From assembly GCA_946187775.1 (NCBI GenBank), contig CAMHSI010000002.1, positions 1 through 64,000 of the forward strand: a stretch of 64,000 nucleotides of DNA, in the 5' to 3' direction. Source of the stretch: an uncultured Clostridia bacterium (GTDB taxonomy: Bacteria > Bacillota > Clostridia > Christensenellales > Aristaeellaceae). This document shows, one piece after another, positions 1-64,000 of this stretch. The notes beneath the pieces were generated by a model. It did not search any database. It saw only the letters and a program-made list of their open reading frames with translations, and had not been told where the DNA came from. Position numbers and translations under genes: made by a program. Each line of letters starts with the position of its first letter. Position 1 is the first letter of the stretch.

Positions 1-427
1 TCAGCGCCACCGTGAATCCCAGTCCCATGCCGATGCCGTCCATCACGGACAGCAGCGGAGTATGCTTGTTGGCATAGGCCTCCGCCCGGCCCAGGATGAT
101 GCAGTTCACCACGATCAGGGGGATATAGATGCCCAGCTCGTCATACAGGGAAGGGATGTAGGCTTTGATCAGCAGTTCCGTCACCGTCACCAGGCTTGCC
201 ACAATCACGATGTAGGCGGGCAGCCGCACCTGATCCGGGATCACTTTCCGCAGGCAGCTGATCACCAGGTTGCTTAGTACCAGCACCGCCAGGGTGCTCA
301 GACCCATGCCGATGCCGTTGGCCGCCTGGGTGGAAACCGCCAGCGCCGGGCACATGCCCAGCATCAGCACCAGCACCGGGTTCTCTTTGATCAGGCCGTT
401 CCAGAGGCGTTCCATATATTTCTTCAT
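1..427 (-). CDS. rnfE: Rnf electron transport complex subunit E (partial, runs off window)
   Basis: Manual reverse translation from ATG at 427: MKKYMERLWNGLIKENPVLVLMLGMCPALAVSTQAANGIGMGLSTLAVLVLSNLVIS..., typical RnfE; lies directly downstream of rnfDG. Confidence 0.88.
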   Translation of the reverse strand, partial: MKKYMERLWNGLIKENPVLVLMLGMCPALAVSTQAANGIGMGLSTLAVLVLSNLVISCLRKVIPDQVRLPAYIVIVASLVTVTELLIKAYIPSLYDELGIYIPLIVVNCIILGRAEAYANKHTPLLSVMDGIGMGLGFTVAL

Positions 428-428
428 G

Positions 429-1967
429 TCAGTTGCCTCCCTTCAGCACTGTTTCGTAAAGATCCAGGCCGGCGTTCACCGCGTTGACCACGGCGTTGGA
501 GGTTACGGACGCGCCGGTAATGGCGCTGATTTCCTGTTCTCCGGAGGCGGTTCCCTTCACCAGCGTCAGTTTTCCGCCCTTTCCGGGGAACTGATCCTTA
601 AAGGCGGGCTCGTCCGCCTTCATGCCCAGTCCGGCCGTTTCGTTCAGTTCTGTAAAGGAGATTCCCGTGATCCGGCCGTCCGCCGTGAGGCCCATGGCCA
701 GGGTTACGTTTCCGCCGAATCCTTTGGAGGTCACGTTCAGGGCATACCCGATCACGTTCCCTGCCGCGTCTTTTGCCGCATACGCCTTGTTCACCCGGGT
801 GGCCGAGTCCGCCATGGCCGTGATGGACTCCTGGGCGGCTTCCGCCACCGCGAAGGAATCCGCCTCGGGGCAGACCGCCTTGTAGGCTTCCGTTTCCTTG
901 GCCAGTTCCTGCTCCTCAATGGTGCTCCGGGTCAGGGAATACACGCCGCTCAGAGCCAGGCCGGCCAGCGCCGCGATCAGCGTCAGGGCGATCACGGGCT
1001 TCGGAATCCGGAAGGGCTCCCGCTTGACCCGGCGGGTCTTGCCGATTTTCCGGTAGGCAAAAGGCTTCTGGACGATGTAGGTGTCGATCAGAGGGGTGCA
1101 CACATTTCCGATGATAATGGCGTAGCTGAAGGAGTCCGCGGTGTTTCCCCACAGCCGGAAGATGCCTCCCAGCACGCCGATGAGGCAGCCATAGATGAAC
1201 TGTCCCAGCCGGCTCACCGGGCTGGTCACATAGTCCGTCGCCATGAAGAAGGCGCCCATCACCACGCCGCCGCCGCACAGGTGCGCCAGCAGGTACTGGG
1301 GATTGAACCCTTCCCCGCCGAACAGGCCGATCAGCAGGGTAAATCCGATCAGCACGCTGAAGCAGATCTGGCCGTGAATAATGTCCAGGCTCCACAGCAG
1401 CAGGCCGCCCACCAGCAGCGCCAGGATGGACCCGCCGATGACGCCGTCCGCCGTGCCCAGGAACATCTCCGTAATGTTTACTTCTTCAAAGGCCTTCAGC
1501 GCGCCCATGGGGGTGGCGGATGCCACCGCGTCCACCGCGGGCTTGATGGCCATGTCGTTGGCAAAGGAGATCAGCAGGAAGCATCTGGCAGCCAGCGCCG
1601 GGTTGATGAAGTTCTTCCCCAGGCCGCCGAAGCAGCCCTTGCAGACCACAATGGCGAAAACGGAGCCGATCACCGGCAGATAAAGGGGCGTCCTGGGCCC
1701 CAGGGACAGGGCCAGCAGCAGGCCGGTCACGGCCGCGCTTCCGTCCCAGATGGTATCCGGTTTCCGGCAGATCTTGTTGAACACCCATTCGGAGGCCACC
1801 GCGGAAACCACGGCCAGTGCCACGATTCCGAAGGCGTTCCAGCCGTTCACCAGGATACCCACAATGGTAGCCGGCATCAGGCTAAGCAGTACCATCCGCA
1901 TGATATACGGAGTCGTCCATCCGTCCCGGGTATGGGGAGAGGAGGAAAGATTCAGCACACCGTTCAT
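429..1967 (-). CDS. Fused Rnf electron transport complex subunits D and G
   Basis: 512 aa ORF: N-terminal ~320 aa is RnfD-like (multi-TM, ...AVASATPMGALK flavinylation-like site), C-terminal ~190 aa is RnfG-like (one TM, ...EISAITGASVTSNAV FMN-site-like motif). No stop between them. Confidence 0.85.
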   Translation of the reverse strand: MNGVLNLSSSPHTRDGWTTPYIMRMVLLSLMPATIVGILVNGWNAFGIVALAVVSAVASEWVFNKICRKPDTIWDGSAAVTGLLLALSLGPRTPLYLPVIGSVFAIVVCKGCFGGLGKNFINPALAARCFLLISFANDMAIKPAVDAVASATPMGALKAFEEVNITEMFLGTADGVIGGSILALLVGGLLLWSLDIIHGQICFSVLIGFTLLIGLFGGEGFNPQYLLAHLCGGGVVMGAFFMATDYVTSPVSRLGQFIYGCLIGVLGGIFRLWGNTADSFSYAIIIGNVCTPLIDTYIVQKPFAYRKIGKTRRVKREPFRIPKPVIALTLIAALAGLALSGVYSLTRSTIEEQELAKETEAYKAVCPEADSFAVAEAAQESITAMADSATRVNKAYAAKDAAGNVIGYALNVTSKGFGGNVTLAMGLTADGRITGISFTELNETAGLGMKADEPAFKDQFPGKGGKLTLVKGTASGEQEISAITGASVTSNAVVNAVNAGLDLYETVLKGGN

Positions 1968-3313
1968 TTCTGTCCGCCTCCTTCCCGTTTTTTCTTCTCC
2001 TGGATTTCAGCCTTTGCTTGTTTGAAGGTCTGCATCAGCGGACGCTTCGCTGGGCAGGCTACGGTGCAGCTGCCGCACTGGATGCACTCCAGGCCGTACA
2101 GCTTTTTCTCATACCGTTGCAGGTCCCCGGCAATGGCGGCGTCCGCCATCAGCTGGGGCATCAGTCCCACCGGGCATACCGTGGTGCACCTTCCGCAGCG
2201 CAGGCACGCTGTCATCAGCTTTTCCGCCTGCTCCACCGGGTCCTCCGCCAGCAGGGTCAGCCCGTTGTTCTGTTTCTGGATCGGAACGTTCAGGTCGCTC
2301 ATGGCAATGCCCATCATGGGTCCGCCCGCCAGCGCCTTCACCGCCGTTTTTCCTTCCTTCACGCCGCCGCAGGCTTCCAGCAGCTCCGCGTAGCTGGTTC
2401 CCACCCGCACGAAGAAGTTGGCCGGTTCCTTCACCGCCTCCCCCGTCAGCGTAAAGCACTGGCTGAAGAGGGGCTCATGGTACAGCACCGCCCGCTGGAT
2501 CGCGTACAGGGTGCCCACGTTCTGCACGATGCAGCCCACGTCTGCCGGCAGCTTGCTGATGGGGAAATCAATGCCGGTCACCGCCTGGATCAGGCTGCGC
2601 TCGCCGCCCTGGGGATATTTGGTAATCATGGTATGCACGCTGATCCGCTGTTTCCCGGAGGCGGCAATCTCCATGGCGTGGATGGCCTCGGGCTTGTTGT
2701 CCTCGATGCAGATCACGCCTTCCGCGTTCGGGAAAAGCTGCAGCACCAGCTCCAGTCCTTCCACGATGGCCGGGGCGTGGGTGCGCATCAGCTGGTCGTT
2801 GCAGGTCAGGTACGGCTCGCATTCCGCCCCGTTGGCAATGACGTATTCAATGGCGTCCGGATCCTTCGGCTTAAGCTTTACATGGGTCGGGAACCCGGCT
2901 CCGCCCAGGCCTACGATTCCCGCGTCCTGCACCCGCTGGAGGATCTCGTTGGAGGAAAGGTCCCCCTCGCTCTCCCGCTGGGAATAGTCCGCAGCCGGCG
3001 TGAACAGCCTGTCGTTGTCAATCACGATGCATTCCGCCGTCCCGCCGGTCAGCACCCGGCGCTTCTCGATGGCCTTCACCTTTCCGGAACAGCTGCTGTA
3101 AATATGCGCGGAAACGAAGCCGTCCGCCTCTGCGATCCGCTGGCCGACCAGCACCGTGTCCCCCTTCTGTACAATGGGCTTTGCGGGTTTTCCGATGTGC
3201 TGCTGCAGGGGAAATACCATTTCACCCTGCGGATCATACAGGCGCAGCCGGACGTCCCGGCTCAGCTCTTTATGCTCCGCCGGATGGACGCCGCCGCGAA
3301 AAGTGTTTCTCAC
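1964..3313 (-). CDS. rnfC: Rnf electron transport complex subunit C
   Basis: ORF with RnfC N-terminal barrel/NADH-binding sequence (GGAGFPTHVKL...) and two CxxCxxC-xxxCP ferredoxin motifs (CLRCGRCTTVCP, CIQCGSCTVACP). Start set at GTG 3313 (VRNTFRGGVHP) after an AGGGG-type RBS; the ORF-track upstream extension is probably not translated. Confidence 0.88.
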   Translation of the reverse strand: MRNTFRGGVHPAEHKELSRDVRLRLYDPQGEMVFPLQQHIGKPAKPIVQKGDTVLVGQRIAEADGFVSAHIYSSCSGKVKAIEKRRVLTGGTAECIVIDNDRLFTPAADYSQRESEGDLSSNEILQRVQDAGIVGLGGAGFPTHVKLKPKDPDAIEYVIANGAECEPYLTCNDQLMRTHAPAIVEGLELVLQLFPNAEGVICIEDNKPEAIHAMEIAASGKQRISVHTMITKYPQGGERSLIQAVTGIDFPISKLPADVGCIVQNVGTLYAIQRAVLYHEPLFSQCFTLTGEAVKEPANFFVRVGTSYAELLEACGGVKEGKTAVKALAGGPMMGIAMSDLNVPIQKQNNGLTLLAEDPVEQAEKLMTACLRCGRCTTVCPVGLMPQLMADAAIAGDLQRYEKKLYGLECIQCGSCTVACPAKRPLMQTFKQAKAEIQEKKKREGGGQK

Positions 3314-3435
3314 AGTCTTTCCGACCCCTTTCCCGTCTTTGCCGCCCTGCGGCTTCTGTTGTATTCTGAATCGGAATGCGATCCCGCATCCTATCCTGTC
3401 TATTTTATCATTCCCCTTCCGCAAAGTAAAGGCAT

Positions 3436-3464
3436 TTGACAACGGATCCGGAAGCCCGTACAAT
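3436..3464 (+). promoter_or_regulatory. Sigma70-like promoter for the LacI-GGDEF gene
   Basis: TTGACA (3436-3441), 17 bp spacer, TACAAT (3459-3464), upstream of the ORF at 3482. Confidence 0.6.
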
Positions 3465-3481
3465 AAAAGAAACAGCATGGA

Positions 3482-5365
3482 ATGAAAAGCGGAAAAGGGG
3501 AATCATATTTGGCTGGCAGAGCATATCAGATCGCTTATTTTGCCGTTGACTGGAACTATGAGCTGGTCGACAAGACCCTTCACGGCCTGAAGCAGTATAC
3601 GGACACGCATCGGAACGTGCTGCTCCGCATTTTTGACTGCTTCGGCACCGATCAGGACAACGCCAAGGACAGGAGCGAGTACCGGATTTTTTCCCTGCCG
3701 GACCTGAGCGCCTTTGACGGGGTTGTGATCCTGAGCAACCAGATCATTCTCCAGCGGGTGCGGGACGAGCTGGTCCGCCGGATCGACGAGGCCGGCATTC
3801 CCGCCGTCTCCCTGGGCTATCCCCTCCCCGGCTGCGTCACAGTCACCCATGACAACCGTGCCGCCCAGTATGCCATCACGGACCACGTGATCCGGGAACA
3901 CGGGGCCCGGAAGCTGGTGTACCTGACCGGGAACCTCTACAACGGCTGCACCGAGGGGGTCACCCGCCTCCAGGGCTTCCGGGACGCCTGCCGGGACAAC
4001 GGGATCCTCCCCGAGGATGTCCAGGTGCTGGAAAAGACCTGGCGCACCACCGACGGCACGGACACCGCCCGCCAGTGGATCGAGGAGGATCTTCCCCTGC
4101 CCGACGCCTTTATCTGCGCCAATGATGAAATGGCCCTGGGGCTCATGGAAGCACTGCAGGAAAACAACATCTCCATCCCCGGGGATGTCATCGTCACCGG
4201 GTATGACAATCTGGACAGCGCGGCCCTTTCCTGCCCCCGCCTCTCGTCGGTCTACTGCGATTACAGGAAGCTGAATTACCATGCCATGGAAACCCTGATT
4301 TCCATGATCGAGGGAAAACGGGTTCCCTCCGTGGTCAACGGGGAGTTCACCGCCGTCCCCTCCGAATCCTGCGGCTGTCCCGACGATGCCCGTGCCGACA
4401 CCCTGCGGGACCGGTATTTCCAGCAGACCCGTTTCCTCCGCTCCTTTTACCTGCTGCAGGATCAGCTGGCCCAGGAGCTTTTTGAGGCCAACAACCTGAA
4501 GGACCTTACCGCCGCGGTGCTCCGCAACCGGGCCATCTTCGGCTGCCATGACATATTCCTCTGCTTCAACGATTATTACTTCGACAATTATGAGAAGGCC
4601 GAGTGGACCCAGGACTCGGAGAATTACGGTGCGGAAATGGTCCTGGCCAGCCGCAACTACCTCCGTTTCCCCACCCGCCAGCTGCTGCCGGAGCCCTATC
4701 TTTCCCGGGAGCGCTTCCTCATTTTCTATCCCCTGCATTACAACACCTACTCCATCGGGTATATCGCCATGGACGGGCTCAGCGAAGCCGCGAAAATGAA
4801 CCTGCATGAAAGCATCTTCAACTTCCTGGAAATCGCCATTGAAAACATCCGGAAAAAGGAGCTCCTCCGCCGTTTCAACGAAATGCTCGATGACCTCTAC
4901 GTCCACGATGGGCTTACCGGCCTGTATAACCGTTTCGGCCTGCAGCGCTTCGGGCCGGAGATCTACAGCCGCATGCTCCGCAAGTACGGCAGCGCCCAGA
5001 TCCTCTTCACCGATATGGACGGCATGAAGGAGATCAACGACACCTTCAGCCACGATGCCGGCGACACCGCCCTCCGGGCTGTTTCGGAGATCCTGCGGTC
5101 CTGCTGCTCCGGGGAGGATTTCATCATGCGCTACGGCGGGGATGAGTTTGTCGTCATCGCCGGCGGCGGGGAGGAGGACCTGAAGGACCGGGTCCTCGCC
5201 GCGGTGGAAGCCTGGAATGAAAAAAGCGGACAGCCCTTCAGGCTGGGGCTGTCCGTCGGAGTCGTCCATGCGGGGCGCGGCTCAAAGCGCTCTCTGGAAG
5301 ACTGTATCCGCGAAGCGGATAAACTGATGTATGGGATCAAAACAGCAAGAAAGGTTGGCAGATAA
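3482..5365 (+). CDS. LacI/periplasmic-binding-type sensor fused to GGDEF diguanylate cyclase
   Basis: N-terminal ~300 aa resembles LacI-family substrate-binding domain without an HTH (CVTVTHDNRAAQYAITDHVI, ICANDEMALGLMEAL, VTGYDNLDSA); C-terminal GGDEF domain with MRYGGDEFVVIAGG. Confidence 0.85.
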   Translation: MKSGKGESYLAGRAYQIAYFAVDWNYELVDKTLHGLKQYTDTHRNVLLRIFDCFGTDQDNAKDRSEYRIFSLPDLSAFDGVVILSNQIILQRVRDELVRRIDEAGIPAVSLGYPLPGCVTVTHDNRAAQYAITDHVIREHGARKLVYLTGNLYNGCTEGVTRLQGFRDACRDNGILPEDVQVLEKTWRTTDGTDTARQWIEEDLPLPDAFICANDEMALGLMEALQENNISIPGDVIVTGYDNLDSAALSCPRLSSVYCDYRKLNYHAMETLISMIEGKRVPSVVNGEFTAVPSESCGCPDDARADTLRDRYFQQTRFLRSFYLLQDQLAQELFEANNLKDLTAAVLRNRAIFGCHDIFLCFNDYYFDNYEKAEWTQDSENYGAEMVLASRNYLRFPTRQLLPEPYLSRERFLIFYPLHYNTYSIGYIAMDGLSEAAKMNLHESIFNFLEIAIENIRKKELLRRFNEMLDDLYVHDGLTGLYNRFGLQRFGPEIYSRMLRKYGSAQILFTDMDGMKEINDTFSHDAGDTALRAVSEILRSCCSGEDFIMRYGGDEFVVIAGGGEEDLKDRVLAAVEAWNEKSGQPFRLGLSVGVVHAGRGSKRSLEDCIREADKLMYGIKTARKVGR

Positions 5366-5388
5366 CGCCAACCTTTCTCGCTGTTTTT
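5341..5388. terminator. Bidirectional intrinsic terminator between convergent genes
   Basis: AACAGC-a-AGAAAGGTTGGC / agataac / GCCAACCTTTCT-c-GCTGTT followed by a T run; the 5' stem arm overlaps the last codons of the LacI-GGDEF ORF. Confidence 0.85.
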
Positions 5389-5419
5389 AGCTCTCAACTC
5401 TTCACTCTTAACTCTTCAC

Positions 5420-6082
5420 TTACTTCGTCTCTTTCCCGTTCAGCAGCATGTGCACAATGGCCGCCACCGCGCCGCCGACCAGGGGAGCGAGGATGAACAC
5501 CCAGATGCCGTGCAGGTTCCCGGCAATCAGGGCCGGTCCGAAGGAGCGGGCGGGGTTCACGGAAGTTCCGGTGAAGTTGATGCCCAGCAGGTGAACCAGC
5601 ACCAGCGCGCCGCCGATCACCAGGCCGGCCACGGTGCTGTTTTCCTTCTTGGAGGTAACGCCGAGGATCGCCAGCACAAACACGCAGGTCAGGATCGCTT
5701 CGATCACGAAGGTCGGGAACCAGGCGTCATGATACAGGGCGTTCATTCCCAGCTTGGAGGTGTCCCGCACCACGGTGTTCAGGGCGCCGGCGCCGGCGAT
5801 GGCACCCGCGAACTGGGCCACGATGTAGCCGCAGAAATCCTTCACGGACAGATCGCCCTTGATCAGGAAGGCGATGGAAACCGCGGGGTTGATGTGGCAT
5901 CCGGACACGTTGCCGATGGAGTAGGCCATGGCCACGATCACCAGGCCGAAGGCCAGCGCCGTGCCGATGAGGCCGGCCGTTCCGTTTTCAGGGGTGCAGA
6001 TCTGCCCGGCCACGCCGCAGGCAAAGAACACCAGTACCGCGGTACCGATAAACTCAGCACAATACTTACGAAGATCTTTCAT
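5420..6082 (-). CDS. MIP family aquaporin/glycerol channel
   Basis: MKDLRKYCAEFIGTAVLVFFACG..., two NPA motifs (HINPAVS, SVNPARSFGPA). Start at 6082 after AAAGGAGGGATTTCC. Confidence 0.9.
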   Translation of the reverse strand: MKDLRKYCAEFIGTAVLVFFACGVAGQICTPENGTAGLIGTALAFGLVIVAMAYSIGNVSGCHINPAVSIAFLIKGDLSVKDFCGYIVAQFAGAIAGAGALNTVVRDTSKLGMNALYHDAWFPTFVIEAILTCVFVLAILGVTSKKENSTVAGLVIGGALVLVHLLGINFTGTSVNPARSFGPALIAGNLHGIWVFILAPLVGGAVAAIVHMLLNGKETK

Positions 6083-6166
6083 GGAAATCCCTCCTTTTTT
6101 TCCAAAAGAGGATAGCACAATGTACGGACAAAATCAAGTCCGGGCACAGCGCATCGGTATAGCGCT

Positions 6167-6434
6167 CTAATAACCAGGCTGATTCCATGATCGATGTTCT
6201 TCGATTAATTGAGCAACCGTTGAATTGCCATGGTCACCATCTGGCCCCCCATTCATCCCCAAGATAAATAATCCGCTGCCCGCGCCATTCTTTGTTCAGC
6301 ATTGTACAAAAGGCTCTGAGACCCATGCAGTCATACCAAATCGTTTGATATAGCTTGCACCTTGAATCATCAAAATCTCCGCACTGGATGAACTCACGTC
6401 GATCCATATTTACCCAGGAATAGTACACGCCCAT
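6167..6434 (-). pseudogene. Small hypothetical protein gene with apparent frameshift
   Basis: 66 aa ORF (6234-6434) with good RBS (GAGGTAACAAA-ATG); coding-like sequence continues in the +1 frame (GPDGDHGNSTVAQLIEEHRSWNQPGY*) to a stop at 6167-6169, with the frame change at a six-base G/C run (6245-6250). Confidence 0.45.
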
Positions 6435-6457
6435 TTTGTTACCTCAATAGACTCATG

Positions 6458-6627
6458 TTATTCCGCAATGCCCTCTCTCTTGAACTTCACCGGCATATGT
6501 TTGTCGATCTGCTCAGGTTCATATTCAAAACTGGCGCAGATGATCCGAGGTCCGTCCAGCGTCAGGGTTCTGCCATGCAACTGGTCTGTCAGGTACTGCC
6601 GGCATTTCTCATATTCTTTGTTCGATA
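6458..6627 (-). pseudogene. C-terminal fragment of an unknown ORF adjoining the CRISPR array
   Basis: Manual minus-strand translation ISNKEYEKCRQYLTDQLHGRTLTLDGPRIICASFEYEPEQIDKHMPVKFKREGIAE*, no credible start; its 5' end abuts a partial CRISPR repeat at 6628-6638. Confidence 0.45.
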
Positions 6628-6894
6628 TACTCTCAAACGATCACTTTATTAATAATCCACAATAAAAGAATTATATTCCCCTACAAGATTACACTACTCT
6701 CAAACATCCCAACGCGGTTCCCTTCTGGCTGACGCGTTTTATTCCCCTACAAGATTACACTACTCTCAAACACGGCGCATTTGCAATGCCCAACCGTGCG
6801 GGTTTTATTCCCCTACAAGATTACACTACTCTCAAACTACCGGGAGTTCTGGCTGGCTACCCGTATCGTTTTATTCCCCTACAATATTACACTA
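6628..6894 (-). CRISPR. Short type II CRISPR array, partial repeats at both ends
   Basis: 36 bp repeat (plus strand GTTTTATTCCCCTACAAGATTACACTACTCTCAAAC): perfect at 6736-6771 and 6802-6837, degenerate at 6670-6705, truncated 27 bp at 6868-6894, and an 11 bp remnant TACTCTCAAAC at 6628-6638. Spacers of exactly 30 bp at 6706-6735, 6772-6801 and 6838-6867; 31 bp gap at 6639-6669. Confidence 0.95.
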
Positions 6895-7705
6895 TGCCAA
6901 GCGTAAAGGATCTGATCTCTGCATATTCCGGATTCCCAAAGAGCTTTTCAGCATCGATTGTGCCACCGCACAAGCCCTTCAGGATCATTTCTGCATCATA
7001 GGGAAATTCCTCACTTGCTTTAGGTGGCTTTGCCCCACCGAAACAAATGGTTTTCAGCCGTTTCATTCTGTTGTTGATGCCGGTATGCTCGTGCAGTACC
7101 TTCCCGAATTCGTCAAGGTCGCAGCCATCCCATGGCAGTTGTACACCATTCTCGGTAAAATAATCCTGCAGTCCTGTGTATACCAGATGAAAATCTGTAA
7201 CTTTATCAATCTTTTCTTTCTCAATCTCATTCAGGAAGTGACCACGGTGCACCAAAAGCCATTCACAGGCCAGATAGACAAGTCTGGGATCATGAGGGTC
7301 ATCCGACTCCATTAATTCGACTATCAAATGATGAATGGTTGGATACTGCTTGTTAAACTCCCGGTCAGTAAACCCGGGATCATTGAAAAACAGATATCTT
7401 CCTTCTCTTTTCTCCGGCTGAAGACCGCTCATCTGAAGCCGTCTGAAAAAGCCCGGGTCTATTTTGTCAATCACCGGTGCAAAAAGCTCCTGCAGAAGCT
7501 GAACGCGCTGCTGCCTGCGTTTCAGTCTGCGCCGGGCAATACGGAAATTCCGCCTGTCTGTATTCAGATTCGCCTGTTCAAACAGCGTAACGCCCCAGGC
7601 CGGTTCCCCATGAAACTTTCGAAGGGTGTAAGCTTCGTCCGTTACAGCGTAACCAACAGAATCCGTACCGATATCAAGCCCCAGGTAGTATTCTTTTTCT
7701 GACAT
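6887..7705 (-). pseudogene. cas9: Truncated Cas9 (N-terminal 272 aa: RuvC-I, bridge helix, part of REC lobe)
   Basis: MSEKEYYLGLDIGTDSVGYAVTDEAY... (RuvC-I), RRNFRIARRRLKRRQQRVQLLQELF (Arg-rich bridge helix), REC-like LVYLACEWLLVHRGHFL. Reading frame ends inside the truncated CRISPR repeat; no HNH, RuvC-II/III or PI domain and no cas1/cas2 in the window. Confidence 0.92.
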
Positions 7706-7706
7706 A

Positions 7707-7735
7707 TTGACAAACTCCTTTCGAGAATGTATCCT
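7707..7735 (+). promoter_or_regulatory. Sigma70-like promoter for tracrRNA
   Basis: TTGACA (7707-7712), 17 bp, TATCCT (7730-7735); predicted start ~7742 immediately before the anti-repeat. Overlaps the cas9 leader/RBS on the opposite strand. Confidence 0.75.
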
Positions 7736-7741
7736 TATTAC

Positions 7742-7852
7742 GTAATTTCCCCAAGAGATTACACTACGCGTTCAAATAAGCTTTGAGCGAAATCGCCGCT
7801 TCGGCGGCCTCACAGTGTGTGAGATGAGCAGCTTCTTCGGAGGCTGTTTTTT
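7742..7852 (+). ncRNA. tracrRNA
   Basis: Anti-repeat TTTCCCCAAGAGATTACACTACGCGTTCAAAT matches the repeat with a bulge; then hairpins CCGC-TTCG-GCGG (7796-7807), CTCACA-GTG-TGTGAG (7809-7823) and a terminator AGCAGCTTCTTCGGAGGCTGTTTTTT. Confidence 0.88.
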
Positions 7853-8196
7853 ATTTCTTAAACTCACACATAGCAACAATGAAAATCAAACGTAGTGCTG
7901 GAAATCAAGGATTCCTGTGCCCATCTCCTCCGTTCTCAGCAAGAACTTGTTTTGTGGGATATTCGCCGGTTTATCAGAGGCATGACCATATGTCTCTCGG
8001 GAAATCTTGGCCAACTCATTGCAATGCTTCATGTCCATTGCTATTCCCATGCGCCTTATACTGACTATCCGGGTGAACAGTATTTATTATCGCCGTCCAA
8101 TCCTGATCTTCTATTCTTCTGTTCCCCATTTTTCGGGTATTTTTGTTCTCTTCCAGTTTCTCGTTTTGCTCATTATAACCCATCTCGTTCAAATCG

Positions 8197-8228
8197 AAAA
8201 GGGCGGCCACAGCCGCCCTGCAATTTTC
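8197..8228. terminator. Possible terminator hairpin in degraded intergenic region
   Basis: GGGCGGC-caca-GCCGCCC flanked by A-rich 5' and T-rich 3' sequence. Confidence 0.45.
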
Positions 8229-8525
8229 TTCATACCTGTTTTAGATAACCCTCGTTTTCATTCTCCTGCGTTGAAAGCGTTGGGGCATACCCGGCATAAA
8301 ACACTGCATCCCCGTCTTCATTTGCCTAATTCAATACATCCTTTTTCCTGAGAGTCCCGCTCTTCAGCCAGGATCATTTTCCCTTCGTTCACACCTGCTG
8401 CAAAGGATTCGCTTTTTCCAGCGCCCAGATTTTTTCTGAAGCCGAGCCTGTATCTGTCAGCAGCGCGGCATATTTACGGATTAGTCCTGTACTTGTGAAT
8501 CTGGCATATATTCTTCCGAGTTTCC

Positions 8526-10634
8526 TTATGAAACCGGGAGGATGGCCAGGCTGCTGCCCTGGTCCACCGTGAAGCGGTAATCCCGGGTCAGGGGGACCAT
8601 CTCCTCCGCCCGCAGGCCCATTTCCGCCAGCTCCGCCGCGGAAAAGCTGTCGTAAACCGCGGCGTCATCGGAGAAGCCGCAGAAGGGAACGATGTACAGC
8701 TCCAGCCGATGCCCGGCGGGAACCGTGTAATAGGCGGGCTGCAGATATAATGTGTAATCGTACCATGTATCCGCGGCGATGTCCTCTTCCCGCTTCACAG
8801 CGGTGGACGGAAGGTATCCCGCCTCCGGGTTGCGCAGGTCCATGACCCCGTAGGCAATCACCTTCCGGTCCCTTTCCGCCTGCTTCCAGGCAACCAGGTC
8901 GTAAGGCTTCACGCCCTCTCCCCGGTCCACGCCGCCCTCCCGGATCGTTTGCTGCTCCAGCACGCCGACGCTGCCCACATCGAAGCAGGGGAAGGGCTCC
9001 TCCGCCCGGTCCACCAGCACGGCGCCCAGCATCAGGACGTTTTTGTCCGTATCCGGGGTTTTCACCCGCAGGCGGACCTCCGGAACGCCGCAGACCGTCG
9101 TGTCCTCCTTAACGTCCATAGTCCAGACCAGGCGGTCCTCTCCGGAGGAACCGTCGAAGGTACCGCTGAGCAGGCCGGTGTTGCTCATGCGGGCGCCGGC
9201 GGCGGAAACGGTATATTCCCCTGCCGCATCCGGCACAAGCCTGAGCGTATTCCCCGTCATCCAGCGGTCGGTGCCGAAAAAGCTGCCGTCCACATTGCTC
9301 TGCACGGTGAACTCCGGCATCCGGCTGATCCCGTTCTCCTCGCCCAGCAGGAAATGGGTGAACCACAAATTGAGCCACTCCGTATAGGTGTGTTCGCCGA
9401 TCAGGATATCCGTTTCCGTCTGCTCGTTGGCCGGGGTAACATGCCCGTTCTGGTGGAGCAGGCACCGGACCTCGCACCCGCAGCGCAGGAGGGCGTCCCG
9501 CATCAGGGCAAACTGCCTGGGATGAACCGTCTCGTCGTTCAGGCCCTGCACGATCAGCGCGGACGCCCGGAAATCCGGGCTGCCCAGCACATCCCGCTCC
9601 GCCCAAAAGCTGCCGTAATCCCCCTGCAGCGCAGCCTGCCGGTCCCGCACCCAGGCCAGGTACCGCTCATAATGGTCCTTCAGTCCTTCCTCCCGAACGG
9701 GGAAACGGCTGGCGCACATGGCGGAAAGGTCCGCGATCGCGTCATAGCGGGACAGAAGGCCGGAGGGAACTCCCTGGGCGTTGGCGTAGTCATACCAGCT
9801 GGCGGGGCCAGCCACGGGCACGATGGTTTCCAGCCCCTCCAGCCCCATGGACGCCAGCTCGAAAGCCAGGGCGCCCGCGTAGGAACGGCCGGTCATCCCG
9901 ATTTTCCCGCTGCACCAGTCCGCCTCCACCCGGTATTCCCCCGCCGGATCCCCGTAGGCGCTGCGCTTTCCCGTCAACCATTCGATCACGCAGGCAAAGG
10001 CCTTCGCCTCCAGGTCGCTGGCGCAGCATTCAATGCCCTCCGATCCCCAGGTGCCCGGTCCCGCGGCCTGGACAACAGCAAAGCCCCGCACCAGGAAGTA
10101 ATCGTAGGCGGTCAGGTTCCCCAGGTACTGCTGGTCAAAGGGATCGTTCTCCAGGTGATAGTACCAGTCCTCCGGACGGGCCCGGGAAGCCAGCTCCAGG
10201 GTGCTCACCGTCCCCTTCGGAACGCGCTTTTCCGGCCGGGTATACAGGACGCTTTCGTCAAATTCATAGGTCCCCGCGGCGGGCAGGGTCGGGTTATAGG
10301 TGTACATGCCGGCGATATAGGGCCGCGCCTCATAGATCACGGGAGCCCGGTAGGCGCCCTCCGCGGCCGCCCGGGGTACCTGCACCATGGCCTTGATCAG
10401 GTCGGGCTTCCCGTCCAGGTCGGTGTCATAGTCCGTTTCCACGTAGACCGCAAAGCGCAGCAGCTCGCTTCCCTCATTGGTATAATCCAGGTTCTGCGCG
10501 TCGGTATAGCGCGCGATGGGCTGGGCCATGCCGTTTTCGACCACCATCCCCGCCGTCTCCGCAGGAGCGCATCCCACTGCAAGGAGAAGCAGGAGGACCA
10601 GGCAGATGCCGATTCGTGATTTCATGCTGTTCAT
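8526..10634 (-). CDS. Secreted (lipoprotein) CocE/NonD-family hydrolase, Xaa-Pro dipeptidyl-peptidase-like
   Basis: Signal peptide with lipobox-like LLLLLAVGCAPAE; S15-type nucleophile elbow GMTGRSYAGALAFELA; C-terminal jelly-roll-like region (VPAGHRLELYIVPF). Confidence 0.8.
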   Translation of the reverse strand: MNSMKSRIGICLVLLLLLAVGCAPAETAGMVVENGMAQPIARYTDAQNLDYTNEGSELLRFAVYVETDYDTDLDGKPDLIKAMVQVPRAAAEGAYRAPVIYEARPYIAGMYTYNPTLPAAGTYEFDESVLYTRPEKRVPKGTVSTLELASRARPEDWYYHLENDPFDQQYLGNLTAYDYFLVRGFAVVQAAGPGTWGSEGIECCASDLEAKAFACVIEWLTGKRSAYGDPAGEYRVEADWCSGKIGMTGRSYAGALAFELASMGLEGLETIVPVAGPASWYDYANAQGVPSGLLSRYDAIADLSAMCASRFPVREEGLKDHYERYLAWVRDRQAALQGDYGSFWAERDVLGSPDFRASALIVQGLNDETVHPRQFALMRDALLRCGCEVRCLLHQNGHVTPANEQTETDILIGEHTYTEWLNLWFTHFLLGEENGISRMPEFTVQSNVDGSFFGTDRWMTGNTLRLVPDAAGEYTVSAAGARMSNTGLLSGTFDGSSGEDRLVWTMDVKEDTTVCGVPEVRLRVKTPDTDKNVLMLGAVLVDRAEEPFPCFDVGSVGVLEQQTIREGGVDRGEGVKPYDLVAWKQAERDRKVIAYGVMDLRNPEAGYLPSTAVKREEDIAADTWYDYTLYLQPAYYTVPAGHRLELYIVPFCGFSDDAAVYDSFSAAELAEMGLRAEEMVPLTRDYRFTVDQGSSLAILPVS

Positions 10635-10667
10635 TTCATTCCTTCCGATTCATTGACATCCTGCCGG

Positions 10668-11765
10668 TCAACTGGGGTCCTCGGAATCGGCAATGAAGAT
10701 CAGCTGCCGGTTTTCCAGTTCCACGGTTCCGGGCGTTCTCACAACCGGGTCGTTATACCCGTGGGGACCTTCCTTGACAATCACAATCCGGTTCTCCTCC
10801 GCATGGTCAATCAGGTAGTCATAATTGTATCCGTCCAGGACATAAAGCTCCTCCTGAACCGGATCATAGACGATCAGGTCCGTACGGACCATCCCGCTTC
10901 CCCAGGTGACGTTGGTAAAAAGATCCGTGCACCCGTCTCCGGTGATATCGAACACTTCATACAGGCGGGATCCGGAAGCATCATATGCCGGGATTCCCCC
11001 CGCCGGAAGCCGCTCTCCGATGAACTCGCTCATCTTCCGCAAAGCTTCTTCCGGATCGATGCCAAAGTCCGCCAGGTTTCCCAATGAACCCGCTGCCGGT
11101 TCCGCAGCGGCCACCGGATCAAGCTCAAGGCCGGGCAGTGCCAGGAGGGTCCGGATCTCTGCAGGATTGTCCCGGTATTCCCCGGGAATATCCAGGAACT
11201 GTCCGCTTGCCGAATGATAGCCGAAAGAAACCAGGATCGGCGCTCCTTTTTCAAAGAAATACAGGTAGTAGACTGTTTCTTCCGCTGTCAGGCGGTCATC
11301 CCGGATGAACGCGTTCGCCAGGGTGAAAAAGGACATGTATTCAGCCCCTGCGGCGGCGTTGATCCGTGCGCACAGGGCCGGCAGGCTCAGGCGGGACAGA
11401 ATCAGCTCCCGCAGGGCCGGAGAAAGACGGCGGTACTTTTCCAGGGCTTCCGGTTCCTCCCGCAGGAGCTTTTCCACCAGCGTTTCCGGATCCTCCAGGC
11501 GGATGGCATAAACCGCCGCGGGACGGTCATAGTCATGGGTGTTCACCCGTTCCCGGACTTTGCTGAAGGATTCCGGCATGGCGAACAGGGACAGGTAGTC
11601 TTCGCTGTCCACGATCTCTCCCATCAGCCGGGTTACTTCCAGGCCGATCCCGTAATAATCCGGCGCCGCTGTTTCCCCGAGCGTGCTGCACACGGTGCAG
11701 AAAAGCAGGGCCGCAAGAAAAAGGGTACAGATTCTGTTCCTGGTACGCATCGTTGTCCTCCTCAC
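10668..11765 (-). CDS. Secreted hypothetical protein
   Basis: 365 aa, signal peptide (ICTLFLAALLFCTVCSTLGETA); contains VFDITGDGCTDLFTNVTWGSGMVRTDLIVYD, FG-GAP/VCBS-like. Confidence 0.6.
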   Translation of the reverse strand: MRRTTMRTRNRICTLFLAALLFCTVCSTLGETAAPDYYGIGLEVTRLMGEIVDSEDYLSLFAMPESFSKVRERVNTHDYDRPAAVYAIRLEDPETLVEKLLREEPEALEKYRRLSPALRELILSRLSLPALCARINAAAGAEYMSFFTLANAFIRDDRLTAEETVYYLYFFEKGAPILVSFGYHSASGQFLDIPGEYRDNPAEIRTLLALPGLELDPVAAAEPAAGSLGNLADFGIDPEEALRKMSEFIGERLPAGGIPAYDASGSRLYEVFDITGDGCTDLFTNVTWGSGMVRTDLIVYDPVQEELYVLDGYNYDYLIDHAEENRIVIVKEGPHGYNDPVVRTPGTVELENRQLIFIADSEDPS

Positions 11766-11826
11766 ATCCGTCGTTTTCTTTTACGGAACCAATGGTATGG
11801 AATCATCGGCTGTTCCTGCCCTGCCG

Positions 11827-12420
11827 TTATGGTTTTTTAATCAGGATCGCATTCATCCATACCAGGTCCTCCCGGCCCGGCAGGGCATCCTGGGTCATGA
11901 AAAAAGCGCGGGGCTGCAATGCTTCGATATCCCGCAGGAGCTCCCGCAGCAGGGGCTCCGTCAGGCAGGTGTAATACCGCCCGTCCCGGATTCCGGCAAA
12001 GTCCCCGTGTTTAAAAGACATAAAGAATGCGCCGCCGGGATCAAGGGCCTCGGTGAGCCTCCGGACCACATCGTGGATGGCCCGGGGCGGAAGGTGCAGC
12101 AGCGACGCGTTGGCCCAGATTCCATGATAGCTGCCGTCGGGCATAAAGGCGGCAAAATCGCTGCAGACCGCCTTCAGGCCGGTGTACTCCTCTGTCGCCC
12201 TGCACATTTCTGCGGATCCGTCCACCGCGGTCACATGATAGCCCCGGTCCAGGAAGGCTTTGCTGTCCCGGCCCGAACCGCAGCCCAGGTCCAGGATGTT
12301 TCCGCCATCCGGCAGCAGCTTCGTAAAGCGGTCCCGGATCGCGGCCATATCCGCATTTCTGGTCAGCCGGACATATGCTTCAGCGTTTTTGTTGTAATAC
12401 TCGATCGTCGGATTGTTCAT
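11827..12420 (-). CDS. Class I SAM-dependent methyltransferase
   Basis: Motif I NILDLGCGSGRDSKAFLDRGYHVTAVDGS. Confidence 0.85.
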   Translation of the reverse strand: MNNPTIEYYNKNAEAYVRLTRNADMAAIRDRFTKLLPDGGNILDLGCGSGRDSKAFLDRGYHVTAVDGSAEMCRATEEYTGLKAVCSDFAAFMPDGSYHGIWANASLLHLPPRAIHDVVRRLTEALDPGGAFFMSFKHGDFAGIRDGRYYTCLTEPLLRELLRDIEALQPRAFFMTQDALPGREDLVWMNAILIKKP

Positions 12421-12629
12421 CGGTTTCCTCCGTCGCAGCCGGATCCCGGGTTTTCTGCCCGGATCCCCTGCCCAAGGATATCACATCCCGCCCCCAACCG
12501 GCAACAGAGTCCCTGTGCCTGCCCGGCACCGGTCGAAGCTTTTCTATGACGAAGCCCCTGTCTTCTTTCGAAAACAGGGGCCTTGCATTTGTTTTTGATT
12601 CCGCCTTCCGACGGGTTCCGCCCGGGAAC

Positions 12630-14396
12630 TTACTGGACAGCAGCTGCCTGGGCCTGCTGGGCAGCCCAGCAGAGGGCAGCCTGTTCCTCACACCATTTGA
12701 CGCACTCCTGGTAGCCGTAGCTGTTGGCCTGCTTGATCATCTCATTGAGGTGGAAGTTGAACTCGCCGTCGTTCTTGGCGTAGATCGCCCGCCAGGAGCC
12801 GGTCTTCACCGCGGTCTGGATCTGGCTCCATTTCTTGTCCAGGTCTCCGTCCCGGGTGGCGGGGGCATAGGTGCCCTTGTCCAGCATGACCTTGTAGGGG
12901 TGGTTTTCCAGGTACTGCTGGGTGTTCGACACGCCGGACCATTCGCACCATTCCTTCTGAATGGGCAGCAGGTCCGCTCCCAGCACGCTGACCCATCCTT
13001 CCTTGTCCAGGGTTTCCTGCAGCTTGCTGTCGGGATTCTGCTGGCTGGCGGTCAGGGTGGTGTTGTTGATCTGCAGGGCGCCGTCGTTATAGGTGCCGCT
13101 CTGGGGATATTCCTTGCCGGTCCGCGGTCCGATGACGGTGGTTCCGGTCATGTCATAGGAGGGATCCTGGCTGGTCTTGAGGCCGAGCTCCGTGAAGTAC
13201 GCGCCGCCTTCCTCGTTGTAATCCCAGGTCAGGCCCTTCGGTCCGTACCACATGGTCATGGAGCCTTCCGGGGTGGCCAGCCAGTCGATCACCGCCAGGC
13301 ACAGCTCCGGATACTCCGCGTCCGCGCCGATGGACCAGATCCGGTTGCCGCCGGTCAGGCTGGAGCCGTAAACGATGGGGGTCGCTTCCTCGGGCAGGAA
13401 GGTATACATGTACTTGCCCTGCTCCAGGTGCTCCTTCGTGTTGAAGATGGAGGATCCCGCGTAGTTGAAGATGGACCAGAAGGTGCCGCCCGCCTTAACC
13501 TTTTCACCCATGGTGGCGTAGACCTGGCTGGCGGAGTTGGGATCCAGCAGTCCTTCCCGGTACAGCTTGTTGAAGAACTTCAGCATCTCGATATACATGC
13601 CGTCTTCCTGCAGGCATCCCTGGAATTCGCCGGTCTCCGTGCTGATCATGCCCAGCTCAAATTCATCCCATCCGTAATAGGCGGTGGCCAGGGATTTGAC
13701 ATACATGACCATGTTTCCGTCCCAGTCCGGCCAGATGGAAACGGCGTAGGTCTCGTTTCCGTTGTCGTCCTTGGGGCAGATTTCCTTCATCTTTTTGAAC
13801 ATTTCCACCATGTCGTCCAGGTTCTTGACCTCCGGGAATCCCAGCTGCTTGTACAGGTCCCAGCGGATATCCCAGGTGTAGAAGAAGCTGTCATGGCTCC
13901 CCGCCTTCAGCGCCACGTTGTGGCCGAAGCCGTGGATTTTGCCGTCGCTGTTCTTGGCCCGGTTGGTTTCCAGGGCCCGCTGGTAGTTGGCCCAGACATA
14001 GGGGGCGTAGGTTTCCGCCAGGCCGTCCTCCTCCCAGTCCAGGAGCAGGCCCTGCTCCACCGCGGACTGGTACTGGTCGCCGTCGGCGCCCCAGACCACG
14101 ATGTCGCCCAGGTTCCCGCTCTCCATCCGGGTGGCGTAGGTGCCGTCCGAATCCGGGATGATGTTGACCTTCACGTTGAATTTGTCCAGCAGCAGGTCCG
14201 CGCTCCAGTGCGCCTGCACGCCGGAATAGTTGGCCAGCTGGCTGTATACGTTGATGGTAATTGGCTCTCCGTCATAGACGCCGATTTCCTCCAGCCGGGC
14301 GTAGGCGTCCGCGTCCTCCGCCGCGGCTGCGGTCCAGCCGCCGATCATCGTCATCGCCAGCGCTGCCGCCAGCAGCAATGCCCAGATTTTCCTCAT
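12630..14396 (-). CDS. ABC transporter extracellular (sugar) solute-binding protein
   Basis: 588 aa, signal peptide MRKIWALLLAAALAMTMIGGWTAAAAE; large LplA-like SBP; follows two permease genes. Confidence 0.85.
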   Translation of the reverse strand: MRKIWALLLAAALAMTMIGGWTAAAAEDADAYARLEEIGVYDGEPITINVYSQLANYSGVQAHWSADLLLDKFNVKVNIIPDSDGTYATRMESGNLGDIVVWGADGDQYQSAVEQGLLLDWEEDGLAETYAPYVWANYQRALETNRAKNSDGKIHGFGHNVALKAGSHDSFFYTWDIRWDLYKQLGFPEVKNLDDMVEMFKKMKEICPKDDNGNETYAVSIWPDWDGNMVMYVKSLATAYYGWDEFELGMISTETGEFQGCLQEDGMYIEMLKFFNKLYREGLLDPNSASQVYATMGEKVKAGGTFWSIFNYAGSSIFNTKEHLEQGKYMYTFLPEEATPIVYGSSLTGGNRIWSIGADAEYPELCLAVIDWLATPEGSMTMWYGPKGLTWDYNEEGGAYFTELGLKTSQDPSYDMTGTTVIGPRTGKEYPQSGTYNDGALQINNTTLTASQQNPDSKLQETLDKEGWVSVLGADLLPIQKEWCEWSGVSNTQQYLENHPYKVMLDKGTYAPATRDGDLDKKWSQIQTAVKTGSWRAIYAKNDGEFNFHLNEMIKQANSYGYQECVKWCEEQAALCWAAQQAQAAAVQ

Positions 14397-14412
14397 TTGC
14401 TTATCCTCCTTT

Positions 14413-15369
14413 TTATCCTTTAACCGCTCCCAGCATGATGCCCTTCACGAAGTAGCGCTGCATGAAAGGATACACCAGCAGGATCGGGATGATACTGACC
14501 ATGGACACCGTGTACTGGATCACCCGCTGGTTCAGCATGCTGGCTGCCGCCTGCTCGCTCACCGTTCCTCCCTGGCTCATCATGGCGCCCAGGTTGCTGG
14601 AGGAGTTCAGGTAGATATACAGCCGGTGCTGCAGCGTGTAAAGATCCGGACGGTTGTTCATCAGCAGCAGGGAGTCCTGGAAGGAGTTCCAGTTTCCCAC
14701 CGCGCCGAAGATGGAGATCGTGGCCAGGATCGGAATGCTCAGCGGAAGGATGATCTTCCGCCAGACCGTCAGGGTGGAGGCGCCGTCGATCACCGCGCTT
14801 TCCTCCAGCGAGGACGGAATGCTCTCAATATAGGTCTTCACCAGGATAATGTTGTAGGGGGCCACCATGCCGGGGATGATATAGGCCAGGAAGTTGTCCG
14901 TCAGGCCCATCATCAGCATGTTCATGTACCAGGGAACCAGGCCCGCGTTGAAGTACATGGTGATCACCAGGAACCGGTACCAGAAGGAGCGTTTCCACAT
15001 CTTCTGCTTGGTCACCAGGTATCCCGCCCAGGCGGAGGTAATCACCATCAGCGCCGTTCCCAGGATCGTCCGGACCACGGTGACGATCACGCTGCTTCCC
15101 AGGTCCTGCACGTTCCTCAGCGCCGCGTAGTTGCCCAGCTGCACGCCGAAGACCCCGTTCCCCGCGGCGTCCTTCAGCATGGGAATGAAGTTGATCTTCC
15201 CGCCAGTCACCAGGTCATTGTCGGAAATCGTGTTGATCAGCAGGTAATAGAACGGGAAAATACAGATCAGGGTGAACAGGACAAACAGGATCACCACCGC
15301 GGTGTCGAAAACCCAGTCTCCGGCGGTACGCTTGATATGCATGGCAGGCTCTTTCGTCTTTTTGCTCAT
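14413..15369 (-). CDS. Carbohydrate ABC transporter permease (MalG/LplC-like)
   Basis: 318 aa, multi-TM, EAA-loop ESIPSSLEESAVIDGASTLTVWRKIILPLSIP. Confidence 0.9.
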   Translation of the reverse strand: MSKKTKEPAMHIKRTAGDWVFDTAVVILFVLFTLICIFPFYYLLINTISDNDLVTGGKINFIPMLKDAAGNGVFGVQLGNYAALRNVQDLGSSVIVTVVRTILGTALMVITSAWAGYLVTKQKMWKRSFWYRFLVITMYFNAGLVPWYMNMLMMGLTDNFLAYIIPGMVAPYNIILVKTYIESIPSSLEESAVIDGASTLTVWRKIILPLSIPILATISIFGAVGNWNSFQDSLLLMNNRPDLYTLQHRLYIYLNSSSNLGAMMSQGGTVSEQAAASMLNQRVIQYTVSMVSIIPILLVYPFMQRYFVKGIMLGAVKG

Positions 15370-15384
15370 CTCTCTCGCCTCCCA

Positions 15385-16875
15385 TCATATGATGCTCTCG
15401 CCGCGGATGGCCTTGGAAATGCCGTTCGCGCCGAAGAGCAGCGTCACGCCGATCAGGGATTTGGAAATGCCCACCACCGTGGACAGGGGGATCTGGTTCT
15501 GTCCGATACCGATATGGTACACATACAGATCCAGCACCTCGATGACGTCCTTGTTCATGGCGTTCTCGAAGACCAGGTACTGCTCCATGCCGTTGGAAAG
15601 GATTCCGGCAATGCTCATCAGGAGCATCACCATGTAGGTAGGCATCAGCCCGGGAATGGTGATATGCCAGATGCAGCGGAACCGGTTGGCTCCGTCCACC
15701 CTCGCGGCTTCATACAGCTGCTGGTCGATGCCCGCAATGCCGGCAATGTAGACGATAGCGCTCCATCCTACGCCCTTCCAGGTGCCCCACAGCAGCATTT
15801 TCAGCCAGGTGTGGTCCGCAATCTGCAGGTAGTTGGTGTTGGCCCCCGTCTGGTGCATTACGTTGGTCAGGAAGCTGTTGACAAATCCGTCCGTGGAGAA
15901 GATGGCGATGGCGATGGCGTACACCAGCACCCAGGAAATAAAGTTCGGGATGGTGGTCAGGGTCTGGACCGTCCGCTGGAACTTGGTGGACCGGATCTCC
16001 GCCAGGAGCACCGCGAAGGCGATGGGCAGCCAGGAAGTGGCAATGCCCAGGCCGGACATGATCAGCGTGTTCCGCAGCACCCGCACCAGGTCCCGGACCG
16101 TGGCCGGGTCGTTGAACAGCGATCCGAACCATTTCAGGCCCACAAAGTTCTCCGGCCCGATGCTTCCGCCGGGCTTGTAGTCAAAGAAAGCGTACCGCCA
16201 GCCCCAGATGGGCAGGTAGGCAAAGACGAAGGACAGCAGGATCACCGGCAGCATCATCAGGAAGAGCCGGTACTTCTCGTCCATCTCCATTTTTGCGGCA
16301 GGGTCCTTCTCCGGTTTCATGATCAGGAAGGCGCAAAGCGCCGTCACAAACAGCAGCCCCGCGAAAATGCAGAAAACCGTGAAGCCGTCCGGCAGCATCA
16401 CCCTGATGGTGTCCAGCTTGCCGACTTCCTCCCCGTGAGCCATCATGTTCCGGTAGGCCCGGTGGATCAGGAAAAGGCCGATGCCCATCACCGGCGCGCC
16501 GATCAGCGGCAGCGTAAGGCCCCGGCGCTGCATTTTCCGGTTTCCCAGGCTCATGCAGGCGCCCGCCGCGCAGGCGATCACGCCCAGCATCACGATCACA
16601 CAGGCAATCATCAGGAGCGTGATGTCGCCGTCCTGGATCCAGTGGGACCGCAGGATCCGGCCCATGCTGTTGGTGATGGTTTCCCGGCTGATCCCGGTGG
16701 TGAAAAGGCTGGCCGCCTCATTGATCTTTTCACTGATGCGGCCCGGATTGGCCGGCGGAAAGAACAGGGCCATGCCGGACAGCAGCGCCGTCAGCCGGAA
16801 AATCCACAGAGCAGTCTTTTGCCAGGCGCCCGTTTTTTCCGTCTCCGGCCGGATAACCTTTGTGTGTTCATTCAT
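15385..16875 (-). CDS. Carbohydrate ABC transporter permease (LplB-like) with N-terminal membrane extension
   Basis: 496 aa; C-terminal ~300 aa LplB-like (EAARVDGANRFRCIWHITIPGLMPT); ~190 aa additional N-terminal TM region. Confidence 0.85.
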   Translation of the reverse strand: MNEHTKVIRPETEKTGAWQKTALWIFRLTALLSGMALFFPPANPGRISEKINEAASLFTTGISRETITNSMGRILRSHWIQDGDITLLMIACVIVMLGVIACAAGACMSLGNRKMQRRGLTLPLIGAPVMGIGLFLIHRAYRNMMAHGEEVGKLDTIRVMLPDGFTVFCIFAGLLFVTALCAFLIMKPEKDPAAKMEMDEKYRLFLMMLPVILLSFVFAYLPIWGWRYAFFDYKPGGSIGPENFVGLKWFGSLFNDPATVRDLVRVLRNTLIMSGLGIATSWLPIAFAVLLAEIRSTKFQRTVQTLTTIPNFISWVLVYAIAIAIFSTDGFVNSFLTNVMHQTGANTNYLQIADHTWLKMLLWGTWKGVGWSAIVYIAGIAGIDQQLYEAARVDGANRFRCIWHITIPGLMPTYMVMLLMSIAGILSNGMEQYLVFENAMNKDVIEVLDLYVYHIGIGQNQIPLSTVVGISKSLIGVTLLFGANGISKAIRGESII

Positions 16876-16910
16876 CTCAGCGTGTCACTCCTTGATTGTC
16901 CGGGAACAAG

Positions 16911-16942
16911 CGGCGGCGCCGGTCCAGGGATCGGCGCCGCCG
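16911..16942. other. Intercistronic stem-loop
   Basis: CGGCGGCGCC / 12 nt loop / GGCGCCGCCG between the secreted repeat protein gene and the LplB-like permease gene. Confidence 0.6.
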
Positions 16943-16956
16943 GGGTTGGTTCTTTG

Positions 16957-18507
16957 TCAGTCAGCCATACCGCTCACGGTGAAGGAGATCTCAATGGTCT
17001 CGTTGGGGCCGGGAACGGTGTATCCGAAGGGAGCTTCCGTCTGGGAATAGGTGTTGATGATATCGATCCGGGTGTAGTCGCCTTCCTCGGTATTCACGGT
17101 TCCGCTCTCCTGGGTGGCGCCGCTGCCGATCTTCACCTTGATGTCGCTGATCTTCAGGAAGTCGCCCTTCATCAGCTTGTTGGGAATGTCGGTGGAAACG
17201 AACAGCAGGTTGAAGGCCTTGGTTTCGCCGAAGCCCATCTCGCCGGTGGTCAGGGACACGGTGTATGTGCCGTCTTCCTTGATCTCAACATCCTTGAAGG
17301 TTCCGCCGTAATCCACGGCGTTGTTGTCGGGATCCCAGCCGGTCAGCCGGTTGAAGAAGGGATTCTCGGTATCGTTGAGGCCGTAGCTGTCATACCAGGC
17401 ATTGCGGAACACATAGGTATCCGTTCCCTGCACGCCGATGTAGGCATGGAAGCCGGCTTCCTTGGCGGCCTTGGCTTCTTCCTCGGTCATAACCTCCGCT
17501 TCCTCCACCGGCTTCTCGCCGAAGATGAAGTCGAAGGTCACCTCGATGGTCTTCATGTCCTTGAAGGCTTCTTTTTCAACGATGATGGCGGAAGCGCCTT
17601 CCAGGTCCCCGTCCTTGCGGCGGGCGTCCTTGGGCAGCTCGGTAACCCATTCGTTGAACAGGTTGCTGCGCATTTCGATTCCGTCGTCAGAGCTGGTGTA
17701 GCCCTTTTTCACTTCGACGGCTTCCCCGTTGATCTTCACTTCCTTGACGTCGATGAAGTATCCGGGATAGACCTTGTTTCCGTTCTTGATGATCAGGGCC
17801 GCGAAGGCGATGTCCGCAATGGGCTCTTCCATTTCGATTTTCGCCTGGTAGGTGCCTTCTCCGTTGATGATGGAACCGACGGCTGCCATGTTGGCAGCTT
17901 CCGGAATGCCGCCGAAGTACTGCACGGTCCAGTCGCTGTTGGCAAAGGCGATATAGCAGCTGACCAGCTCCACGTCAAAGTCCACTTCCATGGTCTTGAC
18001 AGCGGTGAAAGCCGCTTTGTCCACCATCTGGGCCGTCAGGTCCGTGGTGTTCCCCTTCACGCTGCGGGCGTCCGCCGGCAGGGCGGTAACCCACTCGTTG
18101 AAGATGTTCATCCGGGTGGCGCCGTCTTCATCGTTGGTGTAGCCTTCCTTGATGTCAACTGCTTCGCCGTTGACCCGGATTTCCTTGATGTTCAGGCACA
18201 GGCCGGGGAAGTTTTCAATGGCGCCCTTGACGATCAGCGCCGTGAAAGCCAGGTCCACGCCGTCCGGAGCGGCTTCGGTGAAGTCCAGGCCGACGGTGTA
18301 GCTTCCGCTGCCGGTAATCTGGGCGTTGGTGGGCTTCACCTTGGTCTCAGCGCCGTCATTCCAGTACTGGACGGTCCAGTCGCTGTTGGCGTAGCCGATG
18401 AAGGCTTCCGCGGTGGGCTGCGCCGTCTCTTCCGCGACGGCGGGGACGATGCCCAGCAGGCCGATAAGCATTGCCAGGCTCAGGATCATGGACAGGATCT
18501 TCTTCAT
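16957..18507 (-). CDS. Secreted hypothetical protein with about three tandem beta-rich repeats
   Basis: Signal peptide MKKILSMILSLAMLIGLLGIVPAVAEE; repeated units IGYANSDWTVQYW / IAFANSDWTVQYFGG / IGVQGTDTYVFRNAW, each followed by G-Y-V/T...F..L.V......KI..I.V and ...NEWVT.LP.DAR.</thinking>. Confidence 0.8.
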   Translation of the reverse strand: MKKILSMILSLAMLIGLLGIVPAVAEETAQPTAEAFIGYANSDWTVQYWNDGAETKVKPTNAQITGSGSYTVGLDFTEAAPDGVDLAFTALIVKGAIENFPGLCLNIKEIRVNGEAVDIKEGYTNDEDGATRMNIFNEWVTALPADARSVKGNTTDLTAQMVDKAAFTAVKTMEVDFDVELVSCYIAFANSDWTVQYFGGIPEAANMAAVGSIINGEGTYQAKIEMEEPIADIAFAALIIKNGNKVYPGYFIDVKEVKINGEAVEVKKGYTSSDDGIEMRSNLFNEWVTELPKDARRKDGDLEGASAIIVEKEAFKDMKTIEVTFDFIFGEKPVEEAEVMTEEEAKAAKEAGFHAYIGVQGTDTYVFRNAWYDSYGLNDTENPFFNRLTGWDPDNNAVDYGGTFKDVEIKEDGTYTVSLTTGEMGFGETKAFNLLFVSTDIPNKLMKGDFLKISDIKVKIGSGATQESGTVNTEEGDYTRIDIINTYSQTEAPFGYTVPGPNETIEISFTVSGMAD

Positions 18508-18569
18508 TGGGTTCTTCCTCCTTTTTTTATCTCATGGGGTTTGAAACCTTTTCTATCGCTTCCGCTTCT

Positions 18570-19571
18570 TCAGCGGGAAAGCTCGCTCAGCGTGTCTCCC
18601 TCCAGCAGCATGCCCTCCACCGTAATCTGCCGGGGCTTATGCTTCTCCGGCCGTTCGATAGCCTCCGTCAGCAGTCCGATGGCCTCCCGGGCAATGGCTT
18701 CCGCGTTCTGCCGGTAGGTCGTAAGCCTCGGGCGGATCATCCGGGTCATGCGGATTCCATCGTATCCCACCAGGCTGACCTCCTCGGGGACCCGGACCCC
18801 GGAGGTTTTCAGTTCCCACAGGGTTCCCAGGCAGCTGTAATCGTCCGGGCACAGGATGCAGGTGGGTTTCTCTTCTCCCGAAAGCATCTCCCGCACGATC
18901 CGGGTGCATTCCTCCGGATCGTGGAAGGCGCCTGCCCGCACGAAGCCCTCCGGAACGCGGATGCCAAGCTCCGCGCAGGTTTTGTAGAAACCCGCCAGCC
19001 GCTCGGCGCTCACGGCCCCCGGCTGTCCGGTGATGCAGGCAATGCTCCGGTGTCCGCGTTCGTATGCGTACCGCACGATCCGCTCCATACTGGCGCGGTT
19101 GTCGCTGCTGACGCAGTCGCAGCCCTCATACACATGGTCGATCGCCACCGAAGGCATATCGCTGCCGGCCAGCCGGATCACGTTGGCGGATTCGAAGTCC
19201 GCCTGGATCACCACCACGCCGTCCAGGTTCCGCTGCCGCGCGTGGTCGTAGTAGCTTTCCACGTTTGCGCCGTCTCCCCGGCCGATCAGCGTCAGGTCGT
19301 ATCCCTTCTTCTCCGCCGCGGAGCGGAGCTCGTCCAGCAGGGAGCTGAAATACTCATGGTTCATCCGGTCTTCATACAGGATCCCGATGTTGCTGGACCG
19401 GCTGGTCTTCAGGGTCCTGGCCGCCGCGTTGGGATAATAGCCCATCTCCCGCGCCGTCCGGCAGATGGCCGCCGTCCGCTCCTTGTTCTCGTTGGTCACT
19501 CCGTTCAGCGCCCGGGATACCGTAGCCACGGATACGCCGCAGGCCTCCGCGATATCTTTGAGCCGGATCAT
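18570..19571 (-). CDS. LacI family transcriptional regulator
   Basis: MIRLKDIAEACGVSVATVSRALNG HTH then periplasmic-binding-like domain; start at 19571 after GGGAGGGATTGC. Confidence 0.93.
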   Translation of the reverse strand: MIRLKDIAEACGVSVATVSRALNGVTNENKERTAAICRTAREMGYYPNAAARTLKTSRSSNIGILYEDRMNHEYFSSLLDELRSAAEKKGYDLTLIGRGDGANVESYYDHARQRNLDGVVVIQADFESANVIRLAGSDMPSVAIDHVYEGCDCVSSDNRASMERIVRYAYERGHRSIACITGQPGAVSAERLAGFYKTCAELGIRVPEGFVRAGAFHDPEECTRIVREMLSGEEKPTCILCPDDYSCLGTLWELKTSGVRVPEEVSLVGYDGIRMTRMIRPRLTTYRQNAEAIAREAIGLLTEAIERPEKHKPRQITVEGMLLEGDTLSELSR

Positions 19572-19604
19572 GCAATCCCTCCCGGAAAAGCTGTACTGAA
19601 ATTT

Positions 19605-19619
19605 TTGCAATCGTTTACG
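19605..19619 (+). promoter_or_regulatory. cre/LacI-type operator upstream of the LacI regulator
   Basis: TTGCAATCGTTTACG, close to the LacI-family pseudo-palindrome TGTAAACGTTTACA. Confidence 0.5.
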
Positions 19620-19733
19620 CGATCATGATAACGCCGCTATTTGTATTTGTCAACCCATCCAAATTGAATATTTGTTGTTTTTTTCCGTTTGATTCCTTCC
19701 GTTTTCTACATTTTCCGGACCGATCCGCGAAAG

Positions 19734-19763
19734 AAAGGCAGCGGCCTTCCGCCGCTGCCTTTT
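19734..19763. terminator. Terminator downstream of tex
   Basis: AAAGGCAGCGG-ccttc-CGCCGCTGCCTTTT hairpin with A/T-rich flanks. Confidence 0.75.
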
Positions 19764-19787
19764 CACGGATGCAAACCTTTTCACTTT

Positions 19788-21938
19788 TTACATTTTATCC
19801 TTCACCATGGTCAGGGCGATCCGCTTCTTCTTCTCGTCCACGCTGACCACCCAGACCTTCACCACGTCCCCGACCTTGACCACCTCACCGGGGCTGCGGA
19901 TGAACCGGTCCGCCATCCGGGAAATATGCACCAGGCCGTCCTGGTGAACGCCGATATCCACAAAGGCGCCGAAATCGATCACGTTCCGAACCGTTCCCGT
20001 AAGTTCCATCCCCGGGGTCAGGTCCTTCATGTCCAGCACGTCCGTCCGCAGCACCGGCTTGGGCAGCTCGTCCCGGGGATCCCGTCCCGGCTTCTGCAGC
20101 TCGGCGATCATGTCCCGCAGGGTGGGAAGGCCCACGCCGATCTCTCCTGCCAGCTTTTCCTCCCCGTAGGCTTTGGCCTTCAGCGGGATCTCCGGCAGTC
20201 CGCCCCGCTTCAGGCTCGCCTTGTCATAGCCCAGCTTTTCCAGCAGCTTTCCCGCCGCCTCGTAGCTTTCCGGATGGACCCCGGTAGCGTCCAGGGGATT
20301 TTTGCTGTCCGCCACCCGCAGGAATCCGGCGCACTGCTCAAAGGCCCGGGGCCCCAGCTTCGGCACCTTCTTCAGCGCCGCCCGGGTGGGGATGCCGTTT
20401 TCCTCCCGGTAGGCCACGATATTTTTCGCCAGGGCCGGGCCGATGCCCGCCACGTGGCTCAGCAGCTCCGCGCTGGCGGTGGAAACCTCCACCCCCACCT
20501 GGTTTACGCACTGCTCCACCACCCCGTCCAGGGCCGCCGTCAGCTCATTCTGCTTCAGGTCGTGCTGGTACTGTCCAACGCCGATGGCCTTCGGGTCGAT
20601 CTTCACCAGCTCCGCCAGGGGGTCCTGCATCCGCCGGGCAATGGATACGGCGCTGCGCAGCGTCACGTCATAATCCGGGAATTCCGCCGCCGCCAGCTTG
20701 CTGGCGGAGTACACGGAAGCCCCCGCCTCGCTGACGATCATATACGCCGTTCCGGGCATTTCCGGCAGCAGGGAAACGATAAACTGCTCGCTTTCCCGGC
20801 TGGCCGTCCCGTTTCCGATGGCGATGGCCGTGATTCCGTACTTCTTCACGAACTGTTTGATCAGCCGTGCCGCGGCGGCTTTGCCGCCCTCGTTCCCCGG
20901 CAGGGTGAAATAGCCCACCCCCGTGTCCAGCACCTTGCCGTTCTCATCGATCACCGCCAGCTTGCAGCCGGTGCGGAATCCCGGGTCCACCCCCAGGGTC
21001 ACCTTCCCCTTGATGGGGGGCTGCATCAGCAGCTGGTGCAGGTTCTGGGAGAAAACCCGGATGGCGGAAGCGTTGGCCCGGTCCGTCAGCTCGCTGCGGA
21101 TTTCCCGCTCCAGGGAGGGGAAAACCAGGCGGCTCCAGGCGTCGTCGCAGGCCTCCGCCACCTGGGCGGAGGCGGCGCTGCTGCCCCTCACCCGGCTCCG
21201 CCGCACCTCGGAAAGCACCTTTTCCTCCGGCACCTCCAGCGTCACCTTCAGGAATTCTTCCCGCTCTCCCCGGTTCACCGCCAGGATCCGGTGGGCCGCC
21301 ATGGTCCGCACCGGCTCCCGGAAATCATAGTACATGCTGTATACGCTGTCCTCTTCCTTGGCGGCTTTCGTCACCAGCACGCCCTCCCGGGAGATCATTT
21401 CCCGCAGGACCTTGCGGATGTCCGCGTCGTCGCTGATGTCCTCCGCCAGGATATCCCGGGCGCCGGCCAGGGCGCTCTCCGCGTCCGGCACTTCCTTTTC
21501 CGGATCGATGTATTTCTCCGCTTCCTTCAGGGGATCCCCCCTGGGATCCTGGATCATCAGCCACAGCGCCAGGGGCTCCAGCCCCCGTTCCCGGGCGATG
21601 ATGGCCCGGGTCCGCCGCTTCGGCCGGTAGGGCCGGTACAGGTCCTCCAGCTCGCTGAGGGTCCCGGCTTCCGCAAGCCGCTTTTCCAGCTCCTCCGTCA
21701 GCACCTCCTGCTCCGCGAGGCTCTTGCGGATTTCCTCCCGGCGCTTGTCCAGGTTCCGCAGGTATTCCAGCCGTTCCGAAAGCTCCCGCAGCACCTGGTC
21801 GTCCAGGGAGCCGGTGGCTTCCTTCCTGTATCTTGCAATAAAGGGAATCGTATTGCCCGCGTCCAGCAGTTCCACCGCTGCCTGCACCTGCTGCGGCCGA
21901 AGGGAAAGTTCCCGGGCCAGTATGCCTGTATAATCCAT
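19788..21938 (-). CDS. tex: Tex family RNA-binding transcription accessory protein
   Basis: 716 aa; N-terminal IPFIARYRKEATGSLDDQVLRELSERLEYL, YqgF-like middle, C-terminal S1 domain (LTGTVRNVIDFGAFVDIGVHQDGLVHISRM). Confidence 0.95.
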   Translation of the reverse strand: MDYTGILARELSLRPQQVQAAVELLDAGNTIPFIARYRKEATGSLDDQVLRELSERLEYLRNLDKRREEIRKSLAEQEVLTEELEKRLAEAGTLSELEDLYRPYRPKRRTRAIIARERGLEPLALWLMIQDPRGDPLKEAEKYIDPEKEVPDAESALAGARDILAEDISDDADIRKVLREMISREGVLVTKAAKEEDSVYSMYYDFREPVRTMAAHRILAVNRGEREEFLKVTLEVPEEKVLSEVRRSRVRGSSAASAQVAEACDDAWSRLVFPSLEREIRSELTDRANASAIRVFSQNLHQLLMQPPIKGKVTLGVDPGFRTGCKLAVIDENGKVLDTGVGYFTLPGNEGGKAAAARLIKQFVKKYGITAIAIGNGTASRESEQFIVSLLPEMPGTAYMIVSEAGASVYSASKLAAAEFPDYDVTLRSAVSIARRMQDPLAELVKIDPKAIGVGQYQHDLKQNELTAALDGVVEQCVNQVGVEVSTASAELLSHVAGIGPALAKNIVAYREENGIPTRAALKKVPKLGPRAFEQCAGFLRVADSKNPLDATGVHPESYEAAGKLLEKLGYDKASLKRGGLPEIPLKAKAYGEEKLAGEIGVGLPTLRDMIAELQKPGRDPRDELPKPVLRTDVLDMKDLTPGMELTGTVRNVIDFGAFVDIGVHQDGLVHISRMADRFIRSPGEVVKVGDVVKVWVVSVDEKKKRIALTMVKDKM

Positions 21939-22091
21939 GTTCCAACCTCCGTGACGCTTTGATCCGCCGCCTATTGTAAGCTTTTCCGCCCCCTCCCGTC
22001 AAACTTGTTTTTCAGAGGTTTTCCTATGGAATCGGCGCCTGTTTTGTGGTATATTGACCCGGAATATAAAAACTTGAAAGAAAGTGACAGG

Positions 22092-23909
22092 ATGCACCAG
22101 GAATTTGTGATGGGCAATGAAGCCATTGCCCTCGGGGCGCTGGCAGCCGGGGTCAATCTCGTCTGCGGCTATCCCGGCACCCCTTCCACCGAGGTTCTGG
22201 AAACCGTGGCCAGGCGCCGCGGGGAAAACACCTACGTGGAATGGTCCGTCAATGAAAAAGTCGCCATGGAGCTGGCCGGCGGAGCCGCTTATTCCGGGGC
22301 CCGGGCCCTGGTCACCATGAAGCAGATGGGCCTGAATGTGGCCTCCGATCCGCTGATGTGTCTGGAATATATCGGGGTGAAGGGCGGCCTGGTGGTGCTG
22401 GTGGCGGACGATCCCGGCCCCATCTCCTCCCAGACGGAGCAGGATACCCGCACCTTCGCCGCCTTCTCCAAGGTTCCCCTGCTGGATCCCTCCTCCGCGG
22501 AGGAGGCTTACTCCATGGTGCAGGAAGCCTTTGAGCTTTCCGAAAAATACGGGACGCCGGTCTTCCTCCGGCCCACCACCCGCGTTTCCCACGGCTACGC
22601 CTCCGTTTCCGTGAAGGATCCGGAGGAATACGCCGTTCATCCCGTCGAAGGGTTTGTGAAGGACAGCCGCTGGGTGATCTTCCCGAAGCTCTCCTTCGCC
22701 AACCACCGGAAGATTGAGGAGCGGAACGCCGCCCTGCAGGATGTCTTTTCCGCCTCCCCCCTCAACCGCACCGAGCCGGAGGATCCGCTCCTTTCCGGCC
22801 TGCGCCGGGGCGTGGCCGCCGGCGGCTTCAGCTATACCTACGTGATGGAAGCCCGGCGGAAGCTGGGCGCCCTGCGGGTGCTGAAAGTCTCCACCCCCTT
22901 CCCCTTCCCGGAGAAGCTGGCGGTGGAGTTCCTCTCCGGGCTGGATGAGGTCCTCTGCGTGGAGGAGCTGGATCCGTACATCGAGCGGGAGCTGGTTTAC
23001 ATCTGCGGAAAGTATGGCCTGAAGACGAGGATCCTGGGCAAAATGACCGGCCATATGCCCCGTTCCGGCGAAAACAGCCGGGACGGCGTAACCGCCGCCC
23101 TTGCCGCTTTCATGCACCTGCCCGTTCCCCATGAGGAGGCGGACAATCCGCCGCCCCTGCCCGTCCGTCCGCCGGTGCTCTGCGCAGGCTGCCCGCACCG
23201 GGCTTCCTTCTATGCCGTCAAGCAGGCCATGAAGGGACGGAAGACCATCTTCTGCGGGGATATCGGCTGTTATACCCTGGGGAACGCCATGCCGCTGGAC
23301 ATGGTGGATACCTGCCTCTGCATGGGCGCCGGCCTCGGCATCGCCCAGGCGGTCAACCACCTGGAGAATGACCGGTCCTGCTTTGCCTTCGTGGGTGATT
23401 CCACCTTCTTCGCCTCCGCGCTTCCCGGCGTTGTGAACGCCGTATACAACCAGGCGGAATTCACCCTGGTCGTCCTGGATAACTCCACCACCGCCATGAC
23501 CGGCCACCAGCCCCATCCCGGCACCGGCCGCACCATGATGGGAGACGTGGTGGAGAAGGTCAGCATTGAAAGCGTCCTCCGGGGCATCGGCGTCACCGCC
23601 GTGGAAACCGTGGATCCGCTGAATCACGCCCTGGCGGTGGAAACGGTCCGGAAGATTGCGGACCTGCCCGGCGTCAAGGCGGTTATCTTCCGCTCTCCCT
23701 GCGTGGCGCTGTTCCGCGCCCCGGCCCAGGCCGCTGTCGATCCCGGCAAATGTATCGGCTGCAAAAAGTGCATCCGGGAAATCGGGTGCCCCGCCCTCAG
23801 CTTCCGGGACGGAAAGGCGGTCATCGATCCCGCCCAGTGCAACGGCTGCACCCTCTGTGCCCAGCTGTGCCCCGTCGGAGCGATTTCGGGAGGTGAACCC
23901 CATGCGTAA
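22092..23909 (+). CDS. iorA: Indolepyruvate:ferredoxin oxidoreductase alpha subunit
   Basis: MHQEFVMGNEAIALGALAAGVNLVCGYPGTPSTEVLE; TPP-binding C-half (GDIGCYTLG, GDSTFFASALPG) and C-terminal 2x[4Fe-4S] motifs (CIGCKKCIREIGCP, CNGCTLCAQLCP). Confidence 0.92.
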   Translation: MHQEFVMGNEAIALGALAAGVNLVCGYPGTPSTEVLETVARRRGENTYVEWSVNEKVAMELAGGAAYSGARALVTMKQMGLNVASDPLMCLEYIGVKGGLVVLVADDPGPISSQTEQDTRTFAAFSKVPLLDPSSAEEAYSMVQEAFELSEKYGTPVFLRPTTRVSHGYASVSVKDPEEYAVHPVEGFVKDSRWVIFPKLSFANHRKIEERNAALQDVFSASPLNRTEPEDPLLSGLRRGVAAGGFSYTYVMEARRKLGALRVLKVSTPFPFPEKLAVEFLSGLDEVLCVEELDPYIERELVYICGKYGLKTRILGKMTGHMPRSGENSRDGVTAALAAFMHLPVPHEEADNPPPLPVRPPVLCAGCPHRASFYAVKQAMKGRKTIFCGDIGCYTLGNAMPLDMVDTCLCMGAGLGIAQAVNHLENDRSCFAFVGDSTFFASALPGVVNAVYNQAEFTLVVLDNSTTAMTGHQPHPGTGRTMMGDVVEKVSIESVLRGIGVTAVETVDPLNHALAVETVRKIADLPGVKAVIFRSPCVALFRAPAQAAVDPGKCIGCKKCIREIGCPALSFRDGKAVIDPAQCNGCTLCAQLCPVGAISGGEPHA

Positions 23910-24474
23910 AAGCATCATTCTCTGCGGCGTCGGCGGCCAGGGAACCGTGCTGGCTTCCCGCCTCATTTCCTCCGCCGCCATGGCCCGCCGGATCCCTGTC
24001 CTCTCCGCCGAAACCATCGGCATGGCCCAGCGGGGCGGCAGTGTCTTCAGCCATCTCCGCATGGGAGAGGATCTTTATTCTCCCATGATCGCCCGGGGGG
24101 AAGCGGACCTGATCATCGGCTTTGAGCCGGGAGAAGCGGTCCGGCAGCTCCCCTTCCTGGCCCCGGAGGGACAGATGATCGTCTCCTCCCGGCCCGTAAT
24201 GCCCGTCACCGCCGCCCTTTCCGACACCGGATACCGGGCGGAGGAAATGCTGGACTACCTGGCTTCCCGGGTTTCCCGCCTCACCGTGGTGGACGCGGAA
24301 GCAGCCCTGGCGGCGGTGAGATCCCCCAAGGTGCTGAACCTGATCCTGCTGGGCGCGGCGCAGCGCTGCGGCGCCCTGGGCCTGGAAGCGAAAGACCTGA
24401 AGGAGGCCGTCCGCCGCCTGATCCCCGAAAAATTCCACGCCCTGAACTTCAGGGCTTTGGAATATACCCCGTAA
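23902..24474 (+). CDS. iorB: Indolepyruvate:ferredoxin oxidoreductase beta subunit
   Basis: MRKSIILCGVGGQGTVLASRLISSAAMARRIPVLSAETIGMAQRGGSV; overlaps the end of iorA by 8 bp. Confidence 0.92.
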   Translation: MRKSIILCGVGGQGTVLASRLISSAAMARRIPVLSAETIGMAQRGGSVFSHLRMGEDLYSPMIARGEADLIIGFEPGEAVRQLPFLAPEGQMIVSSRPVMPVTAALSDTGYRAEEMLDYLASRVSRLTVVDAEAALAAVRSPKVLNLILLGAAQRCGALGLEAKDLKEAVRRLIPEKFHALNFRALEYTP

Positions 24475-24532
24475 TCCGCCCTGAAATACGGATTCAGACT
24501 CAGCAATGATATTTTTGAAAGAAGGTGTCCCC

Positions 24533-25768
24533 ATGCGCATTTCCGATTCCCAGATCCGGCTGGTCAACAGCCGGATCGAAGCCCTGCTGAAAGCCGGCAA
24601 TTTCTACGGCAAAAAGCTGAAGGAAGCCGGCGTCACCTCCGTTTCCACCCCCGAGGAATTCGAGGCGCTTCCCTTCTCGGAGAAGAGCGACCTCCGGGAT
24701 GCTTATCCCCTGGGCCTTATGACGGTTCCCGAGGATCAGATCGTCCGGATCCATTCCTCCTCCGGCACCACCGGTCTCCCGGTCATCATCCCCTACACCG
24801 CCAAGGACGTGGAGGACTGGGGCATCATGTTCGCCCGCTGCTATGAATATGCCGGAATCACCAAAAAAGACCGGATCCAGATCACTCCCGGATACGGGCT
24901 GTGGACCGCGGGCATCGGCTTCCAGGCCGGGTGCGAGCGGCTGGGCGCCATGGCGATTCCCATGGGCCCCGGCAACACCGAGAAGCAGCTGCAGATGATG
25001 CAGGACATGGAAAGCACCGTCTTGTGCTCCACCTCCTCCTATGCCCTCCTCCTTTCCGAGGAAATTGAGAAGCGAGGCCTCAAAAACAAAATCAAGCTGA
25101 AAAAGGGCATCATCGGCTCCGAGCGCTGGAGCGCGAAAATGCGCGCCCGCATCGCCGAATCCCTGGGCATCGAGCTGTATGATATCTACGGCCTGACCGA
25201 GATCTACGGCCCCGGCATCGGCATCAACTGCAAATACAACACCGGCATGCACTACTGGGATGATTACCTCTATATCGAAATCATCGATCCGAAAACCCTG
25301 AAGCCCGTTCCCGACGGGGAGATGGGTGAAATCGTCATCACCACCCTGGTCAAGGAAGGCGCTCCCCTCATCCGTTACCGCACCCACGACCTGTCCCGGA
25401 TCATTCCCGGAAAGTGCCCCTGCGGCAGCAGGTATCCGAGGCTGGACACCATCATGGGCCGTACCGACGATATGATGAAGATCAAGGGCGTCAATGTCTT
25501 CCCCAGCCAGATCGAGGAAATCCTCCAGGCCTTCCCGGAGGTTTCCAGCGAATACCAGATCCGCATCTCCCATCTCGACGGCAAGGATACCATGCGCATC
25601 TATGTGGAAACCAACGGCTCCGTCAACTTTGCGGAGCTGGCGGACCGCATCGCCGCCAAGGTCAAGAGCGTCATCGGCTTCACTCCCCTGGTCAAGGTGG
25701 TGGAAAACGGCCTCCTGCCCCGCAGCGAAAAGAAAACCAAGCGCGTCATCGACGAGCGCTACGACTGA
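24533..25768 (+). CDS. Phenylacetate-CoA ligase family protein (PaaK-like)
   Basis: AMP-binding motif HSSSGTTGLPVIIPYT; YDIYGLTEIYGPGIG; 411 aa. Confidence 0.9.
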   Translation: MRISDSQIRLVNSRIEALLKAGNFYGKKLKEAGVTSVSTPEEFEALPFSEKSDLRDAYPLGLMTVPEDQIVRIHSSSGTTGLPVIIPYTAKDVEDWGIMFARCYEYAGITKKDRIQITPGYGLWTAGIGFQAGCERLGAMAIPMGPGNTEKQLQMMQDMESTVLCSTSSYALLLSEEIEKRGLKNKIKLKKGIIGSERWSAKMRARIAESLGIELYDIYGLTEIYGPGIGINCKYNTGMHYWDDYLYIEIIDPKTLKPVPDGEMGEIVITTLVKEGAPLIRYRTHDLSRIIPGKCPCGSRYPRLDTIMGRTDDMMKIKGVNVFPSQIEEILQAFPEVSSEYQIRISHLDGKDTMRIYVETNGSVNFAELADRIAAKVKSVIGFTPLVKVVENGLLPRSEKKTKRVIDERYD

Positions 25769-25785
25769 TCCTCCCGGATAGAAGG

Positions 25786-25821
25786 AACCGGCGCGGAATG
25801 CATCTTCCGCGCCGGTTTTTT
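25786..25821. terminator. Terminator between paaK-like gene and gyrA
   Basis: AACCGGCGCGGAA-tgcatc-TTCCGCGCCGGTTTTTT. Confidence 0.88.
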
Positions 25822-25828
25822 ATAGCGT

Positions 25829-28348
25829 TCAGATTTCAGGGGTTTCCGGGGCCGTTTCCGTCTCTCCCGCGTCCGGGATTCCTCCGGATTCTTCCTCCCG
25901 GAGTTCCTCCTCCGGTTCCTCTTCTTCTTTTTCCGCACGGCACACGCCGACTACGGAACTTCCCTCCGCCAGCCGCATGATCCGCACGCCCTGGGTGGAC
26001 CGTCCGCACACGCGCACGTCCGCCGCCCGGGTCCGGATAATGGTGCCGTCATCGGTAATCAGCAGGATATCCTCGTCTTCGTGCACGAAGAGCAGCGCCA
26101 CCAGGTCGCCGGTCTTCTCCGTCAGCTGCATGGCCTTGACGCCCATGCCGCCGCGGCCCTGCTCCCGGTATTCCTCCGGATCGGTCCGCTTGCCGTAGCC
26201 CAGCTCCGTGATGGCCAGCACCGTGGTATCCGGCTCCACCGCGGCGATATCGATCACCTCGTCGCCGGGTGCGATGCGCATGGAGCGTACGCCGATGGAA
26301 TTCCGTCCCACAGCCCGCACGTGCTGTTCGTTGAAGCGGATGCACTTGCCCTTCCGGGTGGAAAGCAGCATCTCGTCGCTGCCGGTGCTCAGCCGCACGC
26401 CGATCAGCTCGTCGCCCTCCCGCAGCGCGATGGCAATCAGGCCGTTCTTCCGCAGGTTCCTGAATTCATTCAGCTCCGTTTTCTTGATCATGCCGTTCCG
26501 GGTAGCCATCACCAGGTTGTATTCCTGCTCCGTCTCCCTGGGCATGGGCAGCATGGTGGATACTTTCTCACCGCTTGCGATCTGCAGCAGGTTGATGATG
26601 GCCGTGCCCCTGGCCTGCCGGCCCGCTTCCGGAATCTGGTAGCATTTGAGGCTGTACACCCGTCCGGTGTTGGTAAAGAACATAATCTCCTGGTGGGTGC
26701 TGGTCACGAACATCTGCGTGGTGTAGTCCGTCTCCTTGACATTCATGCCGGATACGCCGCGTCCGCCGCGGTGCTGTGCCCGGTACGCGGAGGAGGTGAC
26801 CCGCTTCACATACCCTTCGTGGGTCATGGTCACCACCATGTTCTCTTCCTGGATCAGGTCCTCGATGTCGATATCGTCCTCGGCGATGGTCAGCTCGCTT
26901 CTCCGCTCGTCGCCGAACTTGTCCCGGATCTCGCTGATCTCGGTCTTGATCACGTCCATCAGCAGGTGCTCGTCTCCCAGGATGGCCGTCAGCCGGGCGA
27001 TGGTTTTCTCCAGCTCCTCATATTCCTCCATCAGGCGCTCCCGCTCCAGGCCGGTCAGGCGGGCCAGACGCATGTCCAGGATGGCCTGGGCTTGTCTGTC
27101 CGTGAACTCAAAGCGCTCCATCAGGGCTTCCTTGGCGGCGTTTGTATCCTTGCTCGCCCGGATAATGGCCACGATCTCGTCGATATGTTCCAGCGCCTTC
27201 AGCAGGCCTTCCAAAATATGGGCCCTGTTCTGGGCCTTGTTCAGCTCGAATTTTGTCCGCCGGGTGACCACGTCCTTCTGGTGTTCCAGGTAGTAGTAGA
27301 TCATTTCCCGCAGGTTCAGCACCCGGGGCTTCCCGTTCACCAGCGCCAGCATGTTGGCGCCGAAGTTTTCCTGGAGGCTGGTGTGCTTGAAGAGCATGTT
27401 CAGCACAACCTGGGGCTGCACGTCCTTCTTCAGCTCAATCACGATGCGCATGCCCTGGCGGTCATTCGACTCGTCCCGGATGTCGCTGATGCCTTCGATT
27501 TTCTTTTCGTGCACCAGGTCCGCGATCTTCTTGACCAGCACCGATTTGTTGACCTGGTAGGGGATTTCCGTCACCACGATCCTGCTGCGGCCGGATCCCA
27601 TTTCCTCAACGTTGGTCCGGGCCCGCACGGTGATCCTTCCGTGGCCCGTGCAGTAAGCCTCCCGGATGCCGCTGCGGCCCATGATCAGGCCGCCGGTGGG
27701 GAAATCCGGCCCCTTGATATGCTGCATCAGGTCGTCCACCGTGCATTCCGGATTGTCGATCATGCAGATGACGCCGTTGATCACTTCCGTCAGGTTGTGG
27801 GGCGGAATGTTGGTGGCCATGCCTACGGCGATTCCGTTGGAGCCGTTCACCAGCAGGTTCGGGAACCGGGCCGGCAGCACCGAGGGCTGCTGCAGCGTTT
27901 CGTCGAAGTTGGGATAGAAGTCCACCGTGTCCTTGTCGATGCCGTCCAGCAGGTACATGGTCAGCTTCTGCAGCCGGGCTTCCGTATAACGCATGGCGGC
28001 CGCGCCGTCCCCGTCCACGGAGCCGAAGTTTCCCTGTCCCTCAATCAGCGGATACCGGATGTTGAAGGGCTGGGCCAGGCGCACCATGGCGTCGTATACG
28101 GAAGAATCCCCGTGGGGATGGAATTTACCGAGAACGTCGCCCACCACGCGGGCGCTCTTGCGGGTCGGCTTGTCCGGCGTCATCCCCAGCTCCTCGGACA
28201 TGTCGTAAAGGATCCGCCGGTGAACCGGCTTCAGTCCGTCCCGCACGTCCGGCAGCGCGCGGTCCACAATGACTGCCATGGCATAGGCAATGAAGCTTTT
28301 CTTCATTTCCTGTTCCAGATTTACCGGAATCAGTTTATCCTGAATCAT
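25829..28348 (-). CDS. gyrA: DNA gyrase subunit A
   Basis: [32 protein letters not shown], catalytic Tyr region [11 protein letters not shown], GyrA C-terminal [12 protein letters not shown]. Confidence 0.97.
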
Positions 28349-28379
28349 CTTTCTTCTCCTGCGTTCTTAATCGTTCCGC

Positions 28380-30398
<2,019 letters not shown>

Positions 30399-30576
30399 TC
30401 AGGGCGGTTCCGGGCCGTTTCTGAAATCCCCGGATCCGTTGAAAAACATAGCATTCACAGCCTTTCTATTATACCACTTTCATGGCCGGAACGGAAGGGT
30501 TTTCTGAATTTTTCTTTCCTATTTATACGTAAATCAGAAGGGGTCCGTACATTTCGGTTCAGCCGCGGGATCCCGG

Positions 30577-31635
30577 TCAGGCCAGGGTCTCCCCGTCAAT
30601 CCGGATCCTCGCCGCGATCATTTTTGCCAGGAAATACAGCAGGGCGCATTCCGCTTCCTGCCAGATCCGCCGGTTTCTGGGCTCCGCGCAGATCAGGTAT
30701 CCGTCCGTCTCCCCGTCCATGCTGACCCGGACCACGCACAGGGTTTCAATCTCCCGCTCCGCCAGTGCCGCGTAAAAAGCCGGGCTTCTTTCCTTCACCT
30801 TCTCCAGGCTGTTGTCGGAAAACATGTCCTCATTGCGGATCAGCTCATCCAGGTCCTGAACCGGTACCGCAACCCCGCTGTTTCGTACCGCCCTCATCAC
30901 CCTGTCGCGTCCCGTGTAATAGAGTTCGGAAATCTGCAGCTCCTCCATCAGAAGCGGCATCACGCTGTGAAGCCGGTTCCGGAGGCCGGGAACCATCTCA
31001 AAGGCCCGGATCACCCGGCTGTAGGTGGTATACATCCCCTTCCGGGCAATCTGGCGGATCACGATATCCCGGTGTTTTTCCTTCACATAGATGATATAGC
31101 AGTTCCGTCCCTTGGTCTTTCCGCGGTACAGGGTCTTGTCGATCATTTCAAACAGCTCGTCGTAATTCCGGGTGTCCGCCGGGTAAATGGCGCATCCCAC
31201 CGTGGCGGTCACAAAGGGACTGCAGTCCCCGGCCGCCACGTTCCTGCGCAGCACGCTTCCGTCATACAGGGAGGTGAAGAATGCTTTTACATCGTCATAG
31301 TTCGTGTCCCGCAGGTTTACCATCAGGAACTCATCCCCGCCGAAGCGGCCCACAACCCCGAATTCCCGCACCCTCTCCGCCAGGCTCCGAGCCACGTCCG
31401 CCAGCACCGCGTCCCCGATATGGTGTCCGTAGGTGTCGTTGACAAACTTGAAGTTGTCCAGGTCCACCATCGCGAAGGAAAAAGGAATTTCATGCGCGAT
31501 CAGCCACTGGGCAAACCACAGGATATGGCCGCGGGAAACCAGCCCGGTCAGCTGGTCCAGGATGCCGTACATTCCTTCTTCTTCTATTTTTTCAGCGAAA
31601 TATGGATATTTCCTGAGCTGTTCTTCCGTATACAT
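30577..31635 (-). CDS. GGDEF domain diguanylate cyclase with C-terminal GAF-like region
   Basis: GRFGGDEFLMVNL near residues 100-115; ~170 aa C-terminal region (VRVSMDGETDGYLICAEPRNRRIWQEAECALLYFLAKMIAARI). Confidence 0.85.
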   Translation of the reverse strand: MYTEEQLRKYPYFAEKIEEEGMYGILDQLTGLVSRGHILWFAQWLIAHEIPFSFAMVDLDNFKFVNDTYGHHIGDAVLADVARSLAERVREFGVVGRFGGDEFLMVNLRDTNYDDVKAFFTSLYDGSVLRRNVAAGDCSPFVTATVGCAIYPADTRNYDELFEMIDKTLYRGKTKGRNCYIIYVKEKHRDIVIRQIARKGMYTTYSRVIRAFEMVPGLRNRLHSVMPLLMEELQISELYYTGRDRVMRAVRNSGVAVPVQDLDELIRNEDMFSDNSLEKVKERSPAFYAALAEREIETLCVVRVSMDGETDGYLICAEPRNRRIWQEAECALLYFLAKMIAARIRIDGETLA

Positions 31636-31680
31636 GGTTCATCCCTCTCCGTAAAAGGCTCTCCGGCGGGACGTTCCGGA

Positions 31681-32661
31681 TCAGTCCTGTCCCGGCCGCC
31701 ATCCGTCCCCGCCGCCGAGCACCGCTTCCGGGGTGATCCCTTCGGCTTCGGCATCCGTCAGGCGCTTCTGGGACGGATGCCGCGTTCCCTGGTCCGCCCG
31801 CTCCCCGGAGGTTTTCCATTCGCCGCAGCGGTCCGTCACAACCCGTTCTTCGTCCCAGTCGGCAAAGCCCTCCGGAGCCACATGCCCGTCCATCCGGCAT
31901 TCCAGGAACAGGGTGGCGGCGTGCTTCCGCCAGGGCCTTCCCAGGTATCCTGCCCCGGGCGCGCAATCCCCCGTCAGGCTGCACCTGTGGAACACGAATC
32001 CGAAGGGAAGGCTTTCATTCGTGTTGGCGGCGGTATACCACCCGCCCCGCTCGTTCATGAAAAGTGTGCATCCTTCAAACCAGCACCGGTAGGGTCCGAA
32101 GATGAAGTCCACATCCCCCCGGATCAGGCAGTTCTCGAAATACTGCCGGCTGTGGGTTGCCGGGCCGTCCTCCACCCGGAGATAAGCCTCCGCGCATCCG
32201 GTCCGCTCACCGATATCCTCCTTCACGTTGGGCAGCCGCACCGGGCCGCAGAACAGCGTATCCTGGTTCGCGACCAGGCTGCAGTTCCGCCAGGTTCCCC
32301 GGTCTCCCGCCGCGTAAACGGCCACCGCCTGGCCCACCTTCCGCCCGTCCCCCGCGTCGTTGCGGATCGTCATGTTCTCCACCGTCACATCCCTGCCGGT
32401 CACCATCAGCGTGGAGGACAGGAAGGTGCCCTTCTCCGTTCCGTCCGGATACAGGTCCTTGGCGCATCCGTTCCAGGCCAGCACCGTGTTTTCCCGGTCC
32501 TCGCCGATAAGGCGCACGCTGCTGCGGTGGATCACCGTTTTTTCCCGGTATTCCCCCCGCCGCACAAAGATTTCCCTGTCCCCGCCGTTTTCCGGCAGGG
32601 AATCAACCGCTTCCTGAATGCTTTGGAAGTCCCCGCTTCCGTCCCTGGCAACAACAATCAT
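31681..32661 (-). CDS. Pectinesterase (CE8), no signal peptide
   Basis: VARDGSGDFQSIQEAVDSLP; NQDTLFC; GDVDFIFGPYRCWFEGC; YLGRPWRKHAATLFLEC. Confidence 0.9.
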   Translation of the reverse strand: MIVVARDGSGDFQSIQEAVDSLPENGGDREIFVRRGEYREKTVIHRSSVRLIGEDRENTVLAWNGCAKDLYPDGTEKGTFLSSTLMVTGRDVTVENMTIRNDAGDGRKVGQAVAVYAAGDRGTWRNCSLVANQDTLFCGPVRLPNVKEDIGERTGCAEAYLRVEDGPATHSRQYFENCLIRGDVDFIFGPYRCWFEGCTLFMNERGGWYTAANTNESLPFGFVFHRCSLTGDCAPGAGYLGRPWRKHAATLFLECRMDGHVAPEGFADWDEERVVTDRCGEWKTSGERADQGTRHPSQKRLTDAEAEGITPEAVLGGGDGWRPGQD

Positions 32662-32838
32662 TTTTCCTTCTCCGTCTTCTGTTTTTTTCTGTCCGCTATT
32701 TTACAGAACTCTCTGCCCGCCGTCAATGTCCCCTGTTTTGTTTGGCATATGCATTTCCTCCGGAATCCGTGGATTTCAGGGAAAAGTTCTGCTATAATCT
32801 CCTCACCGCAATATATGATCAACTGGAGGAAACTTTCT

Positions 32839-34218
32839 ATGCATAACGCAAAGGAACTGACCGTTGCCTACATCGGGGGCGGCTCCCGGGGATGGGCCTG
32901 GGGCTTTATGACGGACCTGGCCATGGATCCGGACCTGTGCGGCCTTGTCCGCCTGTACGATATCGACCGGGACGCCGCGGAGCGTAACCGGATCATCGGG
33001 GAAAAGATCAGCGCCCGTCCGGAAGCTGTTTCCCGCTGGCGCTACGAAGTCAGCAATTCCCTGGAGGAGGCCCTCACCGGGGCGGATTTCGTGGTCATCT
33101 CCATCCTTCCCGCCACCTTTGAGGAAATGCGCAGCGATGTCCACCTGCCGGAGCGGGTCGGCGTCTTCCAGCCCGTGGGAGATACCGTAGGCGCCGGCGG
33201 CTTCATGCGGGCCATGCGCACGATTCCCATGTATGTCACCATCGCCGAAGCCATCCGGGATTACTCTCCGGATGCCTGGGTCATCAACTACACCAATCCC
33301 ATGTCCCTGTGCGTCCGCACCCTGTACAAGGTCTTCCCCGGCATTCATGCCTTCGGCTGCTGCCACGAGGTTTTCGGAACCCAGAAGCTGCTGTGCAGCA
33401 TGCTGGAAACCGAGGAGGGCGTTCCCGGCGTCCGCCGGCAGGACCTGCGCACCACCGTCACCGGCATCAACCACTTCACCTGGATCACCGAGGCTTCCTG
33501 GGGGGATGTGGACCTGATGCCCCTCTACGCCCGTTTTGCCGATAAATACGCGGAAAGCGGCTATGAGCAGGGTCAGGATAACAACTGGATGAATTCCCAT
33601 TTCGGCTGCGCCCACCGGGTAAAATTCGACCTTTTCCGCCGTTACGGCGCCATCGCCGCCGCCGGGGATCGGCACCTGGCCGAGTTTGTCGCCCCCTGGT
33701 ACACGAAGGATCCCGAAACCGTACACTCCTGGAAGTTCAGCCTGACCCCCGTTTCCTGGCGGATGGAGGACCTGAAGAACCGGCTTGCCCGGTCCGAACG
33801 GCTGGTCTCCGGCGCGGAGGAGCCCTCCCTGGCCGGTTCCGGCGAAGAGGGTCACCTGCTGCTCAAAGCCCTGCTGGGCCTGGGCGACCTGGTTTCCAAC
33901 GTCAATATTCCCAACCGGGGGCAGATTCCGGATCTTCCCATGGACGCGGTGGTGGAGACCAACGCCCTGTTCACCCGCGGCCGCATCGAGCCCTTGTTTG
34001 CCGGGGCCATGCCCTCCTCCGTCCGTCCCCTGGTTGCCCGCCATGTCCTGAACCAGGAAAACACCCTGACTGCCGCCCTTGAATGCGACAGAAAGCTGGG
34101 GTTCACCACTTTCATGAATGATCCCCAGCTGGCAGCCGTATCCCCGGCCGAAGGTGAAAAACTGTTCTGTGATATGCTGGAGAACCAGCGGTCTTATCTC
34201 CCGGCGGGATGGTTCTGA
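32839..34218 (+). CDS. GH4 family glycosidase (alpha-galacturonidase/LplD-like)
   Basis: AYIGGGSRGWAWGFMTDLA NAD-binding start; FGCCHEVFGTQ; GINHFTW. Start at 32839 after GGAGGAAACTTTCT. Confidence 0.85.
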   Translation: MHNAKELTVAYIGGGSRGWAWGFMTDLAMDPDLCGLVRLYDIDRDAAERNRIIGEKISARPEAVSRWRYEVSNSLEEALTGADFVVISILPATFEEMRSDVHLPERVGVFQPVGDTVGAGGFMRAMRTIPMYVTIAEAIRDYSPDAWVINYTNPMSLCVRTLYKVFPGIHAFGCCHEVFGTQKLLCSMLETEEGVPGVRRQDLRTTVTGINHFTWITEASWGDVDLMPLYARFADKYAESGYEQGQDNNWMNSHFGCAHRVKFDLFRRYGAIAAAGDRHLAEFVAPWYTKDPETVHSWKFSLTPVSWRMEDLKNRLARSERLVSGAEEPSLAGSGEEGHLLLKALLGLGDLVSNVNIPNRGQIPDLPMDAVVETNALFTRGRIEPLFAGAMPSSVRPLVARHVLNQENTLTAALECDRKLGFTTFMNDPQLAAVSPAEGEKLFCDMLENQRSYLPAGWF

Positions 34219-35289
34219 TTACAGAACCATCTCCGTCTCCCCGTCAAAGAGGTAAATGCTTTCCTTCGGGATGTAGAAGGTCATGGGGCCGTCGCTGTCC
34301 GGCGTGTCATGGCTGTCCACCTTCAGGATGGCCCGCTGCTCCCCGCAGGTAATATACACGTTCGTATTGTCGCCCAGCATTTCTGTGAGTTCCACCTCGC
34401 AGTCAATGCGGGCGGCATTTTCCTGTTCATGGAGCACGATGGATTCCGGCCGGAAACCGAAGACGATTTCCTTGCCCTCGCAGGCGGCAGCGTCCTCCCG
34501 CAGGGCCTTCAGGTCCACCTTCTGGTTTCCGAAGGTGATGCAGCCGTTCTCCACCCTGCTGCGCACAAAGTTCATGGGCGGCTCGCCGATGAACCCGGCC
34601 ACGAACACGTTCGCCGGCTTGAAGTACAGCTCATAGGGAGTACCCACCTGCTGGATGTATCCGTCCTTCATGACCACAATCCGGTCCGCCAGGGTCATGG
34701 CTTCCGTCTGGTCATGGGTCACGTAGATGGTGGTGGATCCCGTCTCCCGGTGGATCTGGGCGATTTCGCTGCGCATGGTCACGCGCTGCTTGGCGTCCAG
34801 GTTGCTCAGCGGTTCGTCCATCAGGAAGATGCCCACCTTGCGGATCAGGGCACGGCCGATGGCCACGCGCTGCCGCTGGCCGCCGGAGAGGGCCCGGGGC
34901 AGCCGGTCCAGGTACTCCGTCAGACCGAGGATCTTGGCGGTTTTCTGCACCCGCTCCTCAATCACGTCCTCGTCCACGCCCTGCAGCGTCAGGCCGAAGG
35001 CAATGTTGTCGTACACCGTCATTTGGGGATACAGGGCGTAGCTCTGGAAAACCATGGCCACTTCCCGGTCCCGGGGGCTTTTTTCGTTGGCCCGGACGCC
35101 GTTGATCAGGAATTCGCCGCTGGAGATGTTCTCCAGGCCGGCGATCATTCGCAGCGTCGTGGATTTTCCGCAGCCGGAAGGTCCGACAAAAACGATAAAT
35201 TCACCCTTCTCAATCTCAAGGTTGAAATTGTGCACCGCGTGAAATCCGTTCGGGTAAATCTTGTTGATGTTCTTCAGTTCAATGTACAT
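34219..35289 (-). CDS. Sugar ABC transporter ATP-binding protein (MsmX/UgpC type)
   Basis: GPSGCGKSTTLRMIAGLE, LSGGQRQRVAIGRAL, LMDEPLSNLDAK, C-terminal TOBE-like region. Confidence 0.93.
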   Translation of the reverse strand: MYIELKNINKIYPNGFHAVHNFNLEIEKGEFIVFVGPSGCGKSTTLRMIAGLENISSGEFLINGVRANEKSPRDREVAMVFQSYALYPQMTVYDNIAFGLTLQGVDEDVIEERVQKTAKILGLTEYLDRLPRALSGGQRQRVAIGRALIRKVGIFLMDEPLSNLDAKQRVTMRSEIAQIHRETGSTTIYVTHDQTEAMTLADRIVVMKDGYIQQVGTPYELYFKPANVFVAGFIGEPPMNFVRSRVENGCITFGNQKVDLKALREDAAACEGKEIVFGFRPESIVLHEQENAARIDCEVELTEMLGDNTNVYITCGEQRAILKVDSHDTPDSDGPMTFYIPKESIYLFDGETEMVL

Positions 35290-35309
35290 CCGTTCCTGCC
35301 TCCTTGCCG

Positions 35310-36440
35310 TTACTTATCCAGGCGTCTGATCTCGGTATAGCAGAGCACAAAGGGCGCCGCGCCTTTCGCGTCATCCGAAACCACCGGCTCCGAAATATAG
35401 TATTCATAGCTTCCGTCCCGCCGGCGGTTGTTTTCCGGCCCAAGTCCGGCCACCAGGCAGATGTTCTCCAGGCCGACCATCCCGTCCCTGATCTTCAGGA
35501 ACCGGTTCTGGATTCCCTCAAAGGTTTTCTTTCCAAGTTCCCGGAACCCTTCGTCCAGCACCCCGAGCCGGGCGCCCTTCAGCATGGCGCACGCGATCAT
35601 GGCGCTTCCGCTGGTTTCGGGATAGTTCCCTTCCCGGCCCTTCTGGTCCACAACCTGCAGGTACATTCCCGTTTCCGGATCCGCGTAATGGGAGATGGCC
35701 TCCAGCAGCTCCCGAAGGGTGTCCGCCAGCTCCGCGCGTTCCTCCATTCCCTTGGGAAGGATCTCAATCAGGTCCGTCAGCGCCAGGGAATACCAGCCGA
35801 TGGCCCGCAGCCAGAAGTTCTTGCTCAGGCCCGTCTCCGGATCCGCCCAGAAGGCCTTCCTGCTTGCGTCGTATCCGTGGTAGTACAAGCCGGTCTTCGG
35901 ATCCCGCATCCGTTTGCGGATCGTCCGCAGCTGCTGCATGATGTCCCCGATGTCTCCCTTTCCGAAGGTGTTTTCATACATCGCCAGGAAGGGCAGCGCC
36001 ATGTAGGTTCCGTCCAGCCACACCTGGTTCGGGTAAATCAGCTTGTGCCAGAAGTTCCCTTCCTCCGTACGGGGCTGTTCCTTCAGGCTCCGGTACAGGT
36101 ACTCGGCGGCCTTCCGGTACTTTTCATTCTCCGTCCGGGCATACAGGGGAAACAGGATCCGGCCTTCGTTGTAATCATCCAGGGCGTGCTTGTCCGCTTC
36201 GAAGGTGTCAACGGTTCCGTCCTCCCGGACGAAGCTGTCCCCCACCTGCTCCACAAAAGCCGCGTACCGGTCGTCCCCGGTAATCTCTGTCATGGCCAGC
36301 AGCGCCGTCAGCATGCATCCGTCAATATAGTTCCAGCTGACATCCTTGCCTTCCCTGATCTTTTCCAGGTTCCAGGCTGTCCGCCGGGGAGTGCTGCGCC
36401 GGACCAGCTCCAGAATGTACCGCTCAATCGTCTCGTGCAT
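35310..36440 (-). CDS. GH105 unsaturated rhamnogalacturonyl hydrolase (YteR/YesR-like)
   Basis: GMYLQVVDQKGREGNYPETSGSAMIACAMLKGARLG; RAIGWYSLALTDLIE; start at 36440 (MHETIERYILELV). Confidence 0.88.
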   Translation of the reverse strand: MHETIERYILELVRRSTPRRTAWNLEKIREGKDVSWNYIDGCMLTALLAMTEITGDDRYAAFVEQVGDSFVREDGTVDTFEADKHALDDYNEGRILFPLYARTENEKYRKAAEYLYRSLKEQPRTEEGNFWHKLIYPNQVWLDGTYMALPFLAMYENTFGKGDIGDIMQQLRTIRKRMRDPKTGLYYHGYDASRKAFWADPETGLSKNFWLRAIGWYSLALTDLIEILPKGMEERAELADTLRELLEAISHYADPETGMYLQVVDQKGREGNYPETSGSAMIACAMLKGARLGVLDEGFRELGKKTFEGIQNRFLKIRDGMVGLENICLVAGLGPENNRRRDGSYEYYISEPVVSDDAKGAAPFVLCYTEIRRLDK

Positions 36441-36442
36441 GC

Positions 36443-37075
36443 TTACCTCGCTTGTTTTTTCGCGTCCTCCACCATCCGACGGATCAGGCGTTTTGCTCCC
36501 AGCAGCAGCAGGTCCCAGCACACGGTGAACAGGCCGAACAGGATCGGCTCCACGCCCAGGACCACCCGCTCCGTCTCCCCGGTGGCGGCGGCAGCGACGC
36601 TGTTGATGGTGTTGTAGGTCATCACCACCAGCGCCAGCAGCACAAATCCGTACAGCACGTTCAGGGGCAGGCTTACGAAGCCTTTCTTTCCGAACATCAT
36701 CCACCGGTCGTTGGCTCCCGGGGTCTTCGCGTAGTAGCGGAAGATATTGTTCACCAGCAGGTCCGTCACGAACCCCAGGGCGAGCCCCAGGATCAGCAGC
36801 TGGTTCTCCTGGTTCTGGATCATCATGCCCAGTCCCCAGTAGAAGAAGAAGCAGACTGCTCCGGCAAACCACCATTTGATCAGGATGACCTTGACCCAGT
36901 CCTTCAGGTGGATCTGTGGGCCGGAGCGGTATTTCCGCAGTTCCTTTTCACTGACCTTCGGGCTGTTGGTCACATCCGCCGTCACCAGGTCCTCCACGGC
37001 CTTGGTGTTCAGCTGGTAGTATTCCGCCGTTGTGCGCGGCTTCTCCGGTTCAGCCCTCCGGCTTTTCCTTCCCAT
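36443..37075 (-). CDS. Uncharacterised membrane protein
   Basis: 210 aa, predicted ~4 TM segments (VILIKWWFAGAVCFFFYWGLGMMI etc.); start within 3 bp of upstream stop. Confidence 0.75.
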   Translation of the reverse strand: MGRKSRRAEPEKPRTTAEYYQLNTKAVEDLVTADVTNSPKVSEKELRKYRSGPQIHLKDWVKVILIKWWFAGAVCFFFYWGLGMMIQNQENQLLILGLALGFVTDLLVNNIFRYYAKTPGANDRWMMFGKKGFVSLPLNVLYGFVLLALVVMTYNTINSVAAAATGETERVVLGVEPILFGLFTVCWDLLLLGAKRLIRRMVEDAKKQAR

Positions 37076-37078
37076 GGA

Positions 37079-37642
37079 TCAGGCGTCCTCTCCGCTGATG
37101 TCAATTTCACCCATATCCTCGTTGCCTTCCACCGCCACGCTGGTGTTGATGCGCTTGATCAGCGGCTTGTACACCGGCAGCAGTGCCGTCAGGGCCGCGC
37201 CGATGATCAGCAGGATCTCATGCACCTTCAGCATGTTCCGGGCATTGGTGATAAAGATGTTGGCGCCATCCGCGCTGATGGGGTTGTCCGCCCGGGTGAT
37301 CGCCTCCGTAATCCGCCGGCCGTAGAAAACGTCGCAGTAGAAGATGATGGCCAGCATTACGAACAGCAGCACCAGCATGGGAATGTTTGTCTTCTTCCGG
37401 TGAGGAAAGGAGTTCAGGAAACATACCAGGCTCAGGATGCTCAGCAGCATCGTCGCGAACTCGGCAAGTCCCATACCGTTGCCGTAGATCTTTGCCGTGG
37501 TATTGGAAATCTGGGTCAGGTTCAGGCTGTAGTACACAAACGCCGCCGCCAGCACCACCAGGGCGATCATCTGGGGCTTCCGTTTCAGCGCCACCATCCA
37601 TTTCCGCAGGAACTCCGGCTTTTTCGAAGGAGCCTTTGCCAT
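37079..37642 (-). CDS. Uncharacterised membrane protein
   Basis: ~187 aa from MAKAPSKKPEFLRKW; several TM segments; tightly coupled to upstream ABC ATPase gene. Confidence 0.75.
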   Translation of the reverse strand: MAKAPSKKPEFLRKWMVALKRKPQMIALVVLAAAFVYYSLNLTQISNTTAKIYGNGMGLAEFATMLLSILSLVCFLNSFPHRKKTNIPMLVLLFVMLAIIFYCDVFYGRRITEAITRADNPISADGANIFITNARNMLKVHEILLIIGAALTALLPVYKPLIKRINTSVAVEGNEDMGEIDISGEDA

Positions 37643-37644
37643 AA

Positions 37645-38721
37645 TCACTTCTCCTCCTTCCGAATTGCGTTCGTGGTATCCTTGTCAAAGAAGTGCTTCC
37701 GGCCGAATTTCATCGCTGCGGTATCTCCGTTGTGGTATTCCTCCCAGCCGCGGAGCTTGGCCACGATGTGGCTGTTGTCGCCGATATAGCCGTGCACAAG
37801 GGTGTTCATTCCCAGGTTCTCGTTGTTGGTGACCCGGATCTGCAGGTTTCCGTCCGCGCTCACGTCCTCCGGACGGACGCCCAGGATGATTTCCTTGCCG
37901 TAATAATCCTTCAGGGTATCCTTCTCCTCATCGGAGAGCTCAACCTCAAATCCGTTGCCCTTCAGCTTTCCGTCCTCAAATCCCATACCGTTGTAGAAAT
38001 TCATGGGAGGAAGTCCGATAAAGCCCGCTACGAAGGTGTTCGCCGGCTTGTCATAAAGTTCCAGCGGCGTGCCGATCTGCTGCACATGGCCCATGGACAT
38101 ACACACGATCCGGTCCGCCAGGGTCAGCGCTTCCGTCTGGTCATGGGTAACGTAAAGCATGGTAGCCTGCAGCCGTTTGTGCAGCAGCAGGATTTCCCGC
38201 CTTGTGGCGCCGCGCAGCTTGGCGTCCAGGTTGCTCAGCGGTTCGTCAAACAGGAACACCTTCGGGTTCCGGACGATGGAGCGGCCCATGGCTACCCGCT
38301 GCCGCTGTCCGCCGGAAAGCTGTGCCGGCTTCTTGTTCAGCTGGCTGGTAAGGCCAAGGATTTCCGCCGCCGCCAGGACCTTTTTGTGAATCACATTGGG
38401 ATCCTCTTTCCGCAGCGTCAGGGAGAACGCCATGTTTTCATAAATGGTCATATGTCCGTACAGGGCGTAGTTCTGGAACACCATGGCCATATCCCGGTCC
38501 TTGGCCGGGGTCTGGGTAATGTCCCGTCCATCCAGCAGCAGGTGTCCGGCGGAGATATCCTCCAGTCCGGCTACCATCCGCAGGGTTGTACTCTTGCCGC
38601 ATCCGGAGGGGCCGACCAGGACGATCAGCTCGCCGTCCGCAACGTCCATGTTGAAGTCGTATACGGCCTGCACTTTGTTGTCATAGATCTTATCCAGATG
38701 CTGCAGTTTCAGTTCAGCCAT
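37645..38721 (-). CDS. Sugar ABC transporter ATP-binding protein (MsmX/UgpC type)
   Basis: GPSGCGKSTTLRMVAGLE, LSGGQRQRVAMGRSI, LFDEPLSNLDAK. Confidence 0.93.
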   Translation of the reverse strand: MAELKLQHLDKIYDNKVQAVYDFNMDVADGELIVLVGPSGCGKSTTLRMVAGLEDISAGHLLLDGRDITQTPAKDRDMAMVFQNYALYGHMTIYENMAFSLTLRKEDPNVIHKKVLAAAEILGLTSQLNKKPAQLSGGQRQRVAMGRSIVRNPKVFLFDEPLSNLDAKLRGATRREILLLHKRLQATMLYVTHDQTEALTLADRIVCMSMGHVQQIGTPLELYDKPANTFVAGFIGLPPMNFYNGMGFEDGKLKGNGFEVELSDEEKDTLKDYYGKEIILGVRPEDVSADGNLQIRVTNNENLGMNTLVHGYIGDNSHIVAKLRGWEEYHNGDTAAMKFGRKHFFDKDTTNAIRKEEK

Positions 38722-38724
38722 GGA

Positions 38725-39222
38725 TTACGCAGCCTCCTTCCCGATCGTTCCGATGTGATGCTCCAGCGCGGTTGCCTTCCGCAGGTTGATCCATCCTGCC
38801 AGGATCAGGCAGGCGGCGCTGCCCGCCAGGTAGATGATGCAGCGGATGAACTGGGGATCCTGCATCACAATCGTCTCCGTACTTCCCACCTTCACCACGG
38901 TGCTGTGGGCCTGCATGGGCAGGATGAAGATCCGGGCAATCTGCAGCGCGCCGAGGATGAACAGTGGCCAGGAATAGTTCTTCTGGTAGTTCTTCACGCC
39001 CTCGGAGGACAGGAAGGTAATCAGCATGAACAGCAGGTTGTACACAATGCTCCCGCCCACCAGGATCTGGTAGTACCAGGAACCGACATCGGATTTATAG
39101 ATTGAAACGAAATACAGAACATTCAGCAGGATCGCCAGGTAGCAGAGCCTGGAGGAGGAAGTGTTCTTCACATACCGCATCCGGTCCAGTTTCAGTTCGC
39201 GGTCATTCATGGCCTGTGTCAT
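38725..39222 (-). CDS. Uncharacterised membrane protein
   Basis: 165 aa from MTQAMNDRELKLDRMRYVKN; ~4 TM; start overlaps the previous gene's stop by 4 bp (ATGA). Confidence 0.72.
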   Translation of the reverse strand: MTQAMNDRELKLDRMRYVKNTSSSRLCYLAILLNVLYFVSIYKSDVGSWYYQILVGGSIVYNLLFMLITFLSSEGVKNYQKNYSWPLFILGALQIARIFILPMQAHSTVVKVGSTETIVMQDPQFIRCIIYLAGSAACLILAGWINLRKATALEHHIGTIGKEAA

Positions 39223-39809
39223 GCGGCTGCCCCCTTCCCGCTGGTAATCAGCGCCTGTTCTTCTTTCATGAGTTTGCATTTCCATACTGCGTTGGCGATC
39301 AGCAGTACAATGCCGATCAGCAGCAGCGCGAACAAAACATAGTGGATATCAAACCAGAAGGTTGATTCCGTGTAAAGCGTCTTGCGCTTCGTCGCGTGGG
39401 CGGCCAGCTCCTCGAAATTGATCTGCAGGAACTGGGCTTTGTAGGCTTCAATCTGCCCGTGGGCCCACACCGTCAGTCCCACTCCCCCGGCAGCCACCAG
39501 CCCGATGGCGCAGTAGTTGCCGATGTAGTACTTTCTCCGGTTGTGGGTGTTTGTAATAAACAGCACAACGCACAGCAGGATCATGCCGATGGACAACTTC
39601 AGGAACAGCTTGTTGAAGTCCTGCATGTCATAGTAGACCCTGGACCCCGTCACTGTTGATCTGTCCAGATTGGACGCGCTCCGGATCGTGCTGTACAGCG
39701 CGTCATACAGGTCGGTCATAATCCCCAGCGAGTAGATAAAAATCAGCGCACTGATAATAAGCAGCGCCAGGCAGAGAAGCTTCTGCAGCTTGACCTGTTT
39801 TTTGTACAT
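39219..39809 (-). CDS. Uncharacterised membrane protein
   Basis: ~196 aa, ~4 TM (LCLALLIISALIFIYSLGIM; LSIGMILLCVVLFITN; YVLFALLLIGIVLLIANAVW). Alternative start at 39821. Confidence 0.72.
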   Translation of the reverse strand: MYKKQVKLQKLLCLALLIISALIFIYSLGIMTDLYDALYSTIRSASNLDRSTVTGSRVYYDMQDFNKLFLKLSIGMILLCVVLFITNTHNRRKYYIGNYCAIGLVAAGGVGLTVWAHGQIEAYKAQFLQINFEELAAHATKRKTLYTESTFWFDIHYVLFALLLIGIVLLIANAVWKCKLMKEEQALITSGKGAAA

Positions 39810-39884
39810 AACCGACCACATCCTTTACTTCTTTCAAAAGGGTACGGCTCCCGCCCGGAAACGTCTCCGCCCCGGGCGGGGCCG

Positions 39885-39914
39885 GCTTCCGGCTGCCTCG
39901 CGGCAGCCGGAAGC
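39885..39914. other. Strong intercistronic stem-loop downstream of the SBP gene
   Basis: GCTTCCGGCTGCC-tcgc-GGCAGCCGGAAGC, 13 bp perfect stem; a second GC-rich hairpin (CCCGCCCGG...CCGGGCGGG) lies just before it. Confidence 0.75.
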
Positions 39915-39953
39915 TGCGTGCTTGTTTCTTTCTTCAGGTTCCCTTCCGGGAGA

Positions 39954-42080
39954 TTACTTGTTCAGGGTCTCCGCGTAGTCCAGCAGGGCTTCCCAGGCGC
40001 CTTCCTTGATGTCCAGGTACTGCGCGCCCATCATGGCATCCGCCACGGTCGCGGCCGCTTCTTCAGCGCTGCCCATGCCTTCGGAGGTGAATCCGCCGGC
40101 GATGATGTCAACCAGCACGTTCTCCTGGTCCTTGCCGCTCTGGAACTTCTCAGTCAGCTCGGTGAATCCGCCCAGGGTGTCGTTCTCGGTCTTGGTGGTG
40201 GGCAGGACGGTGGGAACGGAATCATACCAGGGATTCTCGCACAGAGCCAGCTCCGGATGCTTGATGGTGCCCAGGGCGATGGCCTTGGAGATCTTGCCCG
40301 CGCCTTCCTTACCGGCGTCGCAGGTGCACTGGAACTCGAAGGCCTGGCTCTTCATGAAGCTCAGGGTGGAGCCCAGGAACTGACGGGCGTAGTTGGTGTA
40401 GTTGCCGCCGGCCTTCTCCCACAGTTCCGTCCAGGTGGCATCGGCGATCACAGGCATCTGCTGTCCGTTGAAGTCGAAGGTTTCGTAGCTTCCGTCTTCC
40501 TTGGTCTTGATGAATTCATCGGGACCGTAGCTCATCCGGATGGTTCCGGCGGGAGAGTAAGCGTAATCGATCAGCGCCAGCGCCGCGTTCAGCTTGTTCT
40601 CGTCTCCGGCAACGCCGGCGGCGGAGATGCCCCAGCCGTCCGTCTTCACGGAACGCCAGGATTCGGTGAACCGCATATACACGCCGTTCTCATCCGTTCC
40701 GTCAAACCAGTGGGCTACAGGAACCATCACAGCCATGTATTTCTCGCCGTTTTCCTTGTCCAGGATGGGCTTCTTTACTCCGTCTTCCTCGTAGGTCTTT
40801 TCATTGTACAGCACCTGGGTCTGGTTGTAGTCATAGTGCATGAATCCCAGGTCTTTTTTCAGGTAATCTTCGGTCTTAACGTCCTGGCCTCCCACAAAGG
40901 CTTCGGAAATGAGTCCTTCCTGAACCAGTGCATTCATCTTGGCCAGGGCTTCATAGGTGGCAACTTCCTGGCGGGCATCCTTCAGGGTGCCGTCGGTGTC
41001 CACATACAGGTAATCCTGACGGGATTCCAGGCCGCGCACGCCGAACAGGTGGCCGGCGAACCGGAACATATCCACACGGCGCTGGTTGTTGGCGTCTTCC
41101 CGGGTGAACAGGCCCTGAACACTGTCCGTGCCGTTCAGCGTCTTGGCATTGGCCACCACGCAGCGCAGCAGGGCAACCAGTTCATCAGCGTCCCAGCAGG
41201 CATCCTGTCCGATGAACAGGTTGCTGCGGGTGGTGCCGTAGTATCCGTCATAGGTCTTGTCGATGTATTCACGCAGCAGGTTCACGGCTTCCTCGCCGCT
41301 GATCTGGCCCTTTTCGTTCATCACAGCGATGATGTTGCCGAAGGCGTCATAGTTCTTGGTCACATCGATCACTTCCGTGCCTTCCGCATTGGGGGTCTGG
41401 ATCGTGATGGAACCGCTGGTGGGCATGTAGGGCTGGTAGACCGGCGCCGCAGTGGTGCCGCTGCCGTCCGCCGCAACGAACGCGCCTTCGCCGTCCAGCA
41501 GCTTCTGCACCCAGTCAACCCGCATCAGGGGCATCCGTTCGATGTCGTTCACGCCGTCAAAATAGGGGCTGAAGTAGATGGCGCCGGTGTCGGTGTTACC
41601 GGTGATGGACAGGCGCACGATGGGGTTCGCGTCCAGGTATGCCTTGAAGTTGGGCATCTTGTCCAGGTATTCGGCAATGTTGACCACCAGGCCCGCTTCG
41701 CCGGCTTCGCTCAGCTTCGCGGCGGTACCGGAGAGCACATCCACCTTGTCCAGCTGCTCTTTCCAGTAGTCAAATTCCTTGGCAGCGCTGTTGCCCTGAT
41801 ATACGCTCTCGAACTTCACCTTCAGGGTGTCCTGCACCGCAACCCAGGTGGGCTTCAGGTCGCCGGCGTTGTAGGTCTTGCCGTCGGCCAGGGTGATGCC
41901 GTCGCCGGCAATCTCTGCGTCAAACAGCAGGCCGGTCTTGGCGTTGTTGTAGCCGGTCGCCATGCGGAGAACCGTGCCCTCCGCGTAGGGCAGTGCGCTC
42001 TCAGCCGCGGCAAAGCCCATCATGGACAGTGCCATCACGGCCGCCAGTACGAGAGAAAGAACCTTGGAAATCTTCTTCAT
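39954..42080 (-). CDS. ABC transporter extracellular solute-binding protein (LplA-like)
   Basis: 708 aa, signal peptide MKKISKVLSLVLAAVMALSMMGFAAAE; large SBP next to LplB/LplC-like permeases. Confidence 0.88.
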   Translation of the reverse strand: MKKISKVLSLVLAAVMALSMMGFAAAESALPYAEGTVLRMATGYNNAKTGLLFDAEIAGDGITLADGKTYNAGDLKPTWVAVQDTLKVKFESVYQGNSAAKEFDYWKEQLDKVDVLSGTAAKLSEAGEAGLVVNIAEYLDKMPNFKAYLDANPIVRLSITGNTDTGAIYFSPYFDGVNDIERMPLMRVDWVQKLLDGEGAFVAADGSGTTAAPVYQPYMPTSGSITIQTPNAEGTEVIDVTKNYDAFGNIIAVMNEKGQISGEEAVNLLREYIDKTYDGYYGTTRSNLFIGQDACWDADELVALLRCVVANAKTLNGTDSVQGLFTREDANNQRRVDMFRFAGHLFGVRGLESRQDYLYVDTDGTLKDARQEVATYEALAKMNALVQEGLISEAFVGGQDVKTEDYLKKDLGFMHYDYNQTQVLYNEKTYEEDGVKKPILDKENGEKYMAVMVPVAHWFDGTDENGVYMRFTESWRSVKTDGWGISAAGVAGDENKLNAALALIDYAYSPAGTIRMSYGPDEFIKTKEDGSYETFDFNGQQMPVIADATWTELWEKAGGNYTNYARQFLGSTLSFMKSQAFEFQCTCDAGKEGAGKISKAIALGTIKHPELALCENPWYDSVPTVLPTTKTENDTLGGFTELTEKFQSGKDQENVLVDIIAGGFTSEGMGSAEEAAATVADAMMGAQYLDIKEGAWEALLDYAETLNK

Positions 42081-42151
42081 GGGTAAGCCTCCTTCTTATT
42101 TTAAACGGTTGGCTTAGATCCAGCCGTAGGGATACAGGTTCCGGGAATCCG

Positions 42152-43042
42152 TTATTCCTTGACGCCGCCGACATTGGTGCCCTTGGCGAAGTACTTCTGG
42201 ATAAAGGGATAAATGATCAGGATCGGGATGATGGAGCAGACGATCAGCGCGTAGATCATGGAATCCGGAGCATAAATCCGGTCCCATCCTGACATCTGGT
42301 CCGGGTCGGTGTACATTTCCAGCTGCAGCCGGATGAACACCTGCAGGGGATGCTCGTTGCCGTTGGAAATCATCTGCCGGGCCCAGAAGTATCCGTTCCA
42401 GCGGCTGATGGCGAAGAACAGAGCCACCGTGGCGATGGTGCTCTTGCTCATGGGGATGTAAACCTTGTTGAGCACCTGCATTTCCGTGGCGCCGTCCACG
42501 ATGGCGGCCTCCTCGATCTCGCTGGGCACGTTCTCAAAGGCATTCCGCAGCAGGATGATGTTCATGGCCGCCATACCCATGGCAATGACCACCAGCCACT
42601 TGTCGTCCATGATGCCCATGGCGTTGAATACCTTCTGGGTGTCCAGGTAGTTCAGGTACTGGGGGATGATACCGGCGCTGAACCACATGGTGAAGACCAG
42701 AAAGAAGTTGAAGGTCTTCCGGAACAGCAGCCGCTTCTTGCTCAGGGCGTAGGCGCCCAGGATGGAAACCCCCAGGGCCCACAGCGTGCCGTAGAAGGTC
42801 AGGAACAGGGTGTTGGCGTAGGAGTTCCAGAACATGTTGTTCGAGAACATGGCGCTGAAGGCTTCAAACTGGATGTCCTTCGGCAGCAGCACCACCTGGC
42901 TTTCCTGCACTGCGGTCCGTCCGCTCATGGAGGCGGACACGGCGTACACGAAGGGATACAGGCACATCAGGGCAAAGATCGTCAGGAAAACATAGCTGAG
43001 AATTTTGAAGATCAGTTCGGAAATTTCGAGTTTTCTTTTCAT
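42152..43042 (-). CDS. Carbohydrate ABC transporter permease (LplC/YtcP-like)
   Basis: MKRKLEISELIFKILSYVFLTIFALMCLYPFVYAVSASMS; EAA loop ENVPSEIEEAAIVDGATEMQVLNKVYIPMS. Confidence 0.92.
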   Translation of the reverse strand: MKRKLEISELIFKILSYVFLTIFALMCLYPFVYAVSASMSGRTAVQESQVVLLPKDIQFEAFSAMFSNNMFWNSYANTLFLTFYGTLWALGVSILGAYALSKKRLLFRKTFNFFLVFTMWFSAGIIPQYLNYLDTQKVFNAMGIMDDKWLVVIAMGMAAMNIILLRNAFENVPSEIEEAAIVDGATEMQVLNKVYIPMSKSTIATVALFFAISRWNGYFWARQMISNGNEHPLQVFIRLQLEMYTDPDQMSGWDRIYAPDSMIYALIVCSIIPILIIYPFIQKYFAKGTNVGGVKE

Positions 43043-43058
43043 GCGAACCTCTCCCTTC

Positions 43059-44114
43059 TCAGTACAGCGAGGTGTTGGATGCCTTGCGGGCGATGGTGTT
43101 CGCACCGATCACCAGCAGCATGCCCACCACGTTGTTCATCATTTCCGCCGCGCTGGCGATGCCGGTGCCGGCGCCGCCGCCGAGGCCTGTCCGGTAAGCC
43201 AGGGTGGAAATCACGTCCGCCGTCACATAGGTCTTGGTGTTGTACAGCAGCAGGACCTTTTCATAGCCGATGTTCAGCAGCGAGCCGATCCGGGTGATCA
43301 GCATGATCACGATGGTCGACAGGATGCTGGGCAGCACCACGTAGCGCATCTGCGCCCACTTGCCGGCGCCGTCAATCTGCGCCGCTTCATAGCTGGTGGG
43401 CGAAATGGCGATGATTGCCGCGAAAAAGACGATGCTGCCGTAGCCCGCTTCTTCCCAGATACCGCTGATCTGGTAGATGGCCCGGAAGTAATCCGGGTTG
43501 TTCAACAGGCCCGCGTTCCCGGCCTCCTTGGAGATCAGGCCCAGGGCTGAAAGCGCCTGGCTCACAATGCCCATCTCGCCGATGATGGATCCCTGCTTCA
43601 CCAGCATCGTCACCAGGGAGGTCATAACGACCGTGGACATGAACTTCGGCAGGTACGTCATCACCTGCAGGGCGCTGCGGGCCGCGTTGGAGCGGACCTC
43701 GTTGAAGAACAGCGCCAGGATGATGGGCATCGGGAAGCCGAAGCACAGGCCGTAGAAGCTCAGCAGGAACGTGTTCCGCATCGCCATCCAGAAGTTCTGG
43801 CTCAGGCTGTCCCCGCCGACCAGCAGCCGCTTGAAATAGCTGAAGCCGGAAAAGAGCTGGTCGTTCACCGGCAGGATCCCATCCGGCACCTTGAAGCTCC
43901 CCAGCAGTTCATACATGGGGAAATAGCGCCAGAACAGGAAAACCAGCAGCATCGGCACCAGCATGACGTACAGCCGCCAGTCCTTCACAATCGTACGGCC
44001 TACGTTCAGCCAGTAATGCTTTTCCACGTCGTCTCTAACCGCTTGTTCCGGATCCTCATGATAGGTACCGCTGGCCTCATCGTAAAGCAGATAATCGCCG
44101 GCCTTTCCTTTCAT
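43059..44114 (-). CDS. Carbohydrate ABC transporter permease (LplB-like)
   Basis: From MKGKAGDYLLYDEASG; EAA loop SYEAAQIDGAGKWAQMRYVVLPSIL. Confidence 0.92.
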   Translation of the reverse strand: MKGKAGDYLLYDEASGTYHEDPEQAVRDDVEKHYWLNVGRTIVKDWRLYVMLVPMLLVFLFWRYFPMYELLGSFKVPDGILPVNDQLFSGFSYFKRLLVGGDSLSQNFWMAMRNTFLLSFYGLCFGFPMPIILALFFNEVRSNAARSALQVMTYLPKFMSTVVMTSLVTMLVKQGSIIGEMGIVSQALSALGLISKEAGNAGLLNNPDYFRAIYQISGIWEEAGYGSIVFFAAIIAISPTSYEAAQIDGAGKWAQMRYVVLPSILSTIVIMLITRIGSLLNIGYEKVLLLYNTKTYVTADVISTLAYRTGLGGGAGTGIASAAEMMNNVVGMLLVIGANTIARKASNTSLY

Positions 44115-44695
44115 GCAATCCCTCCTTCCCTGTTCTTGGGGTCGTTGATGCGTCTGAGATAGTGCTCCTGATCCTCCAGCATGCCATCCAGCCGGGATAC
44201 AATCCAGACGATCGCCAGTGTAAAGATGTAGGATACCGCGTCCGAAGTGATAAAGAGGAGGAGCTCCTCCGCCTTCGTTCCGGTAATCAGCGCCACCAGG
44301 ATCCTGCCCGCCTGCATGGCCAGCAGCACCAGCGCCGAGAAGAGAAAATTCAGCAGGACATTGCTCCTGAGCTTTTCCCAGCCCCACCGGCGCTCCAGCG
44401 GCCATATGGCCAGCGCGGCGAGGTTGCCGATTCCGTAGATCAGGAACTGCTGCCCCGTTCCCCGGGAGACCAGCACCGTCACGATTCCGCCGATCACCGC
44501 GTGAATCGCGCACCAGGGGCCCCACCGGACCATGACAATGGCGGTCACTGCCGCCGCGGCGGAAACCGTCCAGGGTTCCTTGGGGAACCACTCGATGGCC
44601 GCCCTCACCAGTATCGTTTCAAACACGATCAGGATAACCGCAAACAGGGAAAGATCCACTGCGCGGTAACGCCCGACCGTCATGCGTCCCTGCAT
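44111..44695 (-). CDS. Membrane protein resembling ECF-type transporter S component
   Basis: 194 aa, ~6 TM; TVSAAAAVTAIVMVRWGPWCAIHAVIGGIVTVLVS..QQFLIYGIGNL pattern; overlaps the LplB-like permease start by 4 bp. Confidence 0.6.
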   Translation of the reverse strand: MQGRMTVGRYRAVDLSLFAVILIVFETILVRAAIEWFPKEPWTVSAAAAVTAIVMVRWGPWCAIHAVIGGIVTVLVSRGTGQQFLIYGIGNLAALAIWPLERRWGWEKLRSNVLLNFLFSALVLLAMQAGRILVALITGTKAEELLLFITSDAVSYIFTLAIVWIVSRLDGMLEDQEHYLRRINDPKNREGGIA

Positions 44696-44820
44696 GGCGT
44701 CACCCCCGGTGTCCGATTGGTTTTCAGATCAATTGACAACAGGAGTATTATACCCGAAGATGTACGCCTTCGTAAAGACTGAATTGTGTCGGATTTTTCC
44801 TTATTTTATGGAAAAATTCC

Positions 44821-45618
44821 TCAGGGCTGCTTCCCGATGTAGGCCAGGATTCCGCCGTCCACGTACAGGATGTGGCCGTTCACAAAGTTGCTGGCGTCGG
44901 AAGCCAGGAACACTGCCGGGCCCTGCAGGTCCTCCGTGTTGCCCCACCGGGCCGCCGGGGTCTTGGCGATGATGAACTGGTCAAAGGGATGGCGGCTGCC
45001 GTCCGCCTGGCGCTCCCGCAGCGGCGCGGTCTGGGGCGTGGCGATGTAGCCCGGTCCGATGCCGTTGCACTGGATGTTGTGCATGCCGTACTCGGAGCAG
45101 ATGTTCCGGGTCAGCATCTTCAGGCCGCCCTTGGCTGCCGCGTAGGCGGATACGGTCTCCCGGCCCAGTTCGCTCATCATGCTGCAGATATTGATGATCT
45201 TTCCGTGTCCCTTCTGGATCATGGAGGGGATCACCGCCTTGGCGCAGATGAAGGGGGCGTTCAGGTCCACGTCGATGACCTTGCGGAACTCCGCGGCGCT
45301 CATCTCAATCATGGGAATCCGGCGGATGATGCCGGCGTTGTTCACCAGGATGTCAATCACGCCGACTTCCTTTTCAATGGTCTTGACCAGCTCCTGCACC
45401 GCTTCCTCGTTGGTCACGTCGCACACATAGCCCTTGGCGTCAATGCCCTTGTCGGCATAGGCCTGCAGGCCCTTGTTCACCAGGTCCTGGTTGATGTCGT
45501 TGAAAACGATGGTGGCGCCCGCCGCCGCGTAGGCTTCCGCGATGGCGAAGCCGATGCCGTAGCTGGCTCCCGTAATCCAGGCAATCTTTCCCTTCAGGCT
45601 GAAAGCATCCATGTTCAT
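44821..45618 (-). CDS. kduD: SDR family oxidoreductase (2-dehydro-3-deoxy-D-gluconate / gluconate 5-dehydrogenase)
   Basis: GKIAWITGASYGIGFAIAEAYAAAGA; SAYAAAKGGL; next to kduI. Start at 45618 after GGAGGGAATTGCA. Confidence 0.82.
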   Translation of the reverse strand: MNMDAFSLKGKIAWITGASYGIGFAIAEAYAAAGATIVFNDINQDLVNKGLQAYADKGIDAKGYVCDVTNEEAVQELVKTIEKEVGVIDILVNNAGIIRRIPMIEMSAAEFRKVIDVDLNAPFICAKAVIPSMIQKGHGKIINICSMMSELGRETVSAYAAAKGGLKMLTRNICSEYGMHNIQCNGIGPGYIATPQTAPLRERQADGSRHPFDQFIIAKTPAARWGNTEDLQGPAVFLASDASNFVNGHILYVDGGILAYIGKQP

Positions 45619-45693
45619 TGCAATTCCCTCCATTTTATTCGCAGGCTGATTATCTCAGCCAGTCTCAACAACCGAAATCCGGATCCCTGCCGC

Positions 45694-46536
45694 TTACCGC
45701 AGCTCCGTGGTCGGGATCGTGTCCATATCGTCAAACTCCTGGTTCTCTCCGCCCATGGCCCAGATGAATGTGTAGTTGCTGGTACCCGCGCCGGCGTGGA
45801 TGCTCCAGCTGGGGGAGATCACCGCCTGCTCGTTCTGCATAACGATATGGCGGGTTTCCTGTCCCTCGCCCATCATGTGGAACACCACATTGTCCTTCGG
45901 CACTTCAAAGTAGAAGTACACTTCCATCCGGCGCTCGTGGGTGTGGGCCGGCATCGTGTTCCACACGCTGCCGCTCTCCAGCACCGTCATGCCCATGCTC
46001 AGCTGGCAGGTCTTCAGCACCGAGGGGTGAATGAACTGGTTGATCACCCGCTTGTTGCTGGTAGCCGCGTCGCCGCAGGGCTTCTTGGCCGCGTCGGCGA
46101 TTTTGATCAGCCGGTTCTCATAGCTGCAGTGGGCCGGTGCGGAAACCAGGTAGAACTTTGCGGGCTTCTCCGGATCCGCGCTTTCGAAGTACACTTCCTT
46201 CGCGCCCTTGGTGATGTACAGGCAGTCCTTGTAGCCCAGCTCGTACACGTTCCCGTCCGCGGTCACCTTTCCGGCTCCGCCCACGTTGAACATGCCGCAT
46301 TCCCGCCGCTCAAGGAAGAACTTCGTTCCGAAGTTGTGCCAGATGTCAATTCCCTTGTCGATGGAAACCTTTTCCTTCACCGGCATGATTCCCATGGTCA
46401 CCATCCGGTCCACGTGGCTGTAAACCACTTCCACCGTATCCGGGGTGAACAGTTTTTCAATCAGGAATTCCTTCCTGGTTTCCTCTGTGGTGTAGCGTTT
46501 GAAATCCCGCTGGTTGCAGCTGTAGCGAATATCCAT
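45694..46536 (-). CDS. kduI: 5-dehydro-4-deoxy-D-glucuronate isomerase
   Basis: 280 aa; MPAHTHERRMEVYFYFEVP; SPSWSIHAGAGTSNYTFIWAMGGEN. Confidence 0.95.
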   Translation of the reverse strand: MDIRYSCNQRDFKRYTTEETRKEFLIEKLFTPDTVEVVYSHVDRMVTMGIMPVKEKVSIDKGIDIWHNFGTKFFLERRECGMFNVGGAGKVTADGNVYELGYKDCLYITKGAKEVYFESADPEKPAKFYLVSAPAHCSYENRLIKIADAAKKPCGDAATSNKRVINQFIHPSVLKTCQLSMGMTVLESGSVWNTMPAHTHERRMEVYFYFEVPKDNVVFHMMGEGQETRHIVMQNEQAVISPSWSIHAGAGTSNYTFIWAMGGENQEFDDMDTIPTTELR

Positions 46537-46545
46537 TGTCTTTTC

Positions 46546-48096
46546 TCACCTTTCTTCCATTTCTCCGACGTTCTCCGCATCGATCCACGGGCCTTCGATC
46601 CCGTCATAGGTTACATGGTCCAGCGTCACCTTATCCACATTCTTCAGGATCAGGCCCCGCCGGCAGCATTTCTCCACCTGCTCCGCCATCACCGGAACCA
46701 GCGGCTCCGCCGCCGGATCAAAGGAGAAGCTGCAGTCCTTCAGGGCAATGTGCTCCGCCGGTTTCTCCGGCAGTCCCAGCACATACCCGGCGCAGGCTTT
46801 GCACCCTGTGGCCTCCACCTGCTCAAACCGGATCGTTCCGATCCGCGGCGTCGTGTCGTCCACCGGCTGCTTTTCCCGGGTCTGCACCCATTCGCTGTGC
46901 CCGTCCGGATCGCAGAAGTACATGCTGTTGACGATCAGGGGCATCTTCACCCCGTCCATCCGCACCTTCTCGAACAGGATATCGTCGATGACGCCGTCCT
47001 TTCCCCGGCCCCGGCGGGTCTTGATCCGCAGTCCCCGGTCATTCCCCCGCATGTAGCAGTGGTGCACCCGTACGTTCCGGATGCCGCCGGCCATCTCGCT
47101 TCCCAGCGTCACGCCGCCGTGCCCGTCCAGCATTGCGGACCAGGCAATCTCCACGTCCTCGCAGGGATGCTTGTATTTCTTTCCGATCCGGATCTTTCCG
47201 CTCTTCAGGGCGATGCAGTCATCTCCCACGGAAATCTCCGTTCCCAGCAGGCGTACATTCCTGCAGCACTCCGGATCGAATCCGTCCGTGTTGGGGCTTT
47301 CATAGGGAGCCCGGATCTGGATGTCAATGAAGTCCAGGTCCTCGCTGAAGGCGGGATGCAGGTTCCAGCTCGGGCTGTTCATGAAGGTGATGCCCTGTAC
47401 GGTCAGCCCCTTGCAGCGCTGGGTGTACAGCAGGTGTCCCCGGCGGGCGATCCGCTTTTCCTTGGGGTTCACCCACCAGTCGCCTTCGCCGCCCCTGCCG
47501 TCGATGACGCCCTCGCCGATGATGGTCGTATCTTCGGTGTCAAAGGCGGTCAGCGCCGAGGCGAATCCTTCCTCGCTGTTGCCCTCCCAAAGGCCCATCA
47601 GCACTTCCCCGTCCGGGTTCTCCGCGGGAATGCATTCCGGCAGGATGGGGAATTTCATCCGGTCCGTCAGCAGCTTCAGCACCGCGCCGTCCGCGATTTC
47701 CAGCATCATGTGGCTCCTGAGGAACAGGGGCCCCGTGGCGTACTCGCCGGCGGGAATCAGCACCCGGCCCCCCGCCGGGCAGCAGAGAATTGCCGCCTGC
47801 AGCATGGCCGTGTCGTCCGTAACCCCGTCGCCCTTGGCGCCGAAGTCCCGTACATCCAGCGTGCACAGTTCCTTCTTTGTCCGGAAGGTCAGGCTCTCCG
47901 TCTCCCCGCTGTCCGTCCGGCTTTCCAGGGTATATTCCGTATCCGGCTCCAGGTCGAAAAGGGAGGACACCGAGCGGTATTCCTCTCCCCGGTCTTCCCC
48001 GTTCAGCTTCAGCGTCCGCTTTTCCCGGGCCTGGTAGAGGCCCTCCGGATCCAGCAGCACGCTGCAGCTGCGGGAGGTCAGGCACAGTATTTTCAT
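46546..48096 (-). CDS. Polygalacturonase (GH28), no signal peptide
   Basis: RDFGAKGDGVTDDTAMLQAAI; NTDGFDPECC; GDDCIALKSGK; GHGGVTLGSE. Confidence 0.92.
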   Translation of the reverse strand: MKILCLTSRSCSVLLDPEGLYQAREKRTLKLNGEDRGEEYRSVSSLFDLEPDTEYTLESRTDSGETESLTFRTKKELCTLDVRDFGAKGDGVTDDTAMLQAAILCCPAGGRVLIPAGEYATGPLFLRSHMMLEIADGAVLKLLTDRMKFPILPECIPAENPDGEVLMGLWEGNSEEGFASALTAFDTEDTTIIGEGVIDGRGGEGDWWVNPKEKRIARRGHLLYTQRCKGLTVQGITFMNSPSWNLHPAFSEDLDFIDIQIRAPYESPNTDGFDPECCRNVRLLGTEISVGDDCIALKSGKIRIGKKYKHPCEDVEIAWSAMLDGHGGVTLGSEMAGGIRNVRVHHCYMRGNDRGLRIKTRRGRGKDGVIDDILFEKVRMDGVKMPLIVNSMYFCDPDGHSEWVQTREKQPVDDTTPRIGTIRFEQVEATGCKACAGYVLGLPEKPAEHIALKDCSFSFDPAAEPLVPVMAEQVEKCCRRGLILKNVDKVTLDHVTYDGIEGPWIDAENVGEMEER

Positions 48097-48109
48097 ACGT
48101 TCGTCTCCG

Positions 48110-49531
48110 TCAGCACTCTTTCTTTTCAAATCCGAAATAGCGCTTTGCGTTGTTGTAGCTGATGTCCGCCACGATTTCCTTCAGGGTGTCGTAATCCTCC
48201 GGATAGAAGCCTTCCTCCACCCACTCGCCGAAGATCCGGCACAGGATCCGGCGGAAGTACTCGTGCCGCGGATAGCTCAGGAAGCTGCGGCTGTCCGTCA
48301 GCATGCCCACGAATCCGGCAAGGTATCCCAGGTTGGCCAGGCTCTTCAGCTGCTCGCTCATGCCGTCAAAGTGATCGTTGAACCACCAGGCGGAACCGTG
48401 CTGGATCCGGCCCACGGCCGTTTCGTTCTGGAAGCAGCCGAGGATCGTGTCGATGGCCGCGTTGTCGTTGGTGTTCAGGCTGTAGAGGATCGTCTTCGGC
48501 AGCTTGCCGGCTTCCTCCAGGGCGCCCAGGAACGCCGCCGTCTGGGCGCTGGGGGCGTAGTTGTCCACGCAGTCGAATCCGGTGTCCGGTCCCAGGGCCC
48601 GGAACATGTCCGGGTTGTTGTCCCGGCGGCATCCGTAGTGCAGCTGCATCACCCAGCCGCGCTCCGCGTACTCCGCCGCCATGGCGGTCATGAAGGCGTA
48701 CTTGAACTTCGCTTCCTCCGCCGCGTCCGGGAGGGAGCCCTCCATCCGGCGCTCAAAGATCTTTTCGATCTCCCGCTCCTCCGCCGGCGCGTACATCACG
48801 TAGTTCAGGGCGTGGTCGCTCAGCTTGCAGCCGTGGGCCGCGAAGAAGTCCAGCCGCTTGTGCAGCGCGGCCTTCAGGTCCGCGAAGGACCCGATTTCCA
48901 TGCCGGACACCGCTTCCAGCTGGGCAATGTATTCCGGATAGGTTACCTTTTCCAGGTTCATGGCCTTGTCCGGCCGCCAGGCGGGCAGCACGGTTACCGG
49001 GAAGCTCTTGTCCGCCGCAAGCTTTTCATGCCATTCCAGGGTGTCCGCCGGATCGTCCGTGGTGCAGATGGTGTCCACGTTGCTCATCCGGATCAGTCCC
49101 CGGGAGGTGTAGCCTTCGCTCTGCAGCTTTTTGTTGGCAATTTCCCACACTTCCCCGGCGGTCTGCTTATTCAGGATCCCGTCGTAGCCGAAGAACCGGC
49201 GGAGCTCCAGGTGGCTCCAGTGGTACAGGGGGTTGCCGATGGCCTTTCCCAGCACCTCCGCGTACTTTTCAAACTTTTCCCGGTCGGAAGCGTCGCCGGT
49301 GATGTACTTTTCCGGCACGCCGGCGGAGCGCATCAGGCGCCACTTGTAGTGGTCCCCGCCCAGCCAGACCTGTGTGATATTTTCATAGCGGATATCCTCA
49401 TAGATTTCCCGGGGACTCAGGTGGCAGTGGTAATCGATGATCGGCTGCTTTTCCGCCGCCTCATGATACAGCTTCCGCGCCGCTTCCGTGTTCAGCAGGA
49501 AATCCTTGTCCAGGAATGCTTTCATGATCAT
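48110..49531 (-). CDS. uxaC: Glucuronate/galacturonate isomerase
   Basis: 473 aa; PIIDYHCHLSPREIYED; WVMQLHYGCRRDNNPDMFRALGPDTGFD. Confidence 0.96.
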   Translation of the reverse strand: MIMKAFLDKDFLLNTEAARKLYHEAAEKQPIIDYHCHLSPREIYEDIRYENITQVWLGGDHYKWRLMRSAGVPEKYITGDASDREKFEKYAEVLGKAIGNPLYHWSHLELRRFFGYDGILNKQTAGEVWEIANKKLQSEGYTSRGLIRMSNVDTICTTDDPADTLEWHEKLAADKSFPVTVLPAWRPDKAMNLEKVTYPEYIAQLEAVSGMEIGSFADLKAALHKRLDFFAAHGCKLSDHALNYVMYAPAEEREIEKIFERRMEGSLPDAAEEAKFKYAFMTAMAAEYAERGWVMQLHYGCRRDNNPDMFRALGPDTGFDCVDNYAPSAQTAAFLGALEEAGKLPKTILYSLNTNDNAAIDTILGCFQNETAVGRIQHGSAWWFNDHFDGMSEQLKSLANLGYLAGFVGMLTDSRSFLSYPRHEYFRRILCRIFGEWVEEGFYPEDYDTLKEIVADISYNNAKRYFGFEKKEC

Positions 49532-49564
49532 TCTTTCCTTTCGCTGCGAAATTGTTCCGGAATC

Positions 49565-50662
49565 TCAGCGCTTCACCCGGGCGCTGCCGTTTTTGATAAT
49601 GGATTCCACTTCTTCCTTGCTGGCCATGCTGGTGTCTCCGGGGGTGGTCATCGCCAGGGCGCCGTGGGCCGCTCCGTAGTTCACAGCCCGCTCCGCGTCG
49701 CCGGTGGTCATCAGCCCGTAGATCAGTCCGGACGCGAAGGAGTCTCCGCCGCCGACCCGGTCCAGGATCTCCAGGTTGTCAAACTCCTTGGACATGTACA
49801 CCTTTCCGTCCGCCCAGCAGATGGCTTTCCAGTCGTTCACCGTGGCGGTTTTCACCGTGCGCAGCGTGGTGGCGATGGCCTTGAAGTTGGGATACTGCTT
49901 CGCCGCTTCCGCGATCATCTTGTAGTATCCGTCCAGGTTCAGCTCCTTCAGGTTCTCATCGTTTCCTTCCACCTGCAGGCCCAGGCACGCCGTGAAGTCT
50001 TCCTCGTTGCCGATCATCACGTCCACGTATTTCGCCACTTCCCGGTTCACCTCCCGGGCTTTTTCCAGGCCGCCGATGGCGGACCACATGGAAGGCCGGT
50101 AGTTCAGGTCGTAGGAAATCAGCGTTCCGTATTTTTTCGCGGTCTTGCAGGCGGCGATAACGGTCTCGCAGCTCTGCTCGGAAAGCGCCGCGTAAATGCC
50201 GCCGGTATGCAGCCACCGCACGCCCAGCCTTCCGAAGATGTAGTCAAAGTCGAAGTCCTCCGGAGTCGCCTTGGAGATGGCGGTGTTGGCGCGGTCCGAG
50301 CATCCTACGGCGCCGCGGATTCCGAAGCCCCGCTCCGTAAAGTTCAGGCCGTTGCGGCAGACGCGGCCGATGCCGTCCGTCTTTTTCCAGCAGATCAGGC
50401 TGGTGTCCACGCCGCCCTGCTCAATCAGGTCCTTCAGCAGCTTGCCCACTTCGTTGTCCGCAAAAGCGGTCAGCACGCCCGTCCTCAGGCCGAAGCACTT
50501 GTGCAGTCCGCGGACCACATTGTATTCGCCGCCGCCTTCCCAGGCTTTGAATTCCCGGGCGGTGCGGATCCGGCCCTCGCCGGGATCCAGCCGCAGCATG
50601 ATTTCTCCCAGGGATACCGCGTCATAACGGCACTCTTCCGCAGCTTTCAGATTCAGATTCAT
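49565..50662 (-). CDS. kdgK: 2-keto-3-deoxygluconate kinase (PfkB family)
   Basis: PfkB-type sugar kinase, RVGGGDSFASGLIYGLM; located between uxaC and kdgA. Confidence 0.88.
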   Translation of the reverse strand: MNLNLKAAEECRYDAVSLGEIMLRLDPGEGRIRTAREFKAWEGGGEYNVVRGLHKCFGLRTGVLTAFADNEVGKLLKDLIEQGGVDTSLICWKKTDGIGRVCRNGLNFTERGFGIRGAVGCSDRANTAISKATPEDFDFDYIFGRLGVRWLHTGGIYAALSEQSCETVIAACKTAKKYGTLISYDLNYRPSMWSAIGGLEKAREVNREVAKYVDVMIGNEEDFTACLGLQVEGNDENLKELNLDGYYKMIAEAAKQYPNFKAIATTLRTVKTATVNDWKAICWADGKVYMSKEFDNLEILDRVGGGDSFASGLIYGLMTTGDAERAVNYGAAHGALAMTTPGDTSMASKEEVESIIKNGSARVKR

Positions 50663-50668
50663 TTTCTC

Positions 50669-51307
50669 TTACCCCCTGATTTCCTTCACAATCGACGCGG
50701 CTTCCCGCACGAGCTTCTCGATTTCTTCAAACTGACCTTCCTTCACCAGCTTGCCGCTGACCATCCAGCTGCCGCCGCAGGCTACGATCCGGTCATACGC
50801 CAGGTACTCCCGCACGTTGGACGCGCTGATGCCGCCGGTGGGCATAAAGTTCAGTCCCACGTAGGGCGCGGCCAGCGCCTTGATCATCTTCAGGCCGCCG
50901 GAGGGCTCCGCCGGGAAGAATTTCACCACATCCAGGTCAAACTGGAGCGCGGCTTCAATTTCCGTGGGAGTGCAGACGCCGGGGGTCATGGGTACGCCTT
51001 TCTTCAGCACGTATTCCGTCACCTTCGGATTGAATCCGGGGCTGACGATGAATTTCGCGCCGGCGTCAATGGCCCGGTCCGCCTGTTCCGTGGTCAGCAC
51101 GGTGCCCGCGCCGACAATCATGTCCGGGTAGGCCTTCACCATCCTGCGGATGGATTCCTCCGCTGCGGCGGTCCGGAAGGTCACTTCCGCGCAGGGCAGT
51201 CCGCCCTTCATCAGGCATTCCGCCAGGGGCAGCGCGTCCTCTTCCCGGTCCAGCACCACCACCGGCACAATTCCGATCTTCTGCAGCTTCTTCATCATGT
51301 CCGTCAT
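50669..51307 (-). CDS. Bifunctional KDPG/KHG aldolase
   Basis: 212 aa; VGAGTVLTTEQADRAIDAGAKFIVSPGFN; FFPAEPSGGLKMIKAL; PTGGIS. Confidence 0.94.
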   Translation of the reverse strand: MTDMMKKLQKIGIVPVVVLDREEDALPLAECLMKGGLPCAEVTFRTAAAEESIRRMVKAYPDMIVGAGTVLTTEQADRAIDAGAKFIVSPGFNPKVTEYVLKKGVPMTPGVCTPTEIEAALQFDLDVVKFFPAEPSGGLKMIKALAAPYVGLNFMPTGGISASNVREYLAYDRIVACGGSWMVSGKLVKEGQFEEIEKLVREAASIVKEIRG

Positions 51308-51345
51308 CGTTTTTCCCTCCCGCGTGTCTCTTGGTCTTTTTTATT

Positions 51346-52833
51346 TTAAAGTGTAACTCCCTGTTTGAAAATCGCCAGGTCGTGGAATCCGTTCTCCTCA
51401 TTCCGGGTAACCTTCCCGGAAGCGGTTTCCAGCACCGTCTGCATCAGCTCCGCCCCCAGCTCCTCCAGGGTCATTCCCTCCAGCAGCCTGCCGGCGTTGA
51501 AATCAATCCAGTTCTTCTTGCGCCTGGCCAGCGGGGAATTGGAGGCGATTTTCACCGTAGGCACCGGGCACCCGAAGGGGGTTCCCCGGCCGGTGGAAAA
51601 CAGCACCATCTGCGCGCCGGAAACCGCCAGCGCCGTGGACGCCACAAGGTCGTTCCCCGGGGCGGACAGCAGGTTCAGCCCCGCCGCCGTAACCTTTTCG
51701 CCGTAGCTCAGCACGCCCTTCACCGGGGAGGAGCCGCTCTTCTGGGTGCATCCCAGGGCCTTGTCCTCCAGGGTGGTGATTCCGCCGGCCTTGTTTCCCG
51801 GAGAGGGATTCTCGTATACCGGCATGTGGCTGGCTTCGAAGTAGCGCTTGAAATCGTTGATCAGCCGCACCGTTTTCTCAAACAGCTCCGTGCTTTCGCA
51901 CCGGTTCATCAGGATGGTTTCGGCGCCGAACATTTCCGGCACCTCCGTCAGGATCGTGGTGCCTCCCATGCCCGTCAGCAGGTCGCTGAACACGCCGATG
52001 GTCGGGTTGGCGGTGATGCCGCTGAGCCCGTCGGAGCCGCCGCACTTCATGCCGATCACCAGCTGGTCCGCGCTGCAGGGCTCCCGCCGGTCCTTCCGCA
52101 TCCGCTCCGCCAGTTCATCCAGCAGCTTCATGCCCGCTTCCAGCTCATCCTCCACCTCCTGGCAGATCAGGAACCGGACCCGGCTTTCGTCGTAATCTCC
52201 CATGTAGGGCTTGATCTGGGCAATTCCGCTGTTTTCACATCCCAGTCCCAGCACCAGCACGCCGCCGGCGTTGGGATGGGTGGCCAGGTCTGCCAGCACC
52301 TTCCGGGTGTTCTCCTGGTCTTCTCCCAGCTGGCTGCATCCGTAGGGATGCGGGAAGGCGTACACGCCCTCCACCGAACCCCCGGCCAGCTTCTGTGCCC
52401 GCTGCGCCAGGGCCTTGGCCACATCGTTCACGCATCCCACCGTCGGCAGGATCCACAGCTCGTTCCGGATGCCGGGCCGGCCCTTCTCCCGGGGATATCC
52501 CTGGAAAACCGCCGGCTCCGCCTTCCGCGTCTGCGGATGCATGGGATGCCATTCATATTCCTTTTCGCCGCTCAGCAGCGTCCGGAGGTTGTGGGTGTGC
52601 ACGTGGGTTCCTTCCGGAATCTCCTCCGTGGCTTCCCCGATGGGATAGCCGTATTTGATCACGGCCTCTCCCTTCCGGATGTCCCGCAGCGCCGCTTTGT
52701 GGCCCATGGGGATGTCTTCCTTCAGGGTCAGGGTTCCTTCTCCCCAGCTTACCGTCTCCCCGGCTTTCACCGGCCGCAGTGCCACCGCCACGGCGTCCTG
52801 GGGCGTTATGCGTACCAGATCATTCATCGGCAA
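51346..52833 (-). CDS. uxaA: Altronate dehydratase
   Basis: 495 aa; N-terminal SAF-like domain, VLGLGCENS, IGMKCGGSDGLSGITANP. Confidence 0.95.
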   Translation of the reverse strand: MPMNDLVRITPQDAVAVALRPVKAGETVSWGEGTLTLKEDIPMGHKAALRDIRKGEAVIKYGYPIGEATEEIPEGTHVHTHNLRTLLSGEKEYEWHPMHPQTRKAEPAVFQGYPREKGRPGIRNELWILPTVGCVNDVAKALAQRAQKLAGGSVEGVYAFPHPYGCSQLGEDQENTRKVLADLATHPNAGGVLVLGLGCENSGIAQIKPYMGDYDESRVRFLICQEVEDELEAGMKLLDELAERMRKDRREPCSADQLVIGMKCGGSDGLSGITANPTIGVFSDLLTGMGGTTILTEVPEMFGAETILMNRCESTELFEKTVRLINDFKRYFEASHMPVYENPSPGNKAGGITTLEDKALGCTQKSGSSPVKGVLSYGEKVTAAGLNLLSAPGNDLVASTALAVSGAQMVLFSTGRGTPFGCPVPTVKIASNSPLARRKKNWIDFNAGRLLEGMTLEELGAELMQTVLETASGKVTRNEENGFHDLAIFKQGVTL

Positions 52834-52845
52834 CTCCTCCTGCCG

Positions 52846-54333
52846 TCACAGGCAGCTGCGGTACAGTTCCTTCGCGCCGTCCCGGCGGATGGTCTTCAGC
52901 CCGTCGGCCACAGCCTTCTCCAGTCCCTCAACCGCTGTCAGGTCCCGTCCCCACATCTTCTCATTGCTCAGCACCGCGTGCACCAGCTCCTCCGGGGAAT
53001 CCTCCCGGTGCGCCCAGTAGAATTCCAGCACGTCCCGGTCGTCGCTGACAACGTAGGTGTTGCCCTTCGGCCGGCGGCACACAAGGCCCTTGTCCCCCAG
53101 CTCCTGGATATCGTTGGAATAGAAGGCGATATAGGCGGCCAGGCTTGCGGTCAGGCAGGGCGGCAGCGCTTTCTTCTCTTCAACGTACTCCAGGAAGGAG
53201 GGCATGTTCCGGGCCTTCCACTTGGAGGTGGAATTCAGGCTGATGCTCATCAGCTCGTGGTTCACGAAGGGATTGTTGAACCGGTCCTGCACCGCCCGGG
53301 CAAAGTCCTCCAGGTCCTTTTTGTCCAGCGGAAGGGTGGGGATCACTTCGTCGTAGAGCATCTTGTTCATGAAGCTCCGGACCGTGTCGTCCTCCATGCA
53401 TTCCCGCACGATGTCGAATCCCGCCAGGTACGCCCCCAGCACGAAGCCGGTATGCGCTCCGTTCAGGATGCGAACCTTCCTTTTCTTATAGGGGGTAACA
53501 TCCGGCACCACGATCACCGGCACGCCGGCCTTTTTGAAGGGCAGCCGGTCCTCCAGCCCGTCGGGGCCCTCGATGACCCAGATGCCGAAGACCTCGCCCA
53601 CGTCCGTCAGCGGATCCTCGTATCCGTTCTGCTCCGCCAGCCGCTTGACTTCCTCCGCGTCCCGGATGCGTCCGGGAACGATGCGGTCCACCAGCGTGGA
53701 GCAGAAGATGTTCTCCTCGTTGACCCAGCAGCAGAATTCGTCTTCCAGCCCCCAGTCCTTCGTGTATTCGTTCACGCAGCGGAGCAGCTCTTTCCCGTTG
53801 TTGTCGATCAGCTCGCAGCTGAGGATCACCAGGCCCTTCTGCCCGGCCTTCCACCGTTCGTACAGCACCCGGGTCAGCTTCGCCGGGAAGCTGATGGGGG
53901 GCGTCTGGTCAAACCGGCTCTCCGTTTCATGGACGATGCCCGCTTCCGTGGTATTGCTGACCACGATTTCCAGGTCGGCGCTCCGGGCGGTTTCCAGCAC
54001 CTTGTCCCATTCGCCGTAGGGATTCACGCACCGGCTGACACAGCTGATCACGCGCTTCTCGTCCACCTTGCGGCCGTTCTCGCTGCCCCGCAGGTACAGG
54101 GTGTACAGGCCTTCCTGGGCGTTGATCAGTTCAGTGAGCCCCTGGGCGATCGGCTGGACCAGCACGGCCTTCCCATTGTATCCAACCCGCTCATTCGCCA
54201 GGTCGAAAAAATCGTCAACAAAAGCCCGGAGAAAATTCCCTTCCCCGAACTGCAGGATTTTTTCCGGTGCTTTCTCCAGCACGTATCCATCGTACCCGGA
54301 TTCCTTCAGAACCTTGTAATTCAACTGTTTCAT
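52846..54333 (-). CDS. uxaB: Tagaturonate reductase (mannitol dehydrogenase family)
   Basis: From MKQLNYKVLKESGY; ILQFGEGNFLRAFVDDFFDLAN; NGAHTGFVLGAYLAG. Confidence 0.92.
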   Translation of the reverse strand: MKQLNYKVLKESGYDGYVLEKAPEKILQFGEGNFLRAFVDDFFDLANERVGYNGKAVLVQPIAQGLTELINAQEGLYTLYLRGSENGRKVDEKRVISCVSRCVNPYGEWDKVLETARSADLEIVVSNTTEAGIVHETESRFDQTPPISFPAKLTRVLYERWKAGQKGLVILSCELIDNNGKELLRCVNEYTKDWGLEDEFCCWVNEENIFCSTLVDRIVPGRIRDAEEVKRLAEQNGYEDPLTDVGEVFGIWVIEGPDGLEDRLPFKKAGVPVIVVPDVTPYKKRKVRILNGAHTGFVLGAYLAGFDIVRECMEDDTVRSFMNKMLYDEVIPTLPLDKKDLEDFARAVQDRFNNPFVNHELMSISLNSTSKWKARNMPSFLEYVEEKKALPPCLTASLAAYIAFYSNDIQELGDKGLVCRRPKGNTYVVSDDRDVLEFYWAHREDSPEELVHAVLSNEKMWGRDLTAVEGLEKAVADGLKTIRRDGAKELYRSCL

Positions 54334-54383
54334 CGTTTTATCCTCCAGGTTTATTCCCCGGGATCGCCCGGCTCTGTATGTGA

Positions 54384-54413
54384 AGTATACAACATGCACG
54401 CGCAATCTGTCAA
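54384..54413 (-). promoter_or_regulatory. Promoter for uxaB-led uronate operon with overlapping operator
   Basis: Minus strand TTGACA (54413-54408), 18 bp, TATACT (54389-54384); GTATACAACA (54385-54394, plus) overlaps the -10. Confidence 0.65.
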
Positions 54414-54465
54414 CAGGATCCTTGAATCTTGTTTATTGAAGATTTTCCCCGTTGTTTTTTGCTTC

Positions 54466-54494
54466 TTGACTTTTGTTGTATACATCGATATAAT
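54466..54494 (+). promoter_or_regulatory. Promoter for the GntR regulator with overlapping operator
   Basis: TTGACT (54466-54471), 17 bp, TATAAT (54489-54494); TGTTGTATAC (54474-54483) is the exact reverse complement of GTATACAACA at 54385-54394. Confidence 0.75.
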
Positions 54495-54555
54495 CCGGTT
54501 AGGGAAGCCGGTGGCCGGCAGTGCCGCGGCGTGCCGCGGAGAAAGGAAACCTCCT

Positions 54556-55248
54556 ATGTCCGAAAACGACGTGAATCTTTCAAAAAGCCTGAAACAGCTT
54601 GCTTATGAGACCCTCAAGCGCAAGATCGTCTCCTGTGAGATCCTCCCGGGTTCAACCCTCACCGAGGATATGCTCTGCGAAATGCTCAACGCCTCCCGCA
54701 CCCCGGTCCGGGATGCGGTTTCCCGGCTGGAGCAGGAGCATCTTGTATCCATCAAGCCGAAAAAGGGCATCCGGGTGAACCGGGTTTCCATGAACAGCAT
54801 CAAGGAGCTCTTTGAGGTCCGCTGCCTGCTGGAGCCCGCCGCCGTCCTGAAATACGGCAACCGGATCACCGATGAGGTTTATGCCCGCTATACCCAGCTT
54901 TTCCAGCGGAAGAACCTTTCCACAGAGGAGCTCTACCGTGTGGATGACGAGTTCCACCAGATGTTCATCACCGCGTCCAACAACCGGTATTTCAACACCG
55001 TCTACGCCATGATCGCCGACCAGGTGGTCCGCTACCGGGTGCTCACCGCCAACGGCCCGCGGGATGAAATCGCCCAGGTGGAACACTACGAAATCGCCGC
55101 CAGCTGTATCCGGGGGGAATGGGAAACCGCGTCCCGCCTCATGCTGCAGCATATCGAGAATTCAAAGCTGGCCATCGTCCACTACGTGCTGGATACCAAC
55201 CGAAACGCCCGCAACGTCTTCCTGGAGGAGGAAAGCGAGGATTCCTGA
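54556..55248 (+). CDS. GntR/FadR family transcriptional regulator (uronate operon regulator candidate)
   Basis: wHTH LKRKIVSCEILPGSTLTEDMLCEMLNASRTPVRDAVSRLEQEHLVSI plus FCD domain; divergent to uxaB. Start at 54556. Confidence 0.92.
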   Translation: MSENDVNLSKSLKQLAYETLKRKIVSCEILPGSTLTEDMLCEMLNASRTPVRDAVSRLEQEHLVSIKPKKGIRVNRVSMNSIKELFEVRCLLEPAAVLKYGNRITDEVYARYTQLFQRKNLSTEELYRVDDEFHQMFITASNNRYFNTVYAMIADQVVRYRVLTANGPRDEIAQVEHYEIAASCIRGEWETASRLMLQHIENSKLAIVHYVLDTNRNARNVFLEEESEDS

Positions 55249-55272
55249 TCCTTGCTTTTTTTTACCTCCCTG

Positions 55273-55301
55273 TTGACAGTTTCCGCGGATCGCGTTATAT
55301 A
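55273..55301 (+). promoter_or_regulatory. Promoter for the CobW pair
   Basis: TTGACA (55273-55278), 17 bp, TATATA (55296-55301). Confidence 0.6.
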
Positions 55302-55342
55302 AGGAAGGCTGGAAATCTTCCGGCAGGAAAGAAGGTCAGAAT

Positions 55343-56464
55343 ATGGTTAAAATCAATGTCATCTCCGGCTTCCTCGGAGCCGGGAAAACCACCCTCATCA
55401 AAAAGCTCCTCACCGGCAGCCTCCGCAATGAAAAGGTTGTGCTGCTGGAAAACGAGTACGGCGAAATCGGAATTGACGGCGGCTTCATGAAGGACGCCGG
55501 CATCACCGTAACCGAGCTGAACGCCGGATGCATCTGCTGCACCCTGGCCGGCGACTTCCAGGCCGCTGTGGACCAGCTGATCGATACCTATCATCCGGAC
55601 CGGATCCTCGTGGAGCCCACCGGCGTCGGCAAGCTCAGCGAAATCCTCTCCGCCGTGGAAAAGGCCAAAGCCCGTCACCCGGAAATCACCGTCGGCGGCA
55701 GCGCCACCGTGGTGGATGCCGGCAAGTGCCGTATGTATATGAAGAACTTCGGCGAGTTTTTCCTGGACCAGGTAAAGAGTGCTTCCACCGTCATCTTCAG
55801 CCGCACCCAGCTGCTGGACGCGGCCCGGGTGGAAAAGAGCCGTCAGCTCATCGCCGAGGCGCATCCGGACGCCCGGATCATCACCACCCCCTGGGATGAC
55901 ATGGAGCCGGATTTCATCCTGGATGTCATCGAAAACGGCAAGCCCCTGTACTTCGCTCCCCTGGAGGACGAAGATGAGGACGAGGATGAGGATGAGCACG
56001 AACATCATGATCACCATCACGGCCATGAGGATCATGACCATGACGACGATCATGACCACGAGCATCACCATCACCATGATGACGATGACGATGAGGATGA
56101 AGGCCATGACCATGAGCATGAACATCACCATCATGATCATGACCATCATCACCACCATCACCATCACGGCGAAGGCGAGCACGACGCCGACGAGGTCTTC
56201 GGCAACATCGGGCTGGAAACCGCGCAGCGCTACGAGCAGGAGGAGATCCGCTCCATCCTGGAGAAGCTGTCGGATGAAGAGGAATACGGAAAAATCCTGC
56301 GGGCCAAGGGCATCCTGCAGAACGCGGCCGGGGAATGGTTCCAGTTTGACTATGTTCCCGGTGAAATCGATATGCGCAACGGCAGCGCCGACTATACCGG
56401 CCGCCTGTGCGTGATCGGTGCCGACCTGAACGAAAAAGCATTGACGGAGCTGTTTCATCTATGA
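55343..56464 (+). CDS. CobW/G3E family GTPase with long His/Asp/Glu-rich segment
   Basis: GFLGAGKTTLIKKLL Walker A; NAGCICCTLAG (CxCC); ~75-residue His/Asp/Glu-rich stretch; CobW C-terminal domain (RAKGILQNAAGEWFQFDYVPGEI). Confidence 0.93.
   Translation: MVKINVISGFLGAGKTTLIKKLLTGSLRNEKVVLLENEYGEIGIDGGFMKDAGITVTELNAGCICCTLAGDFQAAVDQLIDTYHPDRILVEPTGVGKLSEILSAVEKAKARHPEITVGGSATVVDAGKCRMYMKNFGEFFLDQVKSASTVIFSRTQLLDAARVEKSRQLIAEAHPDARIITTPWDDMEPDFILDVIENGKPLYFAPLEDEDEDEDEDEHEHHDHHHGHEDHDHDDDHDHEHHHHHDDDDDEDEGHDHEHEHHHHDHDHHHHHHHHGEGEHDADEVFGNIGLETAQRYEQEEIRSILEKLSDEEEYGKILRAKGILQNAAGEWFQFDYVPGEIDMRNGSADYTGRLCVIGADLNEKALTELFHL
55966..56190 (+). repeat. Low-complexity His/Asp/Glu codon tract inside the CobW gene
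   Basis: Encodes EDEDEDEDEDEHEHHDHHHGHEDHDHDDDHDHEHHHHHDDDDDEDEGHDHEHEHHHHDHDHHHHHHHHGEGEHD. Confidence 0.9.
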
Positions 56465-57411
56465 TTCGCAGATTTGTGCCGGTATACCTGATCACCGGCT
56501 TCCTTGAAAGCGGGAAAACCACCCTGGGGCTCACCATCCTGGGGAACGAGCGCTTCACCAACGGCGGCAAGGTCCTGGTGGTCTGCTGTGAGGACGGCGA
56601 AGCCGAATGGGACGAAAAGTCCCTGGAAAAGAACAAAGGCGTCCTGGTCATGCTGGAGGAAGAGGAGGAGCTGACCTCCGCCCGCCTCCAGGCCCTGGAG
56701 GACGAGCATAAGCCTTCCTGCGTCATCCTGGAGTACAATTCCATGTGGGGCATCGACAAGCTGGATACCCTCCGGCTCCCCCGCCTGTGGGACTGGGCGC
56801 AGATGGTCACCACTGCCGACGGCACAACCTTCGACAACTATATGACCAACATGCGCAAGCTCCTGACGGATCCCATGAAGATCGCCGACATGATCTGTGT
56901 CAACCGCTGCGGCCCCAATTTCAACAAGGGCTCCTGGCGGCGCCAGCTGCGGGCCATGAACGCCAACGCCACCATCTTCTTTGAGAACCTGGACGGCACC
57001 GTAGACGACGGCATCACCGACGAGGACCTGCCCTACGATATGAAGGCGGATCCCATCCAGGTCTCCGAGGATCAGTTCGGGATCTTTTATGTGGACAGCA
57101 TGGATCATCCGGAGCGGTACGACGGGAAGCGGGTCCGGATTACCGGGCAGGCCTGGAAGCGTCCGGGCTTCCCCAAGGGGTACTACTATTTCGCCCGCAA
57201 CGCCATGACCTGCTGCTCCAACGACATCGCTCCCTGCGGCTGGGTCTGCAAGGGCACCCGGACCCCGGACAACAAAACGTATTTCTCCCTGACCGCCCGC
57301 TGCCAGCAGGTGCAGGGGCCCGACGGCCAGGTGGCCCTCATGCTCAATGAGCTCACCTGTGAGAACGCCAAAAAGCCCCATGAGGAGCTGGTCAGCTTCG
57401 TAAACCTGTAA
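56461..57411 (+). CDS. CobW-like P-loop GTPase with C-terminal DUF1980/TIGR03943-like domain
   Basis: ITGFLESGKTTLGLTIL; VVCCEDGEAEWDE; C-terminal YDGKRVRITGQAWKRPGFPKGYYYFARNAMTCCSNDIAPCGWVC; start overlaps previous stop (ATGA). Confidence 0.75.
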   Translation: MIRRFVPVYLITGFLESGKTTLGLTILGNERFTNGGKVLVVCCEDGEAEWDEKSLEKNKGVLVMLEEEEELTSARLQALEDEHKPSCVILEYNSMWGIDKLDTLRLPRLWDWAQMVTTADGTTFDNYMTNMRKLLTDPMKIADMICVNRCGPNFNKGSWRRQLRAMNANATIFFENLDGTVDDGITDEDLPYDMKADPIQVSEDQFGIFYVDSMDHPERYDGKRVRITGQAWKRPGFPKGYYYFARNAMTCCSNDIAPCGWVCKGTRTPDNKTYFSLTARCQQVQGPDGQVALMLNELTCENAKKPHEELVSFVNL

Positions 57412-57417
57412 ACCGAA

Positions 57418-57461
57418 ACAAAAGAATGGACTGATCCGTTACCGGACAGTCCATTCTTTTG
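57418..57461. terminator. Bidirectional terminator
   Basis: CAAAAGAATGGACT...AGTCCATTCTTTTG inverted repeat between convergent genes. Confidence 0.85.
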
Positions 57462-57477
57462 TTGCTCTTTTCCAGTC

Positions 57478-58311
57478 TCAGAATCCGATGATCAGCCCCC
57501 GGCGCTCCGCGTAGAAGCTGTCCAGCCCCCGGGTCTTCATCAGCGTCACCCGGATGCCCCGGAACGTCTCTTCCAGCTGTTCCTTCAGCGCCGCGGCGCA
57601 CTTCTCGTTCAGGCAGTGGCTGATGCGGATTTCCATCCCCGCCGGGCCGATCTTTTTGATTTCCTCCGTCAGGAAGCGGATCATGCTCTTGTCTCCCCGG
57701 GCCTTTCCCCGGATGGAGATCTCGCCCTCATCGCTGCCGATGCCGATCCCCCAGAATCCCAGGTGCCCGGCAATAAAGCCGATGAGCCGGCTGACCCGCC
57801 CCGCCTTGATCAGGTTGTGGTAGGACGCCAGGGCGAAAATCGTGTGGATTTTCTCCGCCTCCCGGTTCAGGGCGGCTTCAATATCCCCGAAGTCCTTGCC
57901 CGCAAGGATCAGTTCCCTGGCCTTGAGAACCAGCATGGCTGTTTCCGGCCCGGTGGCCTTGCTGTCAATCACGGCAATCTGCTTTTCGGGATTCTCTTCC
58001 TGCAGCATCTGCTTCGCGGTGCAGGCGCTGTTGTAGCTGCCGGACAGGGCGCTGGAAATGGTGAAGGCCACCACCGGCCCCTCCGGGGCGAATTTTGCCC
58101 GCCAGTCCTCCGGCGAAGGGCAGGAGGTCTGGGCCATCTCGGAATGGTTCTCGTTGGCCGTCAGCATCTCCTCAACAGGCATATCCTCATTATCCACATA
58201 CTCCCGGCTGCCGATCCGGATCGTAAAGGGAATGGTTTCGAAATCAAATACTCCTTCTCCGCCCTCCAGGGAGTGCAGATCGCAGCTGGTATCGGATACG
58301 ATGTGCCACAT
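57478..58311 (-). CDS. DegV family (fatty-acid-binding) protein
   Basis: IVSDTSCDL...; SCPSPEDW; ISSALSGSYNSA; GKARGDKSMIRFL. Confidence 0.92.
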   Translation of the reverse strand: MWHIVSDTSCDLHSLEGGEGVFDFETIPFTIRIGSREYVDNEDMPVEEMLTANENHSEMAQTSCPSPEDWRAKFAPEGPVVAFTISSALSGSYNSACTAKQMLQEENPEKQIAVIDSKATGPETAMLVLKARELILAGKDFGDIEAALNREAEKIHTIFALASYHNLIKAGRVSRLIGFIAGHLGFWGIGIGSDEGEISIRGKARGDKSMIRFLTEEIKKIGPAGMEIRISHCLNEKCAAALKEQLEETFRGIRVTLMKTRGLDSFYAERRGLIIGF

Positions 58312-58399
58312 CGCACCTCACCTCCTCTTTCCGGATATTGTACCCCTCTTCCCGCTCCTTTGCAAGGCGCCGGGAAGAAAGGAACCTTCCGGTGCCTCC

Positions 58400-60013
58400 T
58401 TAACCCCAGAGCTGGGTCAGGGCCGGAACCATCTGCTTTTTCCGGGAAACCAGCTTCGGGATGAAAACGCTGTTCTCGCCCATTTCCCGCAGGTCGAAGG
58501 CCTGCCGGATTTCTTCCCCGCCGCCCAGGAAAAGAAGCTCCGTTCCTTCCTTCAGCACGTCCGTAATCATCAGGAACACCATGTCCGCGCCGCGGTTCTT
58601 CCGGATCCGCTCCATTTCCTGAAGGAGCTCCTCCTTCCGGGCAACAAGGGAGCCGGAATCCATGGTGGTAATCTGGCTGATGATAATGTAATGATCGCTC
58701 AGGTTGAATTCCTTCAGGTCCGTTCCGATCAGCACCTCCGCGGACTTGTCCGGGGAGCTGGCGGAGAACACCTCCTGCCCCAGCTTTTCCAGGTCCAGTC
58801 CCGCGATCTTCGCCAGCCGCTCCGCCATCCGCCGGTCCCGGGGCGTCGTGGTGGGGGATTTGAACATGACCGTATCGCTTACGATGGCCGCCGCCATCAG
58901 GCCGGCCAGCTTTTCGCCGGGCATCACCCCGTTTTCCTGGAACATGGTGGCAATGATGGTGTTGGTGGAGCCCACCGGTTCGTTGCGCACGTAAACCGGA
59001 TAACCCGTCTGCACGTCCGCCAGCCGGTGATGGTCCACCACCGCCACCAGCTCCGCCTGCTCCAGTCCCGGAACGGACTGGCCCACCTCATTGTGGTCCA
59101 CCAGCACGATCCGCTTCCGTTGCGGCTGCAGCAGGTGGTAGCGGCTCAGGGTTCCCGCCACCTTGCCCTGCCGGTCCAGGATCGGGTAGCTCCGGTGCCG
59201 GCTGGTCAGCATTGCTTCCTTCACATCGTCCAGGTAGTCGTCCAGGTGGAATCCCTGCACATCCTTCCGCCGGGCCACCCGGCCCACCGGCGTGGCCAGG
59301 TACAGCCACCGGGCCGCCCGCCACGCGTCCAGCGGCGTGGCAATCAGGCAGGTTTCGGAATGAATGCCCCGGTATTTTTCTCCCAGGCCGCTCCGGCAGA
59401 GAATCACGCACCGGATCTTTTTCTCCAGGGCGCGCTCAACGATCTCCGGCTGGTTTCCGCACAGGATAATGCTGTCCTGCCCGATGCCGTTCAGCGGATC
59501 CCCGGCTTCCGGCAGCGCAACGGCCACCTCGCCGGAAAGGCTCTCAAAAAGGTCCTCCTCGCTGTTCAGGATCCGCCCCTCCAGCGCCGACAGCACATTC
59601 AGGATCGGCGCGTCCTGCAGCACGGGGGTCTGGATGGCCTGCATGTCGTTCTGGGCAATGGCCGTCTCCGTAATCAGTCCGTAGAGGGTTTCATCCTCGT
59701 TGGTAATCGGCAGCACGCTCAGGTTCGGATGCTCCTGCAGCAGGTTCCAGGCGTAGCTCACCGGCACCCCCGCGGCCAGCCGCGGCGGCTTGTCGTATTC
59801 CACGTCCCGCACCTGCGTCCGCACGGAGGAGATCATGGGCGGCGCCTCAAACCCGAACCGTTTGAGCAGGAACGCGGTCTCATCGTTCACAATTCCCAGC
59901 CGCACCGGGATATAGTCGTTCTCCCCCAGCATGTTGTACAGCGCCGCGTAGGAAATCGCGGCCACGATTGCGTCCGTATCCGGGTTCCGGTGTCCGCAGA
60001 CATAGGTCGTCAT
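58400..60013 (-). CDS. Manganese-dependent inorganic pyrophosphatase with CBS/DRTGG insert
   Basis: VCGHRNPDTDAIVAAISYA; LVDHNEVGQSVPG; VVDHHRLADVQT; two CBS-like regions between them. Confidence 0.92.
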   Translation of the reverse strand: MTTYVCGHRNPDTDAIVAAISYAALYNMLGENDYIPVRLGIVNDETAFLLKRFGFEAPPMISSVRTQVRDVEYDKPPRLAAGVPVSYAWNLLQEHPNLSVLPITNEDETLYGLITETAIAQNDMQAIQTPVLQDAPILNVLSALEGRILNSEEDLFESLSGEVAVALPEAGDPLNGIGQDSIILCGNQPEIVERALEKKIRCVILCRSGLGEKYRGIHSETCLIATPLDAWRAARWLYLATPVGRVARRKDVQGFHLDDYLDDVKEAMLTSRHRSYPILDRQGKVAGTLSRYHLLQPQRKRIVLVDHNEVGQSVPGLEQAELVAVVDHHRLADVQTGYPVYVRNEPVGSTNTIIATMFQENGVMPGEKLAGLMAAAIVSDTVMFKSPTTTPRDRRMAERLAKIAGLDLEKLGQEVFSASSPDKSAEVLIGTDLKEFNLSDHYIIISQITTMDSGSLVARKEELLQEMERIRKNRGADMVFLMITDVLKEGTELLFLGGGEEIRQAFDLREMGENSVFIPKLVSRKKQMVPALTQLWG

Positions 60014-60029
60014 GCTTTTTCCTCCCTGT

Positions 60030-61052
60030 TTACTCTCCGGTGCCGTATCCGTCCGGGTTCATGCTCTGCCATCTCCAGGTATCCGCGCACATCTCCTCAA
60101 TCCCGTACTCCGCTTCCCAGCCCAGCTCTTCCCTGGCCTTTCCGGGGTCGCAGTAGCAGGTGGCGATGTCTCCGGCACGCGGAGGCTTGATCACATAGGG
60201 AATCTTCTTTCCGCAGGCCTTTTCAAAGGCGTGCACCACCTCCAGCACGCTGTAGCCGTGCCCCGTGCCCAGGTTGTAAACCCGCACCGCGCTCTCCTCC
60301 CGGAACTTGTTCAGCGCCAGCACGTGCCCCCGGGCCAGGTCTGTCACGTGGATATAGTCCCGCACGCCGGTTCCGTCCGGCGTGTCGTAGGTATCCCCGA
60401 AAACCCCCAGCTCCGGCAGCCGGCCGATGGCCACCTGCGCCACGTAGGGCACCAGGTTGTTGGGAATTCCCTTGGGATCCTCGCCGATCCTGCCGCTCTT
60501 GTGCGCCCCGATGGGGTTGAAATACCGCAGCAGGATGACGCTCCATTCCGGGTCCGAGGTCCGGATATCCGTCAGGATCTGCTCCAGCATCCACTTGGTC
60601 CATCCGTAGGGATTCGTGCACACGCCCTTGGGGCATTCCTCGGTAATCGGAACAAAGGCCGGATCCCCGTAAACCGTGGCGGAGGAGCTGAAGATGATTT
60701 TCTTCACCCCGTGCCGGCGCATGGTATCCGTCAGCACCAGCGTCCCGTTCAGGTTGTTTGTATAGTATTCAATGGGCTTGCGGACCGATTCCCCCACCGC
60801 CTTGTATCCCGCGAAATGAATCACCGCGTCAAAGCTGTGGGCGGAAAAAATTTTCTCCATGGCCTCCCGGTCCCCGATATCCGCCTGGTAAAAAACCGGC
60901 GTCTTTCCGGTGATCTCACCGATCCGGTCCACCGCCTTCCGGCTGGCGTTGTACAGGTTGTCCACGATCACCGTCTCGTGCCCCGCCTCCAGCAGCTCCA
61001 CGCAGGTATGGCTTCCGATGTAGCCCGCGCCTCCCGTAACCAATATCCTCAT
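60030..61052 (-). CDS. galE: UDP-glucose 4-epimerase
   Basis: MRILVTGGAGYIGSHTCVELLEAGHETVIVDNL; 340 aa. Confidence 0.96.
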   Translation of the reverse strand: MRILVTGGAGYIGSHTCVELLEAGHETVIVDNLYNASRKAVDRIGEITGKTPVFYQADIGDREAMEKIFSAHSFDAVIHFAGYKAVGESVRKPIEYYTNNLNGTLVLTDTMRRHGVKKIIFSSSATVYGDPAFVPITEECPKGVCTNPYGWTKWMLEQILTDIRTSDPEWSVILLRYFNPIGAHKSGRIGEDPKGIPNNLVPYVAQVAIGRLPELGVFGDTYDTPDGTGVRDYIHVTDLARGHVLALNKFREESAVRVYNLGTGHGYSVLEVVHAFEKACGKKIPYVIKPPRAGDIATCYCDPGKAREELGWEAEYGIEEMCADTWRWQSMNPDGYGTGE

Positions 61053-61224
61053 ATGCTTCCTCCCATGTCTCCGGTTTGAAATGATTCACGTTATTTTACC
61101 ATGGTTCCGCCGAAAGAACAATTCCGGCGGCATAAAAGCTTTGCGGTTGAAGATTCGCCGGAATGGTGTAAAATAGATGCCGCGCGGAGTCCCAAGACGC
61201 TCCCGCCGGAAAGGATTGTTCCCG

Positions 61225-61971
61225 ATGAAACGTTTTTGTTCCCTTTTGCTGCTTCTGGCGCTGCTGTGCGCCTCACTCCCGGCGTCCGCCGCATCCAAGG
61301 CTTCCCCGACGCCGCCTCCCGTGGAGCTGGAGGAAACCGTCGTGGAGGAGATCCCTCCGGAAATTGAAAAGCTGCTGGAGATTGTCCATGCCGAGTGGGA
61401 GGAAACCGCCGGCAAAAACCTGAAGAAAAGGAACAAGTACACCCAGTGGTACAATAACTACGAATGGGAATGGTGCGCCGGTTTCGTTACCTGGTGCATG
61501 ATGGAAGCCGGCATCCCCCAGGAGGATTACAGGACCATTGAGGAAGGGGAAAAGCCCGGCCTGTATCACGCCACCGCCTCCGCTCCCGGAAAGATGGCCA
61601 CCGGCTATTCCCGCATGTACCGTACCACCATGATCCCCCAAAAAGGCTTCGTTGTCGTTTACGGCAGCAAAAACAGCGGCAGCTTCTGGCATGTGGGCTT
61701 CGTTTATGATGTGGAAAAGCTCAGCGACGGACGGTACCGCCTGACCACCATCGAAGGAAACGTCAATAAGTACAGCGTCGGCATGTTTGTCCGCGACTAT
61801 GATCCCCATACCGCGAAAAAGCCCGGCAACCTTACACTGGTTCCCAAGGAAGAGCGGGATCGGGAGGAGACAAAGAATTTCTCCTATAAGTACACCTACA
61901 ATGACAAAGGCATGTATGTAAACATGTTCCTGATGCCCTGGATTCCGGCCGGGGATTCCGCCGGGAAATGA
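61225..61971 (+). CDS. Secreted CHAP-domain-like protein
   Basis: Signal peptide MKRFCSLLLLLALLCASLPASAA; Cys/His pattern EWCAGFVTWCMMEAGIP ... GSFWHVGFVYDV. Confidence 0.72.
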   Translation: MKRFCSLLLLLALLCASLPASAASKASPTPPPVELEETVVEEIPPEIEKLLEIVHAEWEETAGKNLKKRNKYTQWYNNYEWEWCAGFVTWCMMEAGIPQEDYRTIEEGEKPGLYHATASAPGKMATGYSRMYRTTMIPQKGFVVVYGSKNSGSFWHVGFVYDVEKLSDGRYRLTTIEGNVNKYSVGMFVRDYDPHTAKKPGNLTLVPKEERDREETKNFSYKYTYNDKGMYVNMFLMPWIPAGDSAGK

Positions 61972-62015
61972 ATGGCTTTCCCTTTCAGTTTTAAAGGCTT
62001 TGGAGGTTTTTTCGC

Positions 62016-62963
62016 ATGGATGTGAATATCGGCGCCTATCTGGCCGTGATGGGAGCCTGCGCGCTTTTCTCCTGCGCCCTCTTCGGCGTTTCCGCCCGGA
62101 ACCGCCTGGGGTTTTCTTCCCGCAGGGCCCTTTCCCTGGGCGTTTGCACGCTCCTGCTGGGAACGGTCCTGTGTATTCTCTGCGCGAAGGTGCTCTTTTT
62201 CTTCTTCCGCTTTTCCTACCTGACCCGCAACCGGGGCGGGGAGTTCTGGCTCTCCCTCCGCACGGAGGAGCTCTCCTATTACGGCGGCGTGGCAGGCGTC
62301 TCCTTTGCCGTGATGCTGTGCGCCCGGCTGTTCCGCCTGAATGTCCGGGAAACCCTGAATGCTTTTGCCCCGGCGGGCGCCCTCATGGCCGCCGCCGCGC
62401 GCTTCGCGGAATATTTTCTCTATCCCACGGGAACCGGAGCCACCCTGGACCAGCCGCTCCCCTTCCCCCTGGCCCTCCGCATCGTCTATGATGAGGACTA
62501 CTCGGAATACGTGCTGGCGGTCTTCATGCTGGAGGGAATCGTTTCCCTGGTTGTTTTCGTCCTTTCCCTCCTGCGGAAAAAGGAACCGCGCCGGTTCCTC
62601 CGTACCCTCGCCTGGCTCTGCATTCCGCAGATCCTGCTGGAGAGTCTGAGGTCCGACGCGATCAACTGGCTGCTGGTCCATGTGGAGCAGCTGCTCTGCT
62701 TCCTGTTTGTGCAGGGGGTCCTGGTCTGGTACGGATGGAATGGAAACCGGAAATCCTTCTCCTCCTGGGTTCCCGCCCTGCTGGGGCTGCTGGTCTGCGG
62801 GGTGATTATTGCGGGAGAATTTGCCCTGGAAGGCAAAATCCTCCTGGGCGGCTCCATGATTCCCCGCTGGATCACCTACCTGGTGATGGTCTCCGCCCTG
62901 GCGGTCCTTGCCGCCGCGGAGCACCTGGGAAACCGGAACCTCTCCGCTCACTCCCCGGGATAA
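62016..62963 (+). CDS. Multi-TM protein distantly resembling prolipoprotein diacylglyceryl transferase (Lgt)
   Basis: 315 aa; LSYYGGVAGV (cf. Lgt SFHGGxxG), AAAARFAEYF (cf. GRIGNF), ESLRSDAI...EQLL (cf. ExxRxPD...GQxLS). Confidence 0.5.
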   Translation: MDVNIGAYLAVMGACALFSCALFGVSARNRLGFSSRRALSLGVCTLLLGTVLCILCAKVLFFFFRFSYLTRNRGGEFWLSLRTEELSYYGGVAGVSFAVMLCARLFRLNVRETLNAFAPAGALMAAAARFAEYFLYPTGTGATLDQPLPFPLALRIVYDEDYSEYVLAVFMLEGIVSLVVFVLSLLRKKEPRRFLRTLAWLCIPQILLESLRSDAINWLLVHVEQLLCFLFVQGVLVWYGWNGNRKSFSSWVPALLGLLVCGVIIAGEFALEGKILLGGSMIPRWITYLVMVSALAVLAAAEHLGNRNLSAHSPG

Positions 62964-63898
62964 GCGCTGGCGAAGTAGATAATGTCGTAAATGGTCCGGT
63001 CGTTCACTTCGTTCTGGTTCACCTGATGCTTCTGGAATACAACCTGGCCGGAATTTCCCCCGTCCAGCACATAAACCGTCTTGCAGGGCGCGATGCTCAT
63101 AACCAGGTCCCGCACCTGGGCCAGGTTCAGTCCGTACCAGTTGGAAAACACAAGGTAGTGCAGGGGCTCGATCTGGGCGATGGCGATCCGGGCCGCCCAG
63201 TTCTGGGGCTGTGCGGTCAGGGGAGAGTGCTTCTCATCCAGCACGTATTCATCCGGCACGGGCTCCCCGTCGATCACCAGCGCGGGACCGAACTGGAAAG
63301 CGTTGATCACTTTCTTTCCGTCGATCTCCTCCTTGTTCATTTCCGCAAGCTCCGGACCGCCCTGGCGGATATGGAAATTGCCGTCCTCGTCAATCAGCAG
63401 CATGTCCAGGTAATCCACCACCGTGTCCCGGTATACAACGCCCTGCCGCAGGCAGTATTTGTTGCCCTCCTGTCCGTAATAGGAATTGCAGAAATCGCCG
63501 TCCACCGCCACAACGGCCTGCACCCTCTTGGCGATATCCAGCGTCCTTTTCATAATTCCCCGGGTAAAATTGGCCGGATCCCCGGAAGCGGTCCTCAGCT
63601 GTGAGGGGTGCTTGATCTTCACATCCACATAGCAGTAATACACCCCGTGGGTGCCGTTGTCCTGGGGGTTGACCATGTTTTCCCTGAATTCGTGGAATTC
63701 CGCCCGGATCGTGGGATCCTCATAGCAGTTCCTGTCCTTCTTCCAGGAGGCGCCGGCGTCATACTTCATCCCGCCGCTCAGGTCGATGGGCAGCGTATAT
63801 GTTTCCTCTCCCAGGGCCGCGCCGGCTCCCGCGCACAGCAAAGCTGCCGCCGCCGCGCTGATTCCCCTGCGGATCCAGGTGTAAATCCTCTTTTTCAT
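62948..63898 (-). CDS. Secreted phosphodiester glycosidase-like (NAGPA/DUF2233) protein
   Basis: Signal peptide; VVAVDGDFC, NAFQFGPALVIDGEPV, RIAIAQIEPLHYLVF, TVYVLDGGNSGQVVF. 3' end overlaps the Lgt-like gene by 16 bp. Confidence 0.8.
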   Translation of the reverse strand: MKKRIYTWIRRGISAAAAALLCAGAGAALGEETYTLPIDLSGGMKYDAGASWKKDRNCYEDPTIRAEFHEFRENMVNPQDNGTHGVYYCYVDVKIKHPSQLRTASGDPANFTRGIMKRTLDIAKRVQAVVAVDGDFCNSYYGQEGNKYCLRQGVVYRDTVVDYLDMLLIDEDGNFHIRQGGPELAEMNKEEIDGKKVINAFQFGPALVIDGEPVPDEYVLDEKHSPLTAQPQNWAARIAIAQIEPLHYLVFSNWYGLNLAQVRDLVMSIAPCKTVYVLDGGNSGQVVFQKHQVNQNEVNDRTIYDIIYFASAYPGE

Positions 63899-63951
63899 TG
63901 CGTTCCCTCCGGTCTTGCTTTCACGGTATCATTATACAGGAGGAACCCCGG

Positions 63952-64000
63952 ATGGGCAAGAACAACCGCCCCCGCGGCCCGGGGCCGGGCCGGAGGAGCC
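63952..64000 (+). CDS. Start of an unidentified CDS (runs off window)
   Basis: AGGAGGAACCCCGG-ATG, MGKNNRPRGPGPGRRS... Confidence 0.55.
   Translation, partial: MGKNNRPRGPGPGRRS

Follow-up and report, generated by a model that had tools for sequence, protein, structure and literature searches.

Deletion is a known route to CRISPR-Cas loss, and both cas9 pseudogenes and orphan type II arrays have been described before. In Staphylococcus epidermidis, more than 1e-4 of cells were reported to lose CRISPR-Cas function or the region itself; such loss carried little or no fitness cost even when the deletions were large (PMC3784566). Two further papers describe cas9 pseudogenes in CRISPR1/CRISPR3 of Streptococcus thermophilus, plus an array without cas genes (PMC6951406), and an orphan type II-A array, CRISPR2, in enterococci (PMC11852239). 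The locus found in the window (the whole stretch of 64,000 nucleotides that was analysed) is a neat instance of such loss, and very probably a type II-A CRISPR-Cas system inactivated through one internal deletion. Like it, the S. epidermidis deletion escapers (PMC3784566) lost cas genes together with some or all of an array through spontaneous deletion; they differ in being type III-A and in their much larger deletions, which arose mostly via IS elements or near-identical genes. The S. thermophilus and enterococcal CRISPR2 systems (PMC6951406, PMC11852239) share with it type II arrays that lack either a functional Cas9 or the cas genes, but a direct fusion of cas9 to a repeat, with the tracrRNA kept, is not among the features described in the passages of the two papers drawn on here.

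What remains of cas9 is a minus-strand open reading frame (7705-6887) of 272 aa with the C-terminal end ...RSFTLGIV*. The cas9 5' fragment proper (6895..7705, minus strand) encodes residues 1-270 of ~1361, and the frame runs on to 6887 through repeat sequence. The ORF aligns with residues 1-270 of a full-length Cas9 of ~1,360 aa, the closest relative being that of the locus L002 (74% identity). It is matched by the NCBIfam profile cas_Csn1 (TIGR01865: 177 bits, E 4.7e-52; ORF residues 6-254 against profile positions 1-158 of 1070), by the Pfam Cas9 bridge helix profile and by Cas9s with solved structures (best E 1.5e-39). On the L002 domain map the fragment contains RuvC-I, the bridge helix and ~98 residues of the 553-residue REC lobe, while HNH, RuvC-II/III and the PAM-interacting domain are all missing, and the protein is not a full-length Cas9. 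Given known Cas9 biology, the 272 aa fragment would be unable to cut DNA in the Cas9 manner. Because these domains are gone, the remaining tracrRNA, the fragment and the three spacers probably confer no immunity.

Divergent from the broken cas9 lies an intact-looking tracrRNA gene (predicted at about 7742..7855, plus strand). Its predicted promoter (7707..7735, plus strand; TTGACA-17-TATCCT) adjoins the cas9 start, where TTGACA or a close variant is found in most of ten aligned relatives. The predicted gene contains an anti-repeat (~7745-7775, which also falls in repeat family D2), conserved stems and, ahead of a T run, a terminator hairpin (7826-7849). The predicted promoter, anti-repeat, stems and terminator all align across ten relatives, which points to a tracrRNA with its anti-repeat. 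Pairing between repeat and anti-repeat is kept, and the predicted fold of a repeat-tracr fusion has an MFE of -67.9 kcal/mol (z -7.9). Rfam returned no tracrRNA match; the sole match in that search, PhrS, was rejected at 17.8 bits, far under the PhrS threshold. The guide-RNA part of the locus is kept and the protein part is lost. Neither the tracrRNA gene (7707-7855 with its promoter, plus strand) nor csn2 appeared in the original prediction.

The array is built on a 36-nt repeat, GTTTGAGAGTAGTGTAATCTTGTAGGGGAATAAAAC, and all of its elements lie on the minus strand. A cut-off repeat (6868..6894; positions 10-36, with the single substitution C19A) provides the TAA stop of the fused ORF. It is followed by the spacer GATACGGGTAGCCAGCCAGAACTCCCGGTA (6838..6867), a consensus repeat (6802..6837), the spacer CCGCACGGTTGGGCATTGCAAATGCGCCGT (6772..6801), a second consensus repeat (6736..6771), the spacer GCGTCAGCCAGAAGGGAACCGCGTTGGGAT (6706..6735) and a terminal, leader-distal repeat with a degenerate 3' end (...AATATAAT, 6670..6705). 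This is a regular array of three whole repeats and one partial repeat with a 66-nt period and three different 30-nt spacers. In L002, too, this end of the last repeat is degenerate (...CAAAT), which fixes the polarity of the array and places the former leader on the cas9 side; a type II-A array with a degenerate terminal repeat has been described (PMC4466440). Within its own genome the 36-mer is confined to the locus, so chance is excluded as the source of the repeat at the junction. In viral_contigs the repeat is absent, and no exact match to the 3' 19-21 nt of any of the three spacers was found. A blastn search of phages with the full spacers gave no target for the first two and no convincing one for the third; the lone match, to a Rhizobium phage, was judged to be chance at E=0.6. 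No self-targets were seen for two spacers in the genome and for the third in the window.

The fragment and the array meet at 6894..6895 (minus strand), where cas9 sequence ending ...CTTGGC(A) passes into TAGTGTAAT... at repeat position 10. Across the join the minus strand reads ...TTTACGCTTGGC A TAGTGTAATATTGTAGGGGAATAAAAC, with repeat positions 10-36 from TAGTG onward. Homology to Cas9 ends at 6896-6895 and repeat sequence starts at 6894. At the DNA level, L002 cas9 homology reaches the GGC codon directly before the junction and ends there, and the sole base not confidently placed on either side is 6895 (A). To the left of the join, the window has ACGCTTGGCA and the repeat GTTTGAGAG, with no overlap; to the right, L002 cas9 has TCCAAGGAG, continuing TCCAAG where the window carries the repeat. 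When the window is compared with L002 and with the repeat, the two sides of the join overlap by 0 to 1-2 nt at most, and by nothing of k-mer size. Such an overlap would resemble illegitimate joining, a reading that is an estimate, as L002 is not the true ancestor. The join shows neither an IS element nor a long repeat. The original prediction had described an ORF that is Cas9-like from its start for ~270 aa, joins position 10 of a repeat at 6894/6895 and stops at a TAA supplied by that repeat. The matches to TIGR01865, the bridge helix, solved Cas9s and L002 residues 1-270 bear out its identity, the homology stop and repeat start give the same coordinates, and the TAA is indeed read within repeat positions 10-36.

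An intact counterpart is provided by L002 (CAMNEH010000002.1), from an uncultured member of Clostridia in another genus than the window and apparently the same genome as G264. Its order is tracrRNA, divergent cas9 (1361 aa)-cas1-cas2-csn2-leader-31 repeats. Since its Csn2 (TIGR01866, 156.5 bits) and type II Cas1 (TIGR03639, 294 bits) were recognised by NCBIfam, L002 belongs to subtype II-A, and the window holds a degraded II-A member. Window and L002 DNA are 71% identical over 935 nt, from the tracrRNA region through cas9 to the junction, and homology resumes in the repeats. The two loci are alike in the position and sequence of the tracrRNA, the start of cas9 (74% aa identity), the near-identical 36-nt repeat, the 66-nt period and the degenerate last repeat. 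In contrast to the window, L002 has the full cas9, cas1, cas2, csn2, leader and 31 repeats; tblastn searches of the window with the L002 proteins gave no real match for cas1, cas2 or csn2.

The ancestor of the window locus would have been ordered in the same way, with a tracrRNA gene, divergent cas9-cas1-cas2-csn2, leader and array. A single deletion would have taken 80% of cas9, the whole of cas1, cas2 and csn2 and, beyond them, the leader with the spacers nearest to it, thereby joining the first fifth of Cas9 to the array tail and leaving the final three spacer units. Both ends of the L002 order survive in the window, in the same order and orientation, and the middle is missing from the contig. 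In L002 coordinates the missing piece would be ~10814-17857, or ~7.0 kb; because L002 is 74% identical and of another genus, the deletion size and the microhomology are estimates. A single event is the best account of the locus, and two or more successive deletions would look identical. One deletion had been the cause originally proposed, and the survival of both ends with the middle absent supports it. The intact order assumed then, cas9-cas1-cas2-leader-array, is present in L002, except that csn2 had been left out; L002/G264 also answers to the closest intact locus that was to be sought in relatives.

Comparison of the fragment with L002 gave a dN of 0.20 with saturated synonymous sites (pS 0.78), which reflects long purifying selection. 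That selection would have acted mostly before the truncation, and no decay since then is visible. Polarised amino-acid changes number 30 on the window branch and 26 on the L002 branch, so the window branch was not accelerated. The fragment is free of frameshifts and its amino-acid changes are not in excess, which makes it probable that the deletion is young compared with the split from L002. Continued constraint on the fragment would fit the data equally well, and recency is the simpler of the two.

An assembly or binning artefact, with a CRISPR repeat as the point at which an intact locus was wrongly joined, is unlikely. The contig belongs to a metagenome bin that is fragmented (111 contigs) and 63.6% complete, with ~36% of the genome missing, and CRISPR repeats are sites where short-read assemblies go wrong. 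However, a mis-join in the assembly graph requires an overlap of ~20 nt or more. The overlap at the join is far below this and the contig contains no Ns, both of which speak against an ordinary join by the assembler. The missing part of cas9 and cas1 are on no other contig of the bin: among these contigs the complete L002 Cas9 matches only at its residues 1-271, with no other Cas9, and the L002 Cas1 query, positive in G264, G222 and G274, found no Cas1. With the bin 63.6% complete, failure to find cas1 and further cas genes elsewhere is supportive but weak evidence and not proof. The same incompleteness, together with a tracrRNA that appears complete and still pairs with the repeat, would suit an array and tracrRNA working in trans with another Cas9 in the genome, a split system and not a dead one. 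This is extremely unlikely, as the bin contigs hold no second Cas9 and no matching cas9 was found in 44 other species of the genus (G001-G044; 13 of high quality). The array had been called fixed and non-adapting; with the genes visible it could not adapt, but Cas proteins might conceivably be supplied in trans from the ~36% of the genome that is missing. Cas1 exceeds the family cut-off in just two genus members (G044 and G035), and CRISPR looks rare in the genus.

It is also very unlikely that the 272 aa fragment is a retained mini-protein, expressed from its own start signals and functional, for example in binding of the tracrRNA:crRNA duplex or in regulation. The reading frame has no defects, the AAAGGAG ribosome-binding site and the region upstream of the start are intact, and an intact-looking tracrRNA gene stands alongside, all of which would be expected of such a protein. 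However, the short form is found in no relative. A scan of GTDB genomes (genome_contigs) gave 12 relatives, all with cas9 frames of 1342-1377 aa (12/12), and in the genomes of the family whose Cas9 match is real the frame is never shorter than 1018 aa (15/15). The short ORF is therefore not a conserved mini-protein, and relatives sharing it, which the original prediction had named as the finding that would speak for function, were not seen. A short-frame Cas9-like match in G265 was discarded, being weak and located in an aldo/keto reductase-like ORF. Moreover, the time preceding truncation accounts for the low dN, the tail is encoded by the repeat, and normal folding is unlikely for a fragment ending within the REC lobe. 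That the fragment, beside the tracrRNA gene and three-spacer array, was kept as a mini-Cas9 that binds RNA and either regulates guide RNAs or interferes with them is exceedingly improbable.

The CRISPR remnant lies in a low-GC island (6107-8525; 44-48% GC, versus 60% for the window), whose flanks are apparently non-coding or decayed, for example the short minus-strand frames at 6234-6650. Upstream of the tracrRNA, the low-GC flank also contains a perfect 8-bp GC-rich hairpin, AGGGCGGCCACAGCCGCCCT (8200-8219), with a terminator-like score on both strands. The low GC content and the lack of a matching cas9 in the 44 genus species would fit a system that was acquired horizontally and lost later. 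Genus relatives of the neighbouring aquaporin (5423-6085) and S15 hydrolase (8529-10634) gave no empty site for comparison, since they shared no synteny across the locus within flanks of 1.5 kb. Farther out, the gene at 3482-5365 (plus strand) encodes a LacI-type periplasmic-binding-like sensor domain fused to a GGDEF diguanylate cyclase domain.

The locus is an unusually clean scar of a common event, the loss of CRISPR-Cas, and gives no hint of a new type of system. Because both ancestral ends survive, the breakpoint is readable to within one or two bases. Should the fragment be expressed, it would offer a natural way to test whether the N-terminus of Cas9 alone binds tracrRNA:crRNA.
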